The position numbers were made by a program, and so were the translations under genes. From a bacterium (GTDB lineage Bacteria > Zixibacteria > MSB-5A5 > WJJR01), in NCBI GenBank assembly GCA_035559435.1, contig DATMBC010000019.1:1-64000 (forward strand): 64,000 bases of DNA. The letters are read 5' to 3'. Positions within the stretch are counted from its first letter, which is position 1. The number at the start of each line of letters is the position of its first letter. Shown here piece after piece: positions 1 through 64,000 of this stretch. Below the pieces are notes generated by a model, which saw nothing but the letters and a program-made list of their open reading frames with translations, had not been told where the DNA came from and searched no databases.

Positions 1-28
1 CGTTCCCGCCGAACCTTTTGGCTTTGCG

Positions 29-610
29 ATGAATCGTTACCTGCTCAACATCCTGCTCGTGCTGGCGGTGGTCGCCGCCGCCGGCAGCGGTCTTTATCTC
101 GGCCTGGGCATGCGCGAGAAATTCCAGACGCCGACGCCGGTCTATGAGTCTTACACGCCCAATCCACTGATGGCGGAAGGCGAGGAATTCCCCGACGTGC
201 CGGTCATGCGCGCCGACAGCAGCGTGCGTCCAACCTCGGACCTGTTGGCCGGGGGCGGTGTGGTGATCTTCATGGAGTTGGGTTGCCCGCCGTGCAGCGT
301 CATGGCCCTGCAATGGAACGAGGCCTTGCGGGGCTGGAGCGATCCGCCGCCGGTCTTCGGCATCGCGGCCGCGTCGCTGGAACGCATCGCCGCCTACCGC
401 GACAAACTGGGGCTCGCCTTCCCGGTGTACAGCGACACCGGCGACGTCTACGCCACCGCTTACCAGGTGGTCGATTATCCGATGCGGTTGGTCATCGACG
501 CCGATCGGATCATCCGCGCGCGCTCCTATGACGCGCGCGCGCCGATCGACACCGCGCAGGTGTCCGCGCTGGTCCGCGGCGACACCACCATTGCCGTCAC
601 GGAATATTGA
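29..610 (+). CDS. Membrane-anchored thioredoxin-like (TlpA/redoxin-type) protein
   Basis: This 193-residue protein has one N-terminal membrane segment (about residues 5-27) followed by a periplasmic domain. A C-P-P-C motif (Cys86 and Cys89, context LGCPPCSV) after a hydrophobic beta strand is the active-site pattern of thioredoxin-fold oxidoreductases, and the remainder (VFGIAAAS, YQVVDYPMRLVIDAD) fits a TlpA/ResA-like fold. It probably exchanges thiols or disulfides outside the cytoplasm, but the substrate cannot be named. No strong ribosome-binding site precedes the ATG at 29, and the upstream gene is cut by the window edge, so translation may be coupled to it. Its 3' end overlaps the convergent porin gene by 14 nt. 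Confidence 0.75.
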   Translation: MNRYLLNILLVLAVVAAAGSGLYLGLGMREKFQTPTPVYESYTPNPLMAEGEEFPDVPVMRADSSVRPTSDLLAGGGVVIFMELGCPPCSVMALQWNEALRGWSDPPPVFGIAAASLERIAAYRDKLGLAFPVYSDTGDVYATAYQVVDYPMRLVIDADRIIRARSYDARAPIDTAQVSALVRGDTTIAVTEY

Positions 611-1904
611 AATCGAGCATCGTCCACAGCCAGTGCCCGGCGTCGTCGGCGGTCACGGTTGATTTGAGTTCCTTGAGCGTCTCTGACGGCAGCACCAGCG
701 AGTAGCCGCATTGGACGTTGAGCGCGTGGCGCAGGGGGATCGACACCATCGCGTCGGCCTCAAAGCCGAGTTTCGCGCTCTCAAATTCACCGCGTCGGGC
801 CAACCAGAAGTAGTGCAGATCGATCTGCGCGCTCGCGGACCGCGGCGCATCCATGGTCAACTTCAGCGCCAGATCCTGCAGACCCAGCCCGCGCGTGTCG
901 CCCGGAATGCTGATGAAATAGTCGGCCCAGCCGTAGAAGCGGTGGAAGGTGCCATAGAGCGGGTTAAACGCCGCGAAGCGGTCATCGTGCCGCTGGTCGT
1001 CGCCGGAGATATGGTCGTACCAGCCGGTCACGCGGACCGCGCCCAGGTCGCGTCCGACGCTCGCGCCGAACATGAATGCGTCGATGTCGTGGCGGGATCC
1101 GGTCGGGACATCCACCGAGGGTCCGATCTCATACTTGCCGGTCTGGTAGTATCCTTCACCACGCCAGTCGAGCCCGAGCAGACGTTGCTTGACATAGAGA
1201 CCGCCGGTCCAGCGGTTCGGCGGCAGGCCGTTGACGCGGTATCGATCCGCGTCGGGCAACGCGGCTCGGTCGTAGGAATCGAATATGATCAGGATGTTGC
1301 CGCCGCCATCCTGCCATGTCTGCTCCACACGGCCAAACAGCAGGTCCTGGTAGTTTTGATCACCAGGGTACGCGCTCCAGACTGTCGGCTCGCCCTTTTC
1401 GTGGTGCGCCCAGGCCAGATGCGCCGAGCGGGCCCCTTTGCGCCACATCAGACGGATCGCATTGTGCGCGCGGCCTGGTTGATTCCAGTTGCCGTTGCCC
1501 AGCAGACGGTCCTCATCATACTGGATCTCCTGACGACCGATGCGCAGCGTCCACTGCGCGTTCGGCAGCCAATCGAGATAGCCCTGATGCAGGTCGAACT
1601 TGTCGGCGGTGGCGTCGGCGGAGGTGCTGGTCTCATCTCCCCAGGTGCGCACATCCTGCAGTTGGAGGAAGGCCTTGATCTTCGGATCGCCATTGTAAAG
1701 CACTCCCACCCGCGCGCGTTGCGAGAAGAAGATGACGCCGCCGGCCTGTTCGGACAGCAACGTACGGTAGCCATGACGGAATTCCATCCGCGGGCGCAGT
1801 TGGGCGGAGAGTTTCCAATCGCTCGATTGCGCCGCCGCCGTCGCGGGAAGCATCGCACGACTCAGGATCATGGCTGTCAGGGTGAAAGGCACAAGGTGTC
1901 GCAT
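597..1904 (-). CDS. Outer-membrane beta-barrel protein, alginate-export (AlgE-like) family
   Basis: The 435-residue product starts MRHLVPFTLTAMILS and has a signal peptide ending near ATAAAQ. The mature part alternates hydrophobic and polar residues with many aromatic girdle residues. Segments such as LRPRMEFRHGYR, QRARVGVLY, DLHQGYLDW and RIGRQEIQYDEDRLLG are characteristic of the alginate-export porin-like family. It should form an outer-membrane channel; the solute is unknown and no alginate genes are nearby. The ATG at 1904 was chosen because GGGAGG lies about 7 nt upstream. The reading frame stays open a further 160 codons upstream, but that extension has no signal peptide or family similarity. 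Confidence 0.8.
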   Translation of the reverse strand: MRHLVPFTLTAMILSRAMLPATAAAQSSDWKLSAQLRPRMEFRHGYRTLLSEQAGGVIFFSQRARVGVLYNGDPKIKAFLQLQDVRTWGDETSTSADATADKFDLHQGYLDWLPNAQWTLRIGRQEIQYDEDRLLGNGNWNQPGRAHNAIRLMWRKGARSAHLAWAHHEKGEPTVWSAYPGDQNYQDLLFGRVEQTWQDGGGNILIIFDSYDRAALPDADRYRVNGLPPNRWTGGLYVKQRLLGLDWRGEGYYQTGKYEIGPSVDVPTGSRHDIDAFMFGASVGRDLGAVRVTGWYDHISGDDQRHDDRFAAFNPLYGTFHRFYGWADYFISIPGDTRGLGLQDLALKLTMDAPRSASAQIDLHYFWLARRGEFESAKLGFEADAMVSIPLRHALNVQCGYSLVLPSETLKELKSTVTADDAGHWLWTMLDFNIP

Positions 1905-2208
1905 CGCATCCTCCCGGGGTTGAGCCCGTAATACTGCGCGTCGCGACAAGAAAGGCACAAGCCAGTTTGCGTCCGCGGTGTCAAAAGTCGACAGGGTACA
2001 TCCGGATTCACCGACCGGTCGCCATCCCCGACCGCGCACGGCAATGTGTTGCCGGCCAACGACATCCGTGACAGGCGCCGCCGCCGGGCTGGCCGGCGAC
2101 TGACGAATCCAATTTTGACAAAAATTGTATATATTGCCCCTGCAGGGTTCAGGCAGACTGTGTCGTTGTAGACTGACTTCTAACTGTCTCATGAAGTAAG
2201 GAGAAACT
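1905..2208. other. Intergenic region between divergent porin and peroxiredoxin genes
   Basis: This 304-bp gap holds no convincing gene. Its left part is GC-rich and includes a separated inverted repeat (GCCGGCCA and TGGCCGGC, roughly 2052-2099). The right part, from about 2108 to 2208, is distinctly AT-rich and carries the palindrome described separately and a TATATATT stretch, so the peroxiredoxin promoter probably lies there. Confidence 0.5.
2110..2127. promoter_or_regulatory. Perfect 7-4-7 inverted repeat upstream of the peroxiredoxin gene
   Basis: CAATTTT-GACA-AAAATTG is a perfect 18-bp dyad lying 81 nt before the peroxiredoxin ATG and directly next to the TATATATT stretch. Its size suits a dimeric repressor or activator, and the downstream gene suggests an oxidative-stress regulator. 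It does not match the PerR or Fur consensus, so the binding protein is unknown. Confidence 0.35.
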
Positions 2209-2907
2209 ATGCCTGGAGCATTTGGCGCCGCCACGTATGGCACGCAGACATTGCGCATCGGCGATGTCGCCCCCGATTTCGAAGCCGAGACCACCGAAGG
2301 ACGGATCCGGTTCCATGAGTGGATCGGCAATTCCTGGGCGGTCCTGTTTTCGCATCCGAAGGACTTCACGCCGGTTTGCACCACGGAGTTGGGCTACATG
2401 GCCAAGCTCAAACCGGAGTTCGACAAACGCAACACCAAGATCATCGGACTGAGTGTCGACCGCGTCGACGACCACGCCAAGTGGGCGCGCGACATCGCCG
2501 AGACGCAGGGCCATGCCCCGAACTACCCGATGATCGGCGACAGCGACCTGACCGTCTCCAAGCTGTACGGCATGTTGCCGGCAGATCTGGAGGGGTCGTG
2601 CGTGGGACGCACCGCCGCCGACAACCAGACGGTCCGCAACGTGTTCGTCATCGGCCCGGATAAGAAGATCAAGCTGCTGATTGCCTATCCGATGACCACC
2701 GGACGCAATTTCGACGAAGTGTTGCGTGTGCTCGACTCGCTGCAATTGACCGCCAAGCACAAGGTCTCCACGCCGGTCAACTGGCAGCCGGGCGACGATG
2801 TGATCATCGCCGGGTCGGTCTCTGACGACGAGGCGCGCACGATCTACCCGCAGGGGTGGAAAGCGCCGCGGCCCTACCTACGCATCGTGCCGCAGCCGCA
2901 GCAGTAG
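2209..2907 (+). CDS. Peroxiredoxin of the Prx6 (1-Cys) type
   Basis: This 232-residue cytoplasmic enzyme should reduce hydrogen peroxide and organic hydroperoxides through its peroxidatic cysteine. The signature KDFTPVCTTE places that cysteine at residue 57. The downstream segments VRNVFVIGPDKKIKLL, YPMTTGRNFDEVLRVLDSLQ and the C-terminal GWKAPRPYLRIVPQ are hallmarks of the Prx6 subfamily, and the length is normal for it. A second cysteine occurs in LEGSCVGR, so resolution could involve it, but the overall pattern is 1-Cys-like. AAGGAG sits about 7 nt before the ATG. A strong terminator follows the gene, so it is probably monocistronic. Confidence 0.93.
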   Translation: MPGAFGAATYGTQTLRIGDVAPDFEAETTEGRIRFHEWIGNSWAVLFSHPKDFTPVCTTELGYMAKLKPEFDKRNTKIIGLSVDRVDDHAKWARDIAETQGHAPNYPMIGDSDLTVSKLYGMLPADLEGSCVGRTAADNQTVRNVFVIGPDKKIKLLIAYPMTTGRNFDEVLRVLDSLQLTAKHKVSTPVNWQPGDDVIIAGSVSDDEARTIYPQGWKAPRPYLRIVPQPQQ

Positions 2908-2939
2908 CGCGTACGCCGCAACAACGCACACCCATCCGT

Positions 2940-2985
2940 GATTCCTCACTCCGCCGCTCCCTGGCGGAGTGAGGAATCTTGTTTT
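2940..2985 (+). terminator. Rho-independent terminator of the peroxiredoxin gene
   Basis: A perfect 16-bp stem (2940-2955 with 2963-2978) and 7-nt loop is followed on the plus strand by TTGTTTT. The stem overlaps the last codons of the convergent glycosyltransferase gene. Confidence 0.85.
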
Positions 2986-4496
2986 CGCCGGCCGGTGATC
3001 CGGCAGAGCCACGATTCGCGCGAGTGGGTGTATTTCGGATTGAGCCAGAGTAACGCGCGTTCGACCAGGGTCGGGCCGGTGTGCCGAACAATCGTCAATG
3101 GGACACCGTAACGCTGGGTCAACCGCGCGTCGCCTTGGGAGGAACGGCCGAAATAGATCACATAGCTCCACTGCTCGGACGCCGTCAACAGACTGTCGAC
3201 TTGGTCGATGTTCACCGCCTGGACAACGGCGGGCATCTCCCGCACGCCCCCGCCGTCGAGATAGAAAAGCGGTAGGTCGGTCCGACGGCCCCGCTCGCTG
3301 ACATCCACGATGACACCCGTGGCATCGCCTTGCTCGTAGGCGCCGATCAGCGGCTCGATCTTACCGCGCTGGCCGTAGTGCGTCAGCGCCCCGACCAGCA
3401 GCACCGTGTTCACCGCCCAGAACCATCGCCAGCCGTGGTTGATCCAACGGGCCCAGGCCGGGCTGTGCTCACGCTCCCAGTGCCAGAGCGCGATTACAAA
3501 CATCAGCGCCAGCTCGGGGAAGATCGGCAGCAGGAATCGCTCCTGCTTGCCGGGCACCAGGGAGTGCACGACAAAGAACGGGAGCGTTGCCCAGGCCAGA
3601 ATCCCCAGCCGCCGCCAGTAGCGGACGCCAGCATAAAGACACAGCAGCGAGAACGGCGGAATGAAGATCCCCAGCACCAACAGCAGGTAGCGGTACCAGG
3701 GACCGACGACATAGTCATAGGCGTGGATGGCGTTGTGTTCGATGTAGCGCCACAGCGAGCCGAGAAAGACCCCATGGGTCTGCCAGTCCCACCAACCCTC
3801 CGCAAGCAACGGGACGATCGCCGCGCCCGTGAGGATGAAAAGCCCTCGCCATTGCCGACGCACGATCAAGTAGACCCCGACGCCGGCGGCGGCGCTGGCC
3901 ACCTGCCAGCGAATCAGAAACGCCAGACCGAACGCCAGACCGGCCCAGAGCCAGTGTCGCGGGGCGAAACGGGCCTCCTGCACCGCGGCGACGGTCTCAT
4001 CCAATCCCCAGAGCAGGAATGGAATCGCGACCGCCTCGATGAGGTTGCGCACCGCGACATAGGGCATGACCGCGTGCGCGGCCACCATCAACCCCGCGGT
4101 GAACGCCACCCTCTTGTCGGCCAGCCGCAGTCCCAGCCGATAGGTGAGCGCGATGGTCCACAGCGAGAACAACGCATGCAGCAGTCGATTGACCAGCATG
4201 ACGCTGTCGGGGTGAGTGATGCCGACCAGATGGCAGCCGGCGATCTGCAGATAGTTGAGCCCGGGATAGAGCAGCGAACGGTAGAACTGTCGGTCGCCTG
4301 AGAGGTAATCGTTCTCGCCGCGCAGCCATGCGGCCGCCAGTTCGATCACCTGATTATGATCGTCGGTGGCCATGTAGCCGCGCGCCAGGACGGCGGCCAC
4401 CAGACGCAGGAGCAACCCGATGGCCAAAAGCAGCCGGAGCGGATGCTCCTCGATCTCCCGTCGCAGGCGGGATCGCATCGCCGGAGGACCTGTCAC
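2946..4496 (-). CDS. Polytopic membrane glycosyltransferase (Alg9/GT22- or GT39-like)
   Basis: The 516-residue product has at least ten hydrophobic segments. It carries an early acidic motif after the first helix (GYMATDDHNQVIE) and the segment HSLVPGKQERFLLPIFPEL, which resembles the conserved HKE-RF-P region of lipid-linked-sugar mannosyltransferases. It most likely transfers a sugar from a polyprenyl-phosphate donor on the outer face of the inner membrane; donor and acceptor are unknown. The GTG at 4496 overlaps the stop codon of elaA, indicating translational coupling; an in-frame ATG lies six codons further in. A cytoplasmic-looking soluble domain (about residues 370-480) follows the membrane part. 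Confidence 0.75.
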   Translation of the reverse strand: MTGPPAMRSRLRREIEEHPLRLLLAIGLLLRLVAAVLARGYMATDDHNQVIELAAAWLRGENDYLSGDRQFYRSLLYPGLNYLQIAGCHLVGITHPDSVMLVNRLLHALFSLWTIALTYRLGLRLADKRVAFTAGLMVAAHAVMPYVAVRNLIEAVAIPFLLWGLDETVAAVQEARFAPRHWLWAGLAFGLAFLIRWQVASAAAGVGVYLIVRRQWRGLFILTGAAIVPLLAEGWWDWQTHGVFLGSLWRYIEHNAIHAYDYVVGPWYRYLLLVLGIFIPPFSLLCLYAGVRYWRRLGILAWATLPFFVVHSLVPGKQERFLLPIFPELALMFVIALWHWEREHSPAWARWINHGWRWFWAVNTVLLVGALTHYGQRGKIEPLIGAYEQGDATGVIVDVSERGRRTDLPLFYLDGGGVREMPAVVQAVNIDQVDSLLTASEQWSYVIYFGRSSQGDARLTQRYGVPLTIVRHTGPTLVERALLWLNPKYTHSRESWLCRITGRRKQDSSLRQGAAE

Positions 4497-4972
4497 ACCG
4501 CGGCCGGGGTCGGCGGCCGGACCATTTCCACGTGCGGGATACCGTCTTCGTCGAACGGATCGCCGACCGGCTCGAAGCCGAACTCGCTATAGAAACGGAC
4601 CAAATAGACCTGCGCCGAAATCCGGATCGGTTCACCGGGAAAGAGATTGACCGTCTGCCGGATGGCCTCGCGCATCAGTTCCCGCCCCATGCCGGTGCCG
4701 CGCACCTTGGGATGGGTGACCACACGGCCGATGGCCGGCTCGGTGTAGCGCACGCCGGGCGGCACAATGCGGCTGTAGGCGGTCAGGGTGGCATGCTCAT
4801 CCCGGCCCAACAGATGCCAGCTGCTGGGGTCGATGCCATCCACATCCAAGTAAGGGCAGTTCTGTTCGACGATGAAGACCCGCTGGCGCAACTCCAGCAG
4901 GTCATAGAGATCATCGAGGCGCAATTCCGGATAGGGCACAAGGTGCCAGCGCAATTGGGCAGGTGTGGTCAT
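4493..4972 (-). CDS. elaA: GNAT acetyltransferase, ElaA family
   Basis: This 159-residue protein matches the ElaA group of GNAT acyltransferases. Recognisable parts are LLELRQRVFIVEQNCPYLDVDGID near the N-terminus, the acetyl-CoA-binding loop IGRVVTHPKVRGTGMGRELM, and the C-terminal FYSEFGFEPVGDPFDEDGIPH. It should transfer an acetyl group from acetyl-CoA, but the natural acceptor of ElaA proteins is not established. It is the first gene of a two-gene leftward operon with the membrane glycosyltransferase, overlapping it by 4 nt. The two proteins have no obvious common function. Confidence 0.9.
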   Translation of the reverse strand: MTTPAQLRWHLVPYPELRLDDLYDLLELRQRVFIVEQNCPYLDVDGIDPSSWHLLGRDEHATLTAYSRIVPPGVRYTEPAIGRVVTHPKVRGTGMGRELMREAIRQTVNLFPGEPIRISAQVYLVRFYSEFGFEPVGDPFDEDGIPHVEMVRPPTPAAV

Positions 4973-5120
4973 ACGCTTAGTCTAAGCGGTGGGGACATGT
5001 CGCGCCACATTCTATATATGTGGTGGCCGTCGCTGTCAAAACCGCGGCGCGGCGCGGTTTGTGCCACGCAACTCCATGACATCGTTGCCATTAAACCTGA
5101 CACGCGCGGGGCAATTCCGC

Positions 5121-5150
5121 TTGACAGGCCTTCGGCGAATTGGGTAATCT
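5121..5150 (+). promoter_or_regulatory. Sigma70-like promoter of the nuo operon
   Basis: TTGACA (5121-5126) and TAATCT (5145-5150) are separated by 18 bp, giving a predicted start near 5157. That leaves a leader of about 67 nt before the preferred nuoA start at 5224. Confidence 0.65.
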
Positions 5151-5223
5151 CAACGACTCAATGCCGAGCGCCGGTGCGTTGCGTCGGGCGGCGGTATTGG
5201 GACCTTCAACGGTGGATGGGGTC

Positions 5224-5580
5224 ATGGTTTCGCAGTTTGCGGCGGTCGCCATTTTCCTCGCGGTCGGTGTGGGGTTCGTCCTCATCACCTTCCTGTTGTC
5301 CCGGTTGATCCGTCCCTCGGCCCCCAACCCGGTCAAGCTGTCCACCTACGAGTGCGGCGAATCCACCATCGGCCCGTCGTGGATTCAGTTCAACGTCCGC
5401 TTCTACATCTTCTGCCTGATCTTCGTCATCTTCGACGTGGAAGTGGTCTTTCTGTTCCCGTGGGCGCTGGTCTTCCAGCCATTGGGGATGGTTGGCTTCA
5501 TGGAGATGGTGGTCTTTATCGCGATTTTGATGTTCGGGCTCTTTTACGCTTGGCGCAAGGGACTGCTGCGCTGGTACTAA
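5224..5580 (+). CDS. nuoA: NADH-quinone oxidoreductase subunit A
   Basis: NuoA is a small three-helix membrane subunit that sits at the junction of the complex I membrane arm and the quinone site. The 118-residue product has the family hallmark YECGESTIGPSWIQFNVRFY followed by LIFVIFDVEVVFLFPWA, which carries the conserved Asp-Glu pair. The ATG at 5224, with GGATGGGG just before it, gives the normal family length. Upstream in-frame starts at 5161 or 5140 would add a non-conserved extension overlapping the promoter. It is the first gene of a seven-gene rightward operon and is followed directly by nuoH instead of nuoB. Confidence 0.93.
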   Translation: MVSQFAAVAIFLAVGVGFVLITFLLSRLIRPSAPNPVKLSTYECGESTIGPSWIQFNVRFYIFCLIFVIFDVEVVFLFPWALVFQPLGMVGFMEMVVFIAILMFGLFYAWRKGLLRWY

Positions 5581-5595
5581 GCGGCCGTATCACCC

Positions 5596-6636
5596 ATGCT
5601 GGAACTGGATAAACTTATCAAGGTCATCGGTGATCTGATCGCCACAGCGGTGACCGCTATGGGGTTGGGTCCGGCGTGGGTGACCACCGTGCAGCTGGTC
5701 ATCGCCGCCTTGGCGGTGGTGCTTTTCGTCTCGCTGGTCGTGCTCTTCCTCGTTTGGTGGGAACGGAAAGTGTCGGCGCACATCCAGATGCGTCTGGGGC
5801 CGATGCGGGTGGGTCCGCATGGGTTGTTGCAGACGGTCGCCGACGCGATAAAATTACTGCAGAAGGAAGACATCACCCCGGCCAACGTCGACCGCGGCAT
5901 CTACTTTTGGGCGCCGGTGGTCACCTTCGTCACCGCCCTGGCCGTTTATGTCGCCATCCCTTTCGGCAAGGGGCTGTTGATTTCCGACCTGAACATCGGC
6001 ATCCTCTACATCCTCTCGATCACCACCTTCACCGTCATCGGCCTGCTGATGGCCGGCTGGTCGTCCAACAACAAGTACTCGCTTTTGGGCGGGTTCCGTT
6101 CGGCGGCGCAGGTGGTCTCCTACGAGGTGCCGATGGCGCTGGCGGTCTTGGGCGTGATCCTGTTTACCCAGACGCTGTCGATGGGCGAGATCGTTTCGCA
6201 GCAGTCGAAGTTCTATGAGTGGTACATCTGGCGACAGCCGATCGGCTTTCTGATCTACCTCGTGGCCGCCACCGCCGAGTGCAACCGGACCCCGTTCGAT
6301 CTGCCCGAGGCCGACTCGGAGCTGGTCGCCGGCTTCGTCACCGAGTATTCGGGAATGAAGTTCGCGATGTTCTTCCTCGCCGAGTTCCTCAACATGTTCA
6401 CGGTGGCCGCGATCGCGACGACGCTGTTCTTCGGCGGCTGGAACGGTCCCTTCCTGCCGTCGTGGATGTGGTTTATGATCAAGACCCTGATCGGCGTGTT
6501 CGTGCTGATGTGGTTCCGCTGGACTTATCCCCGGCTCCGCGTCGATCAGCTGATGGGCTTTGCCTGGAAGTTCCTGCTGCCGCTGGCGTTTCTGAACCTG
6601 TTGGTCACGGGATTCATCATCCTGCTGGTGAAATAG
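5596..6636 (+). CDS. nuoH: NADH-quinone oxidoreductase subunit H
   Basis: NuoH is the membrane subunit that forms much of the quinone-binding chamber. The 346-residue protein has about eight hydrophobic helices and the conserved segments WWERKVSAHIQMRLGPMRVGP and CNRTPFDLPEADSELVAGF, the latter on the quinone-access loop with its acidic residues retained. Length and order of motifs are normal for the family. The gene starts 15 nt after nuoA and ends 3 nt before nuoJ, so it was never followed here by nuoI, which usually lies between H and J. Confidence 0.95.
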   Translation: MLELDKLIKVIGDLIATAVTAMGLGPAWVTTVQLVIAALAVVLFVSLVVLFLVWWERKVSAHIQMRLGPMRVGPHGLLQTVADAIKLLQKEDITPANVDRGIYFWAPVVTFVTALAVYVAIPFGKGLLISDLNIGILYILSITTFTVIGLLMAGWSSNNKYSLLGGFRSAAQVVSYEVPMALAVLGVILFTQTLSMGEIVSQQSKFYEWYIWRQPIGFLIYLVAATAECNRTPFDLPEADSELVAGFVTEYSGMKFAMFFLAEFLNMFTVAAIATTLFFGGWNGPFLPSWMWFMIKTLIGVFVLMWFRWTYPRLRVDQLMGFAWKFLLPLAFLNLLVTGFIILLVK

Positions 6637-6639
6637 CCG

Positions 6640-7197
6640 ATGGACGCCGTCACGCTCACATTCTTCTGCCTGGCCTTCATGACCATCGTGTCGTCGTTGA
6701 TGGTGGTCAGCTCGAAGAACATCTTCCATTCGGCGATCTATCTGATTCTGGCGTTCTTCGGCGTGGCCGGTCTCTTTGTCCTCCTCGAGGCGCCCTTTCT
6801 CGCCGCCGCGCAGGTGCTCATCTATGTGGGCGCCATCGCCATCCTGCTCATCTTCGGCGTGATGCTGACCGCGCGCATCGCCGATGCCCGGCTGCGGCAC
6901 GTCAACGAACAGGTCCCGACCGGGCTGGCGATCTCGCTGGGGCTTTTGGTCATCATGCTCTACTCGTTGTGGAACACGCCGATTCCGGTGAGTTCCGGCG
7001 CCCCGACCGGCGTCGCCGGCCACACACTCGGCCGGTTGTTTCTGACCACCTTCGTCCTGCCCTTTGAAATCGTCTCGGTGCTGTTGCTGGCGGCGTTGAT
7101 CGCCGCGCTGGTCATCGCCAAGAAGGATGGCCCGTATCAACCGTCGGACGAGTCGGCGCCGGCGGAGAAACCGGATCTGGAGAAGGTGGCGCGTTAG
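6640..7197 (+). CDS. nuoJ: NADH-quinone oxidoreductase subunit J
   Basis: NuoJ is a membrane-arm subunit with about five helices. The 185-residue protein shows the conserved early segment NIFHSAIYLILAFFGVAGLFVLLEAPFLAAAQVLIYVGAIAILLIFGVML in the correct order, including the strongly conserved Tyr-Val-Gly of the third helix that takes part in conformational coupling. The C-terminal tail after the last helix is hydrophilic (KKDGPYQPSDESAPAEKPD), as is common. The gene is tightly spaced between nuoH (3 nt) and nuoK (15 nt). Confidence 0.93.
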   Translation: MDAVTLTFFCLAFMTIVSSLMVVSSKNIFHSAIYLILAFFGVAGLFVLLEAPFLAAAQVLIYVGAIAILLIFGVMLTARIADARLRHVNEQVPTGLAISLGLLVIMLYSLWNTPIPVSSGAPTGVAGHTLGRLFLTTFVLPFEIVSVLLLAALIAALVIAKKDGPYQPSDESAPAEKPDLEKVAR

Positions 7198-7212
7198 GCG
7201 CGGACGGACCTC

Positions 7213-7527
7213 ATGGCACCCATCGGCCTCCATCATTTTCTCGCGTTGTCAGCGGTGGTCTTCTGCATCGGCGTCTACGGGATGCTCACCCGCCGCAACG
7301 CCATCGGCGTTTTGATGGCGGTCGAGTTGATGTTCAACGCCGTCAACATCGCGCTGGTCGCCTTCGGGCGCTATGTCACGCCGGAGACGGTCACCGGGCA
7401 GGTGGTCGCGGCCTTCACCATCGCCGTCGCCGCCGCCGAAACCACCGTCGCGCTGGCCATCGTCCTGCTCATCTACCAGCACCACCGCGGGATCGATATC
7501 GACAAGATCAATTTCATGAAGTGGTGA
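7213..7527 (+). CDS. nuoK: NADH-quinone oxidoreductase subunit K
   Basis: NuoK is a three-helix membrane subunit homologous to MrpC of Mrp antiporters. The 104-residue product contains the two membrane glutamates expected in the proton path, in VELMFNAVNIALV and AAAETTVALAIVLLIYQ. Length is typical (about 100 residues). It lies 15 nt after nuoJ and 20 nt before nuoL. Confidence 0.95.
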   Translation: MAPIGLHHFLALSAVVFCIGVYGMLTRRNAIGVLMAVELMFNAVNIALVAFGRYVTPETVTGQVVAAFTIAVAAAETTVALAIVLLIYQHHRGIDIDKINFMKW

Positions 7528-7547
7528 TCGCACCCAAGTAGCGTCGC

Positions 7548-9464
7548 ATGTTAGAGAACGCCTGGCTCATACCGGTCTTCCCGCTCGTTGCGATGGCGGC
7601 CATCATGCTGGTCACCCACCGCAGCCGCATGCTGTCGGCCGGGCTGTCGATCGGCGCGATGGCGATCGCCTTTGTCTGGTCGTGGGCCATCGCCGTCACG
7701 GTCTGGAACAACCCGCAAACCCTGCGTTTCGCCTTCGACTGGCTCAACCTGGGCCCGTCGATGCACATCGTGCTCGGCATTCAGATCGACGGCCTCACCG
7801 CGATGATGTTGATCGTGGTCTCGACCGTCGCGCTGATGGTCAACATCTATTCGCTGGGGTACATGCACGGCGACCCGAAGTTCGCCCGCTTCTACGGTTT
7901 CCTGTCGCTGTTCGGCATGGCGATGCTCACCCTGGTATTGGCCGACAACTTCTTCCTGATGTTTGTCTCCTGGGAACTGGTCGGACTGGCGTCGTACCTG
8001 CTGATCGGTTTCTGGTTTGAGAAGAAGTCGGCCTCCGACGCCGGCAAGAAGGCGTTCATCACCACCCGGTTGGGCGACCTCGGTTTTATCATCGGCCTGC
8101 TGATGCTTTATAACGCGGTCGGCTCGTTCACCTTCGCCGACGTCAACAACGCGGTGCAGGCGGGCGCCCTGGCCGGCGGCTACCTGACCGTCGCCGCCCT
8201 CTGTCTGTTTGCCGGCGCGGTGGGCAAATCGGCGCAGGTGCCATTGCATGTCTGGCTCCCCGACGCGATGGAAGGCCCGACACCGGTGTCGGCGTTGATC
8301 CATGCCGCCACCATGGTGGTGGCCGGCGTGTACCTCGTGGCGCGTTCGCTCACGCTCTTTGCCGCCGCGCCCGACGCCGCGATGACCGTCGCCTGGATCG
8401 GCATGATCACCTCGCTTATGGCGGCGACCATCGGCCTGGTGCAAAACGACATCAAGCGCGTCCTGGCCTACTCGACCGTCTCGCAACTGGGCTATATGAT
8501 CATGGCCCTGGGGCTGGGCGGTTTCACCGCCTCGATGTTCCATCTGATGACCCACGCCTTCTTCAAGGCGCTGCTGTTCCTCGGCGCCGGATCGGTCATC
8601 CACGCGGTGCACACCAACGACATTCAGGAAATGGGCGGGCTGCACGCCAAGATGAAGAAGACTTCCTGGACCTTCCTCATTGCGGCGTTGGCGATCGCCG
8701 GTGTGCCGCCGCTGTCGGGATTCTGGTCGAAGGACGAAATCGTGGCGGCCACCGCCGGGCATCCGGTCTTCACCGTGCTCACGCTCCTGGTCGCTTTCAT
8801 GACCGCGTTCTACATGTTCCGTCTCTATTTCCTGACCTTCACCGGCCGTCCGCGCGACCAGCACAAGTTCGATCACGCTCATGAGTCGCCGGGCGTGATG
8901 ACCGGCCCGCTCATCTTCCTGGCGGTGCTGTCGGTGATTTCGGGGTTTGTCGGGATGCCGTGGCTGCATTACAATTTCGCCGCCGTGGTCTTTCGCGGCG
9001 AGCCGCACCACGCCGAGTTCCATCTGTCGACCGCGGTGATCGCCACGCTCGTCGGGCTCTCCGGCATCGGGCTGGCGTACCTGATGTACTTCAAGCGCTC
9101 AATCGATCCGGACAGGATCGCCGCCTCGTTCCAGGGCCTCTATCGCACGCTGTTCAACAAGTATTACTTCGACGAGGCCTACGACGCGCTCTTCATCCGG
9201 CCCTACTATAAGATCTGCAACGGCTGGTTTGTGTTCGATCAGAAGATTATCGATGGGTTGGTCAACGGCTTGGGCGATCTCGGCTTGCTCTGGTCGAGGA
9301 TCAACACCTGGTTTGACACCTATATCGTCGACGGCGCGGTCAACGGCGCCGGCATTGTCACGCGCGGCTTTGGCCTGACCATTCGCCATCTGCAGACCGG
9401 GCGGGTGCAGAACTACGCGTTCATCGTCTTTGCGGCGCTGGTGATTATCTGGCTGCTCCAATAG
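7548..9464 (+). CDS. nuoL: NADH-quinone oxidoreductase subunit L
   Basis: NuoL is the distal antiporter-like subunit with the long lateral helix. The 638-residue protein has the antiporter core, including FVSWELVGLASYLLIGFW, the lysine-bearing HVWLPDAMEGPTPVSALIHAATMV and LAYSTVSQLGYM, and a long C-terminal extension with an amphipathic stretch. Length is normal for NuoL. The segment YYFDEAYDALFIRP near residue 545 matches the conserved region that precedes the lateral helix. It continues the nuo operon. Confidence 0.95.
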   Translation: MLENAWLIPVFPLVAMAAIMLVTHRSRMLSAGLSIGAMAIAFVWSWAIAVTVWNNPQTLRFAFDWLNLGPSMHIVLGIQIDGLTAMMLIVVSTVALMVNIYSLGYMHGDPKFARFYGFLSLFGMAMLTLVLADNFFLMFVSWELVGLASYLLIGFWFEKKSASDAGKKAFITTRLGDLGFIIGLLMLYNAVGSFTFADVNNAVQAGALAGGYLTVAALCLFAGAVGKSAQVPLHVWLPDAMEGPTPVSALIHAATMVVAGVYLVARSLTLFAAAPDAAMTVAWIGMITSLMAATIGLVQNDIKRVLAYSTVSQLGYMIMALGLGGFTASMFHLMTHAFFKALLFLGAGSVIHAVHTNDIQEMGGLHAKMKKTSWTFLIAALAIAGVPPLSGFWSKDEIVAATAGHPVFTVLTLLVAFMTAFYMFRLYFLTFTGRPRDQHKFDHAHESPGVMTGPLIFLAVLSVISGFVGMPWLHYNFAAVVFRGEPHHAEFHLSTAVIATLVGLSGIGLAYLMYFKRSIDPDRIAASFQGLYRTLFNKYYFDEAYDALFIRPYYKICNGWFVFDQKIIDGLVNGLGDLGLLWSRINTWFDTYIVDGAVNGAGIVTRGFGLTIRHLQTGRVQNYAFIVFAALVIIWLLQ

Positions 9465-9534
9465 GAAGAAGACGGCGCGGCCCCCGGGGGGACGCGCCCC
9501 CGACAGACTGGACATAGCGAAGGACGGTTGCGAC

Positions 9535-11007
9535 ATGATATCGGGCATTCTCTCGTGGATGATCTTCATTCCGCTCATCGGCATGGCGGTGATCATGTTC
9601 CTGCCCAAGGACAATCACCGCGCCATCCGCGGCGTGACGATGGCCGCCACCATCATTCCGCTGTTGCTGTCGTTGATGATGTTGTTCTCCTACGACCCCA
9701 GCACGCATGAGTTCCAGTTTGTCGAAAAGGCCGCCTGGATCCCGGCGCTCAACGTCAACTACCACCTCGGCGTCGACGGGCTCTCGGTGCCGATGGTCGT
9801 CCTGACCACGCTGTTGTGCTTTCTGGCCGCGCTCGTCTCGTTTAACATCACCAACCGCGTCAAAGAGTATTTCGCCTTCTACCTGCTTTTGGAAGCGGGC
9901 ATGATCGGCGTCTTTTGCGCCCTCGACTTCTTCCTCTTTTATGTGTTCTGGGAGATCATGCTGGTGCCGATGTACTTTCTGATCGGCATCTGGGGCGGGC
10001 CGCGCAAGGAGTACGCGGCCATCAAGTTCTTCCTCTACACGCTCTTCGGCTCGATCTTCATGCTGGTCGCCATCCTGGCGCTCTATTTCACCTCGACGCC
10101 GCATACGCTCTCGATCGCCGAGCACATCCAGCGCGCGCCGGCGATGACGCACGGCTTCCAGATTTTCGCCTTCGTCTTCTTCTTTATCGCCTTTGCGATC
10201 AAGATTCCCACGCTGCCGTTCCACACCTGGTTGCCCGATGCGCATGTCGAGGCCCCGACGGCGGTTTCGGTCTTGCTGGCCGGCGTGCTGCTGAAGATGG
10301 GGACCTATGGCCTTCTGCGGATATCGTTCCCGATGTTCCCCGAGGCGACCAAGTACTTCGCCTGGCCGATGGCGATCCTCGGCGTGGCCGGGATCATCTA
10401 TGGCGCCTTTGTCTGCATGGCGCAGAAGGATTTGAAGAAGCTGGTCGCCTACTCTTCAGTCTCGCACATGGGCTACTGCCTGTTGGGCATGGCCGCGGTC
10501 GGATCGGTGGCCGGCATCTCCGGCTGCATGTTCCAGATGGTCTCCCACGGGCTGATCACGGGGGCGCTGTTTATCCTGGTGGGCGTGATTTACGACCGCG
10601 CCCACACGCGCGACATCGACGCCTATGGCGGCATGTGGCTGAAGGTCCCGGTCTATTCCGGCGTGATGATCCTGTTTGTCCTCGGCTCGCTCGGGTTGCC
10701 GGGGCTGTCGGGATTTGTGAGCGAGTTCATGGTCTTTCTGGGCGCCTTCCCGTATTTCAACGTGACGGTGGCCCTGGGCGTGATCGGCGTGCTTCTGACC
10801 GCCGCCTACTTCCTGCGCATGATCCAGCGCATGTTCCTGGGCACGATCGCCGGACACACCGAGCATCTGACCGAGATCAATGCCCGCGAACTGTGGAGCG
10901 TGATTCCGCTGGCGGCGCTGATGATCGCGCTGGGCGTCTATCCGGCGCTGCTGTCGGATTACATCAAGGCCACGATCGAAAACCTTGTGCGCGTGATCGG
11001 CGCATGA
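9535..11007 (+). CDS. nuoM: NADH-quinone oxidoreductase subunit M
   Basis: NuoM is a proton-translocating antiporter-like subunit with about 14 helices. The 490-residue product carries YVFWEIMLVPMYFLIGIWGG with the key glutamate, FHTWLPDAHVEAPTAVSVLLAGVLLKMG with the conserved lysine and histidine, and LVAYSSVSHMGY. A 70-bp gap with a GC-rich stretch separates it from nuoL, without a clear terminator, so it probably stays in the same operon. Confidence 0.95.
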   Translation: MISGILSWMIFIPLIGMAVIMFLPKDNHRAIRGVTMAATIIPLLLSLMMLFSYDPSTHEFQFVEKAAWIPALNVNYHLGVDGLSVPMVVLTTLLCFLAALVSFNITNRVKEYFAFYLLLEAGMIGVFCALDFFLFYVFWEIMLVPMYFLIGIWGGPRKEYAAIKFFLYTLFGSIFMLVAILALYFTSTPHTLSIAEHIQRAPAMTHGFQIFAFVFFFIAFAIKIPTLPFHTWLPDAHVEAPTAVSVLLAGVLLKMGTYGLLRISFPMFPEATKYFAWPMAILGVAGIIYGAFVCMAQKDLKKLVAYSSVSHMGYCLLGMAAVGSVAGISGCMFQMVSHGLITGALFILVGVIYDRAHTRDIDAYGGMWLKVPVYSGVMILFVLGSLGLPGLSGFVSEFMVFLGAFPYFNVTVALGVIGVLLTAAYFLRMIQRMFLGTIAGHTEHLTEINARELWSVIPLAALMIALGVYPALLSDYIKATIENLVRVIGA

Positions 11008-11028
11008 ACAAAACGGGGAGCAACTGAA

Positions 11029-11085
11029 GCTCTATTTCCCCTCTCCCCTGCAAGGGGAGGGGGTAGGGTGAGGGGAAACCCGACA
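11029..11085. repeat. Nested GC-rich palindrome between nuoM and nuoN
   Basis: The gap holds a C-rich then G-rich palindrome (TTTCCCCTC ... GAGGGGAAA with an inner TCCCCT-GCA-AGGGGA). Such CCCTC/GAGGG elements are common as dispersed intergenic repeats in environmental genomes. A simpler relative lies downstream of gyrB at 41215-41244. It could also act as an mRNA processing or stabilising structure inside the operon. Confidence 0.55.
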
Positions 11086-11108
11086 CACGACAAGTCAGCG
11101 ACTCAGCG

Positions 11109-12587
11109 ATGAACCTTAACTTCGACTTCGCCAGCTTCTACGCCGACTGGGCGGTCATCCTGCCCGAGTGCTTCTTGTTTATCTGGGGCGCGTTGATCCT
11201 TGCCTGGGCGACCGGCAAGCGCGATGAGGCGCCGGGCGGGTCGGGTGTCTTTGCCATCGCCACACTGCTGGGCGTTTTAGCCACCGCGGTCTGGGTGGCG
11301 ATCACCCCCGACGGCGCCGCGTTTGGCGGGACCTTTGTCTTCGACCGCATGTCGGTGGTCTTCAAGGAGATTGTGCTCGGCGCGGTCCTGCTGGCGGTCA
11401 TTTCCTCGATCGGCACGGTGGGCCGTCTCCGCGCGCATCGCGGCGAATACTACGGCCTCATCCTGATGTCCGCCGTCGGCATGATGCTGATGGTCTCGGC
11501 CACCGAACTGCTGACGCTTTATGTCTCGCTCGAACTGTCGACCATCGTCCTCTATGCCCTGGCCGCCTTTGACAAGACCAACCGCCGCTCCGGCGAGGCG
11601 GGTCTGAAGTATGTAATCCTCGGCGGGATTTCGTCGGCGATCCTGCTGTATGGCATCGCGCTGCTTTATGGCCTCACGCAGAGCACCGATCTGCAGACGA
11701 TCAAGACGGCGGTCTGGGGGATGTACATGGATGGCCCCTTCCCGCCCGGGATGACGCTGGCGTTGATCTTCATTCTGGCGGGATTCGGCTTCAAGTTGGC
11801 GCTGGCGCCGTTCCACATGTGGGTGCCGGATGTGTACGAGGGCGCGCCGACGCCGATCACCGCCTATTTGTCGGTGGCCTCCAAGGCCGCGGCCCTGGCC
11901 GCCTTTGTGCGCGTCTTCTTTGTCGGGCTCGAATCGGCCGAGGGGATCTGGGGACATGCGATCGCCGCGCTGGCGGCGCTGGCGATGATCGTCGGCAACG
12001 TCACCGCGATCGTGCAGACCAACATCAAGCGCATGCTCGCCTACTCGTCGGTGGCGCAGATCGGCTATGTGATGGTCGGCGCGGTGGCGCTGGACGCCTA
12101 CGGCGCGACCGCCATGGCCTATTACATGCTCGCGTATCTGTTCACCAACATGGGCGCCTTCATCTGCGTGATCGCCTTCTCCGAGCGCACCGGCTCCGAC
12201 GAGATCATGGACTACTCCGGTCTGGCGCGCCGTTCGCCGATGCTGGCCGCCTTCTTCACGCTCTTCCTCATCTCTCTCACCGGGATTCCCCCAACCGCGG
12301 GCTTCCTGGCCAAGTACTATGTCTTCCTCGCCGGCATCAATGCCGGTTACATGTGGCTGGTGATCGTCGGCCTGCTCACGTCGGTCATCGCGCTGTACTA
12401 TTACGCGACGGTGATCCGCCGGATGTACTTTCCCTCCGATCTGGGCGACATGCCCTTCCCGGTCTCGCGCAGTCTGGTGACCGCGTTGACGATCGCGGCC
12501 TTGGGTGTTCTCTACTTCGGCATTTTCCCGGGCGCGTTTGTCGCGTTCGTGCAGGACGCCGCCCGTCAGTTGCTCGCCGCCTTGTAA
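11109..12587 (+). CDS. nuoN: NADH-quinone oxidoreductase subunit N
   Basis: NuoN is the third antiporter-like subunit, adjacent to NuoK in the assembled complex. The 492-residue protein has LLTLYVSLELSTIVLYALAAF with the conserved glutamate, APFHMWVPDVYEGAPTPITAYLSVASKAA with the lysine, and MLAYSSVAQIGYVMVG. It ends the seven-gene nuo cluster; the following genes are on the opposite strand. No nuoB, C, D, E, F, G or I homologue occurs anywhere in the window. Confidence 0.95.
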   Translation: MNLNFDFASFYADWAVILPECFLFIWGALILAWATGKRDEAPGGSGVFAIATLLGVLATAVWVAITPDGAAFGGTFVFDRMSVVFKEIVLGAVLLAVISSIGTVGRLRAHRGEYYGLILMSAVGMMLMVSATELLTLYVSLELSTIVLYALAAFDKTNRRSGEAGLKYVILGGISSAILLYGIALLYGLTQSTDLQTIKTAVWGMYMDGPFPPGMTLALIFILAGFGFKLALAPFHMWVPDVYEGAPTPITAYLSVASKAAALAAFVRVFFVGLESAEGIWGHAIAALAALAMIVGNVTAIVQTNIKRMLAYSSVAQIGYVMVGAVALDAYGATAMAYYMLAYLFTNMGAFICVIAFSERTGSDEIMDYSGLARRSPMLAAFFTLFLISLTGIPPTAGFLAKYYVFLAGINAGYMWLVIVGLLTSVIALYYYATVIRRMYFPSDLGDMPFPVSRSLVTALTIAALGVLYFGIFPGAFVAFVQDAARQLLAAL

Positions 12588-12817
12588 TCCGCGAACGGAC
12601 ATAATTCCGGGCACACACTGCTGCAGGTCAGGAGCGCCGCTCCTGCGAGCAAATGCGATCCTGTAGAAGTGTCCGCGGCGCAGCGCCCCTGATCTACAAA
12701 CTTGTGGTCGCAACGACAGTGCTTGAAAGCAGGCTCGGCGGTGGCCTCGCCCTCCCGTGTCAGATCACGTCCGTTGGGCAAATCGCAGAGTGTGTAGCCG
12801 GCGCCCCTCCGCTCCGG
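12588..12817. other. Convergent intergenic gap after nuoN
   Basis: No gene is seen in these 230 bp between convergent nuoN and the CNNM/CorC-type gene. A short hairpin (CAGGAGC-GCC-GCTCCTG at about 12638-12654) could end nuoN transcription although it lacks a T-run. The rest has the look of a degraded dispersed repeat. Confidence 0.4.
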
Positions 12818-14188
12818 TCAATCCGGCGACGGGGACAACTTTCGTGCGCGCAGCAGGATGATCCGCCGCCCCCTGAGCGTGGCGACATCAAGGCGCACGC
12901 CGGCGATCTCGATGTGGTCGCCCTTGCGGGGCAGACGGTCGATGGTGGTGGTGAACAGCCCGGCGAGGGTGTCGGCGATGTCGGTGGGCAGGTGGACGCC
13001 GTATTCCTCGTTGAAGTCGATGATCGGCATGCCGCCGGCGGCCAGCGCGGTGCCGTCGGGCAGAAGCCGGAACTCCGCCTGCTCGTCGGCGTCGTACTCG
13101 TCGCGGATGTCGCCGACAATCTCCTCGATCACATCTTCCAGCGTGATCAGCCCGGCCGTGCCGCCGAACTCGTCGAGGACCACCGCCATGTGGCGGCGCC
13201 CCTTCTGGAACTTGGCGAGCACCTGCGAGATCGGCATCGAATCGGGCACGAACATCACCGGACGGATGAGGTCGCGCAGGATGACCGGCGTGCCTTCCGC
13301 CAGCAGGTGGATCACGTCCTTGGTGTAGATCACGCCGACGATCCGGTCGATCGTGCCGTCATAGACCGGAAAGCGCGAATACCCCTCCTCGCGGATGGTC
13401 TGCAGCACATCCTCGATGGCCGCGTCGGCGGCGATCCCGACCACATCGGGACGCGGGGTCATGACCTGCCGCGCGGTGGTGTCGGAGAAGTCGAGCGCCT
13501 GGTGGATCAACTCGCGCTCGACATCGTCGATGGTGCCGTGCAGCGATCCCTCGACCGCCAGCATGCGGATCTCCTGATCGGAGACCGGCTGCTCGTGTTC
13601 GGAGGGATGCACGCCCAGCAGGCGGGCGATGAAGCGCGACACGTTGGTCAGGATCGCGACCAGGGGCTTGTTGATCGCGGCAAACCAGGTGATCGGACGC
13701 GCCGCCACCAACGCGATCCGGTCCGGACGCGCCAGCGCCAGATACTTGGGCACCAATTCGCCGAAGACAAGCGACGCGAAGGCGATGATGATCACGACCA
13801 CGGCGATCGCGATCTGCACCGCCCAGCGTTGCGCAAACAGCCAGGGCAGGGCGGCGATCCGGGGCGTGAGCGCCTCGACCACGGTCGCTCCCGAAACCAC
13901 CGAGGCCAGCGTGCCGACCACGGTCACCCCCACCTGCACCGTGGCCAGAAACGACTCCGGCTTTTCCTTGAGCGCCTTGACCGCGCGTCCGGCCGCGCCG
14001 CGGGTGCGCGCCAGCTCGTTGACCCGCGAACGGCGCACCGCGATCAACGCCGCCTCGGCGCCCGCAAAGAAGCCGTTGAGCACGATCAGCACGGCAATGA
14101 GCAGGACCTCGACGCCAATCTGGGTCAGCATAAACGGGTCACCGGCGGTAATGTCGTAAGAGGCACGATTGCTCGCCAGCGCATTCAT
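12818..14188 (-). CDS. CNNM/CorC (HlyC)-type membrane protein with CBS pair
   Basis: The 456-residue protein has an N-terminal DUF21 membrane domain (about residues 22-200, starting VEVLLIAVLIVLNGFFAGAEAALI), then a CBS-domain pair (about 215-340, with MTPRPDVVGIAADA and YSRFPVYDGTIDRIVGVIYTKD), and a C-terminal CorC_HlyC transporter-associated domain (about 365-445). Family members are implicated in magnesium or cobalt efflux; the old hemolysin label is not a likely function. An alternative ATG about 19 codons in (MLTQIG) gives a more typical N-terminus. It lies downstream of htpX in the same direction, but a terminator separates them. Confidence 0.88.
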   Translation of the reverse strand: MNALASNRASYDITAGDPFMLTQIGVEVLLIAVLIVLNGFFAGAEAALIAVRRSRVNELARTRGAAGRAVKALKEKPESFLATVQVGVTVVGTLASVVSGATVVEALTPRIAALPWLFAQRWAVQIAIAVVVIIIAFASLVFGELVPKYLALARPDRIALVAARPITWFAAINKPLVAILTNVSRFIARLLGVHPSEHEQPVSDQEIRMLAVEGSLHGTIDDVERELIHQALDFSDTTARQVMTPRPDVVGIAADAAIEDVLQTIREEGYSRFPVYDGTIDRIVGVIYTKDVIHLLAEGTPVILRDLIRPVMFVPDSMPISQVLAKFQKGRRHMAVVLDEFGGTAGLITLEDVIEEIVGDIRDEYDADEQAEFRLLPDGTALAAGGMPIIDFNEEYGVHLPTDIADTLAGLFTTTIDRLPRKGDHIEIAGVRLDVATLRGRRIILLRARKLSPSPD

Positions 14189-14236
14189 GGGTTCGGTGCG
14201 GCCCCGGCGCGCCGGATATCCGTCTGTGCCGCGCGC

Positions 14237-14271
14237 AAAAACGCAGGAGCCCGCAAAGCCGGGCTCCTGCG
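14237..14271 (-). terminator. Rho-independent terminator of htpX
   Basis: On the minus strand a 12-bp stem (14242-14253 with 14260-14271) is followed by G and five T residues (plus-strand A-run at 14237-14241). It lies between the htpX stop and the next leftward gene. Confidence 0.85.
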
Positions 14272-14292
14272 CTATGGATTAGTCGAAAGGGA

Positions 14293-15147
14293 TTAGACCT
14301 GGTACACCAACGCTTCGAGCCGGGCGATCCGTTCCTCGACCGGCGGATGGGTCGAGAACAGACTCATCATCGAGCGCCCGGAGAGCGGATTGACGATGAA
14401 CATGTGCGCGGTGGCCGGGTTGGCGTCCATCGGACGGCGCTCGGCGCCGGCGTGGAGCTTGCGCAGCGCGTTGGCCAGCGAGAGCGGTTTGCCGGAAATC
14501 TGCGCGCCGGTGGCGTCGGCGGCATACTCGCGCGTGCGCGAAATCGCCATCTGCACAAACATCGCCGCGATCGGCGCGACAATCGCCATCACCAGCAGGC
14601 CAATGATCCCGCCGCCGTTGTCACGGTCGTCGCGTCCGCCCATCCCGCCAAAGATCGCGCCCCACTTGGCCATGCTGGCCAGCATGCCGATCGCCCCGGC
14701 GATCGTGGCGGCGATGGTCTGCGTGAGGATGTCGCGGTTTTTGATGTGCGCCAGCTCGTGCGCGGTCACGCCCTCCAGCTCATCCTCGGAGAGCATGTCG
14801 AGAATGCCCTGTGTGTAGGCGATCACGCCGTTGGAGGGGTTGCGTCCGGTGGCAAAAGCGTTCGGCGAACCGCTGGGAATGATATACACCTTCGGCATCG
14901 GCAACCCCGCCTGGGTCGCCAGACGACGGACCATCGAGTACAGACGCGGCGCGTCGGTCTCCTGCACCTCCTGCGCCCGGTACATCGACAGCACGATCTT
15001 GTGCGAGAACCAATACGAGATGAAGTTCATGATCACCGCGAATCCAAAGGCGATGATCATACCGCCCTGTCCGCCAAGCAGATAGCCGATGGCGACAAAC
15101 AACACCGTCAGCGCGGTCAGAAGCATCAATGTTTTCATGCCATTCAC
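14293..15147 (-). CDS. htpX: Membrane zinc metalloprotease HtpX (M48B)
   Basis: HtpX degrades damaged membrane proteins with its active site on the cytoplasmic side. About 282-284 residues are used here. Two N-terminal helices are followed by the zinc motif in [15 protein letters not shown] (HExxH), two further helices ([15 protein letters not shown] and [18 protein letters not shown]), and the third zinc ligand region [14 protein letters not shown]. Three starts are possible: ATG 15156, GTG 15147 and ATG 15138. GGGAGG abuts the first but is about 9 nt from the GTG, so 15147 is preferred; 15138 gives the usual MKTLMLL beginning. The reading frame runs far upstream without similarity. Confidence 0.9.
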
Positions 15148-15489
15148 TGCTATCATCCTCCCGTTGTGTCCGGCGTAGTCCCTAACGGATATGGCGCTCC
15201 GCGGTTCCCGCCGGTCGATCTGCTGTTCCGAACCAACCGCCGCCCTGCCGGCGGACACGTCATCCTGATGCGTGATGTCACGTGGTTCGGTTCGCAGAAT
15301 GATACGCAATCCGTCGTGTGGAGTTGACGAAATCGGAAAGCCCCATGCCGATTTCAGCGGCACGTGCAATCTGTTGTGGCACAGCGGCTTATTGACGCGC
15401 TCCCTGTCGGCGGCCCCACCCGGTGCCGTTCGCGTTGGCGGCATTCTCTGCGTATATTCTCTGCCCGGTTCACTGAAGAAGGCAGGACT
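15148..15489. other. Intergenic region between htpX and the Memo-AMMECR1 gene
   Basis: These 342 bp separate divergent genes. An inverted repeat GAAATCGG ... CCGATTTC occupies about 15330-15352. A TATATT box at 15453-15458 lies at a plausible distance (about 32 nt) from the ATG at 15490, but no good -35 element accompanies it. No gene is seen. Confidence 0.4.
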
Positions 15490-16977
15490 ATGCGAGTCGT
15501 ATCCGATCCGAAACGTGTGCGCAACTTCCGGGTGGCCGGCGAGGATGGCTTTTATCCCGACAACCCGGTGATCCTGACACAGAAGATCGCCCACTATTTC
15601 AGCGAGGCCAAACGCGAGACTTTCCCCGGACCGATTGCCGCCCTGGTTTGCCCGCATGCGGGGTATGATTACTCCGGCGCGATTGCCGCCGCCGGCTACA
15701 AGCAACTGCAGGGATTGTCCTACAGCACCGTGGTGGTGATCTCGCCGTCGCATCGCGCTTTCTTCCGCGGCTGTTCGGTCTACTCCGGCGGCGCCTACCG
15801 CACACCGCTGGGTGAAATACCCCTCGATCTGGAGTTCTGCGCCCGGTTGACCGAGACCGATCCGCTGGTCGCGCTATCCGATATTGGCCACGAGGCGGTC
15901 GGCGGCGGGTATGAGCATGCGCTCGAGGTGCATCTGCCGTTCCTGCAGGTGGTCCTCGGGCAATTCTCGCTGGTTCCCATCGTCATGGGCGATCAGGAAT
16001 ACCAGACCGCGAAGCGGCTCGGCGAATTGATCGGCGCGCACGCGAAGTTGGGCAAGACCCTCGTGGTCGCCTCCTCCGATCTCGCGCACGGGCACGATTA
16101 CGCGACCACGCGCCGTCTGGACGCCACCGCCGCCGAAGCAATCCGCGCCTTTGCGCCGGACAAGTTCTATGATCTCTTCGCGGACGGCGCCTGTGAGGCC
16201 TGCGGCGGCGGGCCGATCGTCGCGGCGATGATCGCCGCGCGCGCCATGGGCGCCGACAGCGCCAAGGTGCTGGCGCAGGCCAATTCGGGGGATGTCACCG
16301 GCGAGAAACGCGGCTACATCGTCGGCTACCTCTCGGCGGTCTTCTACCGCGGCGACGGCGGGTCGGGACGGGAGTATGTCTTGTCAGCGGACGAACCGGA
16401 GACGCACGACATCACCGATCATCGCACCATCGACGCCGATCAGACGCTAAGCGCCGGCGAACGCGAACTGTTGCGCAACACCGCGCGGCGGTCGTTGGAG
16501 CACGCGGTCAAGGGAGCGCACGTGACGTGTCCGGAGGCCGCCACGCCCCGTCTGCGCGAAAAACGCGGCGTCTTTGTCACGCTCAAGCGGCGCGGCGAAC
16601 TGCGCGGCTGCGTCGGCTATGTCCGTCCCTTCAAACCGCTCATCGAAGCAGTCTGGGAGATGGCCGAGTCGGCGGCGCTGCGCGACGGCCGCTTCAGGCC
16701 GGTCGAGCCCAAGGAAGTCGACGAGCTCGAAATCGAGATCACCGTCCTTTCACCCCTGAAACGCATCTCCGACCCCAACCAAGTGTTGGTGGGACGTCAT
16801 GGCCTTCTGGTCTCGCGCGGACATCTCTCCGGCGTGCTTTTGCCGCAGGTTCCGGTCGAGCATGACTGGGATCGCGAGACATTCCTGGCGGAGGCCTGCC
16901 TCAAGGCCGGGCTGGATCCCGATGCCTGGCGCGATCCAGCCACCACGCTTGAGGTCTTCTCGGCTGAAATCTTTTAG
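15490..16977 (+). CDS. AmmeMemoRadiSam system protein: Memo (B) and AMMECR1 (A) fused
   Basis: The 495-residue protein joins two domains. Residues about 20-290 are a Memo-like domain related to extradiol dioxygenases, with [42 protein letters not shown] and [12 protein letters not shown], which contain the expected His and Asp residues. Residues about 320-490 are an AMMECR1 domain ([19 protein letters not shown] and similar). Bacteria often encode these two next to, or fused with, a radical SAM partner; none is seen here. The biochemical role of the system is unresolved. The ATG at 15490 follows an AAGGCAGG ribosome-binding site; upstream codons are not conserved. It is followed 6 nt later by the ComF-like gene. 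Confidence 0.88.
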
Positions 16978-16983
16978 GGCCCT

Positions 16984-17607
16984 GTGAATCTGCGGACGCT
17001 TCTCTACCGGCATGTGCTCGGTCAGGTCCCCGATCCGGAAACCTGGCCGCCGCCGCCTGATGTCTCTTCTCTTCCATTGCCCTCTGGCCGGGAGCGCACC
17101 GACGAGACCTTGCGCGGCTGGGCGATGTCGCCGGAATTTGCGCCCGGCTGGCCGAAGCGACGCACCGCGATCGGCGCGCAGGCCTATCGCTTCACGACCA
17201 ATGGCGAGTACGACTGCGGTTGGCGGCTTTGCGATCTGGCAACGCGGTTTCTCGCAACCACACTACCGGAAAAGTGCGATCTGGTGATTCCGGTTCCGCC
17301 GCCGCCGATCTTCACACCGGTGGAGCCGATCGAGTGGCTGGGGCAGCGATTGGCAAAGTCGCTGGCGGCGACCTTTCGCCCCGATTTGGTCGCGCTGTCG
17401 GCGCCGTTGGCCGACCACGCCGACCGCTTGCGCCATCCCCCTCTGCCATGGGGTGACCTGTTCCGGCTAACCCGTCCCGAATCGGTGTTCCATCGGCGGG
17501 TGCTTCTGATCGACTGGCGTTGGGAACGGGGGCGGTCGCTGAAAGCGATCGAGAAGTTATTGCGCCATGCCGGGGCCGAGGTGGTATGCTTCAGTTGGCT
17601 GGAGTGA
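16984..17607 (+). CDS. ComF-like phosphoribosyltransferase-fold protein with degenerate PRPP loop
   Basis: The 207-residue protein resembles the C-terminal half of ComF proteins: KCDLVIPVPPPP in the middle and VLLIDWRWERGRSLKAIEKLLRHAGAEVV near the end occupy the positions of the hood strand and PRPP-binding loop. In active phosphoribosyltransferases that loop reads like DD-TTG(A/S)T; here the second acid, both Thr and the Gly-Ala pattern are replaced by DWRWERGRS, so catalysis is doubtful. The zinc-finger region of ComF is absent. GTG at 16984 is used. It lies 4 nt before dprA, which supports a role in DNA uptake or processing. Identification is by motif and context only. Confidence 0.55.
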   Translation: MNLRTLLYRHVLGQVPDPETWPPPPDVSSLPLPSGRERTDETLRGWAMSPEFAPGWPKRRTAIGAQAYRFTTNGEYDCGWRLCDLATRFLATTLPEKCDLVIPVPPPPIFTPVEPIEWLGQRLAKSLAATFRPDLVALSAPLADHADRLRHPPLPWGDLFRLTRPESVFHRRVLLIDWRWERGRSLKAIEKLLRHAGAEVVCFSWLE

Positions 17608-17611
17608 TTCG

Positions 17612-18490
17612 ATGACGACCGTCACGCGCGATTTGTCCATCCTCTATGCCCTCACCACCGAGGCCCGTCTCGGCGCCAAGGCGGTGGCGGCGTTGATCGC
17701 GCATTTCGGCGAGCCCGAGGCGATCTGGGAGGCGGGGACGGCGCAGATCGCCGAGGTCGCCCATGTCGCCGACGAGGACCTCGAGCGTCTCGAGGGCGCG
17801 CGCAACCTGACCGACGCGTTGACCGAAGACCTGGAACTGATGATCCAGCAGGGAACGCGTCCGATTCCGATCACCAGCGCCGACTACCCGCACCGCCTCC
17901 TCAATCTCGATGACCCGCCGACCATCCTCTATGTGCGCGGGGAGTTGCCCGCGGCCGACACGCGTTGTGTCGCGGTGGTCGGCACGCATCAGGCCGACAA
18001 CGAGGGCATCGCCGACGCGGTCGCCTGGGGCAAGGGGCTGGCCGAGCGCGGTGTGACGGTCATCTCGGGCCTGGCGCGCGGCATCGACGGCGGCGCGCAC
18101 ACCGGCGCGCTGGCCGGCGGCGGCAAGACCTGCGCCGTGCTCGGCGCCGGGTTCGACAACATCTACCCGCCCGAGCATCGTGCCCTCGCCGAATCGATCG
18201 AACAATCGGGCGCGCTCATCGCCGAATACTCGCCGCGCACCCCGCTCACCAAACCGCGCCTGGTCTTCCGCAACCGGCTGATCGTCGCGCTCTCCGATGC
18301 GGTGATCGTCGTGCGGCTGCATGCCGACACGCGCGGTTCAATGGAGGCGATCCGTCGCGCCCGCGACCTGGCCGTGCCCACCTTCCTGGTCGCCGTCGAT
18401 ACCGAGAAGCCGTCGATCGATGCGGTCGCCGAAGGGGCCATCCCGATTCCCCGCGCGCCGGACTTCGATCTGGTGCTCAATTATCTCTGA
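17612..18490 (+). CDS. dprA: DNA-processing protein DprA/Smf
   Basis: DprA loads RecA onto incoming single-stranded DNA during natural transformation. The 292-residue product has an N-terminal helix-hairpin-like part (about 1-70), then the Rossmann-like DprA core with ADYPHRLLNLDDPPTILYVRG, VTVISGLARGIDGGAHTGAL, TCAVLGAGFDNIYPPEH and FRNRLIVALSDAVIVV. The C-terminal winged-helix domain of some DprA proteins is missing. The ATG at 17612 starts 4 nt after the ComF-like gene, so both are probably cotranscribed. The gene ends 6 nt from the stop of a convergent gene. Confidence 0.93.
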   Translation: MTTVTRDLSILYALTTEARLGAKAVAALIAHFGEPEAIWEAGTAQIAEVAHVADEDLERLEGARNLTDALTEDLELMIQQGTRPIPITSADYPHRLLNLDDPPTILYVRGELPAADTRCVAVVGTHQADNEGIADAVAWGKGLAERGVTVISGLARGIDGGAHTGALAGGGKTCAVLGAGFDNIYPPEHRALAESIEQSGALIAEYSPRTPLTKPRLVFRNRLIVALSDAVIVVRLHADTRGSMEAIRRARDLAVPTFLVAVDTEKPSIDAVAEGAIPIPRAPDFDLVLNYL

Positions 18491-18496
18491 GTTGGA

Positions 18497-20542
18497 TCAA
18501 CGCGGACATTGATTGCCCGCCGCGCAGGGATCGCAGGGCGGCGGTCCGCCGCGGAAGGCGGCGTTGACGATCACCACCACATCCAGGACGCTGACCACGC
18601 AATCGCAGGTGTGGTCCAGGCGGCTGGTGTGCGGGCAGCATTCGGCGTCGGCGACATCGTTCCCGCCGCGAAATGCCACATTCACCGTCATCACCACATC
18701 GACCACCGACGGCACACCATCGCCGTTGGGATCGCCATGGGTTTTGCAGAGACAGCCGTCCAGCTGCCGTCGGTAGAAATTGATTCCACCGTCTTCCTCG
18801 CCGACAAACGCGTCGCGCAAGAGGTCGCCGTCAATGTCGGCGAAACACACCCGCAGCCGGTGGCCGTCGTCGTCCCACGGCAACGTGTCGGATTGCGCAA
18901 TCAAGGTCAGTGAGTCGGGGAATGTTCCCGATGGTGCGGTGTTGCGATACAGAACCGTGCCAAACGACCGTCCGCCGACCAGCAGGTCCCTGGACCCATC
19001 GCAGTCCCAATCGTAGACCACCGGCAGCGTGATGTCGCGCGGCTGGCGTTTGATCAGGCGGTTGGTGACCAGTGACAGCGCCGGAGAGCCCGGCGACCCG
19101 ACGTTTTCGTAGAGCAGGACATTCGCCGAACCGTTGAAGTCCCACTCGCCGACCACCAGGTCGGTCAGGCCATCGCCATCCCAATCCACCGGACAGACCG
19201 ACGCCTGCAAGTCGACCTGGATGCCTCCGAGTTGGCCGGTGACTTTCACCGGGGCGAAGTTGGCCGGTCCGCCGTCGTTGCGCCAGTACTCGATCGTGCC
19301 GGCTTCGTTGCCGATCAGCAGATCGAGGTCGCCATCGCTGTCCCAATCGACCAGCGCCGGCGCCGCGGTCAGACCGACATCGATGCCTTTGTAGAAATGG
19401 CCGGAGAGCAGGAAGCTGGGGCTGCCGGTTGAGCCGACATTCTCAAAGTGCGACAGACGTCCATCGCCGCGTCCGATCAATAAATCGAGATCGCCGTCGC
19501 CGTCCAGGTCCCCCGCCGCCGGAATGGCGTAGCTGCCGACATCGATGTTGGCAATCAGGTTGGAATCTTCGACGGCATAGACCGGCAACGTCGGTGTCCC
19601 GGTGTTGCGCAGGAGGAGGAGGTTGTTGAGGTCGTTGCCGTTGGCGGCGCCGACCAGCATATCGAGGTCACCGTCATCGTCCAGATCGGCAAACGCCGTG
19701 TGGTTGAGCCCGAAGGTGTTGACCGGCAGATACGCTTCGCTCTGCTCGGTCAAATCGGAGACCGATGCGGTCCCCAGGTTGGCGAACAGGTAGGCGTTGT
19801 TGTTGTTGATGTCGCCCCAGAACAAGTCCTGATCCCCGTCGGCGTCGTGGTCGGCAAAGGTGATCGTCGAAAAGCCATGCTGCGGCTCGGTCACCGACTG
19901 CGCCAGTGCCCCGGGGAAGGCGTAGACGCTGTCGTAGAAGAATGACCCCAGGACATACACCGGATCGGTCGAGTCGCCGTCGTTGCGGTACTGCCATAAC
20001 TCGCCGGTCACCGAACCGAGGAAGAAGTCGTAGTCGTTGTCGTTGTCGAGATCGGCGAAATCGCCAGTGTTGTTCAATCCGGTCTCGAAGTCGCCGAACA
20101 TATCCTTGACGAGTTCGAAAACGATGTTGCCGCCGCTGGAGAGGTTCTGGTAGTAGGCGGTCATCCCGTTGCCGGCGTCGCAGAACAAATCGAGATCGCC
20201 ATCGGCATCGATGTCGCAGAATCGGTGCCAGGTTCGGGTGTTGACGCCGCCGATCCGTTCGGTCACCGGCGTCCAGACGGGAACGGCTTCAGTCCCCGCG
20301 TTGCGCAGGTAGGCCACCTTGCCGCGGGTCTCACCGAGCATCAGGTCGGTGCGTCCGTCACCGTCGAAATCCACCAGCGACGGTTTCGGGCTGTTGACCC
20401 CGCCCCAGAACGGCAACGCCAGCGTATCCCCGCCGGCCACCACCGGCCAGGGGGCATACTCCTTTACAAAGCCCGCCCCCGACACCGGGATCGGGCGCAG
20501 GATTAGCAGCGAGGCAATGAGAGCAAGGATTCGTTGTCGCAT
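18497..20542 (-). CDS. Secreted FG-GAP/VCBS-repeat protein with dockerin-like C-terminus
   Basis: The 681-residue protein begins with a signal peptide (MRQRILALIASLLILRPIPVSG). It then carries about ten FG-GAP repeats, recognisable by calcium-binding cores such as DFDGDGRTDLMLGE, DLDDDGDLDMLVGA and DLDGDGDLDLLIGR, which form an extracellular beta-propeller. The last 80 residues hold two dockerin-like segments (DPNGDGVPSVVDVVMTVN and CDCVVSVLDVVVIVNAAFRGG). Such proteins are usually surface exposed or secreted; the partner or substrate is unknown. The ATG at 20542 was chosen because it opens the signal peptide, although the ribosome-binding site is weak. The frame is open upstream. Confidence 0.85.
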   Translation of the reverse strand: MRQRILALIASLLILRPIPVSGAGFVKEYAPWPVVAGGDTLALPFWGGVNSPKPSLVDFDGDGRTDLMLGETRGKVAYLRNAGTEAVPVWTPVTERIGGVNTRTWHRFCDIDADGDLDLFCDAGNGMTAYYQNLSSGGNIVFELVKDMFGDFETGLNNTGDFADLDNDNDYDFFLGSVTGELWQYRNDGDSTDPVYVLGSFFYDSVYAFPGALAQSVTEPQHGFSTITFADHDADGDQDLFWGDINNNNAYLFANLGTASVSDLTEQSEAYLPVNTFGLNHTAFADLDDDGDLDMLVGAANGNDLNNLLLLRNTGTPTLPVYAVEDSNLIANIDVGSYAIPAAGDLDGDGDLDLLIGRGDGRLSHFENVGSTGSPSFLLSGHFYKGIDVGLTAAPALVDWDSDGDLDLLIGNEAGTIEYWRNDGGPANFAPVKVTGQLGGIQVDLQASVCPVDWDGDGLTDLVVGEWDFNGSANVLLYENVGSPGSPALSLVTNRLIKRQPRDITLPVVYDWDCDGSRDLLVGGRSFGTVLYRNTAPSGTFPDSLTLIAQSDTLPWDDDGHRLRVCFADIDGDLLRDAFVGEEDGGINFYRRQLDGCLCKTHGDPNGDGVPSVVDVVMTVNVAFRGGNDVADAECCPHTSRLDHTCDCVVSVLDVVVIVNAAFRGGPPPCDPCAAGNQCPR

Positions 20543-20771
20543 GAGCAACCGCGCGGCGGGTACGCGCCGATAATCTAACGCTTTACTCCCGTATGTCAAT
20601 GTGCCCCAAACCGCCCCGGTCTTCCCTCTCCGGTAGTATCGGCGGCGCGTCCCGCCCATCCAGCGTGTTGGTGAAGCAGGAAACTTGGCCGCGAACCGCG
20701 CTTTTGACACACAAAAAAGTCATCCTCGTGTTCTGAGACTGTAGTTTTGTGGAACACTGGACGGAGAGGCC

Positions 20772-22103
20772 ATGGATTACCCCATCCTCGACACCGGCCC
20801 GCTGGGGCCCTCGACCTTGATCGCCGCCGTGGCGATCATCCATGTGCTGATCGCGCAGTTTGCCGTCGGCGCCGGCATCGCCACGCCGTGGCTGGAAGCG
20901 CGGGCGCTGCGGCGCAACGATTCGGTGCTGCTCAACTTCCTGTCCCGCTATGCCCGCTTCCTGATCCTGCTGTCGTTTGTCGGCGGCGCGGTCACCGGCG
21001 TCGGCATCTGGTTTGTCGTCGGGCTGATCTCGCCGGAGACTATCTCGCTTCTGTTGCGGCAGTTTGTCTGGGGTTGGGCGACCGAGTGGGTCTTCTTCCT
21101 GGTTGAGATCGTCTCCGGCTATGTCTACTACTTCTACTGGGGCCGGATGGACCCGAAGACGCATGTGAAGGTGGGCTGGGTCTATGCCGCCTCGGCATGG
21201 GGATCGCTTTTCATCATCAACGGCATCCTCACCTTCATGCTCACGCCCGGCGACTGGCTGGCCAACGGCTCCTTCTGGAGCGGGTGGCTCAACCCGACAT
21301 CGTGGCCGTCGCTGGTTCTGCGCACCATTTCCAGTCTCTCTCTGGCCGGGTTGTTCATCGCCGTGGTCGCCAATCTGCAGAAGGACATGACCGGCGAGGA
21401 CCGGCGCCACATCATCAATGAGGGGTCGGTCTTCCTCGTGCCGCTGGCGCTGATGATCCCGGTGTCGCTGTGGTACTTCGCCGCCGCTCCGGCCACATCG
21501 TCGCAACTGGTGGTCGGCGGCGCGGTGGCCATGTCGCTCTTTTTCGCCTTTGGCATCATCGCCTCCACGTTGATCGGCGTCTACGCCTATTGGGGCCTGC
21601 TGAAGAACAGACGCTCGGTGCATCTGGAAACCGCGCTTCTGCTCACCGGTATCGCGCTCATCGCCACCGGCTCGATGGAATATGTGCGCGAGGGCATCCG
21701 CAAACCGTACACGGTCTACCATTACCTCTACGCCAACGGTCTGACCACCGAGCGGATCGCCGCGATCAATCAGCATGGCTTTTTCGCCGCCCCGCCGGTG
21801 ATTGCGCAGGGGAAAAACCCCGACGCGCTCACCCCAATCGAGCGCGGCCGCATCATCTACGACGTCCAATGCCAGCGTTGCCATGCGGTCGACGGCTACA
21901 ACGCGATCCGTCCGCTGGTCGCTAACTGGACGGTCGAAATGATTCGCGACAACACGCGCCAACTGCACCGTCTGCGCGGGTACATGCCCCCCTTTGCCGG
22001 CACCGAGCGGGACCTCGAGGATCTGGTGGCTTTCCTCGCTTCGTTGCGATCCGACGAATGGGAGCAGATTCACCGCCCGCCGAATCCGGAGGGACAGCGA
22101 TGA
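20772..22103 (+). CDS. Cytochrome bd-like oxidase subunit I fused to cytochrome c
   Basis: The 443-residue protein has about nine membrane helices related to CydA, then a C-terminal cytochrome c domain (CQRCH at 367-371; Met405 in LRGYMPPFAG as probable axial ligand). His24 corresponds to the CydA heme b595 ligand, and Glu105 and Glu112 to the conserved acidic pair of the proton/heme region. The quinol loop GRQPW signature is absent. In the helix where CydA has the heme b558 histidine (FVHTVAAGYV) this protein reads LVLRTISSLSLAGLF. It therefore looks like the OR-C-type branch of the bd superfamily, fed by heme c. That assignment is inference. The gene overlaps its partner by ATGA. Confidence 0.7.
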   Translation: MDYPILDTGPLGPSTLIAAVAIIHVLIAQFAVGAGIATPWLEARALRRNDSVLLNFLSRYARFLILLSFVGGAVTGVGIWFVVGLISPETISLLLRQFVWGWATEWVFFLVEIVSGYVYYFYWGRMDPKTHVKVGWVYAASAWGSLFIINGILTFMLTPGDWLANGSFWSGWLNPTSWPSLVLRTISSLSLAGLFIAVVANLQKDMTGEDRRHIINEGSVFLVPLALMIPVSLWYFAAAPATSSQLVVGGAVAMSLFFAFGIIASTLIGVYAYWGLLKNRRSVHLETALLLTGIALIATGSMEYVREGIRKPYTVYHYLYANGLTTERIAAINQHGFFAAPPVIAQGKNPDALTPIERGRIIYDVQCQRCHAVDGYNAIRPLVANWTVEMIRDNTRQLHRLRGYMPPFAGTERDLEDLVAFLASLRSDEWEQIHRPPNPEGQR

Positions 22104-23104
22104 TCGGCGGACACGATCCGATGGCGATGCCGGCCCCGCCCCAGATGCTGTTGTTTCTCCTGGGATTGACCTTCGTGCTGCATCTGGCGATGCTCGGCCT
22201 CCTGTTCGCTTCGCTGTGGGCGCGCGCCGGCGCCGAATGGGGACGCGCGGCGGGTTATGACACCCAGCGCGTGCACCGCGCCGGCGTGGTCGGCATGTCG
22301 ATGACCATCACCATGGGTGTGCCGCCGCTGTTGTTCGTGCAGGTGCTTTACGGAAAACATTTCTACGCCTCTTCCATCAGCATTGGCTTCCCCTGGCTGG
22401 CAATTGTCGGCTACCTCCTAGTGGGCTTTTATGCGATGTACTGGGCGCAGTGGGCGTGGATGCGTCATCAGGGACCATCGTGGGCGGGCAAGTTGTCCTG
22501 GCTTCTGACCGTCCTGTGCGTGATCGCCATCGGCTTTACCTATTCATGGAATCATCTGAAGTCGCTGTCGGCGACGCCCTGGACCAATGTTGTCTTCCAC
22601 CCCGATGCGCTGCTGCGTTTGAGCGGCTACTTCGGCGCCGCGTCGATCGGCTCGGCCGCCTGGGCCTCATGGGTGGGAGGCAATTGGCGCGTCGATCACC
22701 GTCTGCCGCGCGGGACCGGAATCGCGGCGTTGGTCGGCGGCGCGGGGCTTCTGATCTGGACGCTGATTTCCGACTACGCGTCATCCGGCACCACTGTCGT
22801 CGATCGTCCCCTGCAAATGATCGCGGCGCTCACTTCACTGTTGGCCGGCGCGTTGGTGCTGGCCAACCGCGGCGGAGGCCTGACCCGCTGGCTGCTGACC
22901 ATCGCGGCGCCGCTGGGCATGCTCGGTCTATTGGTTCAGCGCGAGACCTGGCGTCTGGCCGCCCTCGGACCCCTCCACTCTCCGTTTGCCGAAACCGTGC
23001 GCACGCAATGGAGCGCGGTGGCCCTCTTTGCCGCGACCTTCATCGTCGGCCTCGGCGTGCTGCTCTGGCTGGTCCTGCAGATTCGCCGCCTGCGGACGCG
23101 ATAG
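22100..23104 (+). CDS. Polytopic membrane partner of the bd-like oxidase subunit
   Basis: The 334-residue protein has about eight hydrophobic segments and no soluble domain. Its ATG overlaps the stop of the cytochrome-c-fused bd-like subunit (ATGA) and is preceded by GGAGG, so the two are almost certainly made together. His residues lie at or near helices (FVLHLAMLGLLFASLW, YDTQRVHRAGVVGMSM, FTYSWNHLKSLS) and could bind heme or metal, but no CydB signature is recognisable. It may replace CydB as second subunit. Function is inferred from position only. Confidence 0.55.
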   Translation: MIGGHDPMAMPAPPQMLLFLLGLTFVLHLAMLGLLFASLWARAGAEWGRAAGYDTQRVHRAGVVGMSMTITMGVPPLLFVQVLYGKHFYASSISIGFPWLAIVGYLLVGFYAMYWAQWAWMRHQGPSWAGKLSWLLTVLCVIAIGFTYSWNHLKSLSATPWTNVVFHPDALLRLSGYFGAASIGSAAWASWVGGNWRVDHRLPRGTGIAALVGGAGLLIWTLISDYASSGTTVVDRPLQMIAALTSLLAGALVLANRGGGLTRWLLTIAAPLGMLGLLVQRETWRLAALGPLHSPFAETVRTQWSAVALFAATFIVGLGVLLWLVLQIRRLRTR

Positions 23105-23143
23105 GCCGCTGACGATCCCGTTCGGCGGTGTTATCATGGGACT

Positions 23144-23788
23144 GTGGCCAGCGCATCCCATGACAGCGGCGACCGTCTGCGCACACCGGCCGCGCCGGCG
23201 ACGGCGTCGATTCTGGTCCTCGGCTCCAAATTCCTCGCCGTGCTTGCCCCCGCCGCTTCCGAGGAGGAGGCGATGGGGGCGCTGAAAGAACGCTCGCGCC
23301 GCTACCCCGACGCGTCGCATCATTGCTGGGGACTGCGGGTGGGGCGTCCCGCCGCCCTCGTCGAGCGCTCCAGCGACGCGGGCGAACCAAACGGCACCGC
23401 CGGGCGTCCCATCCTCGATGCCTTGCGTCACGCGCAGTTGGAGAATGCCGTCTGCGTCGTGACCCGTTACTTTGGCGGGACGAAGCTGGGAACCGGCGGA
23501 CTGGCGCGCGCCTATGGCGACGCCGCCAACGCCGCGATTGCCGCCGCCACGATGATCGAACAACAGGTGATGCGGGTGGTCCGCATCGATTTTGAGCACG
23601 AGCGGACCGGCGCGGTCTACCGGGCGCTGGAAGAATTCGGCGTGATCCTGCGCGAAGGGCGTTATGATGAACGCGCCCATGGCGTTCTGCACGTGCCGGT
23701 GTCGAAGGCCCACGCCCTGCGCGCGCGAATCGCCGAACTGGCCCACTCCGGCATCGGCTGGCAGGAAGGGGAGTTGATCCTGGTATGA
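23144..23788 (+). CDS. yigZ: YigZ/IMPACT (UPF0029) family protein
   Basis: The 214-residue protein has the UPF0029 core: the segment HHCWGLRVG, SSDAGEPNGTAGRPILDALR, then VVTRYFGGTKLGTGGLARAYGDAA, which is the family signature. A C-terminal ferredoxin-like domain (about 145-214) completes the usual architecture. The molecular role in bacteria is not settled; family members are linked to translation control. The GTG at 23144 gives normal length, but the true start could lie a few codons further in. The 3' end overlaps the following PAP2 gene by 4 nt. Confidence 0.88.
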   Translation: MASASHDSGDRLRTPAAPATASILVLGSKFLAVLAPAASEEEAMGALKERSRRYPDASHHCWGLRVGRPAALVERSSDAGEPNGTAGRPILDALRHAQLENAVCVVTRYFGGTKLGTGGLARAYGDAANAAIAAATMIEQQVMRVVRIDFEHERTGAVYRALEEFGVILREGRYDERAHGVLHVPVSKAHALRARIAELAHSGIGWQEGELILV

Positions 23789-24429
23789 TCGAGACGCTTC
23801 AGCAAATTGATGTCCGGCTGCTGCATGCGCTCAACAGCGGCGTGGCCAACACCGTCTTCGATTGGCTCATGCCCTGGGCCACCGAACTGCGCCACTGGGC
23901 GCCCTTCATTATCGGAGGGCTGTTGGCGCTGGCCATCTTCGGCGGCGGCAAGGGACGCGGCGCGGTGCTGATGGCGATCATCCTGATCACCGCCACCGAT
24001 CAACTCTCCTCGCACCTGATCAAGCCGCTGGTCGCGCGTCCCCGGCCCTGCCACGATGTCGAAGGGTTGCGCGTGATCTACCGTTGCGGCCGGACTTTCG
24101 CCTTCCCTTCCGGCCACGCCAGCAACTCGATGGCGGCGGCCATCTTTTTCGGCCTCTTGTACCGGCGCTGGCTGTGGCCGTTGGTCGGCCTGTCGGCGCT
24201 GGTCTCGTACTCGCGGATTTACCTGGGAATCCACTATCCGTCCGACATACTTGGCGGCTGGATTCTCGGCGGCGGGTTGGCGGTGGCGGCGTATTGCCTG
24301 TACCAAAAGCCGGTCCGCGTCTGGCTGAATCGCTATCGCCTCTTTCGGCAGACACTGACCGTTCCCGGTGGAGAGGAAACTCCGGTTGAACCGATTCACC
24401 GGAAGCGGCCGGCTGCCGACATGGAATGA
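23785..24429 (+). CDS. PAP2-superfamily membrane phosphatase
   Basis: The 214-residue protein has about five helices and all three PAP2 signatures: KPLVARPRP (KxxxxxxRP), FPSGHASNS (PSGH) and SRIYLGIHYPSD (SRxxxxxHxxxD). It should hydrolyse a lipid phosphate such as undecaprenyl pyrophosphate or phosphatidate at the outer face of the inner membrane. Substrate cannot be told from sequence. It overlaps yigZ (ATGA) and ends 1 nt before the SDR epimerase gene, so these three form a tight operon. Confidence 0.9.
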   Translation: MIETLQQIDVRLLHALNSGVANTVFDWLMPWATELRHWAPFIIGGLLALAIFGGGKGRGAVLMAIILITATDQLSSHLIKPLVARPRPCHDVEGLRVIYRCGRTFAFPSGHASNSMAAAIFFGLLYRRWLWPLVGLSALVSYSRIYLGIHYPSDILGGWILGGGLAVAAYCLYQKPVRVWLNRYRLFRQTLTVPGGEETPVEPIHRKRPAADME

Positions 24430-24430
24430 T

Positions 24431-25432
24431 ATGGGGTACTTTTCCGACCGTCCGGTTCTCGTCACCGGCGCCGCCGGCTTCATCGGCTCGCACCTGACGC
24501 AACGTCTCGCGCAGGAAGGCGCCAAAGTCCGCGCGTTGCTGCGCTACGATTCGCAGAACCGGATCGGCCATCTGGCGGAACTGATCGAGTCCGAGCGCGG
24601 TCGTGTCGAGATCATCCGCGGCGACCTGAAGGACCCCGAGGCCGTGGCGCAGGCGGTCGCCGGCTGCGACACGGTCTTCCATCTCGGCGCCCTCATTGCG
24701 ATTCCGTTTTCGTACCAGAATCCGACCGATTACGTGCAGACCAACACGCTGGGCACCTTGCATGTCCTCAACGCCTGCCGTCGCCAGGGCGTGCGCCGGC
24801 TCGTTCACACCTCGACGTCGGAAGTCTACGGCACCGCGCGACGTGTCCCGATCACGCTGGACCACCCGCGTCAGGCGCAGTCCCCCTACTCGGCCTCGAA
24901 GATCGCCGCCGACGCGCTGGCGGTCTCCTACGCCTGCTCCTTCGATCTGCCCGTGGTGATTCTGCGGCCGTTCAACACCTACGGTCCGCGGCAATCGCCG
25001 CGCGCGGTCATCCCGACGATCGTGCGTCAGGCGCTGGCCGGCGAGGTCGTGCGTCTGGGGGCCACCCATCCTACCCGCGACTTCCTATTTGTCGGCGACA
25101 CGGTGGCCGGCTTCCTCGCCGCGGCCGCCGCGGATCTGGCGCCGGGCACAGAGCTGCAGATCGGCACCGGTGTCGAGACCGGTATCGCCGATGTGGTCGC
25201 GCTGGTTGGCCGATTGCTGAACAAGTCGCTGCGCATCACGACCGAGGAGAAACGTCTGCGGCCGGAGGCCTCGGAGGTCGAGCGGCTGGTGTGCGATTTC
25301 ACGGTCGCGCGCGCGGCGACCGGCTGGGAACCGCGTGTGGCGCTCGCCGACGGCCTGGCACAAGTCATCGCATGGATGCGCGCGCATCAGAGCGACACAT
25401 CCGCTCCCGCGATTCATCAATACACGGTTTGA
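24431..25432 (+). CDS. NAD-dependent sugar-nucleotide epimerase/dehydratase (extended SDR)
   Basis: The 333-residue protein opens with the dinucleotide-binding motif VLVTGAAGFIGSHL and has the catalytic pattern Ser/Thr (VHTSTSEVYG) and YSASK (Tyr-x-x-x-Lys), followed by ILRPFNTYGPRQSPRAVIPTIV. These belong to extended SDR enzymes such as UDP-glucose 4-epimerase, GDP-mannose 4,6-dehydratase and related proteins; the exact substrate is not decidable. The ATG at 24431 was chosen because the Rossmann motif begins about 10 residues later. It is the last gene of the yigZ-PAP2-SDR operon and suggests cell-surface glycan synthesis. Confidence 0.88.
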   Translation: MGYFSDRPVLVTGAAGFIGSHLTQRLAQEGAKVRALLRYDSQNRIGHLAELIESERGRVEIIRGDLKDPEAVAQAVAGCDTVFHLGALIAIPFSYQNPTDYVQTNTLGTLHVLNACRRQGVRRLVHTSTSEVYGTARRVPITLDHPRQAQSPYSASKIAADALAVSYACSFDLPVVILRPFNTYGPRQSPRAVIPTIVRQALAGEVVRLGATHPTRDFLFVGDTVAGFLAAAAADLAPGTELQIGTGVETGIADVVALVGRLLNKSLRITTEEKRLRPEASEVERLVCDFTVARAATGWEPRVALADGLAQVIAWMRAHQSDTSAPAIHQYTV

Positions 25433-25448
25433 TGTCGCGTCGGCGCGG

Positions 25449-26633
25449 TCAGGCAATCGCCTGCAACAGCCCGGCGCAGACCAGGCCGCCGTAGATTCCG
25501 AGGATATTCCCCAGCACGCCCAACAGCAGTCCCACCGGCGCCAGCGACGGCTGGTAGAGCGAGGCGACAATCGGCGCCGAGACCACGCCGCCGATGTTGG
25601 CCTGCGATCCGGTGGCGATCAGGAACATTGGCGCCTTCAGCAGACGGCCGCCGAGGAAGATGACCGCGCCATGGATGGCCACCCAGACACAGCCAAGCAG
25701 GAGGAACAACGGCGCCTGCACCACGGCGCGCAGATCGGCCTGCGCGCCGATCGTGGTCAACAGCAGGTAGAGAAAGAAGTTGCCGATGTGCGAGGCGCCC
25801 ACCGACTCCAGTCGCGCCAGACGGGTCAATGAGAGCAGGATGCCCGCGGTCGAGGAGACAATGATCGCCCAGCCGAAGGCATTGATGATTTTCCCGATCG
25901 GAGGCAGCCATGCGCCCAGTTTGAGCGAGGCCAGACCGATGGCGAACCCCAGCGACAGGATGATCGCCAAGTCGACAAACTCGATGGGACGGCGCTGCGA
26001 CGACTGGAAATCCGCCAGCCGCTGGTTGAGTTGATCGACAATGGTGCGGTCCACCCGGAAGCGGCGGTCGATCCGGTCCTGAAAGGCGGACGCGGTCATC
26101 ACCAGTCCCATCCAGCCATAACCCACGATCGTGTCGACCACAATCATGATTCCGAAAATTCCCTCGGGGCAATTGATCGATTCCTTGATCGCCACCATGT
26201 TCGAGGAGCCGCCGATCCACGATCCCGACAGCGCCGCCATGCCCATCCAGGTGTCATCTAGCAGCCAGGCCTTGAACAACAGCAAGGCGATCGGCGCGCC
26301 GATGATCACGCCGGCCGTCCCGAAAAGAAACGTGCCAATCGCCTTGGGCCCCAGACGCGCCAGCGATTTCAAATCCACCGACAGCAGCAACAGGACCAGC
26401 GCGGTCGGCAACAGCAGGTTCTTGACCCAATCGTACAGCGGCGATGATTTCGGAAAGAGCCCCAACGAGGTGCCCAGCATCGGCAGGAAGTAGAGCCAGA
26501 TGATCGGCGGCAGATAGTTGAACAGCCGCCCCAGCGGCGTATGGGCTTTGATCGCGTAGATGCCGCCGACAATCAGCATGAACACAGCCAGCAGAACCGG
26601 CCAGTCGGTGATCAGCGCCGGGTGAGTTTCCAT
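25449..26633 (-). CDS. DUF819-family integral membrane protein
   Basis: The 394-residue protein has about eleven hydrophobic helices and the DUF819 hallmarks: LPMLGTSLGLFP, GSWIGGSSNMVAIKESI in the middle, and ATGSQANIGGVVSAPIVASLYQPSLAPVGLLLGVLGN near the end. The family has a fold related to bile-acid/sodium symporters but no proven substrate. The ATG at 26633 (METHPALITDW) is used; codons upstream are non-conserved. It is convergent with the SDR gene and divergent from the DtxR-type regulator. Confidence 0.85.
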   Translation of the reverse strand: METHPALITDWPVLLAVFMLIVGGIYAIKAHTPLGRLFNYLPPIIWLYFLPMLGTSLGLFPKSSPLYDWVKNLLLPTALVLLLLSVDLKSLARLGPKAIGTFLFGTAGVIIGAPIALLLFKAWLLDDTWMGMAALSGSWIGGSSNMVAIKESINCPEGIFGIMIVVDTIVGYGWMGLVMTASAFQDRIDRRFRVDRTIVDQLNQRLADFQSSQRRPIEFVDLAIILSLGFAIGLASLKLGAWLPPIGKIINAFGWAIIVSSTAGILLSLTRLARLESVGASHIGNFFLYLLLTTIGAQADLRAVVQAPLFLLLGCVWVAIHGAVIFLGGRLLKAPMFLIATGSQANIGGVVSAPIVASLYQPSLAPVGLLLGVLGNILGIYGGLVCAGLLQAIA

Positions 26634-26872
26634 GCGACAATTAAGAGAGATTCTGTCGCCATGCCCACGGGAATCGCGCCAAGGAGACGATAATACCTTG
26701 GTGTAATCCAACTTAAACCACAGATTAGAAACTTTTTCCGGCCCATTTCCGGCATTGCCCGTACAACATCAGGTGAGAAAACAAGTTATAATATTGGTCA
26801 TTGAGGACAAACTTACGAACGGACAAAGCGTATTCCTATCAGCGTAGTTAATTACAATGAAAGGATGGTTTA

Positions 26873-27574
26873 GTGGAAGTTAAATTGTCGCCGACGCTGC
26901 GAGGGTACGTGACGGCCATCTATAAGCTGCAGCGGAAGACCGGCTGGGCCTCGACTGGTGAAGTCGCCCGCCATCTCGGCGTGACCGACGCGGCCGTCAC
27001 CCAAATGGTGCGGCGCATGGGACACAGCCACCTGGTGCGTCATCGCGCCTACCGCGGCGTCTGCCTGACCGAAAAAGGTCAGCGGATTGCCATTGAAATG
27101 ATCCGTCACCACCGCCTGTTGGAAACCTTCTTCTACAAGATCGTCGGGATGCCCTGGGACCAGGTCCACGCCGAAGCGGAGCGGCTGCAGGCCTACATCT
27201 CGCCGGAATTGGAAAGCCGCATCGATGCCCTGCTGGGCTTTCCGCAGTTTGATCCGCATGGCAGCCCGATTCCCTCGGCCGACGGCGTCATGCCCGAGGT
27301 GACCTACCACCCGTTGCATGACGTGGCGGCGGTCGGGGAGCGGTTCATCTTCGCCCGCGTCTCGGACCTCGACCCGCGTTTGTTGCGCTACCTCGATTCA
27401 CTGCCGCTTAAACTGGGCACGGAGCTGACGGTCGAGGAGATGATGCCGTTTGACGGGCCGATCACGGTCTCCGACGGCGCGCGTCGCTTCGCGCTCAGCC
27501 GCGAAGTGGCGCGGCACTTGTTTGTCGTCAACGCCAAACCCGAGCCGGCCGCGGCGCCCACATCGACCGCGTGA
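26873..27574 (+). CDS. DtxR/MntR-family metal-dependent transcriptional regulator
   Basis: The 233-residue protein has the DtxR order: winged helix (about 1-62, with GEVARHLGVTDAAVTQMVRRM), a metal-binding dimerisation domain (about 63-140, with HHRLLETFF and later acidic and His residues), and a C-terminal FeoA/SH3-like domain (about 150-225). Such proteins repress metal uptake or activate efflux when bound to Fe(II) or Mn(II). GTG at 26873 is used because AAAGGA precedes it and the nearby ATG is followed by a stop. Its stop overlaps the start of the P-type ATPase gene (GTGA), so it probably regulates that exporter. The 240-bp upstream gap is AT-rich and has a TTATAAT box. Confidence 0.9.
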   Translation: MEVKLSPTLRGYVTAIYKLQRKTGWASTGEVARHLGVTDAAVTQMVRRMGHSHLVRHRAYRGVCLTEKGQRIAIEMIRHHRLLETFFYKIVGMPWDQVHAEAERLQAYISPELESRIDALLGFPQFDPHGSPIPSADGVMPEVTYHPLHDVAAVGERFIFARVSDLDPRLLRYLDSLPLKLGTELTVEEMMPFDGPITVSDGARRFALSREVARHLFVVNAKPEPAAAPTSTA

Positions 27575-29487
27575 CCGTCATGGCGACCCGCGCAACATCG
27601 CTGCGCCAACTGTGGACGCGGCACCATCTGGTCTTCTGGACCGCGCTGGGCGGCGCGCTCATCCTCTCGGGGTGGATGGTCGAGGACGCCGGCCGGCGCG
27701 ATCTGGGGCATGTGCTGTTTGCGCTGGGCTACCTGGCCGGGGGCTGGATGGCGGCCAAGGAGAGTTTCGATGGCCTGCGCGAGTACCGTCTCGACGTCAA
27801 CCTGCTGATGACGCTGGCGGCGGTCGGAGCGGCCATCATCGGACGCTGGGCCGAAGGCGGCACGCTGATCTTCCTGTTCTCCCTGTCCAACACCCTGGAG
27901 CATTACGCCCTCGAGCGGACCAAGGACGCGGTGCGTTCGCTGATGGACCTGCGGCCGGCAGAAGCGCGGCTGTGGCGCGACGGCGCCACACGCCAGGTGC
28001 CGGTCGAAGACCTGGAAGTTGGCGATCTGATCCTGGTCAAGCCCGGCGAGAAGATCCCCGCCGACGGCACGATCGTCGAAGGACGCACCTCACTGGACCG
28101 TTCGACCTTCACCGGCGAATCGCTGCCGGTCGATGCGGACATCGATGACACCGTTCTGGCCGGCTCGCTGAACCTCACCGGACAGATCAAGGTCCGTGTG
28201 AGCGCGCGCGCCGCCGACACCGCGCTGGCCGCGATTATCCACCGTGTCGAACAGGCGCAGTCGGGACGGGTCCCGACCAATTCATTCGTGCAGTGGTTCG
28301 GCCAACGCTACACCATCGGTGTCCTGGCGGGAGCGCTGCTGCTGACGCTGGTCACCGCGGCGGTCTCGGATTTGAGTTGGCGGGCCAACCTCTATCGGTC
28401 TTTGACGCTTCTGGTGGTGGCGTCGCCCTGCGCGCTGATCATCAGCACTCCGGCGGCGGTGCTGTCGGCGATCGGACGCGCAGCCCGCAAGGGCGTGTTG
28501 TTCAAGGGGGGCGCGCACCTGCTCAACCTGGGGAGCATTCGGGCGGTCGCCTTTGACAAGACCGGCACGCTGACCCAGGGACGCGCGGTGGTCACCGATG
28601 TCATCCCGCTTAATGGCACCACTTCGGGGGTGCTGGTCACGTTGGCGGCTTCTATAGAGGCCGGTTCGACTCATCCGCTGGCGCAGGCCATCGTCAATGC
28701 CGCCCACCAGGAGGGGCTGGTAATCCCGCCGGTCGACAATGCCGAATCGCTGGCCGGTCTGGGCGCCATCGGCGTGGTGCGGCTCAACGGTACACCGCAA
28801 CGAGTCCTGGTCGGCAATCGACGGCTCTTGGTAGCCAATGAGTTGGCGCCCGATGAACAGGCCGAAGCCGAGATGCTACGGTTGGAAGAAAACGGCAAGA
28901 CCGCCATCCTGGTGGCGACCAATCGGGTTCTGGGGATCATCGCGTTGGCCGACATCCCACGGCCGACCTCGGAGGCGATCGCCCGGCAATTACATGAGAC
29001 CGGCGTGGAGTCGGTCGGTATCCTCACCGGCGACAACCACCGTGTCGCTATGGCGATGGCCCAACGACTCGGCATCGATGAGGTGCGGGCGGAGCTGATG
29101 CCCGCCGAGAAAGCAGACGCCGTCGCCGGATTGCTCGCCAGTCACCGCACAGTCGCCGTTGTCGGCGATGGAGTTAACGATGCGCCCGCGCTGGCGACCG
29201 CCACGGTCGGCATCGCCATGGGCGGGGCGAAAAATGATGTCGTGCTTGAATCCGCCGATGTGGTGTTGATGGGCGATGATCTCTCACGCCTTCCCTTTGC
29301 GATTCGACTCTCAAAGAGCACCAAGCGTGTGATCATCCAGAACCTGACTTTCGCCTTGATCGTCATCACCGCACTCCTGACTGGCACTCTCCTGGGCCAG
29401 ATCCCGCTGACTCTGGGCGTTGTGGGCCACGAAGGCTCGACGCTGCTGGTGGTGCTCAACAGTCTGCGGCTTTTGTGGTACGAGTGA
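27571..29487 (+). CDS. P1B-type metal-exporting ATPase, P1B-4-like
   Basis: The 638-residue pump has all P-type landmarks: FTGESLPVD, the membrane SPC motif in VASPCALIIS, the phosphorylation site DKTGTLTQG, GILTGDNHR and VGDGVNDAPALA. There is no N-terminal heavy-metal-associated domain. The last membrane region reads GVVGHEGSTLLVVLNSLRLL. SPC plus HEG(G/S)T and a missing N-terminal domain are the P1B-4 pattern, a group exporting Co(II), Fe(II) or related ions, unlike the Zn/Cd P1B-2 group. Coupling to a DtxR-type regulator fits Fe or Mn/Co detoxification. An ATG at 27580 is an alternative start. Confidence 0.9.
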   Translation: MTVMATRATSLRQLWTRHHLVFWTALGGALILSGWMVEDAGRRDLGHVLFALGYLAGGWMAAKESFDGLREYRLDVNLLMTLAAVGAAIIGRWAEGGTLIFLFSLSNTLEHYALERTKDAVRSLMDLRPAEARLWRDGATRQVPVEDLEVGDLILVKPGEKIPADGTIVEGRTSLDRSTFTGESLPVDADIDDTVLAGSLNLTGQIKVRVSARAADTALAAIIHRVEQAQSGRVPTNSFVQWFGQRYTIGVLAGALLLTLVTAAVSDLSWRANLYRSLTLLVVASPCALIISTPAAVLSAIGRAARKGVLFKGGAHLLNLGSIRAVAFDKTGTLTQGRAVVTDVIPLNGTTSGVLVTLAASIEAGSTHPLAQAIVNAAHQEGLVIPPVDNAESLAGLGAIGVVRLNGTPQRVLVGNRRLLVANELAPDEQAEAEMLRLEENGKTAILVATNRVLGIIALADIPRPTSEAIARQLHETGVESVGILTGDNHRVAMAMAQRLGIDEVRAELMPAEKADAVAGLLASHRTVAVVGDGVNDAPALATATVGIAMGGAKNDVVLESADVVLMGDDLSRLPFAIRLSKSTKRVIIQNLTFALIVITALLTGTLLGQIPLTLGVVGHEGSTLLVVLNSLRLLWYE

Positions 29488-29943
29488 GCGACCGCGCATC
29501 CATCGACCAATAAACTGATTAGCACGGTGGCGGTTTTTGAACGCGCCGATGGAATCGCTGCGACCACCGGCGTTCGGCGCAGTTAAAGTAGATTGTTAGC
29601 CGCGCAACTTGTTGATAACAAAGCCCACGTCCGTCACGCGAAAATCCCCCAACAAAACCGCTTGACTTGCCCTGCCCGTCGGAGCCAATCTCTGCTCGTC
29701 GAACTTGTTGTCCTGTAATGCGTTATCGGAATGTGGGTAAGGTGGACGACGGATTGGAGCATCTTGTCTTTCAACAACCTAGGACGATCCGTTGATGTGA
29801 ACAGTGTGTTGGTAAGCAAGGCAGTGCTCGCAAGTAATCGTTTGGACTAATTAGAGTTACAAATCTCACGCCCATGTGGACAAGCATGTGGGCAAATCTG
29901 GGGCTGTCTGAAGTCTGAAGATGGCCAGGGGCCGACGCACTCT
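29488..29943. other. AT-richer region upstream of dnaA with DnaA-box-like sites; oriC candidate
   Basis: This 456-bp gap has no gene. Four DnaA-box-like 9-mers occur in the same orientation when read on the minus strand: TTATCAACA (29610-29618), TTACCCACA (29732-29740), TTGTCCACA (29875-29883) and TTGCCCACA (29887-29895). The first three differ by one base from TTATCCACA. The region also contains the dnaA promoter. Together with the flanking dnaA and dnaN it is a reasonable replication origin candidate; the dnaA-dnaN gap is a second candidate. Confidence 0.5.
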
Positions 29944-31362
29944 ATGGAACAAGCGAAAGATGACATCTGGCAGGCCTGCCTGAATTACATCGGCAACCGC
30001 CTGCCCGCCGAGAATTTCCTCACCTGGCTGGCGCCGACGCATGTCGTTGACGTGCAAGAAGGTCTGCTGATCATCGGCGCTCCGAACAAGTTCGTCGTCG
30101 ATTGGATCCGCTCCCACTACGCATCGCTGATTGATGAGGCGATCTGCGTGACACTGGGACGGCCGGCGACACACCGGCTGGAAGTGCACTCCAACGGCAA
30201 CGGCAGCGGGCACAAGGCAATCCTCGAGGCGCTCGAGGACGAAGCGACGCCGTCGAACGGCAACGGCGACCACGGGCCCATCGGAGAGCAGGAGCGCAAT
30301 CGGCAGACCGCCGATGCCCGCGGGCGGGCGCAGTTGAATCCGAAGTTCACCTTCGACAACTTTGTCGTCGGCGACTCCAACCACCTCGCCCATGGCGCGG
30401 CGCAGGCGGTCGCCGAAATGCCCGGCTCTACCAAGTTCAATCCGCTCTTTATCTACGGATCGGTGGGCCTGGGCAAGACCCACCTGGCGCAGGCGATCGG
30501 CAACATGGTGCTGGAGAACAACCCCGACGCCAATGTCATCTATGTGACTTCGGAAAAGTTCACCAACGAGTTCATCGATTCGCTCTCGCGCAAGACCACC
30601 AGCGCCTTCGCCTCGCATTACCGCTCGGTCGATGTGCTCATCATCGATGACATCCAGTTCTTCTCCGGCAAGGAGTCGACCCAGGAGCAGTTCTTCCACA
30701 CGTTCAACACCTTGCACCAGAACGGGAAGCAGATCGTGCTCACCGCCGACCGTGCGCCGCGCGACATCAAGGGGCTGGAGGCACGCCTCCTCTCCCGCTT
30801 CCAGTGGGGGCTGACCGCCGACATTCGGCCGCCGGATTTCGAGACCCGGATGGCAATCCTCAAAAAGAAGCTGGAAGGGGAGGATATCATCCTGCCGCCT
30901 GATGTGTTGGCGTTCATCGCCCGCGGCGCCCATTCCAGCATCAGGGAACTGGAAGGCGCGCTGGTCCGTCTGATTGCCGTCAGCTCGTTGAACAAGACCC
31001 CGATCAGTCTGGAGCTGGCCCAACAGGTGCTGCGCGATACCTTCTCACCGACCCGCAAGCCGATCACCGTGGCCGCGATTAACATCGTGGTGGGAAACAC
31101 CTTCGGCATTCCGGAGTCGGTCCTCCTGTCAAAACGGCGGACCCAGGATGTCGCGATGGCGCGTCAGGTGGCCATGTACCTCGCCCGGACGCTGACCAGC
31201 ATGTCGCTGAAGACGATCGGCGCTGAGTATGGCGGTCGCGATCATTCAACCGTGATTCATGCCGTCAATGTCGTGCGCGATCAACTGAAAGTTGATCCGG
31301 ATTTGAAACTGCGGGTAGATCAGGCCATCAGCGCACTGTTTGCCGGCAACAGCAACAATTAG
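29944..31362 (+). CDS. dnaA: Chromosomal replication initiator DnaA
   Basis: The 472-residue protein has the four DnaA domains: N-terminal domain (about 1-75), a variable linker (about 76-125), the AAA+ domain (about 130-350, with FIYGSVGLGKTHLAQAIG and VLIIDDIQFFSGKESTQ), and the C-terminal DNA-binding domain with GGRDHSTVIHAVN. It opens the replication origin with ATP. Length and domain order are normal. The ATG at 29944 has no strong ribosome-binding site. DnaA-box-like sites upstream suggest autoregulation. Confidence 0.97.
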   Translation: MEQAKDDIWQACLNYIGNRLPAENFLTWLAPTHVVDVQEGLLIIGAPNKFVVDWIRSHYASLIDEAICVTLGRPATHRLEVHSNGNGSGHKAILEALEDEATPSNGNGDHGPIGEQERNRQTADARGRAQLNPKFTFDNFVVGDSNHLAHGAAQAVAEMPGSTKFNPLFIYGSVGLGKTHLAQAIGNMVLENNPDANVIYVTSEKFTNEFIDSLSRKTTSAFASHYRSVDVLIIDDIQFFSGKESTQEQFFHTFNTLHQNGKQIVLTADRAPRDIKGLEARLLSRFQWGLTADIRPPDFETRMAILKKKLEGEDIILPPDVLAFIARGAHSSIRELEGALVRLIAVSSLNKTPISLELAQQVLRDTFSPTRKPITVAAINIVVGNTFGIPESVLLSKRRTQDVAMARQVAMYLARTLTSMSLKTIGAEYGGRDHSTVIHAVNVVRDQLKVDPDLKLRVDQAISALFAGNSNN

Positions 31363-31635
31363 GGACCTGTCGATGGGTTGTGGAAGAGGGAGGGATAAGA
31401 TACGGACTTCTTGTGGGTGAATGGCTGTTGTCCAGATCGGGTGATGGCATATGTGGAACAGAAACCGTACTACCCACATCAACCGATGCTTTTCTTCACT
31501 CCGGCGACCATCTTATCCAATCATAACTTGCAGATCGTAATTCCAGGTTATCCCGATCATCCACACCCTTGTTTTTATTCTGAGTAGTTTATATCAAGGG
31601 AAAGACAACAAGCTCTACGTGTGGAGAATCCAACC
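31363..31635. other. dnaA-dnaN intergenic region with DnaA-box-like sites and AT-rich stretch
   Basis: This 273-bp gap contains TCATCCACA (31557-31565) and, on the minus strand, TTCTCCACA (31620-31628), each one base from the DnaA box. Weaker two-mismatch sites lie at 31379-31387, 31412-31420 and 31452-31460. An AT-rich stretch (about 31569-31598, with TTTTTATT and TTTATAT) could unwind. It may be part of a bipartite origin or a dnaN control region. Confidence 0.45.
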
Positions 31636-32751
31636 ATGAAGTTCACGACCAAGCGCGATGACCTAAGCTCCCGTCTGCAGGCGGTGCTGGGAGTGATCTC
31701 CAGCCGTACCACCCTACCTATTCTCGGGAATGTCCTGCTGACGGCCACCAACGATGGAATCACTGTGGCGGCGACCGATCTTGACCTGTCGATGACCGCG
31801 ACGGTGGCGGCCAAGGTGAGCAAAACCGGATCAACGACCGTGCCGGCGCGCACCTTTGCCGAAGTAGTACGCGAATTGCCCGATGAGGATGTCCATGTCA
31901 CGGTGGCCAACCACCGCATGGAAGTGAAGTCGGGGCAGGGTGTTTACAAGATGAGCGGGATGTCCCCCGAGGAATTCCCGCGTCTGCCCGGAATCCCCGA
32001 AGGCGGCGCGGTCACCATTCCCATCGACCAGCTGCGCAGCATGGTCCACCGCACGATCTATGCGGTCTCCACCGATGAGACCCGTCCGGCGCTCAACGGC
32101 ATCCTCTGGCAATCCAACGGCGAGAAGATGCACATGGTGGCCACCGATGGGCATCGTCTGGCGCGCGTGTCGGTGGCCGACAATCGCCTAGCCGGCCTGA
32201 AGAACGAGCTGATCGTGCCGCCCAAGGCGCTGTCGCTGGTGCTGAAGATGGCGACCGATGACACCAGCGAAGTCGCGGTGATGTTCGGCGAGAAGAACAT
32301 CGTCTTCAAGGTCGGCGATGTGATCATCACCAGCCGTCTGATCGAGGGGCCGTATCCGAACTACAACCAGGTCATCCCCAAGGGGAACGACAAGTTTCTC
32401 ACCGTCGACGGGGCGACCTTGGCCGCGGCGGTGCGTCGCGTGGCGGTGCTGTCCAACTCACTCACCAAGCAGGTGAAGTTCGCGTTGTCGGGCAACACGA
32501 TCGAGCTGTCGGCGACCAACCAGGATGTCGGCGGCGAGGCCCGTGAGACCATCCCCTGCGAGTACAAGGGTGAGGATCTGGAGATCGGCTACAACGCCAA
32601 CTACGTGCTCGACATGCTGAAGAACTTCGACGCCGGCAACGTGGTCTTCGAGCTGGCCACGTCGATCTCGGCCGGCCTGGTCCGCGCCGCCGACGATCCG
32701 GACAAGGAAAAGTACCTCTGTCTGGTGATGCCGCTGCGCCTGGCGGATTGA
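31636..32751 (+). CDS. dnaN: DNA polymerase III sliding clamp (beta subunit)
   Basis: DnaN forms the ring-shaped clamp that tethers the replicative polymerase. The 371-residue protein shows the three repeated clamp folds and family segments such as SRTTLPILGNVLL, DETRPALNGILW, ATDGHRLARV and the C-terminal YLCLVMPLRL, where the last residues close the hydrophobic partner-binding pocket. The ATG at 31636 (MKFTTKRDDL) is preferred over an upstream GTG at 31621 because it matches the family start. The next gene in the usual order, recF, is missing. Confidence 0.97.
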   Translation: MKFTTKRDDLSSRLQAVLGVISSRTTLPILGNVLLTATNDGITVAATDLDLSMTATVAAKVSKTGSTTVPARTFAEVVRELPDEDVHVTVANHRMEVKSGQGVYKMSGMSPEEFPRLPGIPEGGAVTIPIDQLRSMVHRTIYAVSTDETRPALNGILWQSNGEKMHMVATDGHRLARVSVADNRLAGLKNELIVPPKALSLVLKMATDDTSEVAVMFGEKNIVFKVGDVIITSRLIEGPYPNYNQVIPKGNDKFLTVDGATLAAAVRRVAVLSNSLTKQVKFALSGNTIELSATNQDVGGEARETIPCEYKGEDLEIGYNANYVLDMLKNFDAGNVVFELATSISAGLVRAADDPDKEKYLCLVMPLRLAD

Positions 32752-32779
32752 AGACTCCACGAACGCGCAGACAACCGTC

Positions 32780-32813
32780 ATTCCAAGCCCGCGGCTTTAT
32801 GCGGGCTTGGAAT
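32780..32813 (+). terminator. Hairpin after dnaN, member of the ATTCC-type dispersed palindrome
   Basis: A perfect 13-bp stem (ATTCCAAGCCCGC, 32780-32792, with 32801-32813) ends in CTTTG. The same arm sequence recurs at 38967-39000 and, with changed bases, at 46680-46714. It may end dnaN transcription before the CRISPR array, but the T-run is weak. Confidence 0.6.
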
Positions 32814-32826
32814 CTTTGTAGATGCT

Positions 32827-33852
32827 GTGGACCTTCACCGACAATCGTCGCTTGAGTACATTTTCCCGCTTGGCGATGACCATTAACTCCTGGCTGGGGA
32901 TTGACGACAATCGTCGCTTGAGTACATTGATCCCGGCGAAACTGATGTCGATGTTGTTGCTGGGGATTGACGACAATCGTCGCTTGAGTACATTACGGAA
33001 GAGCGCAAACTGGATGTGGACAGTGCTGGGGATTGACGACAATCGTCGCTTGAGTACATTCCGGTTGTGGCCGCGACGCAGATGGCGGTTGCTGGGGATT
33101 GACGACAATCGTCGCTTGAGTACATTCCACCGCGGATTCGCAGGACGCGATTGTGGGCTGGGGATTGACGACAATCGTCGCTTGAGTACATTAGAACACG
33201 ACAAACTTCCTGCGCGTCGGCGAGCTGGGGATTGACGACAATCGTCGCTTGAGTACATTCGGAGCCGGAGCCGGAAACGAAGTAACTTGCTGGGGATTGA
33301 CGACAATCGTCGCTTGAGTACATTGAGGTAGGGGCAGTAGAAGGCGCGGCGGTCGCTGGGGATTGACGACAATCGTCGCTTGAGTACATTTGAACGGCGC
33401 CACGGACGGCTATACCGCCAGCTGGGGATTGACGACAATCGTCGCTTGAGTACATTGCTTGAGGTGAGCGCCCCCGGTCAGGACCCGCTGGGGATTGACG
33501 ACAATCGTCGCTTGAGTACATTCCAGATTGACGAAGGCGACGCGGGGGACCCGCTGGGGATTGACGACAATCGTCGCTTGAGTACATTCGCGGTATCGTT
33601 GTCTGTCGCCAGGATGAAGCTGGGGATTGACGACAATCGTCGCTTGAGTACATTTCAAGATCGGGACATTCGTCCTGATCATCGGCTGGGGATTGACGAC
33701 AATCGTCGCTTGAGTACATTCCACAGCGTCAGACGTACGTAGTCAACCTGGCTGGGGATTGACGACAATCGTCGCTTGAGTACATTGAAAACGATAGCGA
33801 TGATACTCTATCTCATGCTGGGGATTGACGACAATCGTCGCTTGAGTACATT
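32827..33852 (+). CRISPR. Type II-C CRISPR array, 16 repeats and 15 spacers
   Basis: Fifteen identical 36-bp repeats (start GCTGGGGATTGACGAC, end GTCGCTTGAGTACATT) begin at 32893 and end at 33852. They are preceded by one degenerate repeat (32827-32862), whose last 23-24 bases match and whose first dozen differ. Spacers are 30 nt, except one of 31 (33193-33223) and one of 29 (33260-33288). The tracrRNA anti-repeat pairs with the plus-strand repeat, so the array is transcribed rightward, toward cas2. The repeat contains a 5-bp hairpin (GACGA-CAA-TCGTC) and a promoter. No spacer was seen to match other parts of the window by eye. Predicted ORFs over the array are artefacts of the repeats. Confidence 0.99.
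32901..32928 (+). promoter_or_regulatory. Repeat-embedded promoter (example in the first intact repeat)
   Basis: Each intact repeat carries TTGACG at positions 9-14 and TACATT at 31-36, separated by 16 bp. This is a sigma70-like promoter pointing into the following spacer, and a start about 7 nt downstream would give crRNAs with roughly 24 nt of spacer. The degenerate first repeat keeps the -10 but lost the -35. Comparable repeat-borne promoters are known from Neisseria type II-C arrays. Confidence 0.65.
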
Positions 33853-33889
33853 CTAACCCCGCGTAAGCACCTGCCTTACGCGGGGTTAG
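33853..33889. terminator. Perfect 15-bp palindrome abutting the last CRISPR repeat
   Basis: CTAACCCCGCGTAAG (33853-33867) pairs perfectly with 33875-33889 across a 7-nt loop. It begins at the base after the last repeat and lies between the convergent array and cas2. It has no T-run on either strand, so it might be a bidirectional transcript end, an RNA-protecting hairpin or an integration-anchor (leader) element. Confidence 0.6.
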
Positions 33890-33903
33890 CCCCATTATTC
33901 GGG

Positions 33904-34248
33904 CTAAAAAAGCAGCAGTTGGCGAGGTGGCTCCTCTGTCCTGGCCCGTTTTTTCCCGCAATAGACTTCCATCTTGCCGAACTGATGATCCGTCACCATC
34001 AGAAAGCGCACCTCGCCGTCGCCGGGCAATTGGTCGCGGACCCGGCTGCAGATCAGGTCGGCCTTCTGCTCGCTCCCGCAGAACCGGGCATAGACGGAGA
34101 ATTGCAGCATCATGAAACCCTGCCGCAGCAGGACCTTGCGGAACCGGGTGTATGCCCGCCTCGCCGCGGCGTCATCAACAGGAAGATCGAACAGGGCACA
34201 AAGCCACATGGCGCGATAGGGGGATGGCGCGGAGCGCTTCGTTTTCAC
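33904..34248 (-). CDS. cas2: CRISPR-associated endonuclease Cas2
   Basis: Cas2 forms the dimeric core of the Cas1-Cas2 spacer integrase. The 114-residue protein has the ferredoxin-like start YRAMWLCALFDLPVDD with the conserved Asp after the first strand, then RAYTRFRKVLLRQGFMMLQFSVYARFCGS and the later strand VRFLMVTDHQFGKMEVYCG, all typical of type II Cas2. GTG at 34248 is the start. It is the last gene of the leftward cas9-cas1-cas2 operon, 23 nt after cas1. Its final codons contain a T-run. Confidence 0.95.
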   Translation of the reverse strand: MKTKRSAPSPYRAMWLCALFDLPVDDAAARRAYTRFRKVLLRQGFMMLQFSVYARFCGSEQKADLICSRVRDQLPGDGEVRFLMVTDHQFGKMEVYCGKKRARTEEPPRQLLLF

Positions 34249-34271
34249 TTCACAGACCCCTGATGGCCCGC

Positions 34272-35162
34272 CTACCAGGAGGGCACGAGGAGCCGGCGGG
34301 TTTGGCCTGACAACACGCCGGCCAATGAGGCCGACATCCGCGTCGTCGCATCAAACAGCGACCTTTCCTCGCCGCCGATCACCACGCGCCCATTCAACAG
34401 GGCGCCAATCAGTGTTTCCTTTGTGCTGCGGTCCAAAGGCGGCTCCGGGCCGCACCTGTCGAGGATCCCGCGCACCTGCCGGTCGACAAGCGGGCGGAAC
34501 GGCTCCATGAGATCGTCGGCCAGACAATACGGGTTGTAGCGATTGTGATGGTGAATGCCCAGCGAAGGATGCAGTCCGGCCCCGCAAAGTCCCCGGGCGA
34601 CAATGGCCCGCAAGATGGCGTACCCGTAATTCAGGAGCCGATTGATCGGGTCGTCGGCGCCGGGCACCCGGGCGAAGGCAGCCCCGAAGACCAGCGGCCA
34701 ATAACGCCGCGCCGCCTGCGCTTCGAGATTGTCCGGATCGCCGGAGCGGACGCCCCGCGCAAGCGCCACCAACCCCGCGTTACCGGCGCCAAGATCCATG
34801 AGTAAGCGCGCCTGGGACAGAATCTTTGAGCGGACAACCTGCTTCCAGGCGAACTTCCGCGCGGGCAGGGTGGACTCCGCCTGGGCCGCCAATCGCTCGG
34901 CCTGCACATAGTGCCCGACCAGCGGCACCAGCATCCCGACGGGCAGACGCTTCTCATTGCAGACGATGAGGGGCGCGCCCGCCGCGCACAGCCCGGAGAG
35001 TGTGGCGTGTGTGTAGTGAACGGCCGGATGCGAGACGACAACGGCGGTCACTTCCTCCAGCGGAACGGAAACCTCGCCGTCGTCGCTCTTGAGGCGCAAC
35101 TGGTCCAGCCGCGCGGACAGCGCCACCTGCTTGTCGGCGATGTCGATAATCTTCTCGTCCAT
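34272..35162 (-). CDS. cas1: CRISPR-associated integrase Cas1 (type II)
   Basis: Cas1 is the catalytic subunit for spacer integration. The 296-residue protein has an N-terminal beta domain (about 1-75) and the helical catalytic domain. The metal-binding residues are visible as the Glu in DPDNLEAQAARRYW, the His in LCGAGLHPSLGIHH and the acidic cluster in LADDLMEPFRPLVD. Length is normal for type II Cas1 (about 290-300). A perfect 9-bp hairpin touches its start codon, and no Shine-Dalgarno sequence is visible. It follows cas9 by 45 nt. No csn2 or cas4 is present, in agreement with subtype II-C. Confidence 0.97.
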   Translation of the reverse strand: MDEKIIDIADKQVALSARLDQLRLKSDDGEVSVPLEEVTAVVVSHPAVHYTHATLSGLCAAGAPLIVCNEKRLPVGMLVPLVGHYVQAERLAAQAESTLPARKFAWKQVVRSKILSQARLLMDLGAGNAGLVALARGVRSGDPDNLEAQAARRYWPLVFGAAFARVPGADDPINRLLNYGYAILRAIVARGLCGAGLHPSLGIHHHNRYNPYCLADDLMEPFRPLVDRQVRGILDRCGPEPPLDRSTKETLIGALLNGRVVIGGEERSLFDATTRMSASLAGVLSGQTRRLLVPSW

Positions 35163-35184
35163 TGCCGATAGGGATTATCGGCAA
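35162..35184 (-). promoter_or_regulatory. Hairpin at the cas1 start codon
   Basis: On the cas mRNA strand TTGCCGATA and TATCGGCAA form a perfect 9-bp stem with a 5-nt loop, and the last base of the stem is the A of the cas1 ATG (35162). It could mask cas1 initiation unless translation from cas9 opens it. Confidence 0.5.
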
Positions 35185-35207
35185 CTAAGACGCTCATTCA
35201 AGCCCGG

Positions 35208-38200
35208 TTAGTCGCTTACGTGTTTGAGTTCCCCCAAGGGGGTAACGGCGACTTTGCGGCAGTGGCGTTTGCGCAGAGTATCGGCATTGGCGGTCAAGCC
35301 GGCGAAGGTATCCTCCTCTTTCACTCTCTTTTTCGGCCGGGCGTCGGCGGCTCGGAGAAAGAACAGACGCTCTGAAATCGTACGGATGCGATAGAGCGCG
35401 CGCTTTCCGTCTGGTTCGTCCAATTCAATCATTTCGCCGCCCGAGAGCGTGAAAAGAAACTCGGTCCGCGGGCCATAGTCGGTTCGGATGATCGGCTCGC
35501 CCGCGCGCTTGCGCCGGTGCGCCTCGAGCAATGAGACGATTTCCGACTTCCACGTCTTGTCCTCAATCGATGCATAGATCGCCATGTGGTGATTCCGCTC
35601 GGTCTCGGCCCAGCGCAGTCGATGGCCCTCGCCAATCGGATAGACCGTCAGTTTATCTTCGATGCGCACACGACGGATGGGACGCCCAGCCGGGTCAAGC
35701 GGCAGATTCTCATAGTCTTTGAATGCATCCTTGGGGCTCTCTTTCCCCAATTCCGCAAGTTTGGCCACAACCGCCGCCCGGATGGCCGGATCGACAATGG
35801 CGGAGACTTTCTTGGCGTCGAGGGAAGCCAGCGGCTTGCGCACATGCACCGCGCCGTTGCCCTGCGGGCTGTAAAAGGTCGCGGCATGCAGAGGACCCCG
35901 CACCCGTCGTGATGAGCGATGCGACACGACGACCGCGCTCACGGTCTTGGCAACGTCGGCGCGGAGGGTATCCCAGGGAGGCGTCAGCGGGGCGAATCGG
36001 CGGCCCACTTCTAGGCCGCGGCGCGCCGCGTCGGCGAGGGCCTTGATGCGGCCGTCATCGGTCAACGCCACGACGATGGCGTCGACGGTGTGGTGCCGGT
36101 GGTCGTCGCGCGACTTGCTCGTGCCGTCTCCGAGGATGGAGTCCAATCCCCACTCATGGCGGAACATCGCCGTGACGCCGCCGCTGGAGGCGAACACCCG
36201 ACGTGTCCCGAAGGCGTCGATGCCGTCATCATTGAGCCCGCCGTAAAGCAACCCGAGGTACTTCTTGGCCCAGCGCGAGGCCCAACCGGTGTCGTTCAAT
36301 TGCCGCGCCGTGAAGGCGTCGAGGAGTCGGGCGGTTTCCTTCTCGTCCATTCGGAAGCGACGGGCTTTGGCGTATGAGAGTTTCGCCGCGCGCCGGGAAA
36401 TCTCCTCCCACCGGGCGGTCCCGGAATAGGCCTCAAATGGCGTGCGGTTGTGCTTCCGTTCGCGGTTTTCGCGCACGTCGCAGAGCGTTTTGTTCATGAA
36501 CGAATCATCCAGCGAGCGCGGCAGGGGGATGATGTGCTCGATGTCAAACTGCGGCTGGACGCCGAAGAGATCGGCGGCGCTGATCATCTTGCCGGTGTAG
36601 GGACACTGCTGCCCGCATTCCTCCCAGAGCAGGTACTTTTCTATGTTGCGACCGTTGGGCACGTATCCTTGCTCTTCCAGCCACTTGGCTGCCTTCTCGC
36701 GCGCCTTGCGATTCTTATTCTGCCGCTTGTGGGTCTCTTCCCGCTGTTTGGGTGTCTGGCGCACATCGCGAGCCAGTTCAATTCGGATGCGGTCGGGTTT
36801 GCCATACTTGGCTACGATCGCATTGACAACTCGCCGCAACTCAGTGAGGGAGCGTTGCACGACAGGATTGCGCAACGCCGGAAGCCCCGACTCGGCTAGG
36901 GGCGGCAGACTGTCCCAGGGATCGCTCGATCCGCCCTCGGTGTATCCCGCCTTCTGCTTGGCATCCGGCAATGTGCAACCCGCCTCGAGGTGAGGCAGCA
37001 GTTTGTCCAGGGCAGGGCGCGAGTATGCAGAATATCCCTCATCCAGACGGAGAGCGCCGAATTGCCGGGCGGCCTCCTCGCTTAGCCGCCATTTGACGAC
37101 TCCCCGCCGGGCCAGCGCCTCCTCTTTGGTGATGGAAATCCAGTCTTCGAGAACCTGCTGCCGCTCGGAATCGGGCATGGCGCCCCAGCGTTCGGCGCCG
37201 AAGATGTCTCTGAGTTTGGCGTTTGTCTTGTTGCCGGGGATTTTCTCCTGCTTGGCGCGTTCGAGGTTGATTTCGATGTTCTTGCCCAGCTTCAAGGTCG
37301 TTCGAATCTTCCCGTAGCTCATGGCCTGCTGGGTCTCAAGCTTGTCGGCCAGCAGACGACGCTCGGAATCTGTGAGCGCGCGCAGTTCGCCGGTCTCGTG
37401 GTCGAGCAGGCGGATATTGTTGATCGTCTGCCAGATTCGGAATCGCTGCGCCGAGAACAGGCACATCGGGGCCCGGCGGCGATTCGGCTCCAGCTCGCAG
37501 TAACCGACCAGGTGCTTCACGCTGGCCAGCGGCCGCTGATAAAAGATGGAGCGGTATATGCGCTTACGGAGCGCGTCGGAGAGAAGGTCGGCATGAAATC
37601 GCTTCTGGTTCTCCCAGATGGCGTCAAACTCCTGAGTTGTCATGTCACGGCCGAGGTACTGTCCGCGCACACGCCTGGCCGCCATCGCCGAACGTGACAG
37701 CAACGCTCCCAGTGTCGGCGCGCCTTCTGTCTGCATCTCCTCCCGTAGTTTTGCGAGGTGCTCGGCCACTTTCCCTTTGGCCTCATCCTCGCTTTGCTTC
37801 GATTTGCGATTGCTCACGAAGCCGCGTCGTTGCGCGAGATGATAGAGCGCGCGTCCGAGCGCGTACGGTTCGAGGCGCCCAGACAGAGCACGGGCTCGGA
37901 GCTCGTAAGGGGACGGAAGTTCCTTGTCCAGGTTCTGCAAAATCTGATGACGTTCGAGCGAATCGCGATAATTCCCCTTCGGGAGAAGTCCCGCCGAAGC
38001 CAGCAAATCGCCCAGTCGACTAAGGCGCTGCGTCAGGCGCTGAAGTCGTCGCCGTACAGAACGCGCCTCCCGTCTGGCGGCGTTGCGTGAGATGCCTTTG
38101 CCGTCGGCTTCGAGGTCTTCCAACCCTGCGTCGAAAACACGGACCCCAGCCGCGACAATTCGATCGGACTGCACCAGTGCCCAGCCCAGAGACTCCGGGC

Positions 38201-38243
38201 CCAAATCGATTCCAAGCACCGTTTCCACTGTCATGCTGTTCAT
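35208..38243 (-). CDS. cas9: Compact type II-C Cas9 endonuclease
   Basis: The 1011-residue effector cleaves DNA guided by crRNA and tracrRNA. RuvC-I has Asp13 (GIDLGPESLGWA); an arginine-rich bridge helix follows (about 54-75). RuvC-II has Glu489 (RIRIELARD). The HNH domain (about 540-605) has Asp567 and His570 (FDIEHIIP) and Asn593. RuvC-III has His718 and Asp721 (RHHTVDAIVVALT). All nuclease residues are present, so the enzyme should be active. The C-terminal part (about 760-1011) would bind PAM and repeat-anti-repeat duplex and is divergent. Size and absence of csn2/cas4 support II-C. The ATG at 38243 has AGGA 4 nt and GGAGG 12 nt upstream. Confidence 0.98.
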   Translation of the reverse strand: MNSMTVETVLGIDLGPESLGWALVQSDRIVAAGVRVFDAGLEDLEADGKGISRNAARREARSVRRRLQRLTQRLSRLGDLLASAGLLPKGNYRDSLERHQILQNLDKELPSPYELRARALSGRLEPYALGRALYHLAQRRGFVSNRKSKQSEDEAKGKVAEHLAKLREEMQTEGAPTLGALLSRSAMAARRVRGQYLGRDMTTQEFDAIWENQKRFHADLLSDALRKRIYRSIFYQRPLASVKHLVGYCELEPNRRRAPMCLFSAQRFRIWQTINNIRLLDHETGELRALTDSERRLLADKLETQQAMSYGKIRTTLKLGKNIEINLERAKQEKIPGNKTNAKLRDIFGAERWGAMPDSERQQVLEDWISITKEEALARRGVVKWRLSEEAARQFGALRLDEGYSAYSRPALDKLLPHLEAGCTLPDAKQKAGYTEGGSSDPWDSLPPLAESGLPALRNPVVQRSLTELRRVVNAIVAKYGKPDRIRIELARDVRQTPKQREETHKRQNKNRKAREKAAKWLEEQGYVPNGRNIEKYLLWEECGQQCPYTGKMISAADLFGVQPQFDIEHIIPLPRSLDDSFMNKTLCDVRENRERKHNRTPFEAYSGTARWEEISRRAAKLSYAKARRFRMDEKETARLLDAFTARQLNDTGWASRWAKKYLGLLYGGLNDDGIDAFGTRRVFASSGGVTAMFRHEWGLDSILGDGTSKSRDDHRHHTVDAIVVALTDDGRIKALADAARRGLEVGRRFAPLTPPWDTLRADVAKTVSAVVVSHRSSRRVRGPLHAATFYSPQGNGAVHVRKPLASLDAKKVSAIVDPAIRAAVVAKLAELGKESPKDAFKDYENLPLDPAGRPIRRVRIEDKLTVYPIGEGHRLRWAETERNHHMAIYASIEDKTWKSEIVSLLEAHRRKRAGEPIIRTDYGPRTEFLFTLSGGEMIELDEPDGKRALYRIRTISERLFFLRAADARPKKRVKEEDTFAGLTANADTLRKRHCRKVAVTPLGELKHVSD

Positions 38244-38251
38244 AATTCCTA

Positions 38252-38280
38252 TTGACCTCCGGCAGGAATCATTCTACACT
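38252..38280 (+). promoter_or_regulatory. tracrRNA promoter
   Basis: TTGACC (38252-38257) and TACACT (38275-38280) are spaced by 17 bp, predicting a start near 38287, just before the anti-repeat. The -35 element overlaps the complement of the cas9 ribosome-binding site, and the -10 overlaps that of the cas9 promoter. Confidence 0.7.
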
Positions 38281-38299
38281 ATGTCCTGTATGTACTCAA
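38271..38299 (-). promoter_or_regulatory. cas9 operon promoter, -35 inside the tracrRNA anti-repeat
   Basis: On the minus strand TTGAGT (38299-38294) and TAGAAT (38276-38271) are spaced by 17 bp, predicting a start near 38264 and a leader of about 20 nt. The -35 hexamer lies in the anti-repeat; the two opposing -10 boxes share two base pairs. Confidence 0.65.
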
Positions 38300-38382
38300 G
38301 CGGCGGTTGTCTCGCTTCCCAGTAAGACAACAGTCGAGGGTCTGAAAGCCCGGCTCCCGTGCATCACGGGAGCCATTTTTTT
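38287..38382 (+). ncRNA. tracrRNA
   Basis: The anti-repeat at 38290-38322 matches the reverse complement of the repeat: 13 consecutive bases (ATGTACTCAAGCG), then CG, TTGTC and, after a bulge region, CCCAG. The two A-to-G changes in the middle still allow G-U pairs with the repeat. A tail of about 30 nt with a small stem region follows, then a 10-bp terminator stem (38352-38361 with 38365-38374) and seven T residues (38376-38382). A promoter with correct spacing precedes it. The RNA is about 95 nt and transcribed away from cas9. Confidence 0.88.
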
Positions 38383-38572
38383 CGCGCACGAATAGCGCGG
38401 TGATCCCACAGGAAGCGCGTCTGCAGGCGTCGGCATAACCAATAGAAGATCAACGGGTTGCGGAGGTGTTCCCTATGAAAAACCCATTGCCCATCCTGCA
38501 ATCTCCTTGTAAATTGATGACTTAGCGCGATCCGCCGCTTGGGTTTGCGGGGGTGCGTCTTGGGGGCAGTTC

Positions 38573-38869
38573 TTGTCGAAGCCGTCCGCGATCGGCGAGT
38601 TAATTCGTGGCCGTTTGGCCACGCTGGGCCTGGCCCGGAAAATCAAGGAAGCGGGAGTCGCTGTCGCCTGGCCCGAACTGGTCGGACCGGACATCGCCGC
38701 GCATACGCAGGTCATCAAGCTGGAGCGCGGGAAGTTGTTTGTCGCTGTGGATGAGCCGGCCTGGCGGCAGGAGTTGATCTACCAGAAGCAGGCGATCTGC
38801 AAGTTGATCAACACGGCGCTGGGTGATGGGGAGACGCTGGTGAGCGACATTATGTTCACCGGGCCGTGA
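38573..38869 (+). CDS. DUF721 / DciA-like protein
   Basis: The 98-residue protein matches the DUF721 family: an N-terminal helical stretch (IGELIRGRLATLGLARKIKEAG), the W-x-x-(L/I)VG motif in VAWPELVGPDIAAHT, and the KH-like strand part KLFVAVDEPAWRQELIYQKQAICKLIN. DciA-type members recruit the replicative helicase DnaB. A TTG start at 38573 with GGGGGCAG upstream is used because no ATG fits. Its place just upstream of gyrB is the conserved one for this family (dnaN-recF-DUF721-gyrB), which supports the assignment. Confidence 0.8.
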   Translation: MSKPSAIGELIRGRLATLGLARKIKEAGVAVAWPELVGPDIAAHTQVIKLERGKLFVAVDEPAWRQELIYQKQAICKLINTALGDGETLVSDIMFTGP

Positions 38870-38883
38870 GTGGCGGGGGGAAA

Positions 38884-38935
38884 CAAAGATTGCTTCGTCG
38901 TCGTCCGCCTTCGGCGGACTCCTCCTCGCAATGAC
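38884..38935. repeat. Dispersed palindromic repeat with GTCCGCC-TTC-GGCGGAC core
   Basis: ATTGC and GCAAT ends flank a perfect 7-bp hairpin, with the arm sequence AACAAAG before and GACG after. The same outer words occur around the ATTCC-type palindromes at 38967 and 46680, so this is probably the same kind of mobile or structural intergenic element. Confidence 0.55.
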
Positions 38936-38966
38936 GGGGATGTTGGTGGGATGAGGGGAAACAAAG

Positions 38967-39093
38967 ATTCCAAGCCCGCAAAAAGCCGCGGGCTTGGAAT
39001 GATGATAGTAGGGTTGCTGCGGGCTTGGAGTGACGATGGTAGAGTTGCCGCGGGCTTGGAATGACGATGGTAGAGTTGCCGCGGGCTTGAAAT
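38967..39093. repeat. ATTCC-type palindrome followed by three 31-bp tandem repeats
   Basis: A 13-bp inverted repeat (38967-38979 with 38988-39000) is followed by three 31-bp copies (39001-39031, 39032-39062 and 39063-39093), each ending in the right arm GCGGGCTTG-(G/A)A-(A/G)T. The tandem units look like repeated duplication of the palindrome's right half. No gene is present. Confidence 0.75.
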
Positions 39094-39120
39094 GACGGAT
39101 GTCGCAGGGCTTTTCAGACA

Positions 39121-39154
39121 ATGACGCAGGGCGGGTTGCCCGCCGGCGCGTCAT
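39121..39154. repeat. Nested palindrome upstream of gyrB
   Basis: ATGACGC (39121-39127) pairs with GCGTCAT (39148-39154), enclosing GGCGGG/CCCGCC. It lies 52 bp before the gyrB start and could act on gyrB expression or be another dispersed repeat. Confidence 0.5.
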
Positions 39155-39164
39155 CGACGAGTGA

Positions 39165-41150
<1,986 letters not shown>

Positions 41151-41214
41151 GCCGCGTTCGAAGCGCCGCTCACGATCGTCATCATTCCTGAGATAGTCAT
41201 TGGCAGAGCTCCTG

Positions 41215-41244
41215 TCCCCTCTCGCCTGAACAGGGAGAGGGGGA
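41215..41244 (+). terminator. Hairpin downstream of gyrB
   Basis: TCCCCTCTC (41215-41223) can pair with GAGAGGGGGA (41235-41244). No T-run follows. It may mark the gyrB transcript end, or be a dispersed repeat related to the one at 11029-11085. Confidence 0.4.
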
Positions 41245-41313
41245 ACGATGTTCGTCCGACGCGGCGGGAAATCATAGGGGCGTGGGCGGCCGTGCCCCTG
41301 TTTATTTGTGGCC

Positions 41314-42621
41314 ATGACCCTCGACGCCGCCTATCTGCGCTGGCTGGAAAGGGTGGAGGCGCGGGCCTGGCAGATGTCGCCCGATGTGGGCGGACTGCCT
41401 GCATCAATCTGGCGCTGCCTCCTGATTGTCCTGCGCGGGATCGTCACCGACCGTGTCTTCGAACGGGCCGGGTATCTCACCTACTTCTCGCTGCTCTACG
41501 CCGTGCCGTTGCTCGCGTTGATGCTGGCTTTGGCCGAGGCGTTGGGATGGGGGCGTTCCGCGCTGGAGTTTGTCGCCGAGAAACTGGCGGTGACCGCGCC
41601 GGAATTGGCCGAGAGTCTGGTGGAGACGGTGGCGCGTCTCGATTTTGTCGCGATCGGTCTGGTCGCCTTCGCCGCGATTGTGGTCGCCGGCTTTGCCGCG
41701 TTGATCAAGTTCGAGGCGATTGTCGATGACATCTGGGTGGCGCGCGAGCATCGTCCGCTGTGGCGCACGCTGGCGCTCTACCCGCTCCTGATTGTCGCGG
41801 CGCCGACGGTGGCGGCGCTGGTTCTGGCCATTGCCGCCGCCGGCAGGACGCAGGCCTCGGCGCTGATGGTGTCGCTGCCGCAGGCCACGCTCTTCGGCGA
41901 ATTGCTTTACAACCGGCTCTATGAACTGAGCTTCCTCATGCGCCTGGCGCCGGTGGCGTTGATTGTCGGACTGCTGACGCTGGTTTACTACATGGTCCCA
42001 TCGGGACGGGTCCGCTGGCAGGCGGCGCTGCTTGGCGGCGTGGCCGCCGGGCTGCTGTGGCATCTGGCGCAGGGATTCTACCTCAACTTCCAGTTCGCCA
42101 CCGGGACCTTCCGCGCGGTCTGGGGACTTCTGGCGCAGATCCCCCTGCTGCTTCTGTGGGTGTTTGTCTGCTGGGTGATTCTGATTGTCGGCGTGGAACT
42201 CAGCTTTGCCTGGCAGCATCGACACACCTACCTGCCAAAAGCCCCGATCGACCGGCTGGCGCCGTATGTCTGGGAGCATGCGGTGTTGGAGATCGCGCGG
42301 CTGCTGGTGGAAACCCAAGGGGTGCGTCCCGAGGGGTTAAGTTCGGCGGAAATCTCCAACCGGCTGCGCATTCCCTGGTCGCTGGTGCGCCGGCATCTGT
42401 CGTCGCTTCTGGCGCTGGGCGCGGTGCATGCGGTGCGGGTACGGTCGGAGTCGAGTTATTTCGCCGCCGGCGATCTCGGTCGCTGGACCATCGGCGATCT
42501 GCTCGACCGCTGGCGCCGTCACGGCGATCTCCTCGCCGACATGAAGGGGCACGCGCACCATTGGCCTGACAGCATCACCATCGCCGAAACGATTCCCGCC
42601 GCGAGCAGGGAATCATCGTAA
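41314..42621 (+). CDS. YihY/BrkB-family membrane protein with C-terminal winged-helix-like domain
   Basis: The 435-residue protein has about six helices in the BrkB/YihY arrangement, with ERAGYLTYFSLLYAVPLLALML near the start and LVYYMVPSGRVRWQAALLGGVAAGLLWHLAQ later. The C-terminal 130 residues are soluble and include a helix-turn-helix-like segment (LSSAEISNRLRIPWSLVRRHLSSLLALGAV) and a wing-like end. The family has been annotated as ribonuclease BN, which is wrong, and its function is unknown. ATG 41314 is used; a GTG two codons upstream is also possible. Confidence 0.8.
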   Translation: MTLDAAYLRWLERVEARAWQMSPDVGGLPASIWRCLLIVLRGIVTDRVFERAGYLTYFSLLYAVPLLALMLALAEALGWGRSALEFVAEKLAVTAPELAESLVETVARLDFVAIGLVAFAAIVVAGFAALIKFEAIVDDIWVAREHRPLWRTLALYPLLIVAAPTVAALVLAIAAAGRTQASALMVSLPQATLFGELLYNRLYELSFLMRLAPVALIVGLLTLVYYMVPSGRVRWQAALLGGVAAGLLWHLAQGFYLNFQFATGTFRAVWGLLAQIPLLLLWVFVCWVILIVGVELSFAWQHRHTYLPKAPIDRLAPYVWEHAVLEIARLLVETQGVRPEGLSSAEISNRLRIPWSLVRRHLSSLLALGAVHAVRVRSESSYFAAGDLGRWTIGDLLDRWRRHGDLLADMKGHAHHWPDSITIAETIPAASRESS

Positions 42622-42798
42622 CCGGGTCCAGACGGGCAAAACGAAGAGCGCGGGTCGCTTCACCCGCCCTGTCGCTGATTTGGCGTCGGAATCCTATGGT
42701 TGCTCGACGGGCGGCAGGCCATGCAGTGCCAGAGCGCATCGCGAATCGCGCGCGACATCTGTTTGTCGACGGCCAGGGCCTCCGCGTATAGAAGACAA

Positions 42799-42828
42799 CG
42801 GCGCGCTTGTCCGCAAACAAGCGCGCCG
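42799..42828 (-). terminator. Terminator of the sigma/anti-sigma operon
   Basis: A perfect 11-bp stem (CGGCGCGCTTG at 42799-42809 with 42818-42828) lies 24 nt after the anti-sigma stop. On the minus strand it is followed by TTGTCTTCT, a modest U-rich tail. Confidence 0.65.
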
Positions 42829-42851
42829 CGTTGCGTGCGATGGTGCCGATC

Positions 42852-43877
42852 TCAGCGCCGGATCACGTCTTCCTGCCTGGCCTCGACCACAATCTTGCCG
42901 TCGACCACCTTCACGTCGACGTTGGTGATCCCGTTGGCGGCCAACTGCGCCTTGATCTGTTCGACCTGCTCTTCGACCGGCAGGGACTTGTCAACCTGCG
43001 GCATGAAGACCTTGCCCTCGATGGCCGGCGCGGCCGCCTCATCGCCATGGATGACCTGATGGATCACCGCCTGGCCTTCGCCGGTTGTGCCGTTGGGCGT
43101 AAAGGTCATGTTCATTGTGGCCGAGGTGTCATCGCGGGAGACCGACAGGTTCTGAATCTGCATGCCCTGCGATTCCAGCTGCGAACGAATCTCCTGCGCG
43201 ATCTCGGCGTCGGATTTGCCGGCCGTGGCGACATTGAAGTCGTAGGAGCCGCCGGTGATCTGCGCCAGGAGCGTCCCCGATTCCCTGACCGTCCAGGCGG
43301 CAAAGCGGATTTCGCCTTTGGCGGCCGCGGATGGCACCAGATCGCGGGTCGCCTCGAAGGCGGCCTGCGCATCGGACGGGGACCCCGGGACATAGTAGGT
43401 CAGTGTGTGCGCGCTCCCCGCGACCTCATCGACCACCTTCACGCCATGCAGGCCGCGTTCGGCCAGACGCTCGGACAGCGAAGCGGTGTTGATCCGGGCC
43501 ATGGCCGGATCAGCGGAGGTGATGCTGAGCATCGTGCCAACGGTGCGATCATACGGCAGCGGCATGAGCACGAAAAACGCGAGCGCGGCCGCCACCAGGC
43601 CAACGCCCCAGCGGCGCGCGGGTGTGCCCAACGGGCTGGTAATGAAAGACGGCATGATCTTCCTCTCTTTGACGGTGACACGGTCGATCCACTGCGCGGC
43701 GGTGCCGTAGTCGGAGGCCGGAACGCGTCTGCGTTCGGCGCTCAGGCTGTCGCGAAGCACGGACTCGGCCTCGTAGACGGCGCGGCAGTCGGCGCAGACG
43801 CGGATGTGCGCCTGCACATCCAGCGCGTGGAAGGCGACCGGATCACTCAGTCGGTTGCGGATCTGGGTGCAATCCAT
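42852..43877 (-). CDS. Putative membrane-anchored anti-sigma factor with zinc-finger-like N-terminus
   Basis: The 341-residue protein starts with a ZAS-like segment: MDCTQIRNRLSD and AHIRVCADCRAVYEAE (HxxxCxxC). A single membrane helix lies near residues 90-110. The remaining 230 residues are extracytoplasmic, with repeated alpha/beta units (DVKVVDGKIVVEARQ at the end). It overlaps the ECF sigma gene by 35 nt, which supports its role as the cognate anti-sigma factor that holds the sigma factor at the membrane. The signal sensed is unknown. Confidence 0.78.
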   Translation of the reverse strand: MDCTQIRNRLSDPVAFHALDVQAHIRVCADCRAVYEAESVLRDSLSAERRRVPASDYGTAAQWIDRVTVKERKIMPSFITSPLGTPARRWGVGLVAAALAFFVLMPLPYDRTVGTMLSITSADPAMARINTASLSERLAERGLHGVKVVDEVAGSAHTLTYYVPGSPSDAQAAFEATRDLVPSAAAKGEIRFAAWTVRESGTLLAQITGGSYDFNVATAGKSDAEIAQEIRSQLESQGMQIQNLSVSRDDTSATMNMTFTPNGTTGEGQAVIHQVIHGDEAAAPAIEGKVFMPQVDKSLPVEEQVEQIKAQLAANGITNVDVKVVDGKIVVEARQEDVIRR

Positions 43878-44451
43878 AGTTCACCTCGGATTGGCGCGAG
43901 GAGTCCGTAGCGGACCCCGCGCGCCGTTGCATGATGGCGTCGCGCATCTTCGCACGCGCCCGGGACAGACGCGACTTGATCGTGCCCTCCGGACAGTTCC
44001 AGATGCGCGCCAGTTCGGCGACCGTGTGTCCCTCCAGCTCAAACAGCACCACCAGCGAGCGGTCATCGGGCGAGAGGGCCGCCCACCCGACTTGCAGCCA
44101 GCGCCGCGCGTCGAGATGCCCCCGCGGATCGACCGACAGCGAGGGCGTCGCCTCCGGCGGATCGTCATTGCCCGTCCACGGCAGCCACTGCCGCCCCCAC
44201 GAGGGGAGCTTCGACCAGCGCTGGCGGCGTGTGCGGTTGCGGAAGGTGTTGACGATGATCTGGAAAAACCACGGACGGAAACGTCCGGCATCCTTCAGGC
44301 CGCCCAGCCCCTTCCACGCCGCAAGAATCGCATCATGATAGAGATCCTCCGCATCGGCCCGTGCCGTGCACAGGCGCAGGCAGAAACGGAAGGCCGCCTC
44401 GTGGACCGGTCCCAGGAGGCGCTCAAATTGTTCGCGATCGGGCATGGACAT
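43843..44451 (-). CDS. ECF-family RNA polymerase sigma factor
   Basis: The 202-residue protein has region 2 (about 15-85, with ADAEDLYHDAILAAWKGL and GRFRPWFFQIIVNTFRNRTRR) and region 4 (about 115-180, with LSPDDRSLVVLFELEGHTVAELARIWNCPEGTIKSRLSRARAKMRD). No region 1 or 3 is present, as expected for extracytoplasmic-function sigma factors. It is cotranscribed with the overlapping anti-sigma gene. The target genes are not known. Confidence 0.92.
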   Translation of the reverse strand: MSMPDREQFERLLGPVHEAAFRFCLRLCTARADAEDLYHDAILAAWKGLGGLKDAGRFRPWFFQIIVNTFRNRTRRQRWSKLPSWGRQWLPWTGNDDPPEATPSLSVDPRGHLDARRWLQVGWAALSPDDRSLVVLFELEGHTVAELARIWNCPEGTIKSRLSRARAKMRDAIMQRRAGSATDSSRQSEVNYGLHPDPQPTE

Positions 44452-44626
44452 GGGGCATAAGGTCGGCGATTTGGGTGCCAGCCGTCAGGGATTGAGACAC
44501 CCGAGGAGCGAAATTGGTTGCAGTGCGCTTGTGAATTTACAGCAACTTATCGTGCACAGTTTGGTGCCGCACAATGCTCTGCCGGACAACGACTTAGGCT
44601 GAAATGCGACATCTGCAGAAAAGTGT

Positions 44627-44655
44627 TTGACATGAGTCAGCGGGATTTGTATTAC
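44627..44655 (+). promoter_or_regulatory. Strong sigma70-like promoter of the orphan gene
   Basis: TTGACA (44627-44632) and TATTAC (44650-44655) are spaced by 17 bp, giving a start near 44662 and a 25-nt leader with GGAGGCGAGG before the ATG at 44687. Confidence 0.7.
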
Positions 44656-44686
44656 GGTTGGCACGGGGGTGGAGGCGAGGTTTGTC

Positions 44687-45076
44687 ATGGGTTTTGAGCG
44701 GTTTACACGATTCGGGACAACATTTAGTCCAAAGATAACAATTAGGTCTAATGGGCAAATTGGTTTCACTACGGGAGCGGTGGAAAAGTTTGGGATCAGG
44801 AACTATGACTTTTGCAGCCTTCACTATGATCGAGAGAGAAGACTTGTTGGTTTCCAGTTTTCCAACACAGAGGAATCAGGCGTAACTGTAAGAATCACAA
44901 AAAAATCGCAGAATTTCTTCGTGTTCGCAAAGCCTTTCCTAGAGTACTTCGACATCGATTTTTCCCGGACCACGGTCTACGCGGCCAAGTTGCAGGGTAC
45001 CGGTGATCTCGTCGTGATTGATCTCAATAATCCGATCGGAACCAGAACTCGGACAAGGGGTGGAAAGGAGGCGTAA
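44687..45076 (+). CDS. Uncharacterised 129-residue protein in an AT-richer island
   Basis: The product starts MGFERFTRFGTTFSP and is mostly predicted beta strand. The segment ITIRSNGQIGFTTGAVEKFGI is reminiscent of AbrB-like folds or small phage/island proteins, but no family can be assigned. GGAGGCGAGG precedes the ATG, a strong promoter lies upstream, and a 13-bp hairpin follows (45094-45125), so it is a complete monocistronic gene. Codon use is less GC-biased than in its neighbours, which suggests transfer. A GTG at 44669 would give a longer form. Confidence 0.65.
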   Translation: MGFERFTRFGTTFSPKITIRSNGQIGFTTGAVEKFGIRNYDFCSLHYDRERRLVGFQFSNTEESGVTVRITKKSQNFFVFAKPFLEYFDIDFSRTTVYAAKLQGTGDLVVIDLNNPIGTRTRTRGGKEA

Positions 45077-45093
45077 TTGAGCAAAAAATGAGA

Positions 45094-45125
45094 GCGGGCA
45101 AGATTGTAGCAGCAATCTTGCCCGC
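45094..45125 (+). terminator. Hairpin after the orphan gene
   Basis: A perfect 13-bp stem (45094-45106 with 45113-45125) and 6-nt loop follows the gene by 17 nt. The T-run is missing, so it may work as a weak or processed 3' end. Confidence 0.6.
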
Positions 45126-45271
45126 AAGAGAATCGGACCGCTGAACCGGTATTCAATTAAACGGTCGACTCGCAGGACAAAAAGACGGGACGCCCTGCTG
45201 TCTATCAATGTAGGGACCAGCTCCTGTGAGTCAAGGCCATTAGACTTCTAACCTCACTCAAAGGAGTGAAC

Positions 45272-45541
45272 GTGTTCAAAGTGACGAATGTGTGGGATGG
45301 GGACTCGTTCGAAGTCACACCTAAGTGGTCATCGAATGGCAACTCGGGCAATGGCGTGCGGCTGGCGGATTACAACGCCCCGGAAAAAGGGCAGCCAGGC
45401 TACGAAGGATCAAAGCGCAAGCTGGAGGGGATGATCCTAGGCAAGCTCGTGGAGTTGAAGAAGCCGCGGGCAACCGACAAATTCGGTCGCTTGGTCTGTG
45501 ACGTCTTTGTCGACGGGAAGCAGATCCTGATGGCGGCGTAG
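45272..45541 (+). CDS. Short staphylococcal-nuclease-like (SNase) protein, C-terminally reduced
   Basis: The 89-residue product matches the beta-barrel half of SNase domains: VTNVWDGDSFEV, VRLADYNAPEKG (Arg, Asp and Glu in catalytic positions) and DKFGRLVCDVFVDGKQI (second catalytic Arg). It stops where the C-terminal helices of the domain should begin, so about 40-50 residues are missing relative to thermonucleases. No signal peptide is seen. AAGGAG precedes the GTG at 45272 by 5 nt. It may be a truncated gene or a minimal SNase-like protein; activity is uncertain. Confidence 0.65.
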   Translation: MFKVTNVWDGDSFEVTPKWSSNGNSGNGVRLADYNAPEKGQPGYEGSKRKLEGMILGKLVELKKPRATDKFGRLVCDVFVDGKQILMAA

Positions 45542-45605
45542 CTGAGTCGAGGTCAGCGCTGGGGCGGGAATGCAAGTACGGCTCTCGCCCCAGTATCCGT
45601 TCAGC

Positions 45606-46097
45606 TCACTCGGTGATGCTTCTGAGAATGGCTCCCATGTCACGCTTCGTCACGAGACGGAAAAGGCAACGTCCATTGCTTCTGCTCTCCCACAACTCTC
45701 CGATGGTTTGCTTTTGCTTCGTATCCGGAGTTGCGAGGAGCATCTCTCCCTTGTACTCAACTGCCAGGCATCTCCCGTCGAGTAGCTTCGCAACGAAGTC
45801 GGGATAGAATTCGCCCGCCGGTGTTGGGAGCCAGAACGCATATTTGTCACGCTCCAGGTTCCTGACCCAGTATTCTGCGATCGGCAGCTCGTCGAGGATT
45901 CTCGCACAAGCCGCTTCTTCACCATTCTTCTCCGCTGGCCTGCCTAGATAGTGGTGTCTAGTAAATCGGATTGGTCCCTCGTAGAACTTAGACGCAGGAT
46001 ACTCCTCGAAGGGGAAGCTAAAACACATTTCCGGTGACACTTCCAGGTACGAATCGCTCTCGGCAAGCAACAGCTCTTGAAACTTCTGTGAGGTCAA
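45606..46097 (-). pseudogene. C-terminal remnant of a helicase-type (type III-like) restriction subunit
   Basis: The 163-residue frame shows a PD-(D/E)xK-like nuclease core (EFYPDFVAKLLDGRCLAVEYKG) and context AEYWVRNLERDKYAFWLPT, as found at the C-terminus of Res-type or DEAD-box restriction proteins. The helicase part that should precede it is absent; upstream DNA is non-coding and soon enters a dispersed repeat. It is best read as a remnant of a deleted restriction system. A free-standing nuclease is the less likely alternative. Confidence 0.55.
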
Positions 46098-46245
46098 ACG
46101 TGCGCGTGATGTGCTGCAATGACTTGAGCGTCGGCTCTTCGATACCCAGAGTATTGGAGCTTTGGACTTTTTGGGGGAGAGACGCTGCCTCCGGCGTAGA
46201 TAAGTTGTCTCTCAAGGACGCATCCGGCTTGTCGCAACCCCCAGA

Positions 46246-46314
46246 GTCATGTCGAAGGATCTGCGGCCTGTCACGCGCAGACAACAGCAGATGCCTCGCT
46301 GCGCTCGGCATGAC
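46246..46314. repeat. Dispersed palindromic repeat with GTCATG/CATGAC ends
   Basis: GTCATG (46246-46251) and CATGAC (46309-46314) bound a 69-bp element with the internal words GGATCTGCGG and GCAGATGCC. Elements of this kind are common in intergenic regions of environmental genomes. It lies just upstream of the restriction-subunit remnant and may mark the deletion point. Confidence 0.55.
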
Positions 46315-46365
46315 ATGAGCGGGAGAGCAGCGTGCCTTGATCACGAAGGAGCAGCGGCGTCCTGG

Positions 46366-46527
46366 CTACTTTTTCAATTCTGCCCGCAATCCCATCAGCA
46401 TGCAGGCCAGGCCCCAGATTCCGACGATGACGCCGTAGGTCTGGCTTTTGGGGTAGTTCAGGAACACCACCTCGATGAACGCGAGGACCAGGAGCACCAT
46501 CCCGATCCCGTACCAGTTCTTTCCCAT
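46366..46527 (-). CDS. Small two-helix membrane protein
   Basis: The 53-residue protein MGKNWYGIGMVLLVLAF... has two hydrophobic helices (about 5-23 and 30-46) and a basic C-terminus (LRAELKK). GGAGGTG lies 8 nt before the ATG at 46527, which supports translation from there and not from the longer open frame starting at 46677. The family is not recognised. It stands alone between the island and lon. Confidence 0.6.
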   Translation of the reverse strand: MGKNWYGIGMVLLVLAFIEVVFLNYPKSQTYGVIVGIWGLACMLMGLRAELKK

Positions 46528-46679
46528 TGCCCACCTCCGTGTTGTGGCCGTTTGGGTCCAGTGATGCGGAAACCTCGGAGTGCGCGGGCAACTCGGCAAG
46601 AGGAAAAACGGGCGGCCGTCGTCACAATGAGCGGCGATATGGCAGTGAATATGTCCGGTATATGGGGGTGGGAACAAAG

Positions 46680-46714
46680 ATTCCAGGTCCCGCCAAGAGC
46701 GCGGGACCTGGAAT
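46680..46714. repeat. ATTCC-type dispersed palindrome
   Basis: A 14-bp inverted repeat (ATTCCAGGTCCCGC, 46680-46693, with 46701-46714) is flanked by AACAAAG and GACGA like the copies at 38967 and 38884. Compensatory changes relative to the 38967 copy (AAG to GGT with CTT to ACC) keep the stem intact, which indicates selection for structure or recent spread. Confidence 0.65.
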
Positions 46715-46769
46715 GACGACGGTGTGGGTGTGGCGCGAGACCGGGAATGACGTGCTGGTTGCCGGGGCG

Positions 46770-49175
<2,406 letters not shown>

Positions 49176-49296
49176 GGATTTGTCCCTCGCAGGCGTCGGC
49201 CGTCGTCCCCGTCGTGGCGGGGTCCGCATATACATTATATGTCGGACTGGCCGGTCTGTGCGTTTAACAACCGGGCAGACGTCGGGTTCCCCCGCC

Positions 49297-51318
49297 TCAT
49301 GGCACTGTGTCAGACATCCGGCTGAGAGAATCAAGCAGCATTTGTGCCGCCGGGTGGCGATCGCCCGGGGCAGTCAGCGCTTCATACCGCTCCAGGCAGC
49401 GACGCGCGTCGGCCAGTTTATGCCCATTGAGGGCGACTCGGGCGGCATTCAGCCAGGCCACCGGCTCATCGGGGGTCAGCCGCAAGGCCAGCGTGATGGC
49501 GGACTCGGCTTCCGTCTGCTGATTCAACTCCAAGGCGCAGACGGCGATGGCGTTGAGGATGCCGGCGTCGTTCGGGTTCAGTTGCGCGGCGCGACGCAGA
49601 ACCGGCAACGCCTCGGCGGGTTTGCCGGAGGCCAAAAGCGCGGCGCCATAACGGTAGAGGTAGGTTGGGTTGGCGGCATCCAAACGTGCCGCCGCCTCGG
49701 CGTGCGGCAACGCCTCGGCATGCTGTCCGATGTCGCCATATGTCAAGGAGAGCCCATAGTGGGCGGCGGCATTAACCGAGTCGTGCTCGAGCACGGTGGT
49801 GTACCAGTGAATCGCCTCGGTGTATCGCCGCAGGTTGTAGTAGGCGGCGGCGATGTTGAGCCGGTAGCGGGTGTTCTCGCTTACGGCCAGCGCGGCGCGG
49901 TAGTGACGCAGCGCGCCCTCGTAGTCGCCGGCACGCCGGTAATGCTGCGCGAGAATCTCGTGGCCGTAGTCGGAGCGCGAGTCATCCAACTCGAGGAGCG
50001 CCTCAAATCGGCGCCGTTCGGCGTTGCCGTCGGCCGAGAATGACAGCCACAACGACGCCGAGACGATTGCGATCACCATGGCGCCGTGACGCAAGGGGCC
50101 GGACAGACGGTTAAATGCCAGCGCGATTCCTGTCAGCGCCGGCGCGCAGAGAAGCGCATAGAGGTCCCAGTCACGCGCCCAGCCCAGTTTCGGATCGATC
50201 ACGAATCCGGCCAGGATCGGCAACCCGGCGGCCAGCAGCCAGAAGCCGAGCGCGCTTGTGGATGGACGCGCCGCGCGCTGCCGCGCCGCGCCGCCATGGC
50301 GCAGGAGCCACGCCGGGCCAACCACCAGAAACGCCGGAGCCAGGAGAAACCAGGCGTTGAGTGTGTCGAGCAGATGCGCGGCGGAAAACAGCCCATACTC
50401 GTGCGGCGGTTCGGAGACCAGGGTCATGAAGAAATGCCCGCCGGAGACTCCGGTCAGCTCCACCTGGAACCAATAGAACGCGCCGATCACTCCGCCGCCG
50501 AACAGCAACGCGATCGCGGCAAACGCCCAGGCGGCGCGTTGTCCCCAGCGGATTGCCCCTGCGTCATCGCGCAGCAAGACCCACAAAGTCGCCGGAATCA
50601 GCAGGACCGCCGTCACATGCGACAGGACGGCGAGTATCCAGAATGCGATCACCCATCCGGCGCCGAGGCGACGATGCCAATACCCCCAGGCGGCCAATGT
50701 CCAGGCGACAAAGAAGACGAACGCCGGGGTGTAGGTTTCGATGTAGCCGGCGAACAGACGCACCGCGCCGAAACTCAACAGCCAGAAAATCACGCCGCGC
50801 TGCTGTTCGCCGAGCGCGCGCGGGATCAGCCGCCACAGAAGCGCAACGAAGGCGATGGCGGAGATGACTGACACCAAACGCAACGCGTCGTAGCCATCAA
50901 GCCCCCACGACGGCGGCAGGAAACGCACCATGGCGCCGGCCAACGCGGTCGGCAGGATCTCCGACGGCAACGCCCGGACGGCCTTCATCGCATCCATCGC
51001 GCGCAGGGTGCCATCGCCGAGAAAGGCTTCCTCGGCGCGCAAAAGCCAGGCGCCGGCGGCGGTGAGGAACAAGGCCGCGGCAAACGGGACGCGAGGTTCG
51101 CTGGTCGATGGACGGGTGATGGCTACAAAGGCGATGCCCGCCAGCAGCAGGATGAAGAAGCCGATGCGGATTTCCGGGGCCGCAAAGGCCAGCAGATTGA
51201 CTCCCCACCAGCGCTCATAGGGCGCCGAACCGGCCAGGAGCATGAGGACACCCCAGACGACCAGCGCCACCAGGGCGGCGCGGCGATCACGGGCGAACTC
51301 GGAGATGGGGCCGGACAT
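49297..51318 (-). CDS. Polytopic membrane protein with C-terminal TPR repeats
   Basis: The 673-residue protein has about ten to twelve helices in the first 430 residues, arranged like a GT39-type or O-antigen-ligase-type enzyme, with loop features such as GYIETYTPAFVFF and DPKLGWARDWDLYALL. The last 230 residues carry about five TPR units (HYRRAGDYEGALRHYRAAL, AAYYNLRRYTEAIHWYTTVL, HYGLSLTYGDIGQHAEALPHAEAA and others). This architecture is common in uncharacterised bacterial glycosyltransferases. Activity is not proven. It follows the YchF-like gene by 20 nt in the same operon. Confidence 0.7.
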   Translation of the reverse strand: MSGPISEFARDRRAALVALVVWGVLMLLAGSAPYERWWGVNLLAFAAPEIRIGFFILLLAGIAFVAITRPSTSEPRVPFAAALFLTAAGAWLLRAEEAFLGDGTLRAMDAMKAVRALPSEILPTALAGAMVRFLPPSWGLDGYDALRLVSVISAIAFVALLWRLIPRALGEQQRGVIFWLLSFGAVRLFAGYIETYTPAFVFFVAWTLAAWGYWHRRLGAGWVIAFWILAVLSHVTAVLLIPATLWVLLRDDAGAIRWGQRAAWAFAAIALLFGGGVIGAFYWFQVELTGVSGGHFFMTLVSEPPHEYGLFSAAHLLDTLNAWFLLAPAFLVVGPAWLLRHGGAARQRAARPSTSALGFWLLAAGLPILAGFVIDPKLGWARDWDLYALLCAPALTGIALAFNRLSGPLRHGAMVIAIVSASLWLSFSADGNAERRRFEALLELDDSRSDYGHEILAQHYRRAGDYEGALRHYRAALAVSENTRYRLNIAAAYYNLRRYTEAIHWYTTVLEHDSVNAAAHYGLSLTYGDIGQHAEALPHAEAAARLDAANPTYLYRYGAALLASGKPAEALPVLRRAAQLNPNDAGILNAIAVCALELNQQTEAESAITLALRLTPDEPVAWLNAARVALNGHKLADARRCLERYEALTAPGDRHPAAQMLLDSLSRMSDTVP

Positions 51319-51338
51319 CGGGGTCGATCAGCGGAAGC

Positions 51339-52388
51339 TCAGACGTTGAATCGGAAGAGGATGTAGTCGCCATCGACCACGACATACTCCTTGCCTTCCA
51401 GGCGCGACTTCCCGGCCTTCTTCGCCGCGGCCAGCGAGCCGAGCGCGAGCAGATCGTCGACCGGGGTCACTTCGGCGCGAATGAAGCCCTGCTCAAAATC
51501 AGAGTGGATAACGCCGGCCGCCTCGGGCGCGGTCGCGCCGCGACGCACCGTCCAGGCGTGCACATCCTTCTCCGACCCGCCGGTGAAGAATGTGATGAGG
51601 CCCAGCAGTGAATAACAGGCGGCGATCATGCCATTGAGCGCCGAGACCGAGAGTTGATAGTCGGACATGAAAGCGGCGCGGTCGGCGGGATCGAGGGTGG
51701 CGAGCTCGGCTTCGAGTTTGCCGCGGACGATGTGCACCGCCGCGTGCGGCCCAAGCTGAAGCGCGGCGGCCCACTCCTCGGCCGTCTTCGCCGAGCCATC
51801 GTCGCCGGCGTTAATCAGCGCCATCACCGGCATGCCGGAGACAAAACCGAAACCGCGGATGAGCTTGTTCTCGGCGGCGGAGACGGGCACCATGCGAATC
51901 GGCTGCCCCTCCTCGAGCGCCTTCTGGCAGCGCAACAGCACATCGTACTCGAGCTTGTTGTCCATCCGTCCCGACTCGATTTCCTTGGCCAGACGCGCCG
52001 TTCGCTTTTCGACCACGGCCAGATCGGCGAGGATCAGCTCGTCGGCGATTGTGTGCCAGTCCCTCACCGGATCGGCCTTGTCGCCGAACTCGCGCAGCAC
52101 GACCACTAGCATGTCGAGGTCGCGGATCGCCGGCGGCAACAACTGCACTTCACTGGCGTCGCCGGTGAGCGCCGGGAAATCGATGTATTCGATCTCGGCG
52201 CTGACCTTCTTCGGCGGCTGGAAGAGGGCAAAGAGGCGGTCAAGCCGCTCGTCGGGGACCTTGACCATGATGCGACGGACGTCCTCGCGCCCGAGGTAGG
52301 CGTCGACATCGGCGTTGGCGCCGGCGACGGCGTTGTAGATGGTCGTCTTGCCCGACTTGCTGTGTCCGATGATGCCGACTTTGAGCAT
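51339..52388 (-). CDS. YchF/Obg-like GTPase or ATPase with TGS domain
   Basis: The 349-residue protein has a P-loop GHSKSGKTTIYNAV, a coiled-coil region (about 120-170), and a C-terminal TGS domain (about 260-349, with LITFFTGGSEKDVHAWTVRRGATAPEAAGVIHSDFEQGFIRAEV), which is the YchF architecture. It differs from canonical YchF in the P-loop (HSKS for LPNV) and the nucleotide-specificity motif (INAGDD for the usual NxxE), so it belongs to a divergent branch and nucleotide preference is uncertain. It lies between a small hypothetical gene (6 nt) and the TPR membrane gene (20 nt) in one leftward operon. Confidence 0.82.
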   Translation of the reverse strand: MLKVGIIGHSKSGKTTIYNAVAGANADVDAYLGREDVRRIMVKVPDERLDRLFALFQPPKKVSAEIEYIDFPALTGDASEVQLLPPAIRDLDMLVVVLREFGDKADPVRDWHTIADELILADLAVVEKRTARLAKEIESGRMDNKLEYDVLLRCQKALEEGQPIRMVPVSAAENKLIRGFGFVSGMPVMALINAGDDGSAKTAEEWAAALQLGPHAAVHIVRGKLEAELATLDPADRAAFMSDYQLSVSALNGMIAACYSLLGLITFFTGGSEKDVHAWTVRRGATAPEAAGVIHSDFEQGFIRAEVTPVDDLLALGSLAAAKKAGKSRLEGKEYVVVDGDYILFRFNV

Positions 52389-52394
52389 GGTGTC

Positions 52395-52799
52395 CTACTG
52401 GGTCTTTTCCTCGGCGGTGGGATAGAAGCGTCGCGCGGGGATGGTCGGGTCGATGTTGTAGATTTTGCACTGCCGTTGAATCACGGCCAGATGCCCCAGG
52501 CCCGCCTCGAGGGCGCGGCGGAGTGTGCGGCGGATCTGCTCGGAGATGTTTCCCAGTTTATACCGCTCCTTGATCGTGATCAACGCCAGCACCTCCGGGT
52601 CCTCGTGCAGGCCGCTGGGAGTGGCTTTGGGTTGGAAGCCCATCTGCTTCTGCGAGGCGACGATTTGCGCGGTGAAATCGTCGATGGCGCGCGAAACCTT
52701 CAGTTTCTTGGCCGCCAATTCGCCCAGATCCTGCAGGATGGTCATCTGTTCGTCGGTCAGACCGGCGATCACCTCATCAGTGAGTTGGAGATTCTCCAT
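52395..52799 (-). CDS. Uncharacterised helical protein upstream of the YchF-like gene
   Basis: The 134-residue product (MENLQLTDEVIAGLTD...) is predicted to be largely helical, with a likely coiled coil (LAAKKLKVSRAIDDFTAQIVASQ). No family is recognised. GGGAG precedes the ATG at 52799, and a longer in-frame start at 52862 lacks such a site. It is the first gene of a three-gene operon with the YchF-like GTPase and the TPR membrane protein; this position is the only hint to its role. Confidence 0.6.
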   Translation of the reverse strand: MENLQLTDEVIAGLTDEQMTILQDLGELAAKKLKVSRAIDDFTAQIVASQKQMGFQPKATPSGLHEDPEVLALITIKERYKLGNISEQIRRTLRRALEAGLGHLAVIQRQCKIYNIDPTIPARRFYPTAEEKTQ

Positions 52800-52939
52800 G
52801 GCGTGCTCCCTTCGGCTCCGACGTGCCCCGTCAAGATACGCCAGCGCCGCGGTCGAATCCAACGCGGCCGCGAGATTTTTCGGTCGGCGGCGCGGCGATT
52901 GGCGGTTGCGAAGCGACGCGGGGGCGCCATCTTTCCGGC

Positions 52940-54277
52940 ATGTCGATTCTGGAGCGCGCCGCCGAAGGATTGACCCGCTGGTCGATCCGCTGGATCCCCA
53001 ACTCGTTTATCATTGCCTGTCTGCTGACGCTGATTGTCCTGGCCGCGGCGATGGCCCTGACGGGCGCGTCGCTGCCCGCCTGCATCGGCTACTGGGGCGA
53101 CGGCTTCTGGTCGCTATTGTCGTTCGGCATGCAGATGTGCCTGGTGGTGTTCACCGGGTACGTGGTGGCGGTCTCCCCGCCGGTGCGCCGGCTCTTGCGG
53201 ATGGTGGCGCGGATTCCCCGCGGTCCGAAATCGGCGATCGCGGCGATGACGGTGATCTCGCTTCTGCTCTCTTGGTTTCATTGGGGACTGTCGATCGTCG
53301 GCGCGGCGTTGATGGTGCGGTTCATCGCCGCCGAACGCCGCGATGTCGACTATCGTCTGCTGGTGGCCTGCGCCTATCTCGGCATGGGCTGCACCTGGCA
53401 CGCTGGCTTGTCCGCATCGGCGCCGCTTCTGGTCGCCACCCCGGGGCACTTTCTAGAACAGCAGATGGGGCTCATCCCGGTCACCGAGACCATCTTCTCG
53501 CCGTTCAACCTGATCCTGGTGGGGGTGGTCTTTCTGTTTCTGACGGTGTTTACGCCGCTGCTGCACCCCCGTCGGGAGAGGACGGTCGCGATCGATCCGC
53601 AACTGCTGGCGGGGTTCGAGGACTTCGGGACACCGGCGCGTCCGCAGACGCCGACGCCGTCGGAGCGGCTGGAGCACTCCTACTTGATGAACGCGATCTT
53701 CGGGCTGCTCGGGCTGGCGTGGGTGATCGGGCATTTCGTCGTCCGCCGCGGGGCGCTGACGCTCGACGCCTTCAACTTCATCGCGTTGTTTGTCGGGATT
53801 CTGTTGCATCCGAGCACGGCCTCGTTTCTGCGCGCGGCCGCCGAGGGCGGCAAACTGCTCTGGGGGATTGTGGCGCAGTTTCCCTTCTATGCCGGCATGT
53901 ACGGCATCATCAAGTCGTCCGGGTTGACCGAGACATTGGCCAACGCGCTGGTCGCGGTGGCCAGCGAGCGGACCTATCCGGCAATCGTTTATTGGTACTC
54001 GGGGATCGTGAATTACTTCGTCCCGTCGGGGGGGTCGAAGTGGGCGATCGAAGCGCCCTACATCATGGAGGCGGCCAAAACGCTGCATGTGGCGGCGCCC
54101 AAGGCCGTGGTCGCCTACGCCTGGGGGGACATGGCCACCGATCTGATCCAACCCTTCTGGGCCTTGCCGCTTCTGTCGGTTGCCAAACTCGACTTCAAGG
54201 ACATCATGGGGTATGAGATCATCATCTTTGGCGCCTATGCGTTGATCGTGACCTGCGCCTTCCTGTTCTTCATTTAA
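52940..54277 (+). CDS. Short-chain fatty acid transporter, AtoE family
   Basis: The 445-residue protein has about eleven helices and the family signatures WSIRWIPNSFIIACLLTLIVL at the N-terminus, SWFHWGLSIVGAALMVR, AQFPFYAGMYGIIKSSGL and FVPSGGSKWAIEAPYIMEAA, close to AtoE. It should import short-chain fatty acids such as butyrate or acetoacetate. No degradation genes (atoDAB) are adjacent. ATG 52940 is chosen because the family similarity starts there; upstream in-frame codons are GC-rich and not conserved. Confidence 0.85.
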   Translation: MSILERAAEGLTRWSIRWIPNSFIIACLLTLIVLAAAMALTGASLPACIGYWGDGFWSLLSFGMQMCLVVFTGYVVAVSPPVRRLLRMVARIPRGPKSAIAAMTVISLLLSWFHWGLSIVGAALMVRFIAAERRDVDYRLLVACAYLGMGCTWHAGLSASAPLLVATPGHFLEQQMGLIPVTETIFSPFNLILVGVVFLFLTVFTPLLHPRRERTVAIDPQLLAGFEDFGTPARPQTPTPSERLEHSYLMNAIFGLLGLAWVIGHFVVRRGALTLDAFNFIALFVGILLHPSTASFLRAAAEGGKLLWGIVAQFPFYAGMYGIIKSSGLTETLANALVAVASERTYPAIVYWYSGIVNYFVPSGGSKWAIEAPYIMEAAKTLHVAAPKAVVAYAWGDMATDLIQPFWALPLLSVAKLDFKDIMGYEIIIFGAYALIVTCAFLFFI

Positions 54278-54336
54278 GCGTCGGCCGCATGCACAGCCGC
54301 CGCTGATTTCCGGCCGGCAATGCGTATCATAGGCGT

Positions 54337-55083
54337 ATGCGACGCGGTCCCTCCCGTGATCCCGCCGACCAGCGGGGGCAACACACCGGCAGTTCGCTTC
54401 TGCATCCGGGGCCGGATGTCGTGCCGCTGAAGAAAGACTGGGTGGCGCGCACGGTCCTGCTGCTGGCGCTGGCGCTCCTGGCGCTGTCGGCCTTCGGCGT
54501 CTGGCTGCGGTTTCGTCCGGTGCCCTATGAGACCAGTCGCTGGCTGCGCTCGAACAGTTTCGACCGCGGACGGATGCTCTCCTCGCTTCTGGGCCAGACC
54601 AATTTTGTCGGATTCCCGCGTGCCGATGTCGAGCACTACATCGGCCCGGCCGATTACGATGAACGTCAGATCTGGTATGACCTCGGCCCGGCCGACACCG
54701 GCGCGACACGGGAGGCGCGCGCCGCGGTCGGCGACCCGTCGCGATTGTATGCCGTCTTCCGCCATGATCCGGTCGGGGGCGTGATCGAACTCAACTACAG
54801 TTATCGCCGTCCCACCCTGGGCTCGGCGCCGTTTGATTCGACCGTCTGGTTTGGCGACGACCGGGCGGCGCGGCGTGCGATTTTCACCCGCGCGCTCGCG
54901 CGGCTGCGCGGCATGGGATTTACGATCGACGCGATCGAGTCTCTATTGGGTCCGCCTGATGGATCCCGCGTGCGCGGACACTACCAAGTGGGACTGGGTG
55001 GGGCGCTGATCGGCTCACAAAAAGCGCTGGTTCTCGATTATGATGCCAGCGATCGCGTGGTGACATCGGCCGTCGTTGATTAG
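54337..55083 (+). CDS. Single-pass membrane protein with two BamE/SmpA-like repeats
   Basis: The 248-residue protein has a hydrophilic N-terminal stretch, one membrane helix (about 38-58), and two similar motifs: PRADVEHYIGPADY (about 95-108) and IDAIESLLGPPDGSR (about 196-210). Both have the D/I-x-x-x-x-L/Y-GPP/A-D pattern of the BamE/SmpA fold, which is linked to outer-membrane assembly, though many unrelated lipoproteins use it. No lipobox is present. The role is unknown. It stands alone before rpmH. A GTG at 54418 is a possible later start. Confidence 0.5.
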   Translation: MRRGPSRDPADQRGQHTGSSLLHPGPDVVPLKKDWVARTVLLLALALLALSAFGVWLRFRPVPYETSRWLRSNSFDRGRMLSSLLGQTNFVGFPRADVEHYIGPADYDERQIWYDLGPADTGATREARAAVGDPSRLYAVFRHDPVGGVIELNYSYRRPTLGSAPFDSTVWFGDDRAARRAIFTRALARLRGMGFTIDAIESLLGPPDGSRVRGHYQVGLGGALIGSQKALVLDYDASDRVVTSAVVD

Positions 55084-55202
55084 TGTGTATGTAGCACGCT
55101 AAATCATTAGTGGATAGTGTATTGCGATTAGCAGGCGAATCCATGTGGCCTCAGGGCGATCGCAGGCATTTGGATTGTCCGATTGGATTCGGCAGTTGCG
55201 AC

Positions 55203-55230
55203 TTGATCCGTGAGGAAAAAGGCCTATCTT
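55203..55230 (+). promoter_or_regulatory. Promoter of the rpmH-rnpA-yidD-yidC operon
   Basis: TTGATC (55203-55208) and TATCTT (55225-55230) are spaced by 16 bp and lie about 35 nt before the rpmH ATG. Confidence 0.65.
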
Positions 55231-55264
55231 AGCAAATCTTGGCTTTGCTTGATGAAAGGATCAG

Positions 55265-55414
55265 ATGAAGCGGACATTTCAACCATCGAATCGGAAGAAG
55301 CTCAACGACCACGGGTTCCGTAAGCGCATGTCGACCCGCGATGGTCGCGAGGTTTTGAAGCGTCGTCGCGCCAAGGGCCGCAAGCGTTTGACCGTGCAAG
55401 CCTCCGGCAAGTAA
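55265..55414 (+). CDS. rpmH: 50S ribosomal protein L34
   Basis: The 49-residue, very basic protein begins [12 protein letters not shown] and contains HGFRKRM and [16 protein letters not shown], the L34 signature. Size is normal (44-50 residues). AAAGGA precedes the ATG. Its stop overlaps the rnpA start (TAATG). Confidence 0.97.
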
Positions 55415-55836
55415 TGGTCGATCCATTGAACGCAGCGTTCCCCACCAGCGGCCACCCGTTTCGCTTCCCTCGTCAGTTTCGGCTGAAAAGCCCCCACATC
55501 ATCCGTGCGATCATGCAAGATGGCACGTCGCACCGGCGGCGGTGGGATGCTTTTCGTCTGATCTGGCCGTCGCGGAGCGAGGCAACGGCCGATGCCACGC
55601 CGCGTTTTGCCTTTGTCATTTCACGCGACGCCGGTCCGGCGGTGGTGCGCAATCGCATCAAGCGCCGTCTGCGTGAGGCGGTGCGTCTGGCGAAGTCCTC
55701 CTGGCCTGCTGCGTCGGTGCCGATCATCCTGCGCATTAACAGCGATCGCGCCGCGCAACTTCCCTTCGCCGCATTGCAGTCACAAGTTCATCAGGCGTTG
55801 GCGGACGTCAAACGACATCTGCCCGGGAGCGGCTGA
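55414..55836 (+). CDS. rnpA: Ribonuclease P protein component
   Basis: RnpA assists the catalytic RNA in 5' maturation of tRNAs. The 140-residue protein has the start region FPRQFRLKSPHIIRAIM, the central FAFVISRDAGPAVVRNRIKRRLREAVR with the RNR motif, and a normal length with an N-terminal extension of about 15 residues. The ATG overlaps the rpmH stop, as is common for this gene pair. Confidence 0.93.
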   Translation: MVDPLNAAFPTSGHPFRFPRQFRLKSPHIIRAIMQDGTSHRRRWDAFRLIWPSRSEATADATPRFAFVISRDAGPAVVRNRIKRRLREAVRLAKSSWPAASVPIILRINSDRAAQLPFAALQSQVHQALADVKRHLPGSG

Positions 55837-55837
55837 G

Positions 55838-56092
55838 ATGACCGCTTCCCGCCGCCGGCTGGCCGAGCGCGCGCTGGTCGGCATTCTGATCTTCATGGTG
55901 CGCGCCTATCAACTGCTGATCGCGCCGTTGTGGGTCGGCGGGTGCCGTCATTATCCTTCCTGCTCGGCCTACGCGGTTGAAGCATTGCAAGCGCATGGGG
56001 CAAAACGTGGTACGCGGATGGCCATCGGACGGCTCCTCCGCTGCCGGCCGGGCGGCACCTATGGCTACGATCCGGTGGAGCATGTTAAGTAA
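55838..56092 (+). CDS. yidD: Membrane protein insertion efficiency factor YidD
   Basis: The 84-residue protein has an amphipathic N-terminal helix (LVGILIFMVRAYQLLIAPLW) and the family motif GGCRHYPSCSAYAVEALQAHGAKRG with three cysteines, followed by RLLRCRPGGTYGYDPV. YidD supports YidC-dependent insertion of membrane proteins. The gene starts 1 nt after rnpA and ends 15 nt before yidC. Confidence 0.95.
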   Translation: MTASRRRLAERALVGILIFMVRAYQLLIAPLWVGGCRHYPSCSAYAVEALQAHGAKRGTRMAIGRLLRCRPGGTYGYDPVEHVK

Positions 56093-56107
56093 CTGAATGG
56101 AAACAGG

Positions 56108-57874
56108 ATGAGTCAGCAAACCCAGCCATTCGACTCCAAGTCATTCCTCGCCTTTGGCGTGCTTCTGGCCTTGGTGCTCCTGCTACCGATCTACTGGGAG
56201 TGGATCGGATACAACCCGGCTTCCGCCCCGCCGAAGCAGGAAGCCACCGATTCATCTTTAGTTGCCGAGCCGGTCGCTGGGACAGACAAGTCAATATCAA
56301 TAGATTCAGCAAGTTATGGTGCTACCGATACGGCGATTGTCGGGCGATTTGCCGTGCCGGAGGGCTGGACGGAGCAGTTTGTCGTTGTCTCGACGCCCAA
56401 GTATGATGCCATCTTCTCGACCCGCGGCGCACGCCTGGTCAACTTGGTGCTGAAGAACTTCACCTACACCGACGCGGCACGCCGCGGCCAGCCCTTGGTC
56501 CTGCTCGATTCGATCGATGCGGCGGCGGGCATCGGCCCGCGTTTCCGTTTTGCCAACGAACAAATCGACCTGTCGCAGTCGGCCTTCACCGCCGATCAGA
56601 ATGCGATCACCCTCTCCGGAGCCGATTCGGCGACGGTGCGGTTTACCGCGCAGTCTCCCGCCGGCGCCGTCTGGACCATCGCCTACACGTTCTTTGCCGA
56701 TCGGTATGACTTCACCACCCGCCTGGCGATTCCCGAGCCGTGGAAGGATGGTGTCGAGCGCGAGTTGTATTTCGGCTGGCAGGGCGGCCTCTGGCCGACC
56801 GAGCCCGATGTCGAGGGGGACAACGCCGACTTCGCCGCCATCGCGCTCATGGGCGACAAGGATCTCGAGAAGGTCGGCGGGGTCGATCGCGAAAATCCGG
56901 TGACCAATTTCGGCGGATTGACCCGCTGGGCGGCGGTGCGCACCAAGTATTTCGTCAGCGCCACCATCCCGCGTTCGCATGAAGGCGAGGCCTTCCGGGT
57001 CGAGGCGACGGAGCGTCCCTTCTTCTTCGACGGGGTCCGTCACACGATCAAGGCCTTCTCCGCCTCGGTGCGCACGCAACTGCGCGCCGGCGAGCCGATC
57101 GATCAGACCTTCTCGGTCTACATCGGCCCGATCGACTACGACCTGCTGAAGTCCTACAAACTCGGGCTGGAGGAGATGGTCGATCTTGGCTGGCGCTGGA
57201 TCGTGCGGCCCTTCTCGCTGCTGTTCCTCTGGCTCTTCCAGATGCTCTACGCGGTCTTTTCCAATTACGGCGTGGTCATCATCGTCTTCGCCCTCATCAT
57301 CAAGGCGATCTTCCATCCGCTGACCAAAAAGCAGGTCCTCTCGATGCGGAAGATGCAGGCGCTGGCGCCGAAGATGGAGAAGCTCAAGGAGCGCTTCAAA
57401 TCCGATCCGGCGCGGATGAACCAGGAGATGATGAAGCTCTACAAGGAGGCCGGGATCAATCCGCTGTCCGGCTGCCTGCCGCTATTGCCGCAGTTGCCGA
57501 TCTTCTATGCCCTCTTCCAGGTCTTCCGCACCACCATCGAGCTGCGCGGGGCGCCGTTTGCCGGCTGGCTCACCGATCTGTCGCAGAAGGATCCATACTA
57601 CATCCTGCCGATCATCATGACCGTCAGCATGTTCGTGCAGCAGAAACTCTCCAGCAGCGATCCGAAGCAGAAGATGCTTTTGTATCTCATGCCGCTGATC
57701 TTCGGCTTCATGTTCCGCAACTTCCCGGCGGGGCTCACGCTCTACTGGACGATGTTCAACATTTTCTCGATCGTCGAGCAGGTCTGGCTGATCGGCCACC
57801 CGTCGAAAGACAACGGCATCTCCGCCGATGGCGAAGTCGGCACCGGGAAGATCATCAGCGCGAAGACGACCTGA
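56108..57874 (+). CDS. yidC: Membrane protein insertase YidC
   Basis: YidC inserts and folds inner-membrane proteins with or without the Sec translocon. The 588-residue protein has one N-terminal helix, a large periplasmic beta domain (about 65-340), and the C-terminal five-helix core with FSNYGVVIIVFALIIKAIFHPLTKKQ, MNQEMMKLYKEAGINPLSGCLPLL and PAGLTLYWTMFNIFS. Length fits the Gram-negative form. ACAGG lies just before the ATG. Confidence 0.96.
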   Translation: MSQQTQPFDSKSFLAFGVLLALVLLLPIYWEWIGYNPASAPPKQEATDSSLVAEPVAGTDKSISIDSASYGATDTAIVGRFAVPEGWTEQFVVVSTPKYDAIFSTRGARLVNLVLKNFTYTDAARRGQPLVLLDSIDAAAGIGPRFRFANEQIDLSQSAFTADQNAITLSGADSATVRFTAQSPAGAVWTIAYTFFADRYDFTTRLAIPEPWKDGVERELYFGWQGGLWPTEPDVEGDNADFAAIALMGDKDLEKVGGVDRENPVTNFGGLTRWAAVRTKYFVSATIPRSHEGEAFRVEATERPFFFDGVRHTIKAFSASVRTQLRAGEPIDQTFSVYIGPIDYDLLKSYKLGLEEMVDLGWRWIVRPFSLLFLWLFQMLYAVFSNYGVVIIVFALIIKAIFHPLTKKQVLSMRKMQALAPKMEKLKERFKSDPARMNQEMMKLYKEAGINPLSGCLPLLPQLPIFYALFQVFRTTIELRGAPFAGWLTDLSQKDPYYILPIIMTVSMFVQQKLSSSDPKQKMLLYLMPLIFGFMFRNFPAGLTLYWTMFNIFSIVEQVWLIGHPSKDNGISADGEVGTGKIISAKTT

Positions 57875-57880
57875 AGTGAC

Positions 57881-57910
57881 AGCCTGCCCTGACCACGGTC
57901 ACGGCAGGCT
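57881..57910 (+). terminator. Strong hairpin after yidC
   Basis: An 8-bp outer stem (AGCCTGCC at 57881-57888 with 57903-57910) encloses a 5-bp inner stem (TGACC-AC-GGTCA) with a single 1x1 mismatch. No T-run follows, so it may end the operon by Rho or act as a 3' protecting structure. Confidence 0.55.
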
Positions 57911-57914
57911 CACT

Positions 57915-58050
57915 CCGACATCGGAACGCGCGCCGTAGGCGGTGGGCGCGTGTGTCCTTGTTAGACAGCTGCATAATGGCTGCCCGTTTGTGCGAGCCCT
58001 GACCGAGGTTAAGGGCCACGCCTCGCGACGGTGTCCTCCCGGACACGAAA
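57915..58050 (+). ncRNA. Possible structured RNA between yidC and mnmE (6S-like 3' part)
   Basis: The 170-bp gap is GC-rich and packed with potential stems: ACGCGC with GCGCGT (57930-57957 region), GCCCT-ACC with GGT-AGGGC (about 57997-58018) and GTGTCC with GGACAC (58031-58046). The segment CCCTGACCGAGGTTAAGGGC followed by CACGCCTCGCGACGGTGTC resembles the 3' half of E. coli 6S RNA. The total is shorter than usual 6S RNAs. Identification is tentative. Confidence 0.25.
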
Positions 58051-58080
58051 TCGGGTGTTAGCTTTGCGTATATTCCCCGT

Positions 58081-59505
58081 ATGTCAGTCCCAACGCGCAT
58101 CGATCTGGCCGCGACCATTGTCGCCATCGCCACGCCCATCGGACGGGGCGGACTGGGAGTGATCCGGCTTTCGGGCAATGACGCACTGACGATTGCCGAT
58201 CGGGTGTTTCGCGCCACGACCGGAACGCGTCTGCTCGATGCGGCCGGGTATACGGTTCACTACGGGCGGGCGGTCGATCCAGGGTCCGGCATTGTCATCG
58301 ACGAAGCATTGGCCACGGTCTTCCGCAAGCCGCACTCCTACACCGGCGAAGACTCTGTCGAATTCTCCACCCATGGCGGGCCGGTGGTGATGCGCCGGCT
58401 GCTGGCCGTGCTGCTTTCGCATGGCGCGGTGATGGCCCAGCCGGGGGAGTTCACCCTGCGCGCCTTCCTCAATGGCCGCATCGATTTGACCGAGGCCGAA
58501 GCGGTCGCCGATCTGATCGATGCCAAGACCAGCGAGTCGGCCGCCGCCGCGCTGGCGCAATTGCAGGGGGCATTGCACGAGGAGATTGCCGCGCTGCGCG
58601 CCGAACTGGTGGCGGCGCTGGCGCGTCTGGAGATGGGCATCGACTTCACCGAAGAGGACCTGCCGCCGGAGGAATTGGCGTCGGTTCGGCAGCGTCTGCA
58701 TCGCGTCGACGAGCGCATCGTCCATCTGCTGGCCGGCTACCAACGCGGGCGCATTCTGCGCGATGGATTTGTAGTCGTGCTGGCCGGTCCGCCGAATGTC
58801 GGCAAGTCGACGTTGTTCAACCGGCTGGCGCAGGACGAGCGCGCCATCGTCACCGACATCCCCGGCACCACCCGCGACATCCTGCGCGAATACATCAATC
58901 TTGATGGCTGGCCGGTCTGTCTGGTCGACACCGCCGGCATCCGTGAAGCGACCGATCTGGTCGAGAAGATCGGCGTGGAGCGCTCGGAAGGGGCCATCCG
59001 TTCGGCCGATGCGGTGATCTGGCTGGTGGACGCCGGCGTCGATTGGGCTGCGCAGAAGCCGCCGGCCTCGTTCCATGATCTTCCCATTCCCTGGCTGGTG
59101 GCGGTGAACAAGCTGGACACCGCCGTCGATCCGGATGGCGCGGTGCGCGAGATCGCGGCGCATCACGCGCCGACCTTCCGACGGATTCCCGCAGTCAGCG
59201 GCCTGTCGGCGCGCTCTGGCGACGGGCTGGATCAGTTGATCGCGGTGATCAAGCAATGGATCGACCAGCGCGGCATCGGCGGCAATGAGGCGGCGATAGC
59301 GATCAACGACCGCCACCGCGCCGCGCTCCTGCGCGCCCGGGACTGCGTCCAACAATCGTTGCAGGCCATCGAGACCGACGGCACCCCCGAGCTGGCCGCC
59401 TTCGAAACCCGCAACGCCGCGGTCGCCCTGGGCGAGATCATCGGCGAGACGACCAGCGAAGATGTGCTGGCGCACATCTTCGCCGGTTTCTGCATTGGAA
59501 AATAG
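58081..59505 (+). CDS. mnmE: tRNA modification GTPase MnmE
   Basis: MnmE works with MnmG to add the carboxymethylaminomethyl group at U34 of tRNAs. The 474-residue protein has the N-terminal folate-binding domain (ATIVAIATPIGRGGLGVIRLSG), a helical domain, the inserted GTPase domain (VVLAGPPNVGKSTLFNRLAQ, IVTDIPGTTRD, DTAGIREATD, VAVNKLD) and the C-terminal CIGK motif containing the catalytic cysteine. A TATATT box ends only 6 nt before the ATG, so the promoter is unclear. Gene order after yidC is conserved in many bacteria. Confidence 0.97.
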   Translation: MSVPTRIDLAATIVAIATPIGRGGLGVIRLSGNDALTIADRVFRATTGTRLLDAAGYTVHYGRAVDPGSGIVIDEALATVFRKPHSYTGEDSVEFSTHGGPVVMRRLLAVLLSHGAVMAQPGEFTLRAFLNGRIDLTEAEAVADLIDAKTSESAAAALAQLQGALHEEIAALRAELVAALARLEMGIDFTEEDLPPEELASVRQRLHRVDERIVHLLAGYQRGRILRDGFVVVLAGPPNVGKSTLFNRLAQDERAIVTDIPGTTRDILREYINLDGWPVCLVDTAGIREATDLVEKIGVERSEGAIRSADAVIWLVDAGVDWAAQKPPASFHDLPIPWLVAVNKLDTAVDPDGAVREIAAHHAPTFRRIPAVSGLSARSGDGLDQLIAVIKQWIDQRGIGGNEAAIAINDRHRAALLRARDCVQQSLQAIETDGTPELAAFETRNAAVALGEIIGETTSEDVLAHIFAGFCIGK

Positions 59506-59507
59506 CG

Positions 59508-60983
59508 CTAGTCCTGCGGCGGCATCGCCGGCTCGGGCGACGGTCCTTCCTCGATGGAATTCGGGCCGGGGGTGACGCCGATGGCCACGGTCCCCACCGG
59601 CGCCTGCACGAGCATCGCCTTGGTGATGGTGATGACATCGGAGTAAGTGCCGCGCACCACGCTCAACACGCCGTTGGCCGGGACCAACGTGACCCCCGAC
59701 GTCACATTGTTGGTCGGGAAGAACATCGAGCCGACCAGGTTGCTGGGCTCGGGGTGGCCGATGTCGACGTAGATCGTGTTGACGCTCGGGAAGTCGTTGA
59801 CGAACTGCTCAAACTCATCGCGCTCAAACGAAGTCCCGGAATTGGCGCCGGAACCATCGGACTGGCAGCCGCCGTTGGTGTGCACGCCGATGGCCAGGTT
59901 GTTGCTTTCGCGAATGACCGGGCTGCCGGAGTTGGCCGGCTCGGTGTCGGTCTGGTAGGAGTGCCACCAGGCCGATCCACTGGACCCTTCGCCCTGATAG
60001 GGTCCGGTCGCGGTCTGCAGTGTTCCGTGGTTGCTGTTGCGGTTGCCGGTGGTTCCGGGTGGGGTGTTGTCGCGTCCGCAGCCGGTGATGCGAATCGTGG
60101 CGCCGTCGGCCGGTGTCGCGCGCGAGAGCCGGAAGAACGCGTTCTGCGCCAACGCCGGCATCAGCCCGGTGTTGGCGTTGGCGCCGACGGCGAAGACGCA
60201 CCAGTCATCGCCCAACGGCCCCACGCCCTCGCCGGGGAATTGCCAGGCGGTGTAGGCGCCGGTGATCGGGTACTGATCCTCGGGCGCGGCGGCCACCGGC
60301 GTGCCGCTGGGTGTCGATTGCGGAATGTTGAATTCGACCACGCCGCTGATGTCGGCGACGCCATCGGGCACCATCGGTCCGCTGTCATCGGGATCGAAAT
60401 CGCAGCAATGCCCCGCGGTGATGAAGGACGCGTTGGCCGTGATCCAGGCGGTGCACCCGTAGAAGAACAACCGCCCGACGCGCGCGTCGGTGGAGGCCAC
60501 CCGGCTGTCGCTGCCGCAGAGCGTCTTGATTGTCTTTAAGTCATCGTTGCCGAAAAACTCCCCCACGATCGCTTGTGTGACATCGACAAAGACACCGGTG
60601 TCTCCGACCGCGGTGTACAGTGTCAGCTCCACCGCATCGCCGTTGAAGACCGCGCTCTGGAGGCCCCATTCCTTTAATGTGGCGGCGTTGTGCCGCTGGA
60701 CGGCGCCGTCGAGCAGGGACCGCAGCGTGATGTGGCTGCGTTCGCCGAGGTGCGCGGCGCCGATACGCAATTGCAGCCACGCGGCGCCTTTGATTTGAAT
60801 CGTCTCGCGAAAAGCGACCTGTTCCTCCCCGCCCTTGTTGGAGATTGTCCCGGAGTAGACCGCCAGATCCTGTTTGTGATACTTCGGCGGATCGAGGATC
60901 TCCGCCCGCACCGCCGGCGCCGAAAGCAGCATCGCTGCCAGCGCCATGGTGGCCGCGCGCCTTGTCCGCATCGATGGTCTCAT
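59508..60983 (-). CDS. Secreted trypsin-like serine protease
   Basis: The 491-residue protein has a signal peptide (about 1-28) and an N-terminal beta domain (about 30-150). A chymotrypsin-fold protease domain follows: the His in SFITAGHCCDF, the Asp in GDDWCVFAVG and the nucleophile Ser in ANSGSPVIRES form the triad. Paired cysteines (GCTAW, GHCC, GCGRD, GGCQSD) suggest disulfides. A C-terminal beta segment (about 420-491) follows. It should act outside the cell; the target is unknown. It ends 2 nt from the convergent mnmE stop and is followed upstream by another secreted-protein gene in the same direction. Confidence 0.82.
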   Translation of the reverse strand: MRPSMRTRRAATMALAAMLLSAPAVRAEILDPPKYHKQDLAVYSGTISNKGGEEQVAFRETIQIKGAAWLQLRIGAAHLGERSHITLRSLLDGAVQRHNAATLKEWGLQSAVFNGDAVELTLYTAVGDTGVFVDVTQAIVGEFFGNDDLKTIKTLCGSDSRVASTDARVGRLFFYGCTAWITANASFITAGHCCDFDPDDSGPMVPDGVADISGVVEFNIPQSTPSGTPVAAAPEDQYPITGAYTAWQFPGEGVGPLGDDWCVFAVGANANTGLMPALAQNAFFRLSRATPADGATIRITGCGRDNTPPGTTGNRNSNHGTLQTATGPYQGEGSSGSAWWHSYQTDTEPANSGSPVIRESNNLAIGVHTNGGCQSDGSGANSGTSFERDEFEQFVNDFPSVNTIYVDIGHPEPSNLVGSMFFPTNNVTSGVTLVPANGVLSVVRGTYSDVITITKAMLVQAPVGTVAIGVTPGPNSIEEGPSPEPAMPPQD

Positions 60984-61002
60984 TGTCGGCCTCCCGTTGC
61001 TC

Positions 61003-62676
61003 CTACTGCAGGTTGACGAGGACCAGGACCAGCCCTTGTCCCGATGAGAGCCGTGTCATCGCCTTGCCGATGATGGCGCCGTGCGCGCGGTCATAATCGT
61101 CGGCGCACATGGCATGGCCGGGGCGATCGGCGGTGGTGAGCAAATCGCCGATCTCGATCGGGCCGACGTCGGCGTCGGCGAGGACGTAAACACGACCAGT
61201 CAACGCCACCGGATGATGGCCGTCGGCGCTGGTGCCCTCCTGGCGCATCAGCATGCCGGGGATGACGCCGCCCGCGCCGCTGATGATGCCGGCGACCGCA
61301 CGGCAGTATCCGCCTTCGGAGACGGCCAGCTCGCCGGGGTGATTTGGATCGATGCAGACCACTGCGCCGGGCACCGGCGCCATCCCCGACGGGCTCGGGT
61401 TGATGTCGAATTGCTCGGAGAGATCGGCGCCGCCGGTGATTTCCAGCACCTGTGTGGTTACGCGTCCCGGGCCGTTGCCGGGGGAGGCATCCATGTTAAT
61501 GGTCACGTTGCCGGCGCCGTCGCGCAGTTCGATCTGCGCGCCGTTGCCCGCCGCCTCGGCGGCGATGATATCGACCGTGCGGGTGCCGTCATCGTCATAC
61601 AAGGACAAACGCCCGGCGCCGACCGTGCCGTTGAACAGGCCGTCGGTGGTCAGGATGGCGCGCGTGGACTGGGTGGAATCGTAGAGCCGGATGGTGCCGT
61701 GGTTGTTTTCGTCGGCGTCCAGTTCGATCGTCTGGCGACCGTTGCTGTTGTAGAAATTCGCGCCACCACCCCCGCCGCCGCCGAAGGCGTCGAGCATGAC
61801 CGTATTGCGCGTCCCGTCGCCGAGCGTGAACACTGCCCCGCCGTCGCCGGCGTCGGCGTCGAGATCGATGTTGACCCGCGAGGGCGTGTTCAGTTGGAGC
61901 ATGCCGCTGTTGCCGTCATTGGCGTCGACCACCACGCCCAGCGTGGCGCCGCTGTAGTACATCTGGATAAACCCGCCATTGCCGGTGGCGGTGCTGCCGA
62001 GAGTCGTGGTCGGGTTGCCGAGTTCGTCGTAGGTGCGCAGAATGCCGCCGCCGGAACCGTTGCGAACCAGACTGACGAAGACATCGCCGTCGATGTTCTC
62101 GACCAGTTCGATGGCGTTATACGCTTCGACCTGTCCGATCTCGCCGTTGAGTTTGACACGCGGGAAGGTGGTGCCGTCGCGGACGATGACGTTGCCCGGG
62201 TCGCCGAGATCGCCGATGTAGACGTCGCTGTGCACGCGAATGTCGCCGAAGATGTCGCCGCCGCTGGCGTTGTCGACGGTCGTGATGCGATGGGAGTAGG
62301 GCGTCGTGATCATCTGCACCCGCGGCAGGACCACCCCCGACTCGACATGCTGCACCTCCAGCCACTGCTCGCCGGCCGAGAACACCGACTCACCCAAGGG
62401 GTGGGTTTCGCCCAGTCGCGCGTTCCAGAGGCCGTTGGCATCGAGCGTGACCACATGCTGTTCCTGTCCCACCACCTGCGGCCAGATTTCACGCGTGTCG
62501 GTCGGAGAAGGAAAGATCTTGAAGATGAGCGTGGCGGTTCCCGCCGCCAACGGCGCGCCGTTGGCGTCGGTCAGACGACCCTGCACATGAATCAGGGTGG
62601 GCACTGCGGCTTGGACGCCGGCTGTCATCGGCAGGCCGACGAGCCCCAGGACAACGAGCAGGAATTTGGGACGCAT
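61003..62676 (-). CDS. Secreted beta-repeat protein with conserved C-terminal chaperone-like domain
   Basis: The 557-residue protein has a signal peptide (about 1-23), an N-terminal beta-sandwich (LIHVQGRLTDANGAPLAAGTATLIFKIF) and a long central region of short Gly/Asp-rich beta repeats (about 130-430), similar to phage-fibre or beta-helix shafts. The C-terminal 120 residues contain HHPVALTGRVYVLADADVGPIEIGDLL and GAIIGKAMTRLSSGQGLVLVLVNLQ, a domain found at the ends of tail-fibre-like and cell-surface proteins. Function is unknown; it is probably extracellular. The gene lies 20 nt upstream of the protease gene in the same orientation. Confidence 0.7.
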   Translation of the reverse strand: MRPKFLLVVLGLVGLPMTAGVQAAVPTLIHVQGRLTDANGAPLAAGTATLIFKIFPSPTDTREIWPQVVGQEQHVVTLDANGLWNARLGETHPLGESVFSAGEQWLEVQHVESGVVLPRVQMITTPYSHRITTVDNASGGDIFGDIRVHSDVYIGDLGDPGNVIVRDGTTFPRVKLNGEIGQVEAYNAIELVENIDGDVFVSLVRNGSGGGILRTYDELGNPTTTLGSTATGNGGFIQMYYSGATLGVVVDANDGNSGMLQLNTPSRVNIDLDADAGDGGAVFTLGDGTRNTVMLDAFGGGGGGGANFYNSNGRQTIELDADENNHGTIRLYDSTQSTRAILTTDGLFNGTVGAGRLSLYDDDGTRTVDIIAAEAAGNGAQIELRDGAGNVTINMDASPGNGPGRVTTQVLEITGGADLSEQFDINPSPSGMAPVPGAVVCIDPNHPGELAVSEGGYCRAVAGIISGAGGVIPGMLMRQEGTSADGHHPVALTGRVYVLADADVGPIEIGDLLTTADRPGHAMCADDYDRAHGAIIGKAMTRLSSGQGLVLVLVNLQ

Positions 62677-62818
62677 GGACAGACTCCTCCGCAGGGGGTG
62701 CGCGTGCTAAATTGTCAGAATCTTCGGGGCAGGACCCTCGAAGCGAGAACAGGATCAACATACAGGATGGATTTTCTCCGGAAAACAGAAATCGCATCCC
62801 CGGACGGGGAGGAGCGCC

Positions 62819-63388
62819 ATGGGGCTATCGATCCGGACTTTGCCTGAAGGGTTCCCGCGGCTGGAGACCACGCGCCTGTTGTTGCGCGCCTTCGAGTTGG
62901 CCGATGCGTCCCGCGTGAAACTGCTGGCCGGCGACCGGGCCGTGGCTGCCACCACCGCCCGCATTCCGCACCCCTATCCCGACGGTGAAGCCGAGCGCTG
63001 GATCGCCACGCATGCCATCGCATTCGCCGAGGGGCGGGGGGTGAACCTGGCGATTGTGCGCCGTGGGGACGATCTGCTGGTGGGCAGCATCGGGCTTGAG
63101 ATCCAGCCGTGGCATGGGCGCGCGGAAGTCGGTTATTGGATCGGCCGTGAGTTCTGGGGGCAGGGGTATGCCACCGAGGCGTTGCGCGCGGTGCTTGACT
63201 ATGGGTTTGGACGCGGACTGCGCCGCATCTGGGCGGAGCATTTCGCCACCAATCCGGCCTCGGGACGAGTCCTGCAAAAGGCGGGGATGCGCCACGAGGG
63301 CACGCTGCGTCAGCACATGCTCAAGTGGGGCGAGCCGATGGACTGCGAAGTCTATGGTCTGCTGGCGGAGGAGTTTCGTCGGGAGTAA
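62819..63388 (+). CDS. GNAT acetyltransferase of the RimJ/RimL type
   Basis: The 189-residue protein starts with ETTRLLLRAFELADA, the usual RimJ-like beginning, followed by LVGSIGLEIQPWHGRAEVGYWIGREFWGQGYATEALRAV, which carries the acetyl-CoA-binding QGYATEA loop, and NPASGRVLQKAGMRHEGTLR. Such enzymes acetylate N-termini of ribosomal proteins or other amines; the acceptor is unknown. AGGAG precedes the ATG at 62819. It stands alone between secreted-protein genes. Confidence 0.9.
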   Translation: MGLSIRTLPEGFPRLETTRLLLRAFELADASRVKLLAGDRAVAATTARIPHPYPDGEAERWIATHAIAFAEGRGVNLAIVRRGDDLLVGSIGLEIQPWHGRAEVGYWIGREFWGQGYATEALRAVLDYGFGRGLRRIWAEHFATNPASGRVLQKAGMRHEGTLRQHMLKWGEPMDCEVYGLLAEEFRRE

Positions 63389-63491
63389 TCGACCTTCCCC
63401 GCCTCACCTGTCGGCGCGCGGTTGGGGATTCCCATCCACAATCGCTGATTTCCTCAGCCTGACAATACTTTTATTCCTGGTCAAATCCGAC

Positions 63492-63519
63492 TTGAGAAGC
63501 GGGATTTGCGCGCTATCTT
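63492..63519 (+). promoter_or_regulatory. Promoter of the terminal secreted-protein gene
   Basis: TTGAGA (63492-63497) and TATCTT (63514-63519) are spaced by 16 bp, like the rpmH promoter, and lie about 42 nt before the ATG at 63561. Confidence 0.6.
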
Positions 63520-63560
63520 GGAGTGGTCCGCAGTTCCTCACCCTGCTTGTGGAGGTTGAG

Positions 63561-64000
63561 ATGAAAGCCGTCGGGTTTCCCGCCGTGGCCGTGCTGGCAT
63601 TCGGCCTGACAGCCGTTGCCTCGGCCACTGTCCGTCATGTGCCGGCCGATTTCGCCGCGATCCAGGCGGCGATCGATGCGTCCGGCAGCGGCGACACGGT
63701 GCTCGTTGCGCCCGGTGTCTACACTGAAAACCTGGACCTGCGCGGCCGCGCGTTGCGGCTGCTATCGTCCGGCGGGGCGGAGGCGACCGCGCTGACGCCG
63801 ACTTTTCCTGAGGCCACACTCATCCTGGTCAGCGGGGTCGGGGCGGGCGCCGAGCTGGCCGGATTCACGCTCGCCGGCGGCAGCATGAAGCATGTCATCC
63901 AGATAGACGGCGGCAGCGCGATTCGCATCCATCACAACGTGATCCGGAATCATGTTTCCTACCAGTCCAATGCGACGGAGATCGGATCCTACTCCGGCGC
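63561..64000 (+). CDS. Secreted right-handed beta-helix protein (cut by the window end)
   Basis: The frame from ATG 63561, with GGAGG 6 nt upstream, stays open for 146 codons to the window end. It starts with a signal peptide (MKAVGFPAVAVLAFGLTAVASA) and continues RHVPADFAAIQAAIDASGSG, then DTVLVAPGVYTENLDL, the typical entry into parallel beta-helix (pectate-lyase-like or PbH1) domains, with a later rung IRIHHNVIRNH. Only the N-terminal part is visible, so catalytic residues and function cannot be judged. Confidence 0.75.
   Translation, partial: MKAVGFPAVAVLAFGLTAVASATVRHVPADFAAIQAAIDASGSGDTVLVAPGVYTENLDLRGRALRLLSSGGAEATALTPTFPEATLILVSGVGAGAELAGFTLAGGSMKHVIQIDGGSAIRIHHNVIRNHVSYQSNATEIGSYSG

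Follow-up and report, generated by a model that had tools for sequence, protein, structure and literature searches.

The window, meaning the whole 64,000-nucleotide stretch of DNA analysed, carries two reading frames that overlap in an ATGA at 22100-22103, and both are present at the coordinates given in the original prediction. An alternative in-frame ATG at 22058 would give a 348-residue ORF2, while close relatives, judged by eye, begin near 22100. Four copies from the same family of genomes are 68-76% identical to ORF1 and 49-53% identical to ORF2. The features are as follows.

20772..22103, forward strand: ORF1, CydA-like subunit with a C-terminal cytochrome c domain, 443 residues, eight long helices taken as transmembrane
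20841..20843, forward strand: His24, counterpart of E. coli CydA His19, an active-site heme ligand
21084..21107, forward strand: Glu105 and Glu112, counterparts of Glu99 and Glu107
21318..21323, forward strand: Leu183-Arg184, where the alignments put the heme b558 ligand His186
21690..21710, forward strand: Glu307-Gly-Ile-Arg310-Lys-Pro312-Tyr, aligned counterpart of E445-YGRQPW, a motif of the active site and not of the Q-loop
21822..22064, forward strand: cytochrome c domain, residues 351-431, with a cytochrome c6-like fold
21870..21884, forward strand: CQRCH heme-c attachment site with the proximal His371
21984..21986, forward strand: Met405, predicted distal ligand of heme c
22100..23104, forward strand: ORF2, CydA' partner subunit, 334 residues, nine long helices taken as transmembrane
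22181..22183, forward strand: partner His28, candidate heme ligand, in the alignment column of ORF1 His24 and E. coli His19
22940..22954, forward strand: partner Arg281-Glu282-Thr-Trp-Arg285, aligned to ORF1 Arg306-Glu307-Gly-Ile-Arg310

ORF1 matches PF01654 (47.1 bits) and PF13442 (33.7 bits). Superposition of its AlphaFold model (pLDDT 92.6) on ten CydA chains gave Z of 29.3-32.4, for example 7ose_A with an rmsd of 2.8 Å over 316 residues. Residues were mapped onto E. coli CydA from NC_000913.3 with MAFFT, which pairs His24 with H19, Glu105 with E99, Glu112 with E107, His131 with H126, Ser145 with S140, Glu307 with E445 and Arg310 with R448; a profile alignment gives the same pairs for His24, Glu105 and Glu112. 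Conservation was followed in a phylum set of 42 ORF1 and 39 ORF2 rows (alignment A1 uses 26 of the 42 and A2 24 of the 39) and in alignment A3 (n=72), which joins the window ORF1 to 71 of 79 named CydA sequences. The named set lacks L125 of the 80 named loci, where the sequence is truncated, and A3 omits L114, L122, L130, L135, L137, L141, L143 and L149, which are very long or cut. His24 is found in 42/42 of the phylum set and 72/72 of A3, and Glu105 and Glu112 in 42/42 and 40/42 of the phylum set; both glutamates are invariant in A3, as are Glu307, Arg310, Cys367, Cys370, His371 and Met405. The retention of the b595 histidine and of the acidic pair, as originally proposed, is thus borne out. 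By alignment and model ORF1 has the four-helix core of CydA with the active-site heme-ligand set kept, and heme binding is predicted.

CydA continues with a ninth helix after helix 8. In ORF1 the heme-c domain comes after helix 8, which by prediction puts the C-terminus in the periplasm; the loop charges, with 11 Lys and Arg predicted inside and 5 outside, support an N-out topology and a periplasmic c domain. The proposed C-terminal CQRCH site with Met405 agrees with the PF13442 match and with the invariance of its Cys, His and Met residues in A3. In a VIA-align fold comparison the domain gave Z of 6.1-6.9 to cytochromes c6 and c, values below the tool's caution line of Z 8.

The alignment with E. 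coli CydA leaves ORF1 with a gap where the Q-loop residues K252 and E257 lie, and in the model helices 6 and 7 are joined by only 13 residues, with one short helix. The H186 column holds Leu183 in the MAFFT alignment and Arg184, which is invariant in A3, in the profile alignment; neither gives a histidine, in keeping with the predicted loss of the b558 histidine. The column of the other b558 ligand, M393, holds Glu286 and no methionine. It had been asked beforehand whether a Q-loop or b558 ligands would appear once ORF1 was properly aligned, and in the two alignments none did. One part of the earlier argument was mistaken: the absence of GRQPW had been read as absence of the quinol motif, but in E. 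coli GRQPW lies outside the Q-loop, one residue after E445, and it is kept here as I309-R-K-P-Y313, with Glu307, Arg310 and Pro312 all retained.

ORF2 had been described as a polytopic protein without a CydB signature. A CydB match is indeed lacking, though the description was incomplete, ORF2 being a CydA paralogue. ORF2 matches no Pfam family and no NCBIfam family, and a Pfam scan of 70 members of the partner family returned twelve unrelated families with one or two members each and a best E of 0.0013. In the fold search ORF2 gave Z 23.1 to CydA and about 22 to CydB; the fold alone does not discriminate between the two, and the identity of the partner therefore rests on the profile comparison. 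There the ORF2 family matched the ORF1 family with 98.4% probability (E 5.8e-15) against 0.7% for CydB, and the assignment to CydB was rejected on that value. Ordinary CydA against CydB scored 0.8% in the same comparison, CydB being distant from every CydA profile used. By its profile, then, ORF2 is a paralogue of CydA, here called CydA', and not CydB.

Partner conservation was assessed in alignment A4, made of 69 of the 73 partners found together with the window ORF2 (n=70); L084, L086 and L148 were omitted as short and L117 for unreadable residues. His28 is present in 39/39 of the phylum set and 70/70 of A4. This invariance, and the alignment to H19, are a positive hint that a histidine of the partner could face a heme, as the original prediction had proposed to check. 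Arg281 is kept in 68/70 and Arg285 in 69/70, and position 282 is Asp, His or Glu in 62/70. Helix 3 of ORF2 contains no Glu and no Asp. An invariant arginine at the start of partner helix 5 was also considered and was not built on, the alignments disagreeing on its position: the profile alignment pairs Arg173 of the window partner with ORF1 Arg184, and the phylum alignment has this residue in 38/39, whereas in A4 the conserved helix-5 arginine (67/70) lies four residues earlier, opposite Asp169 of the window protein.

An ORF1 homologue was found in 62 of 132 genomes from the phylum of the window, taken to be Zixibacteria, a count that includes genomes with only a distant paralogue or a solo type (for example G017 and G050). 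Outside the phylum, a search with alignment A1 recovered at least 521 ORF1-family loci from 589 matched stretches; the same contig search queried with the single ORF1 protein gave no relatives. The named loci are the best 80 of these relatives, and CydA' lies at the same locus in 74 of them (within 700 bases in 70) as well as in 18/20 phylum loci. In L100, L103, L119 and L150 over 700 bases separate the partner from the CydA-c gene, a second CydA-c intervening in the first two. Cultured relatives that carry the pair include Desulfuromusa kysingii DSM 7343 (L135), with an octaheme version, and Desulfopila sp. IMCC35008 (L151). No partner was seen in the remaining 6/80. In L101, L108, L125 and L143 the DNA ends less than 500 bases 3' of the matched stretch, and in L111 1.3 kb is present there; L137, of an octaheme type, has no partner match in flanks of 3.7 and 4.1 kb. 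The keeping of the two-gene arrangement across phyla excludes chance. Only two kinds of neighbour recur in at least five of the 80 named loci: response-regulator-like genes, so named by eye, in 19 loci, and a single group with CxxCH in 5. With so few shared neighbours the genomic context names no electron donor.

In a midpoint-rooted tree from a single FastTree run, 95 of the 97 c-fused proteins and three more form a clade (0.957) that includes window ORF1. A place for ORF1 among the ordinary bd quinol oxidases, raised in advance as the alternative outcome, was not recovered, the 31 ordinary CydA lying apart from this clade. The two c-fused outliers, L050 and L051, group weakly with ordinary CydA (0.714), and the node that unites CydA-c and ordinary CydA with the Nitrospirae proteins is supported at 0.09. 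A solo branch, L257-L259, has neither CydA' nor CydB.

The source genome has genes for CcmE, CcmB, a cytochrome c assembly protein and an ABC protein in one place. It also has five more matches to PF13442, spread over four frames, and two NrfD-like proteins; contig C43 carries one of these, with c domains and a heme-copper oxidase less than 6 kb away. A second PF01654 match in this genome (G000:C49) was rejected, as it is the cytochrome c assembly protein (PF01578) beside CcmE, CcmB and the ABC protein. Homologues of ORF1 were searched for in 132 genomes and the other oxidases in 129 each. A heme-copper oxidase is co-present in 45/62 phylum genomes with an ORF1 homologue and is found in the source genome too, and the pair need not therefore be the main oxidase. 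Twelve ORF1-positive phylum genomes have neither other oxidase, although G047, G080 and G089 possibly fall outside those searches and G117 contains a 61-position fragment of ordinary CydA (80.5 bits). In G066, G087 and G110 (100, 96 and 97% complete), all covered by both searches, the pair is present, its CydA-like gene is the sole PF01654 match and PF00115 gives none over the cut-off; this absence is one of PF00115 and PF01654 in draft genomes only.

Taken from sequence and model, the pair is probably a two-subunit member of the cytochrome bd superfamily that reduces O2 with electrons from cytochrome c, for which OR-C is the most likely label, assigned here by features. The missing Q-loop and b558 ligands and the place in the c-fused clade support the proposal that electrons probably come from a c-type donor and not from quinol. 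A periplasmic c-type cytochrome would reduce the fused heme c, which would pass electrons directly to a heme b595-like site on the Glu307 side and from there to the O2-binding heme, with protons drawn from the cytoplasm; the second active-site heme could be d or b. In this organism the chain would run from quinol through an alternative complex III-like complex and cytochrome c to the ORF1/ORF2 enzyme, beside the heme-copper oxidases. Without b558 the distance from heme c to the active site may be long. A tentative suggestion, which we think may well be wrong, is that CydA' is more than a silent stand-in for CydB and binds its own heme b through His28, residue 282 and Arg285. Two CydA paralogues would then form a heterodimer holding heme c, two hemes at the active site and one in the partner, the last serving for relay or electron storage at a new place instead of b558.

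It is also conceivable, if rather unlikely, that this bd-like complex carries out another reaction, reducing NO, peroxide or another small molecule or moving electrons from cytochrome c to the quinone pool or back. For a relative among the bd-like proteins, from nitrite oxidisers, the authors of PMC3578206 weighed a role like that of alternative complex III, and the frequent co-presence of a heme-copper oxidase would fit such a role. The counterparts of H19, E99, E107, E445 and R448 are, however, retained and invariant in A3, the Q-loop residues K252 and E257 are missing, and the three nearly complete genomes show no other O2 reductase by PF00115 or PF01654 beside the pair. That ORF1 is instead an ordinary quinol-oxidising cytochrome bd, its Q-loop and b558 ligands overlooked through misalignment, would account for a PF01654 match over the cut-off and the strong CydA fold match; it is very improbable given the short connection between helices 6 and 7, the Leu or Arg at the His186 position in both alignments, a partner that is not CydB and the position of ORF1 off ordinary CydA in the tree. 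Least probable of all is that the pair is what remains of an oxidase in decay. The sequence divergence speaks for it and nothing further: both frames are open, the same-family copies keep the identities given above, and the catalytic residues, like the order of the genes, have been kept from phylum to phylum.

Among solved structures the fold search listed bd oxidases of E. coli, Geobacillus, mycobacteria and Corynebacterium, all of which we take to be quinol oxidases. If the reading as a cytochrome c-fed O2 reductase is true, it would represent another route into the bd active site, and more genomes of presumed anaerobes would be counted as having aerobic capacity. As the partner is invisible to Pfam, genomes may be annotated as having CydA without CydB and counted as without a complete oxidase; cable bacteria are an active case, reported in PMC10030654 to have only CydA homologues and no complete bd oxidase.

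Canonical CydAB (qOR, for example E. coli bd-I) resembles ORF1 in its fold, with Z of about 30, and in H19, E99, E107, H126, S140, E445 and R448. The window pair differs from it in having no Q-loop and no b558 ligands, CydA' instead of CydB, and a c domain instead of the ninth helix of CydA. OR-C was reportedly defined by Murali, Gennis and Hemp in 2021 by the cytochrome c domain on CydA. The original prediction held such members to be without biochemical proof of function, and in the literature searched, which did not cover that 2021 work, none was found; the partner identity and the candidate heme site added here may or may not be new relative to it. From sequence surveys the OR-C family is a known branch of the superfamily (PMC13189123, PMC10839748, PMC11707229, PMC8509429), with published profiles (PMC11707229). 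It shares with ORF1 a CydA-like core without a quinol site and a predicted c-type donor. The fused cytochrome c domain is a further common feature. CydAh, the cable-bacteria CydA homologue found in closed genomes and other MAGs, likewise has a periplasmic cytochrome c domain and has been proposed as one candidate for O2 reduction, but unlike ORF1 it is reported without a complete bd oxidase (PMC10030654); CydBSA is mentioned for some Electrothrix species in PMC12093952. Three CydA-superfamily proteins of one Nitrospirae genome, possibly OR-N, form their own clade (0.998), and neither of the two included in the alignment has a counterpart of E99 or E445 at the aligned columns. According to PMC10839748, OR-N (CydAA') of Nitrospira and Nitrospina has no quinol site, a proposed cytochrome c donor and a proposed pairing of two CydA paralogues, and in all three respects it is like the ORF1/ORF2 pair.

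The two oxidase genes are joined by an ATGA overlap and are arranged as follows:

Window 20772–22103, forward strand: ORF1, 443 aa, a CydA-like subunit with a fused cytochrome c (CydA-c).
Window 22100–23104, forward strand: ORF2, 334 aa, the partner of ORF1 (CydA').

ORF1 is matched above the curated cut-offs by the Pfam profiles PF01654 (CydA, 47.1 bits) and PF13442 (cytochrome c, 33.7 bits); ORF2 is matched by no Pfam and no NCBIfam profile. Apart from ORF1, PF01654 matches a single protein of this genome (3.0 Mb in 106 contigs), and that one is a cytochrome c assembly protein rather than CydA. An FG-GAP repeat protein, with C-terminal repeats that are dockerin-like by eye, adjoins the pair divergently (window 18497–20710, reverse strand), and a P-type ATPase gene lies directly 3' of a DtxR-type iron-dependent repressor with a FeoA domain (window 26873–29487).

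ORF1 was aligned with the CydA of E. coli and with nine ordinary CydA from the phylum Zixibacteria. Its His24, Glu105, Glu112, Glu307 and Arg310 are equivalent to the active-site residues His19, Glu99, Glu107, Glu445 and Arg448 of E. coli, and its His131, Ser145 and Pro312 to His126, Ser140 and Pro450. The axial ligands reported for the E. coli protein are Glu445 for heme b595, Glu99 for heme d, and His186 and Met393 for heme b558 (PMC6853902). In the column of His186 ORF1 has Leu183 or Arg184, depending on the alignment, and no histidine, while Met393 is aligned with Glu286. Opposite Lys252 and Glu257 of the Q-loop the alignment shows a gap in ORF1. The original prediction had taken a missing GRQPW motif as a sign that the quinol site was lost. 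This was misplaced, as the E. coli GRQPW stands one residue after Glu445 and is retained in ORF1 as IRKPY, but the absence of the quinol site holds on evidence other than this motif. Across the 72 aligned CydA-c proteins (ORF1 and 71 named relatives) His24, Glu105, Glu112, Arg184, Glu303, Arg306, Glu307, Arg310, Pro312, Cys367, Cys370, His371 and Met405 are invariant.

The model of ORF1 (pLDDT 92.6, pTM 0.90) has eight long helices and the c domain, with helices 6 and 7 only 13 residues apart. Ten CydA chains superpose on it with Z from 29.3 to 32.4 (for 7ose_A, rmsd 2.8 Å over 316 residues with 16% identity), followed by chains of alternative complex III (Z 17.4–18.8). Residues 351–431 resemble cytochrome c6 with a best Z of 6.9, under the tool's caution line of 8, and rmsd of 3.0–3.2 Å, in agreement with the Pfam cytochrome c match. 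Since the loops predicted inside contain 11 Lys and Arg residues against 5 in those outside, the C-terminal c domain is predicted to be periplasmic, the periplasm being where c-type heme is attached.

Judged from sequence profiles, ORF2 is a CydA paralogue. The profiles of 72 CydA-c and 70 partner proteins matched with a probability of 98.4% (E 5.8e-15, 282 columns), and the partner profile matched ordinary CydA with 72% (E 3.4e-5) and CydB with 0.7%. For calibration, the probability was 97.7% between CydA-c and ordinary CydA and 0.8% between ordinary CydA and CydB. The partner profile also matched ORF1 in its own genome (40.8 bits). In the profile alignment His28 of the partner shares a column with His24 of ORF1 and His19 of E. 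coli, and Arg281, Glu282 and Arg285 with Arg306, Glu307 and Arg310. His28 is conserved in 70/70 partners and Arg285 in 69/70, with Asp, His or Glu at position 282 in 62/70. Helix 3 of ORF2 (residues 96–123) contains no Glu or Asp and therefore no stand-in for Glu99 or Glu107, and ORF2 has no CxxCH motif. As CydA (Z 23.1) and CydB (Z about 22) fit the ORF2 model (pLDDT 85.5) equally, the fold alone cannot decide the identity of the partner. The phylum has a second, paralogous operon (L203–L205) whose CydA' partner bears a CAACH heme-c motif. This is what descent of CydA' from a c-fused CydA would predict, though the motif may have been gained later.

A single FastTree run (228 sequences, 313 columns, midpoint root) placed ORF1 in a clade of 95 of the 97 CydA-c and three further sequences (support 0.957), with separate clades for 31 ordinary CydA (1.0), 94 partners (1.0) and three Nitrospirae paralogues (0.998). 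The node joining CydA-c and ordinary CydA had a support of 0.999, and that adding the Nitrospirae proteins 0.09. Two phylum sequences, from L050 and L051, were placed with ordinary CydA (0.714). Of the four CydA-superfamily matches (57–77 bits) in the Nitrospirae isolate J031 (G132; L192, L193, L194), one is a CydA-c and the others are large proteins of 583, 630 and 647 aa.

ORF1 matches (E 0.001 or better) are found in 62 of 132 genomes of the phylum, some with only a more distant paralogue; G025, of the same class as the window organism, has a copy at 11251–12516 of a 31,058-base contig. Named genomes yielded at least 521 relatives in a profile scan, and the best 80 of these belong to Planctomycetota, Acidobacteria, Armatimonadetes, Ignavibacteria, Desulfobacterota lineages, a Nitrospirae genome and others. 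A same-strand partner is present in 18/20 phylum loci and in 74 of these best 80 named loci. In 6 of the 74 it lies upstream, and in 4 it is more than 700 bases from CydA-c. At L050 and L051, listed with the solo CydA-c type, the partner is absent despite more than 8 kb on either side, and its profile had no match in their genomes (G017, G050). L100 and L103 show a three-gene version, a tandem CydA-c pair and then CydA'. An octaheme CydA-c with eight CxxCH motifs occurs in Desulfobulbales and other relatives (L245–L251, L260; L122, L130, L135, L141), with a length of 847–889 aa in the eight loci L245–L251 and L260 and CydA' upstream. The CydA-c profile matched in 161/257 Desulfobulbales genomes (E 0.001 or better, weak matches counted).

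The sequences of ORF1 and ORF2 combine the ligand set, a missing quinol site, a fused heme-c motif and a paralogous partner. Electrons would pass from a cytochrome c to the heme c fused to ORF1, and from there through the heme on the Glu307 side to the O2 heme. One cluster of the genome encodes CcmE and CcmB along with a cytochrome c assembly protein and an ABC protein. There are also two NrfD-like proteins, and contig C43 carries one of these within 6 kb of c domains and a heme-copper oxidase; with this Ccm cluster and these NrfD-like proteins a chain from quinol through cytochrome c to the oxidase is plausible. Among the 62 positive phylum genomes a heme-copper oxidase scores above cut-off in 45 and ordinary CydA is present in 16. 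Neither is found in 12, four of them doubtful; the 12 include G066 (100% complete), G110 (97%) and G087 (96%), all covered by both oxidase searches and all with the partner. These counts favour O2 reduction by the pair but do not prove it.

Solo CydA-c copies at L257:6761–8047 (G215), L258:6051–7775 (G219) and L259:6031–7311 (G214) keep Glu105 and Glu307, but residue 112 is Leu, residue 145 is Ala, and a His occupies the b558 position. None of the 13 genomes G207–G219 has CydA', four partner-profile matches (G210, G214, G215, G217) being CydA-c itself, and CydB is found in 0/13. Cable bacteria are reported to have CydA homologues only (PMC10030654), and a periplasmic c domain is described for one such homologue (PMC13047784), but CydBSA is mentioned for some Electrothrix (PMC12093952). 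Our guess is that the solo branch in G207–G219 is this cable-bacteria CydA homologue.

By its features ORF1 fits OR-C, the cytochrome c-linked branch of the cytochrome bd superfamily, and we claim no formal family assignment. That family is already in print; the literature searched, which did not include the paper defining OR-C, held no OR-C biochemistry and no account of a CydA' partner. The points of most interest are the possible heme in the CydA' partner and the solo CydA-c branch. In ordinary CydA a ninth helix stands after helix 8, whereas in ORF1 the c domain comes after helix 8.

Follow-up and report, generated by a model that had tools for sequence, protein, structure and literature searches.

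In the window, by which we mean the whole 64,000-nucleotide stretch analysed here, a predicted tracrRNA promoter and a predicted cas9 promoter were found on opposite strands of the same 48 bp, and the pair probably acts as a compact divergent (bidirectional) sigma-70-type promoter for both components of a type II-C effector. This assignment is part of a wider explanation that we consider, as a whole, to be probable: a promoter derived from the CRISPR repeat has been kept for cas9, the tracrRNA starts at its anti-repeat, and the cas9 promoter has been relocated in the window. According to this explanation, the tracrRNA gene would begin with the anti-repeat, a copy of the CRISPR repeat in inverted orientation, so that the opposite strand would inherit the repeat promoter facing cas9. 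In the repeats of this clade, such a promoter would place each crRNA start slightly within the corresponding spacer; read from the other strand of the anti-repeat, it would point to cas9, for whose transcription it would have been retained. The tracrRNA would start at the edge of the anti-repeat from a different promoter, the -35 box of which touches the cas9 ribosome-binding site, and with both arrangements in place the two start regions must overlap. Finally, in the lineage of the window, the ancestral cas9 promoter would have decayed, and the sequence TTGAGT-17-TAGAAT would have taken over 18 bp nearer to cas9. The elements, their geometry, their conservation and the shift itself were all established from sequence, as follows.

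The window contains a complete type II-C CRISPR-Cas locus. The genes cas9 (35208–38243, 1011 aa; TIGR01865, E 1.4e-203, with HNH_4 and RuvC_III), cas1 (34272–35162; TIGR03639, type II cas1, E 2.5e-75) and cas2 (33904–34248; TIGR01573, E 2.3e-17) are encoded in this order on the minus strand, and the CRISPR array (32827–33852, plus strand) runs in the opposite way. As in other type II-C loci, cas9, cas1 and cas2 are the only cas genes, without csn2 or cas4, the Cas9 protein is of around 1000 aa, and the array is oriented opposite to the cas genes. The array, with a 36-nt repeat and a 66-nt period, consists of 15 intact repeats from position 32893, preceded by a degenerate first one, and its spacers are distinct from one another. 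Every one of the 15 intact repeats contains TTGACG-16-TACATT, corresponding to the promoter in each repeat of the type II-C arrays of Neisseria and Campylobacter, as read from the letters only. In the first repeat (32827–32864, upstream in the crRNA sense), the first ~13 bases are degenerate (GCTGTGGACTTTCACT vs GCTGGGGATTGAC), and therefore its -35 box is lost, the remainder being intact; this agrees with the decay reported for the "extra repeat" of II-C arrays (PMC12080349).

The tracrRNA gene (38287–38381, plus strand) was recognised by its complementarity to the repeat and by its fold, far more stable than that of shuffled sequences (z = -4.9), and comprises the anti-repeat, 3' hairpins and a strong intrinsic terminator (38352–38374, plus strand) followed by a T run, with cas9 adjacent. 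The anti-repeat (38289–38323, plus strand; upper stem 38290–38311, lower stem to ~38323) is 91% complementary to the array repeats over 22 nt, and the repeat:anti-repeat duplex reaches -52.9 kcal/mol (-42 to -61 kcal/mol in the relatives described below). A search of the window against Rfam gave no match. An extra hairpin, GGCTCC..GGAGCC, between the nexus and the terminator was present in most relatives and absent from the tracrRNA of the window (38323–38374).

The predicted tracrRNA promoter, TTGACC-17-TACACT, extends along positions 38252–38280 of the plus strand (-35 at 38252–38257, -10 at 38275–38280), and the predicted cas9 promoter, TTGAGT-17-TAGAAT, along positions 38299–38271 of the minus strand (-35 at 38299–38294, -10 at 38276–38271), each of them matching 9/12 consensus positions. 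The first-pass annotation had described both promoters within these 48 bp, and its boxes were recovered at exactly the same positions. It was also right in that the two -10 boxes share two base pairs (38275–38276, a palindromic TA), that the cas9 -35 lies inside the anti-repeat, within its segment 38290–38311, and that the tracrRNA -35 reaches into the complement of the cas9 ribosome-binding site, in this case by 2 bp of the Shine-Dalgarno sequence GGAGG (38260–38256, minus strand, read from the sequence). This class of overlap between the Shine-Dalgarno sequence and the tracrRNA -35, TGTCAAGG, was also found in most relatives. Allowing 7 bp from the -10 box to the start, the tracrRNA would start at ~38287 (+) and cas9 at ~38264 (-), 23 bp from each other. 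The predicted tracrRNA start lies 2 nt from the end of the anti-repeat, and its promoter is the best tracrRNA-sense one there.

Promoters were scored with a matrix built on the generally known base frequencies of E. coli promoters, which may not be those of the host's sigma factor. With this matrix, TTGAGT-17-TAGAAT reached 9.8 bits vs 3.7 for the next cas9-sense site in the 230 bp scored. Two promoter sites were observed in 3 kb vs 0.6 ± 0.8 expected by chance. In the 64-kb window, used for background counts, 23 sites of this quality were found on the plus strand and 10 on the minus strand. Among all these, the tracrRNA/cas9 pair was the sole divergent pair with starts at most 30 bp apart, and when the local 207 bp were simulated with a first-order Markov model, such a pair appeared in 0.2% of the copies. 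The window thus shows what is expected from a bidirectional promoter: -10 and -35 boxes on both strands, a shared -10, and predicted starts in the range of ~10–23 bp apart.

Protein searches over 133 genomes of the phylum yielded 12 more loci with a readable cas9 start, belonging to seven families of the same class and encoding Cas9 proteins 43–53% identical to that of the window. In addition, a further locus, L033 (genome G088, 7062–8712), contained only cas9 fragments, covering query residues 336–1011 in pieces, and corresponds to a decaying copy. Alignment of the cas9 upstream regions of the 12 relatives revealed two conserved blocks with unalignable sequence between them, separated by 29–32 bp in 12/12 cases (30 bp in L026, read by eye). 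The first block is the anti-repeat, the complement of which reads TTGAC(A/G/T)-17-TACATT towards cas9 in 12/12, with one TATATT and one TACACT among the -10 variants, so the putative cas9 promoter of the relatives is wholly contained in the anti-repeat complement (12/12). The second block, TGTCAA with GG after it in most cases, lies at the cas9 ribosome-binding site and corresponds, on the other strand, to the tracrRNA -35 TTGACA, located at the same place in all 12. Scored with the E. coli matrix, the anti-repeat promoter was the top cas9-sense one within 230 bp in 12/12 relatives, and several relatives carry near-consensus promoters (10–11/12). On the other strand, in 13/13 loci the start predicted from the top tracrRNA-sense promoter lies at a distance of 0–2 nt from the edge of the anti-repeat, and the mean score of the tracrRNA -10 was positive at spacing 17 only. 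A strict version of the anti-repeat promoter motif was found once per genome, upstream of cas9, in 8/8 matching genomes. In this class, the tracrRNA anti-repeat thus looks like the cas9 promoter, and we infer that it drives cas9 in the relatives. The earlier proposal that the evolution of the anti-repeat is tied to the cas9 promoter turned out to be too modest, as the whole cas9 promoter appears to be anti-repeat sequence in these 12 loci.

The same motif was detected in the repeats themselves: those of the window and of nine relatives' genomes carry TTGAC(A/G)-16/17-TACATT. The spacer is of 17 bp in 12/12 anti-repeat promoters and of 16 bp in most repeats, and an A occupies the unpaired sixth position of the -35 box in 9/12 of the relatives' anti-repeat promoters. 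Promoters for crRNAs within II-C repeats have been demonstrated experimentally in Campylobacter (PMC3656092), and repeats of Neisseria II-C systems also carry them, as summarised in PMC12080349 and PMC7038990. As in these two genera, every intact repeat here holds a promoter whose -10 is formed by the final bases of that repeat; in contrast to them, the inverted counterpart within the tracrRNA gene keeps the promoter too, facing cas9.

Outside the clade the situation is different. Of eight outgroups, only one (Pigmentibacter) has kept the repeat's outer (-10) hexamer in its anti-repeat, vs 9/9 relatives with known repeats, a contrast with a Fisher p of ~4e-4, calculated by hand, that ignores relatedness and counts one clade as many points. 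In most of the outgroup plasmid loci (Pigmentibacter, Azospirillum, Bosea, Limnohabitans, Sphingobium, Tistrella, and Pasteurella), the tracrRNA starts at the anti-repeat, but the repeat promoter towards cas9 has decayed. The top cas9-ward site was located within the anti-repeat in L009, from a proteobacterial MAG. An anti-repeat promoter as a general rule for type II-C was rejected, as it is decayed in most outgroups (Azospirillum, Pasteurella, Limnohabitans, and others). In locus L066 the repeat was weak, with two copies, and no credible anti-repeat was seen; no array was obtained for L069, L070, L095, L101, or L102. In the Bosea plasmid locus (L067, 5912–5941), the end of the anti-repeat lies ~11 nt upstream of the annotated start of cas9, so that an mRNA initiated from a repeat-derived TGCTAGAAC -10 would have almost no leader.

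In the window, the counterpart of the relatives' cas9 promoter is a remnant, AAGCGA-17-TACATA (38289–38317, minus strand, in the anti-repeat complement), which matches 5/12 positions and is presumed dead; it aligns with TTGAC(A/G/T)-17-TACATT of the relatives and ranks 30th here vs first in 12/12 of them. The replacement, TTGAGT-17-TAGAAT, lies 18 bp downstream of this remnant, nearer to cas9, with its -35 made of anti-repeat bases and its -10 sharing the TA with the tracrRNA -10. At the replacement site the relatives showed no general signal (mean -2.7 at spacing 17), with a weak promoter in L025 and L028. In the Cas9 tree the window groups with G006 (support 93/98), a genome with the cas9 promoter in the anti-repeat, and therefore the shift is derived. 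The conservation of both promoters in close relatives, which had been proposed as a check, was thus confirmed for the tracrRNA half, and for the cas9 half only if the promoter is allowed to have moved from a site 18 bp upstream; the exact boxes TTGAGT/TAGAAT are not conserved and represent a derived replacement in the lineage of the window.

Such a loss could also mean that the system of the window is decaying, with its cas9 promoter lost and cas9 silent or nearly so, as could be suspected from the 5/12 score of the ancestral promoter and from the Cas9 branch, which is the longest in the clade, outgroups aside (0.92). We consider this quite unlikely, given that Cas9, Cas1, and Cas2 are full-length, that the 15 intact repeats are accompanied by distinct spacers, that the tracrRNA and its terminator are intact, and that the replacement promoter matches 9/12 positions.

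The remnant is also informative about what maintains the hexamers in the relatives. The anti-repeat of the window pairs as well as theirs although TTGAC and the final T of TACATT are missing; with -52.9 kcal/mol for its duplex, the -35 hexamer is dispensable for pairing, an argument for the relatives keeping it for another reason. According to a competing interpretation, the anti-repeat promoter would be a passive by-product, the shadow of pairing, with cas9 transcribed from elsewhere and TTGAGT/TAGAAT being a chance match in the window. The anti-repeat must indeed pair with the repeat, and the remaining upper stem is equally conserved; however, no relative has another cas9-sense site within 230 bp that matches the score, pairing in the window persists without the hexamers, the outer hexamer has usually been lost in outgroups, and where the ancestral promoter was lost, a replacement adjoins it. 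Taken together, these data make the by-product improbable. A comparison of wobbles and substitutions between promoter and non-promoter positions of the anti-repeat was tried and did not discriminate, since the whole upper stem is conserved, also off the promoter, and substitutions among relatives consequently do not separate selection on the promoter from selection on pairing. The hexamers of the relatives may be under selection as a promoter, although pairing could account for much of the conservation; apart from the remnant in the window and the outgroup contrast, the uniform 17-bp spacer of the anti-repeat promoters and the A at their unpaired sixth -35 position speak for such selection.

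Regarding the consequences of the overlap, we infer from their sequences that both promoters are active, and, if so, it is near certain that two polymerases would exclude each other at any given instant. The first-pass annotation had proposed that two polymerases could hardly bind at once, which is established for bidirectional promoters, where polymerases cannot bind in both orientations at the same time (PMC12825309). From this it had gone on to suggest that production of tracrRNA and Cas9 is mutually exclusive and self-balancing, and this second step found no support. In five of five E. coli bidirectional promoters tested, the opposite RNA hardly rose when one -35 was weakened, and the two sides competed only after one of them had been made strong (PMC12825309), so regulation by exclusion depends on strength; moreover, exclusion alone gives no feedback from the levels of Cas9 or tracrRNA. 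The effect of the overlap would then be, at most, a strength-dependent cap or ratio rather than feedback control. That the overlap is a device for such mutually exclusive, self-balancing production seems unlikely to us even though steric exclusion is established for this kind of overlap (PMC12825309), the geometry has been kept in 12 relatives, and in several of them the near-consensus promoters make competition likelier. Against it stand the lack of competition in the E. coli pairs at basal strength, the absence of feedback from the products, the shift of the cas9 boxes by 18 bp in the window lineage, and the fact that a tracrRNA start at an inverted repeat copy already accounts for the overlap.

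A different control, the autorepression of the cas9 promoter by Cas9-RNA complexes, is known in type II-A systems (PMC11417352, PMC8616872) and could be imagined here, either through a form similar to tracr-L of S. pyogenes or via a crRNA. Nevertheless, the predicted tracrRNA start falls at the anti-repeat, without a guide-like 5' extension, and none of the array spacers matched at least 18 positions of the promoter region without gaps, so we regard this as highly improbable. Judging from the predicted starts, the window lacks what tracr-L would demand, namely an extended tracrRNA whose 5' guide matches the cas promoter next to a PAM. As in the tracr-L/Pcas case of type II-A, the tracrRNA gene and the cas9 promoter interact at a single locus, but there the extended tracrRNA guides Cas9 to Pcas (PMC11417352), whereas here the link consists of overlapping DNA without a guide extension.

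Our preferred explanation, that of a repeat-derived promoter kept for cas9 and relocated in the window, has one of its closest parallels in the bacterial bidirectional promoters described by Warman, Grainger and colleagues, in which divergent starts lie a few bases apart and the -10 boxes face each other or are shared (PMC12825309). In E. coli, 18 bp is the commonest spacing between starts, with 10 and 23 bp also common according to this 2026 study (PMC12825309), and the predicted 23 bp of the window coincides with one of them. In contrast to those promoters, one of the products is here a small structural RNA and the starts are predicted; in addition, the predicted starts of the relatives are only ~5–7 bp apart, outside the three commonest spacings, and one of the two promoters is a derivative of the CRISPR repeat. 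The gene order, the array opposite to the cas genes and the position of the tracrRNA upstream of the cas genes resemble those of the II-C locus of Clostridium cellulolyticum (PMC7038990). In a literature search, weak evidence given its thin coverage of subscription journals, neither a bidirectional promoter shared by tracrRNA and cas9 nor an anti-repeat used to transcribe cas9 was found described.

Extended to the whole class, the sequence of events would be a co-option in which the repeat promoter passed to the anti-repeat and became the cas9 promoter, so that a single piece of DNA would supply the pairing surface of the RNA from one strand and the nuclease promoter from the other, leaving the initiation of guide scaffold and nuclease sterically coupled and the anti-repeat doubly constrained, with one lineage escaping by relocation; this broader reading is tentative, and we hold it with slightly more doubt than belief. 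If the anti-repeat promoter drives cas9, the repeat promoter already known from II-C arrays would account for how little sequence suffices to express crRNA, tracrRNA and cas9, and tracrRNA evolution would be subject to an added constraint. For tracrRNA prediction, it would imply that starts abut the anti-repeat and that cas9 promoters may sit within it. When native II-C loci are used in other hosts, deletion or recoding of the tracrRNA region would be expected to take the cas9 promoter too. The 12 ancestral loci, together with the one relocated promoter, constitute a natural set for testing competition between opposed polymerases.

With respect to its surroundings, the CRISPR-Cas locus (32751–39195) is flanked by dnaN on one side and by the dciA-gyrB pair on the other. 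Only ~0.6–0.7 kb separate dnaN from gyrB in G004 and in the same-genus genomes G001 and G002, which suggests an insertion of the locus into that junction, or its loss from it; in G006, an array was found ~5.5 kb from dnaN. The whole locus is bracketed by a 49-nt inverted pair (92%; 32771–32819 and 38961–39009), palindromic and with the core GCGGGCTTGGAATGAC. More copies of this element appear at 38985–39097, spaced 31 bp, and its 21 matches in the genome at two mismatches or fewer indicate that it is probably a REP-like element.
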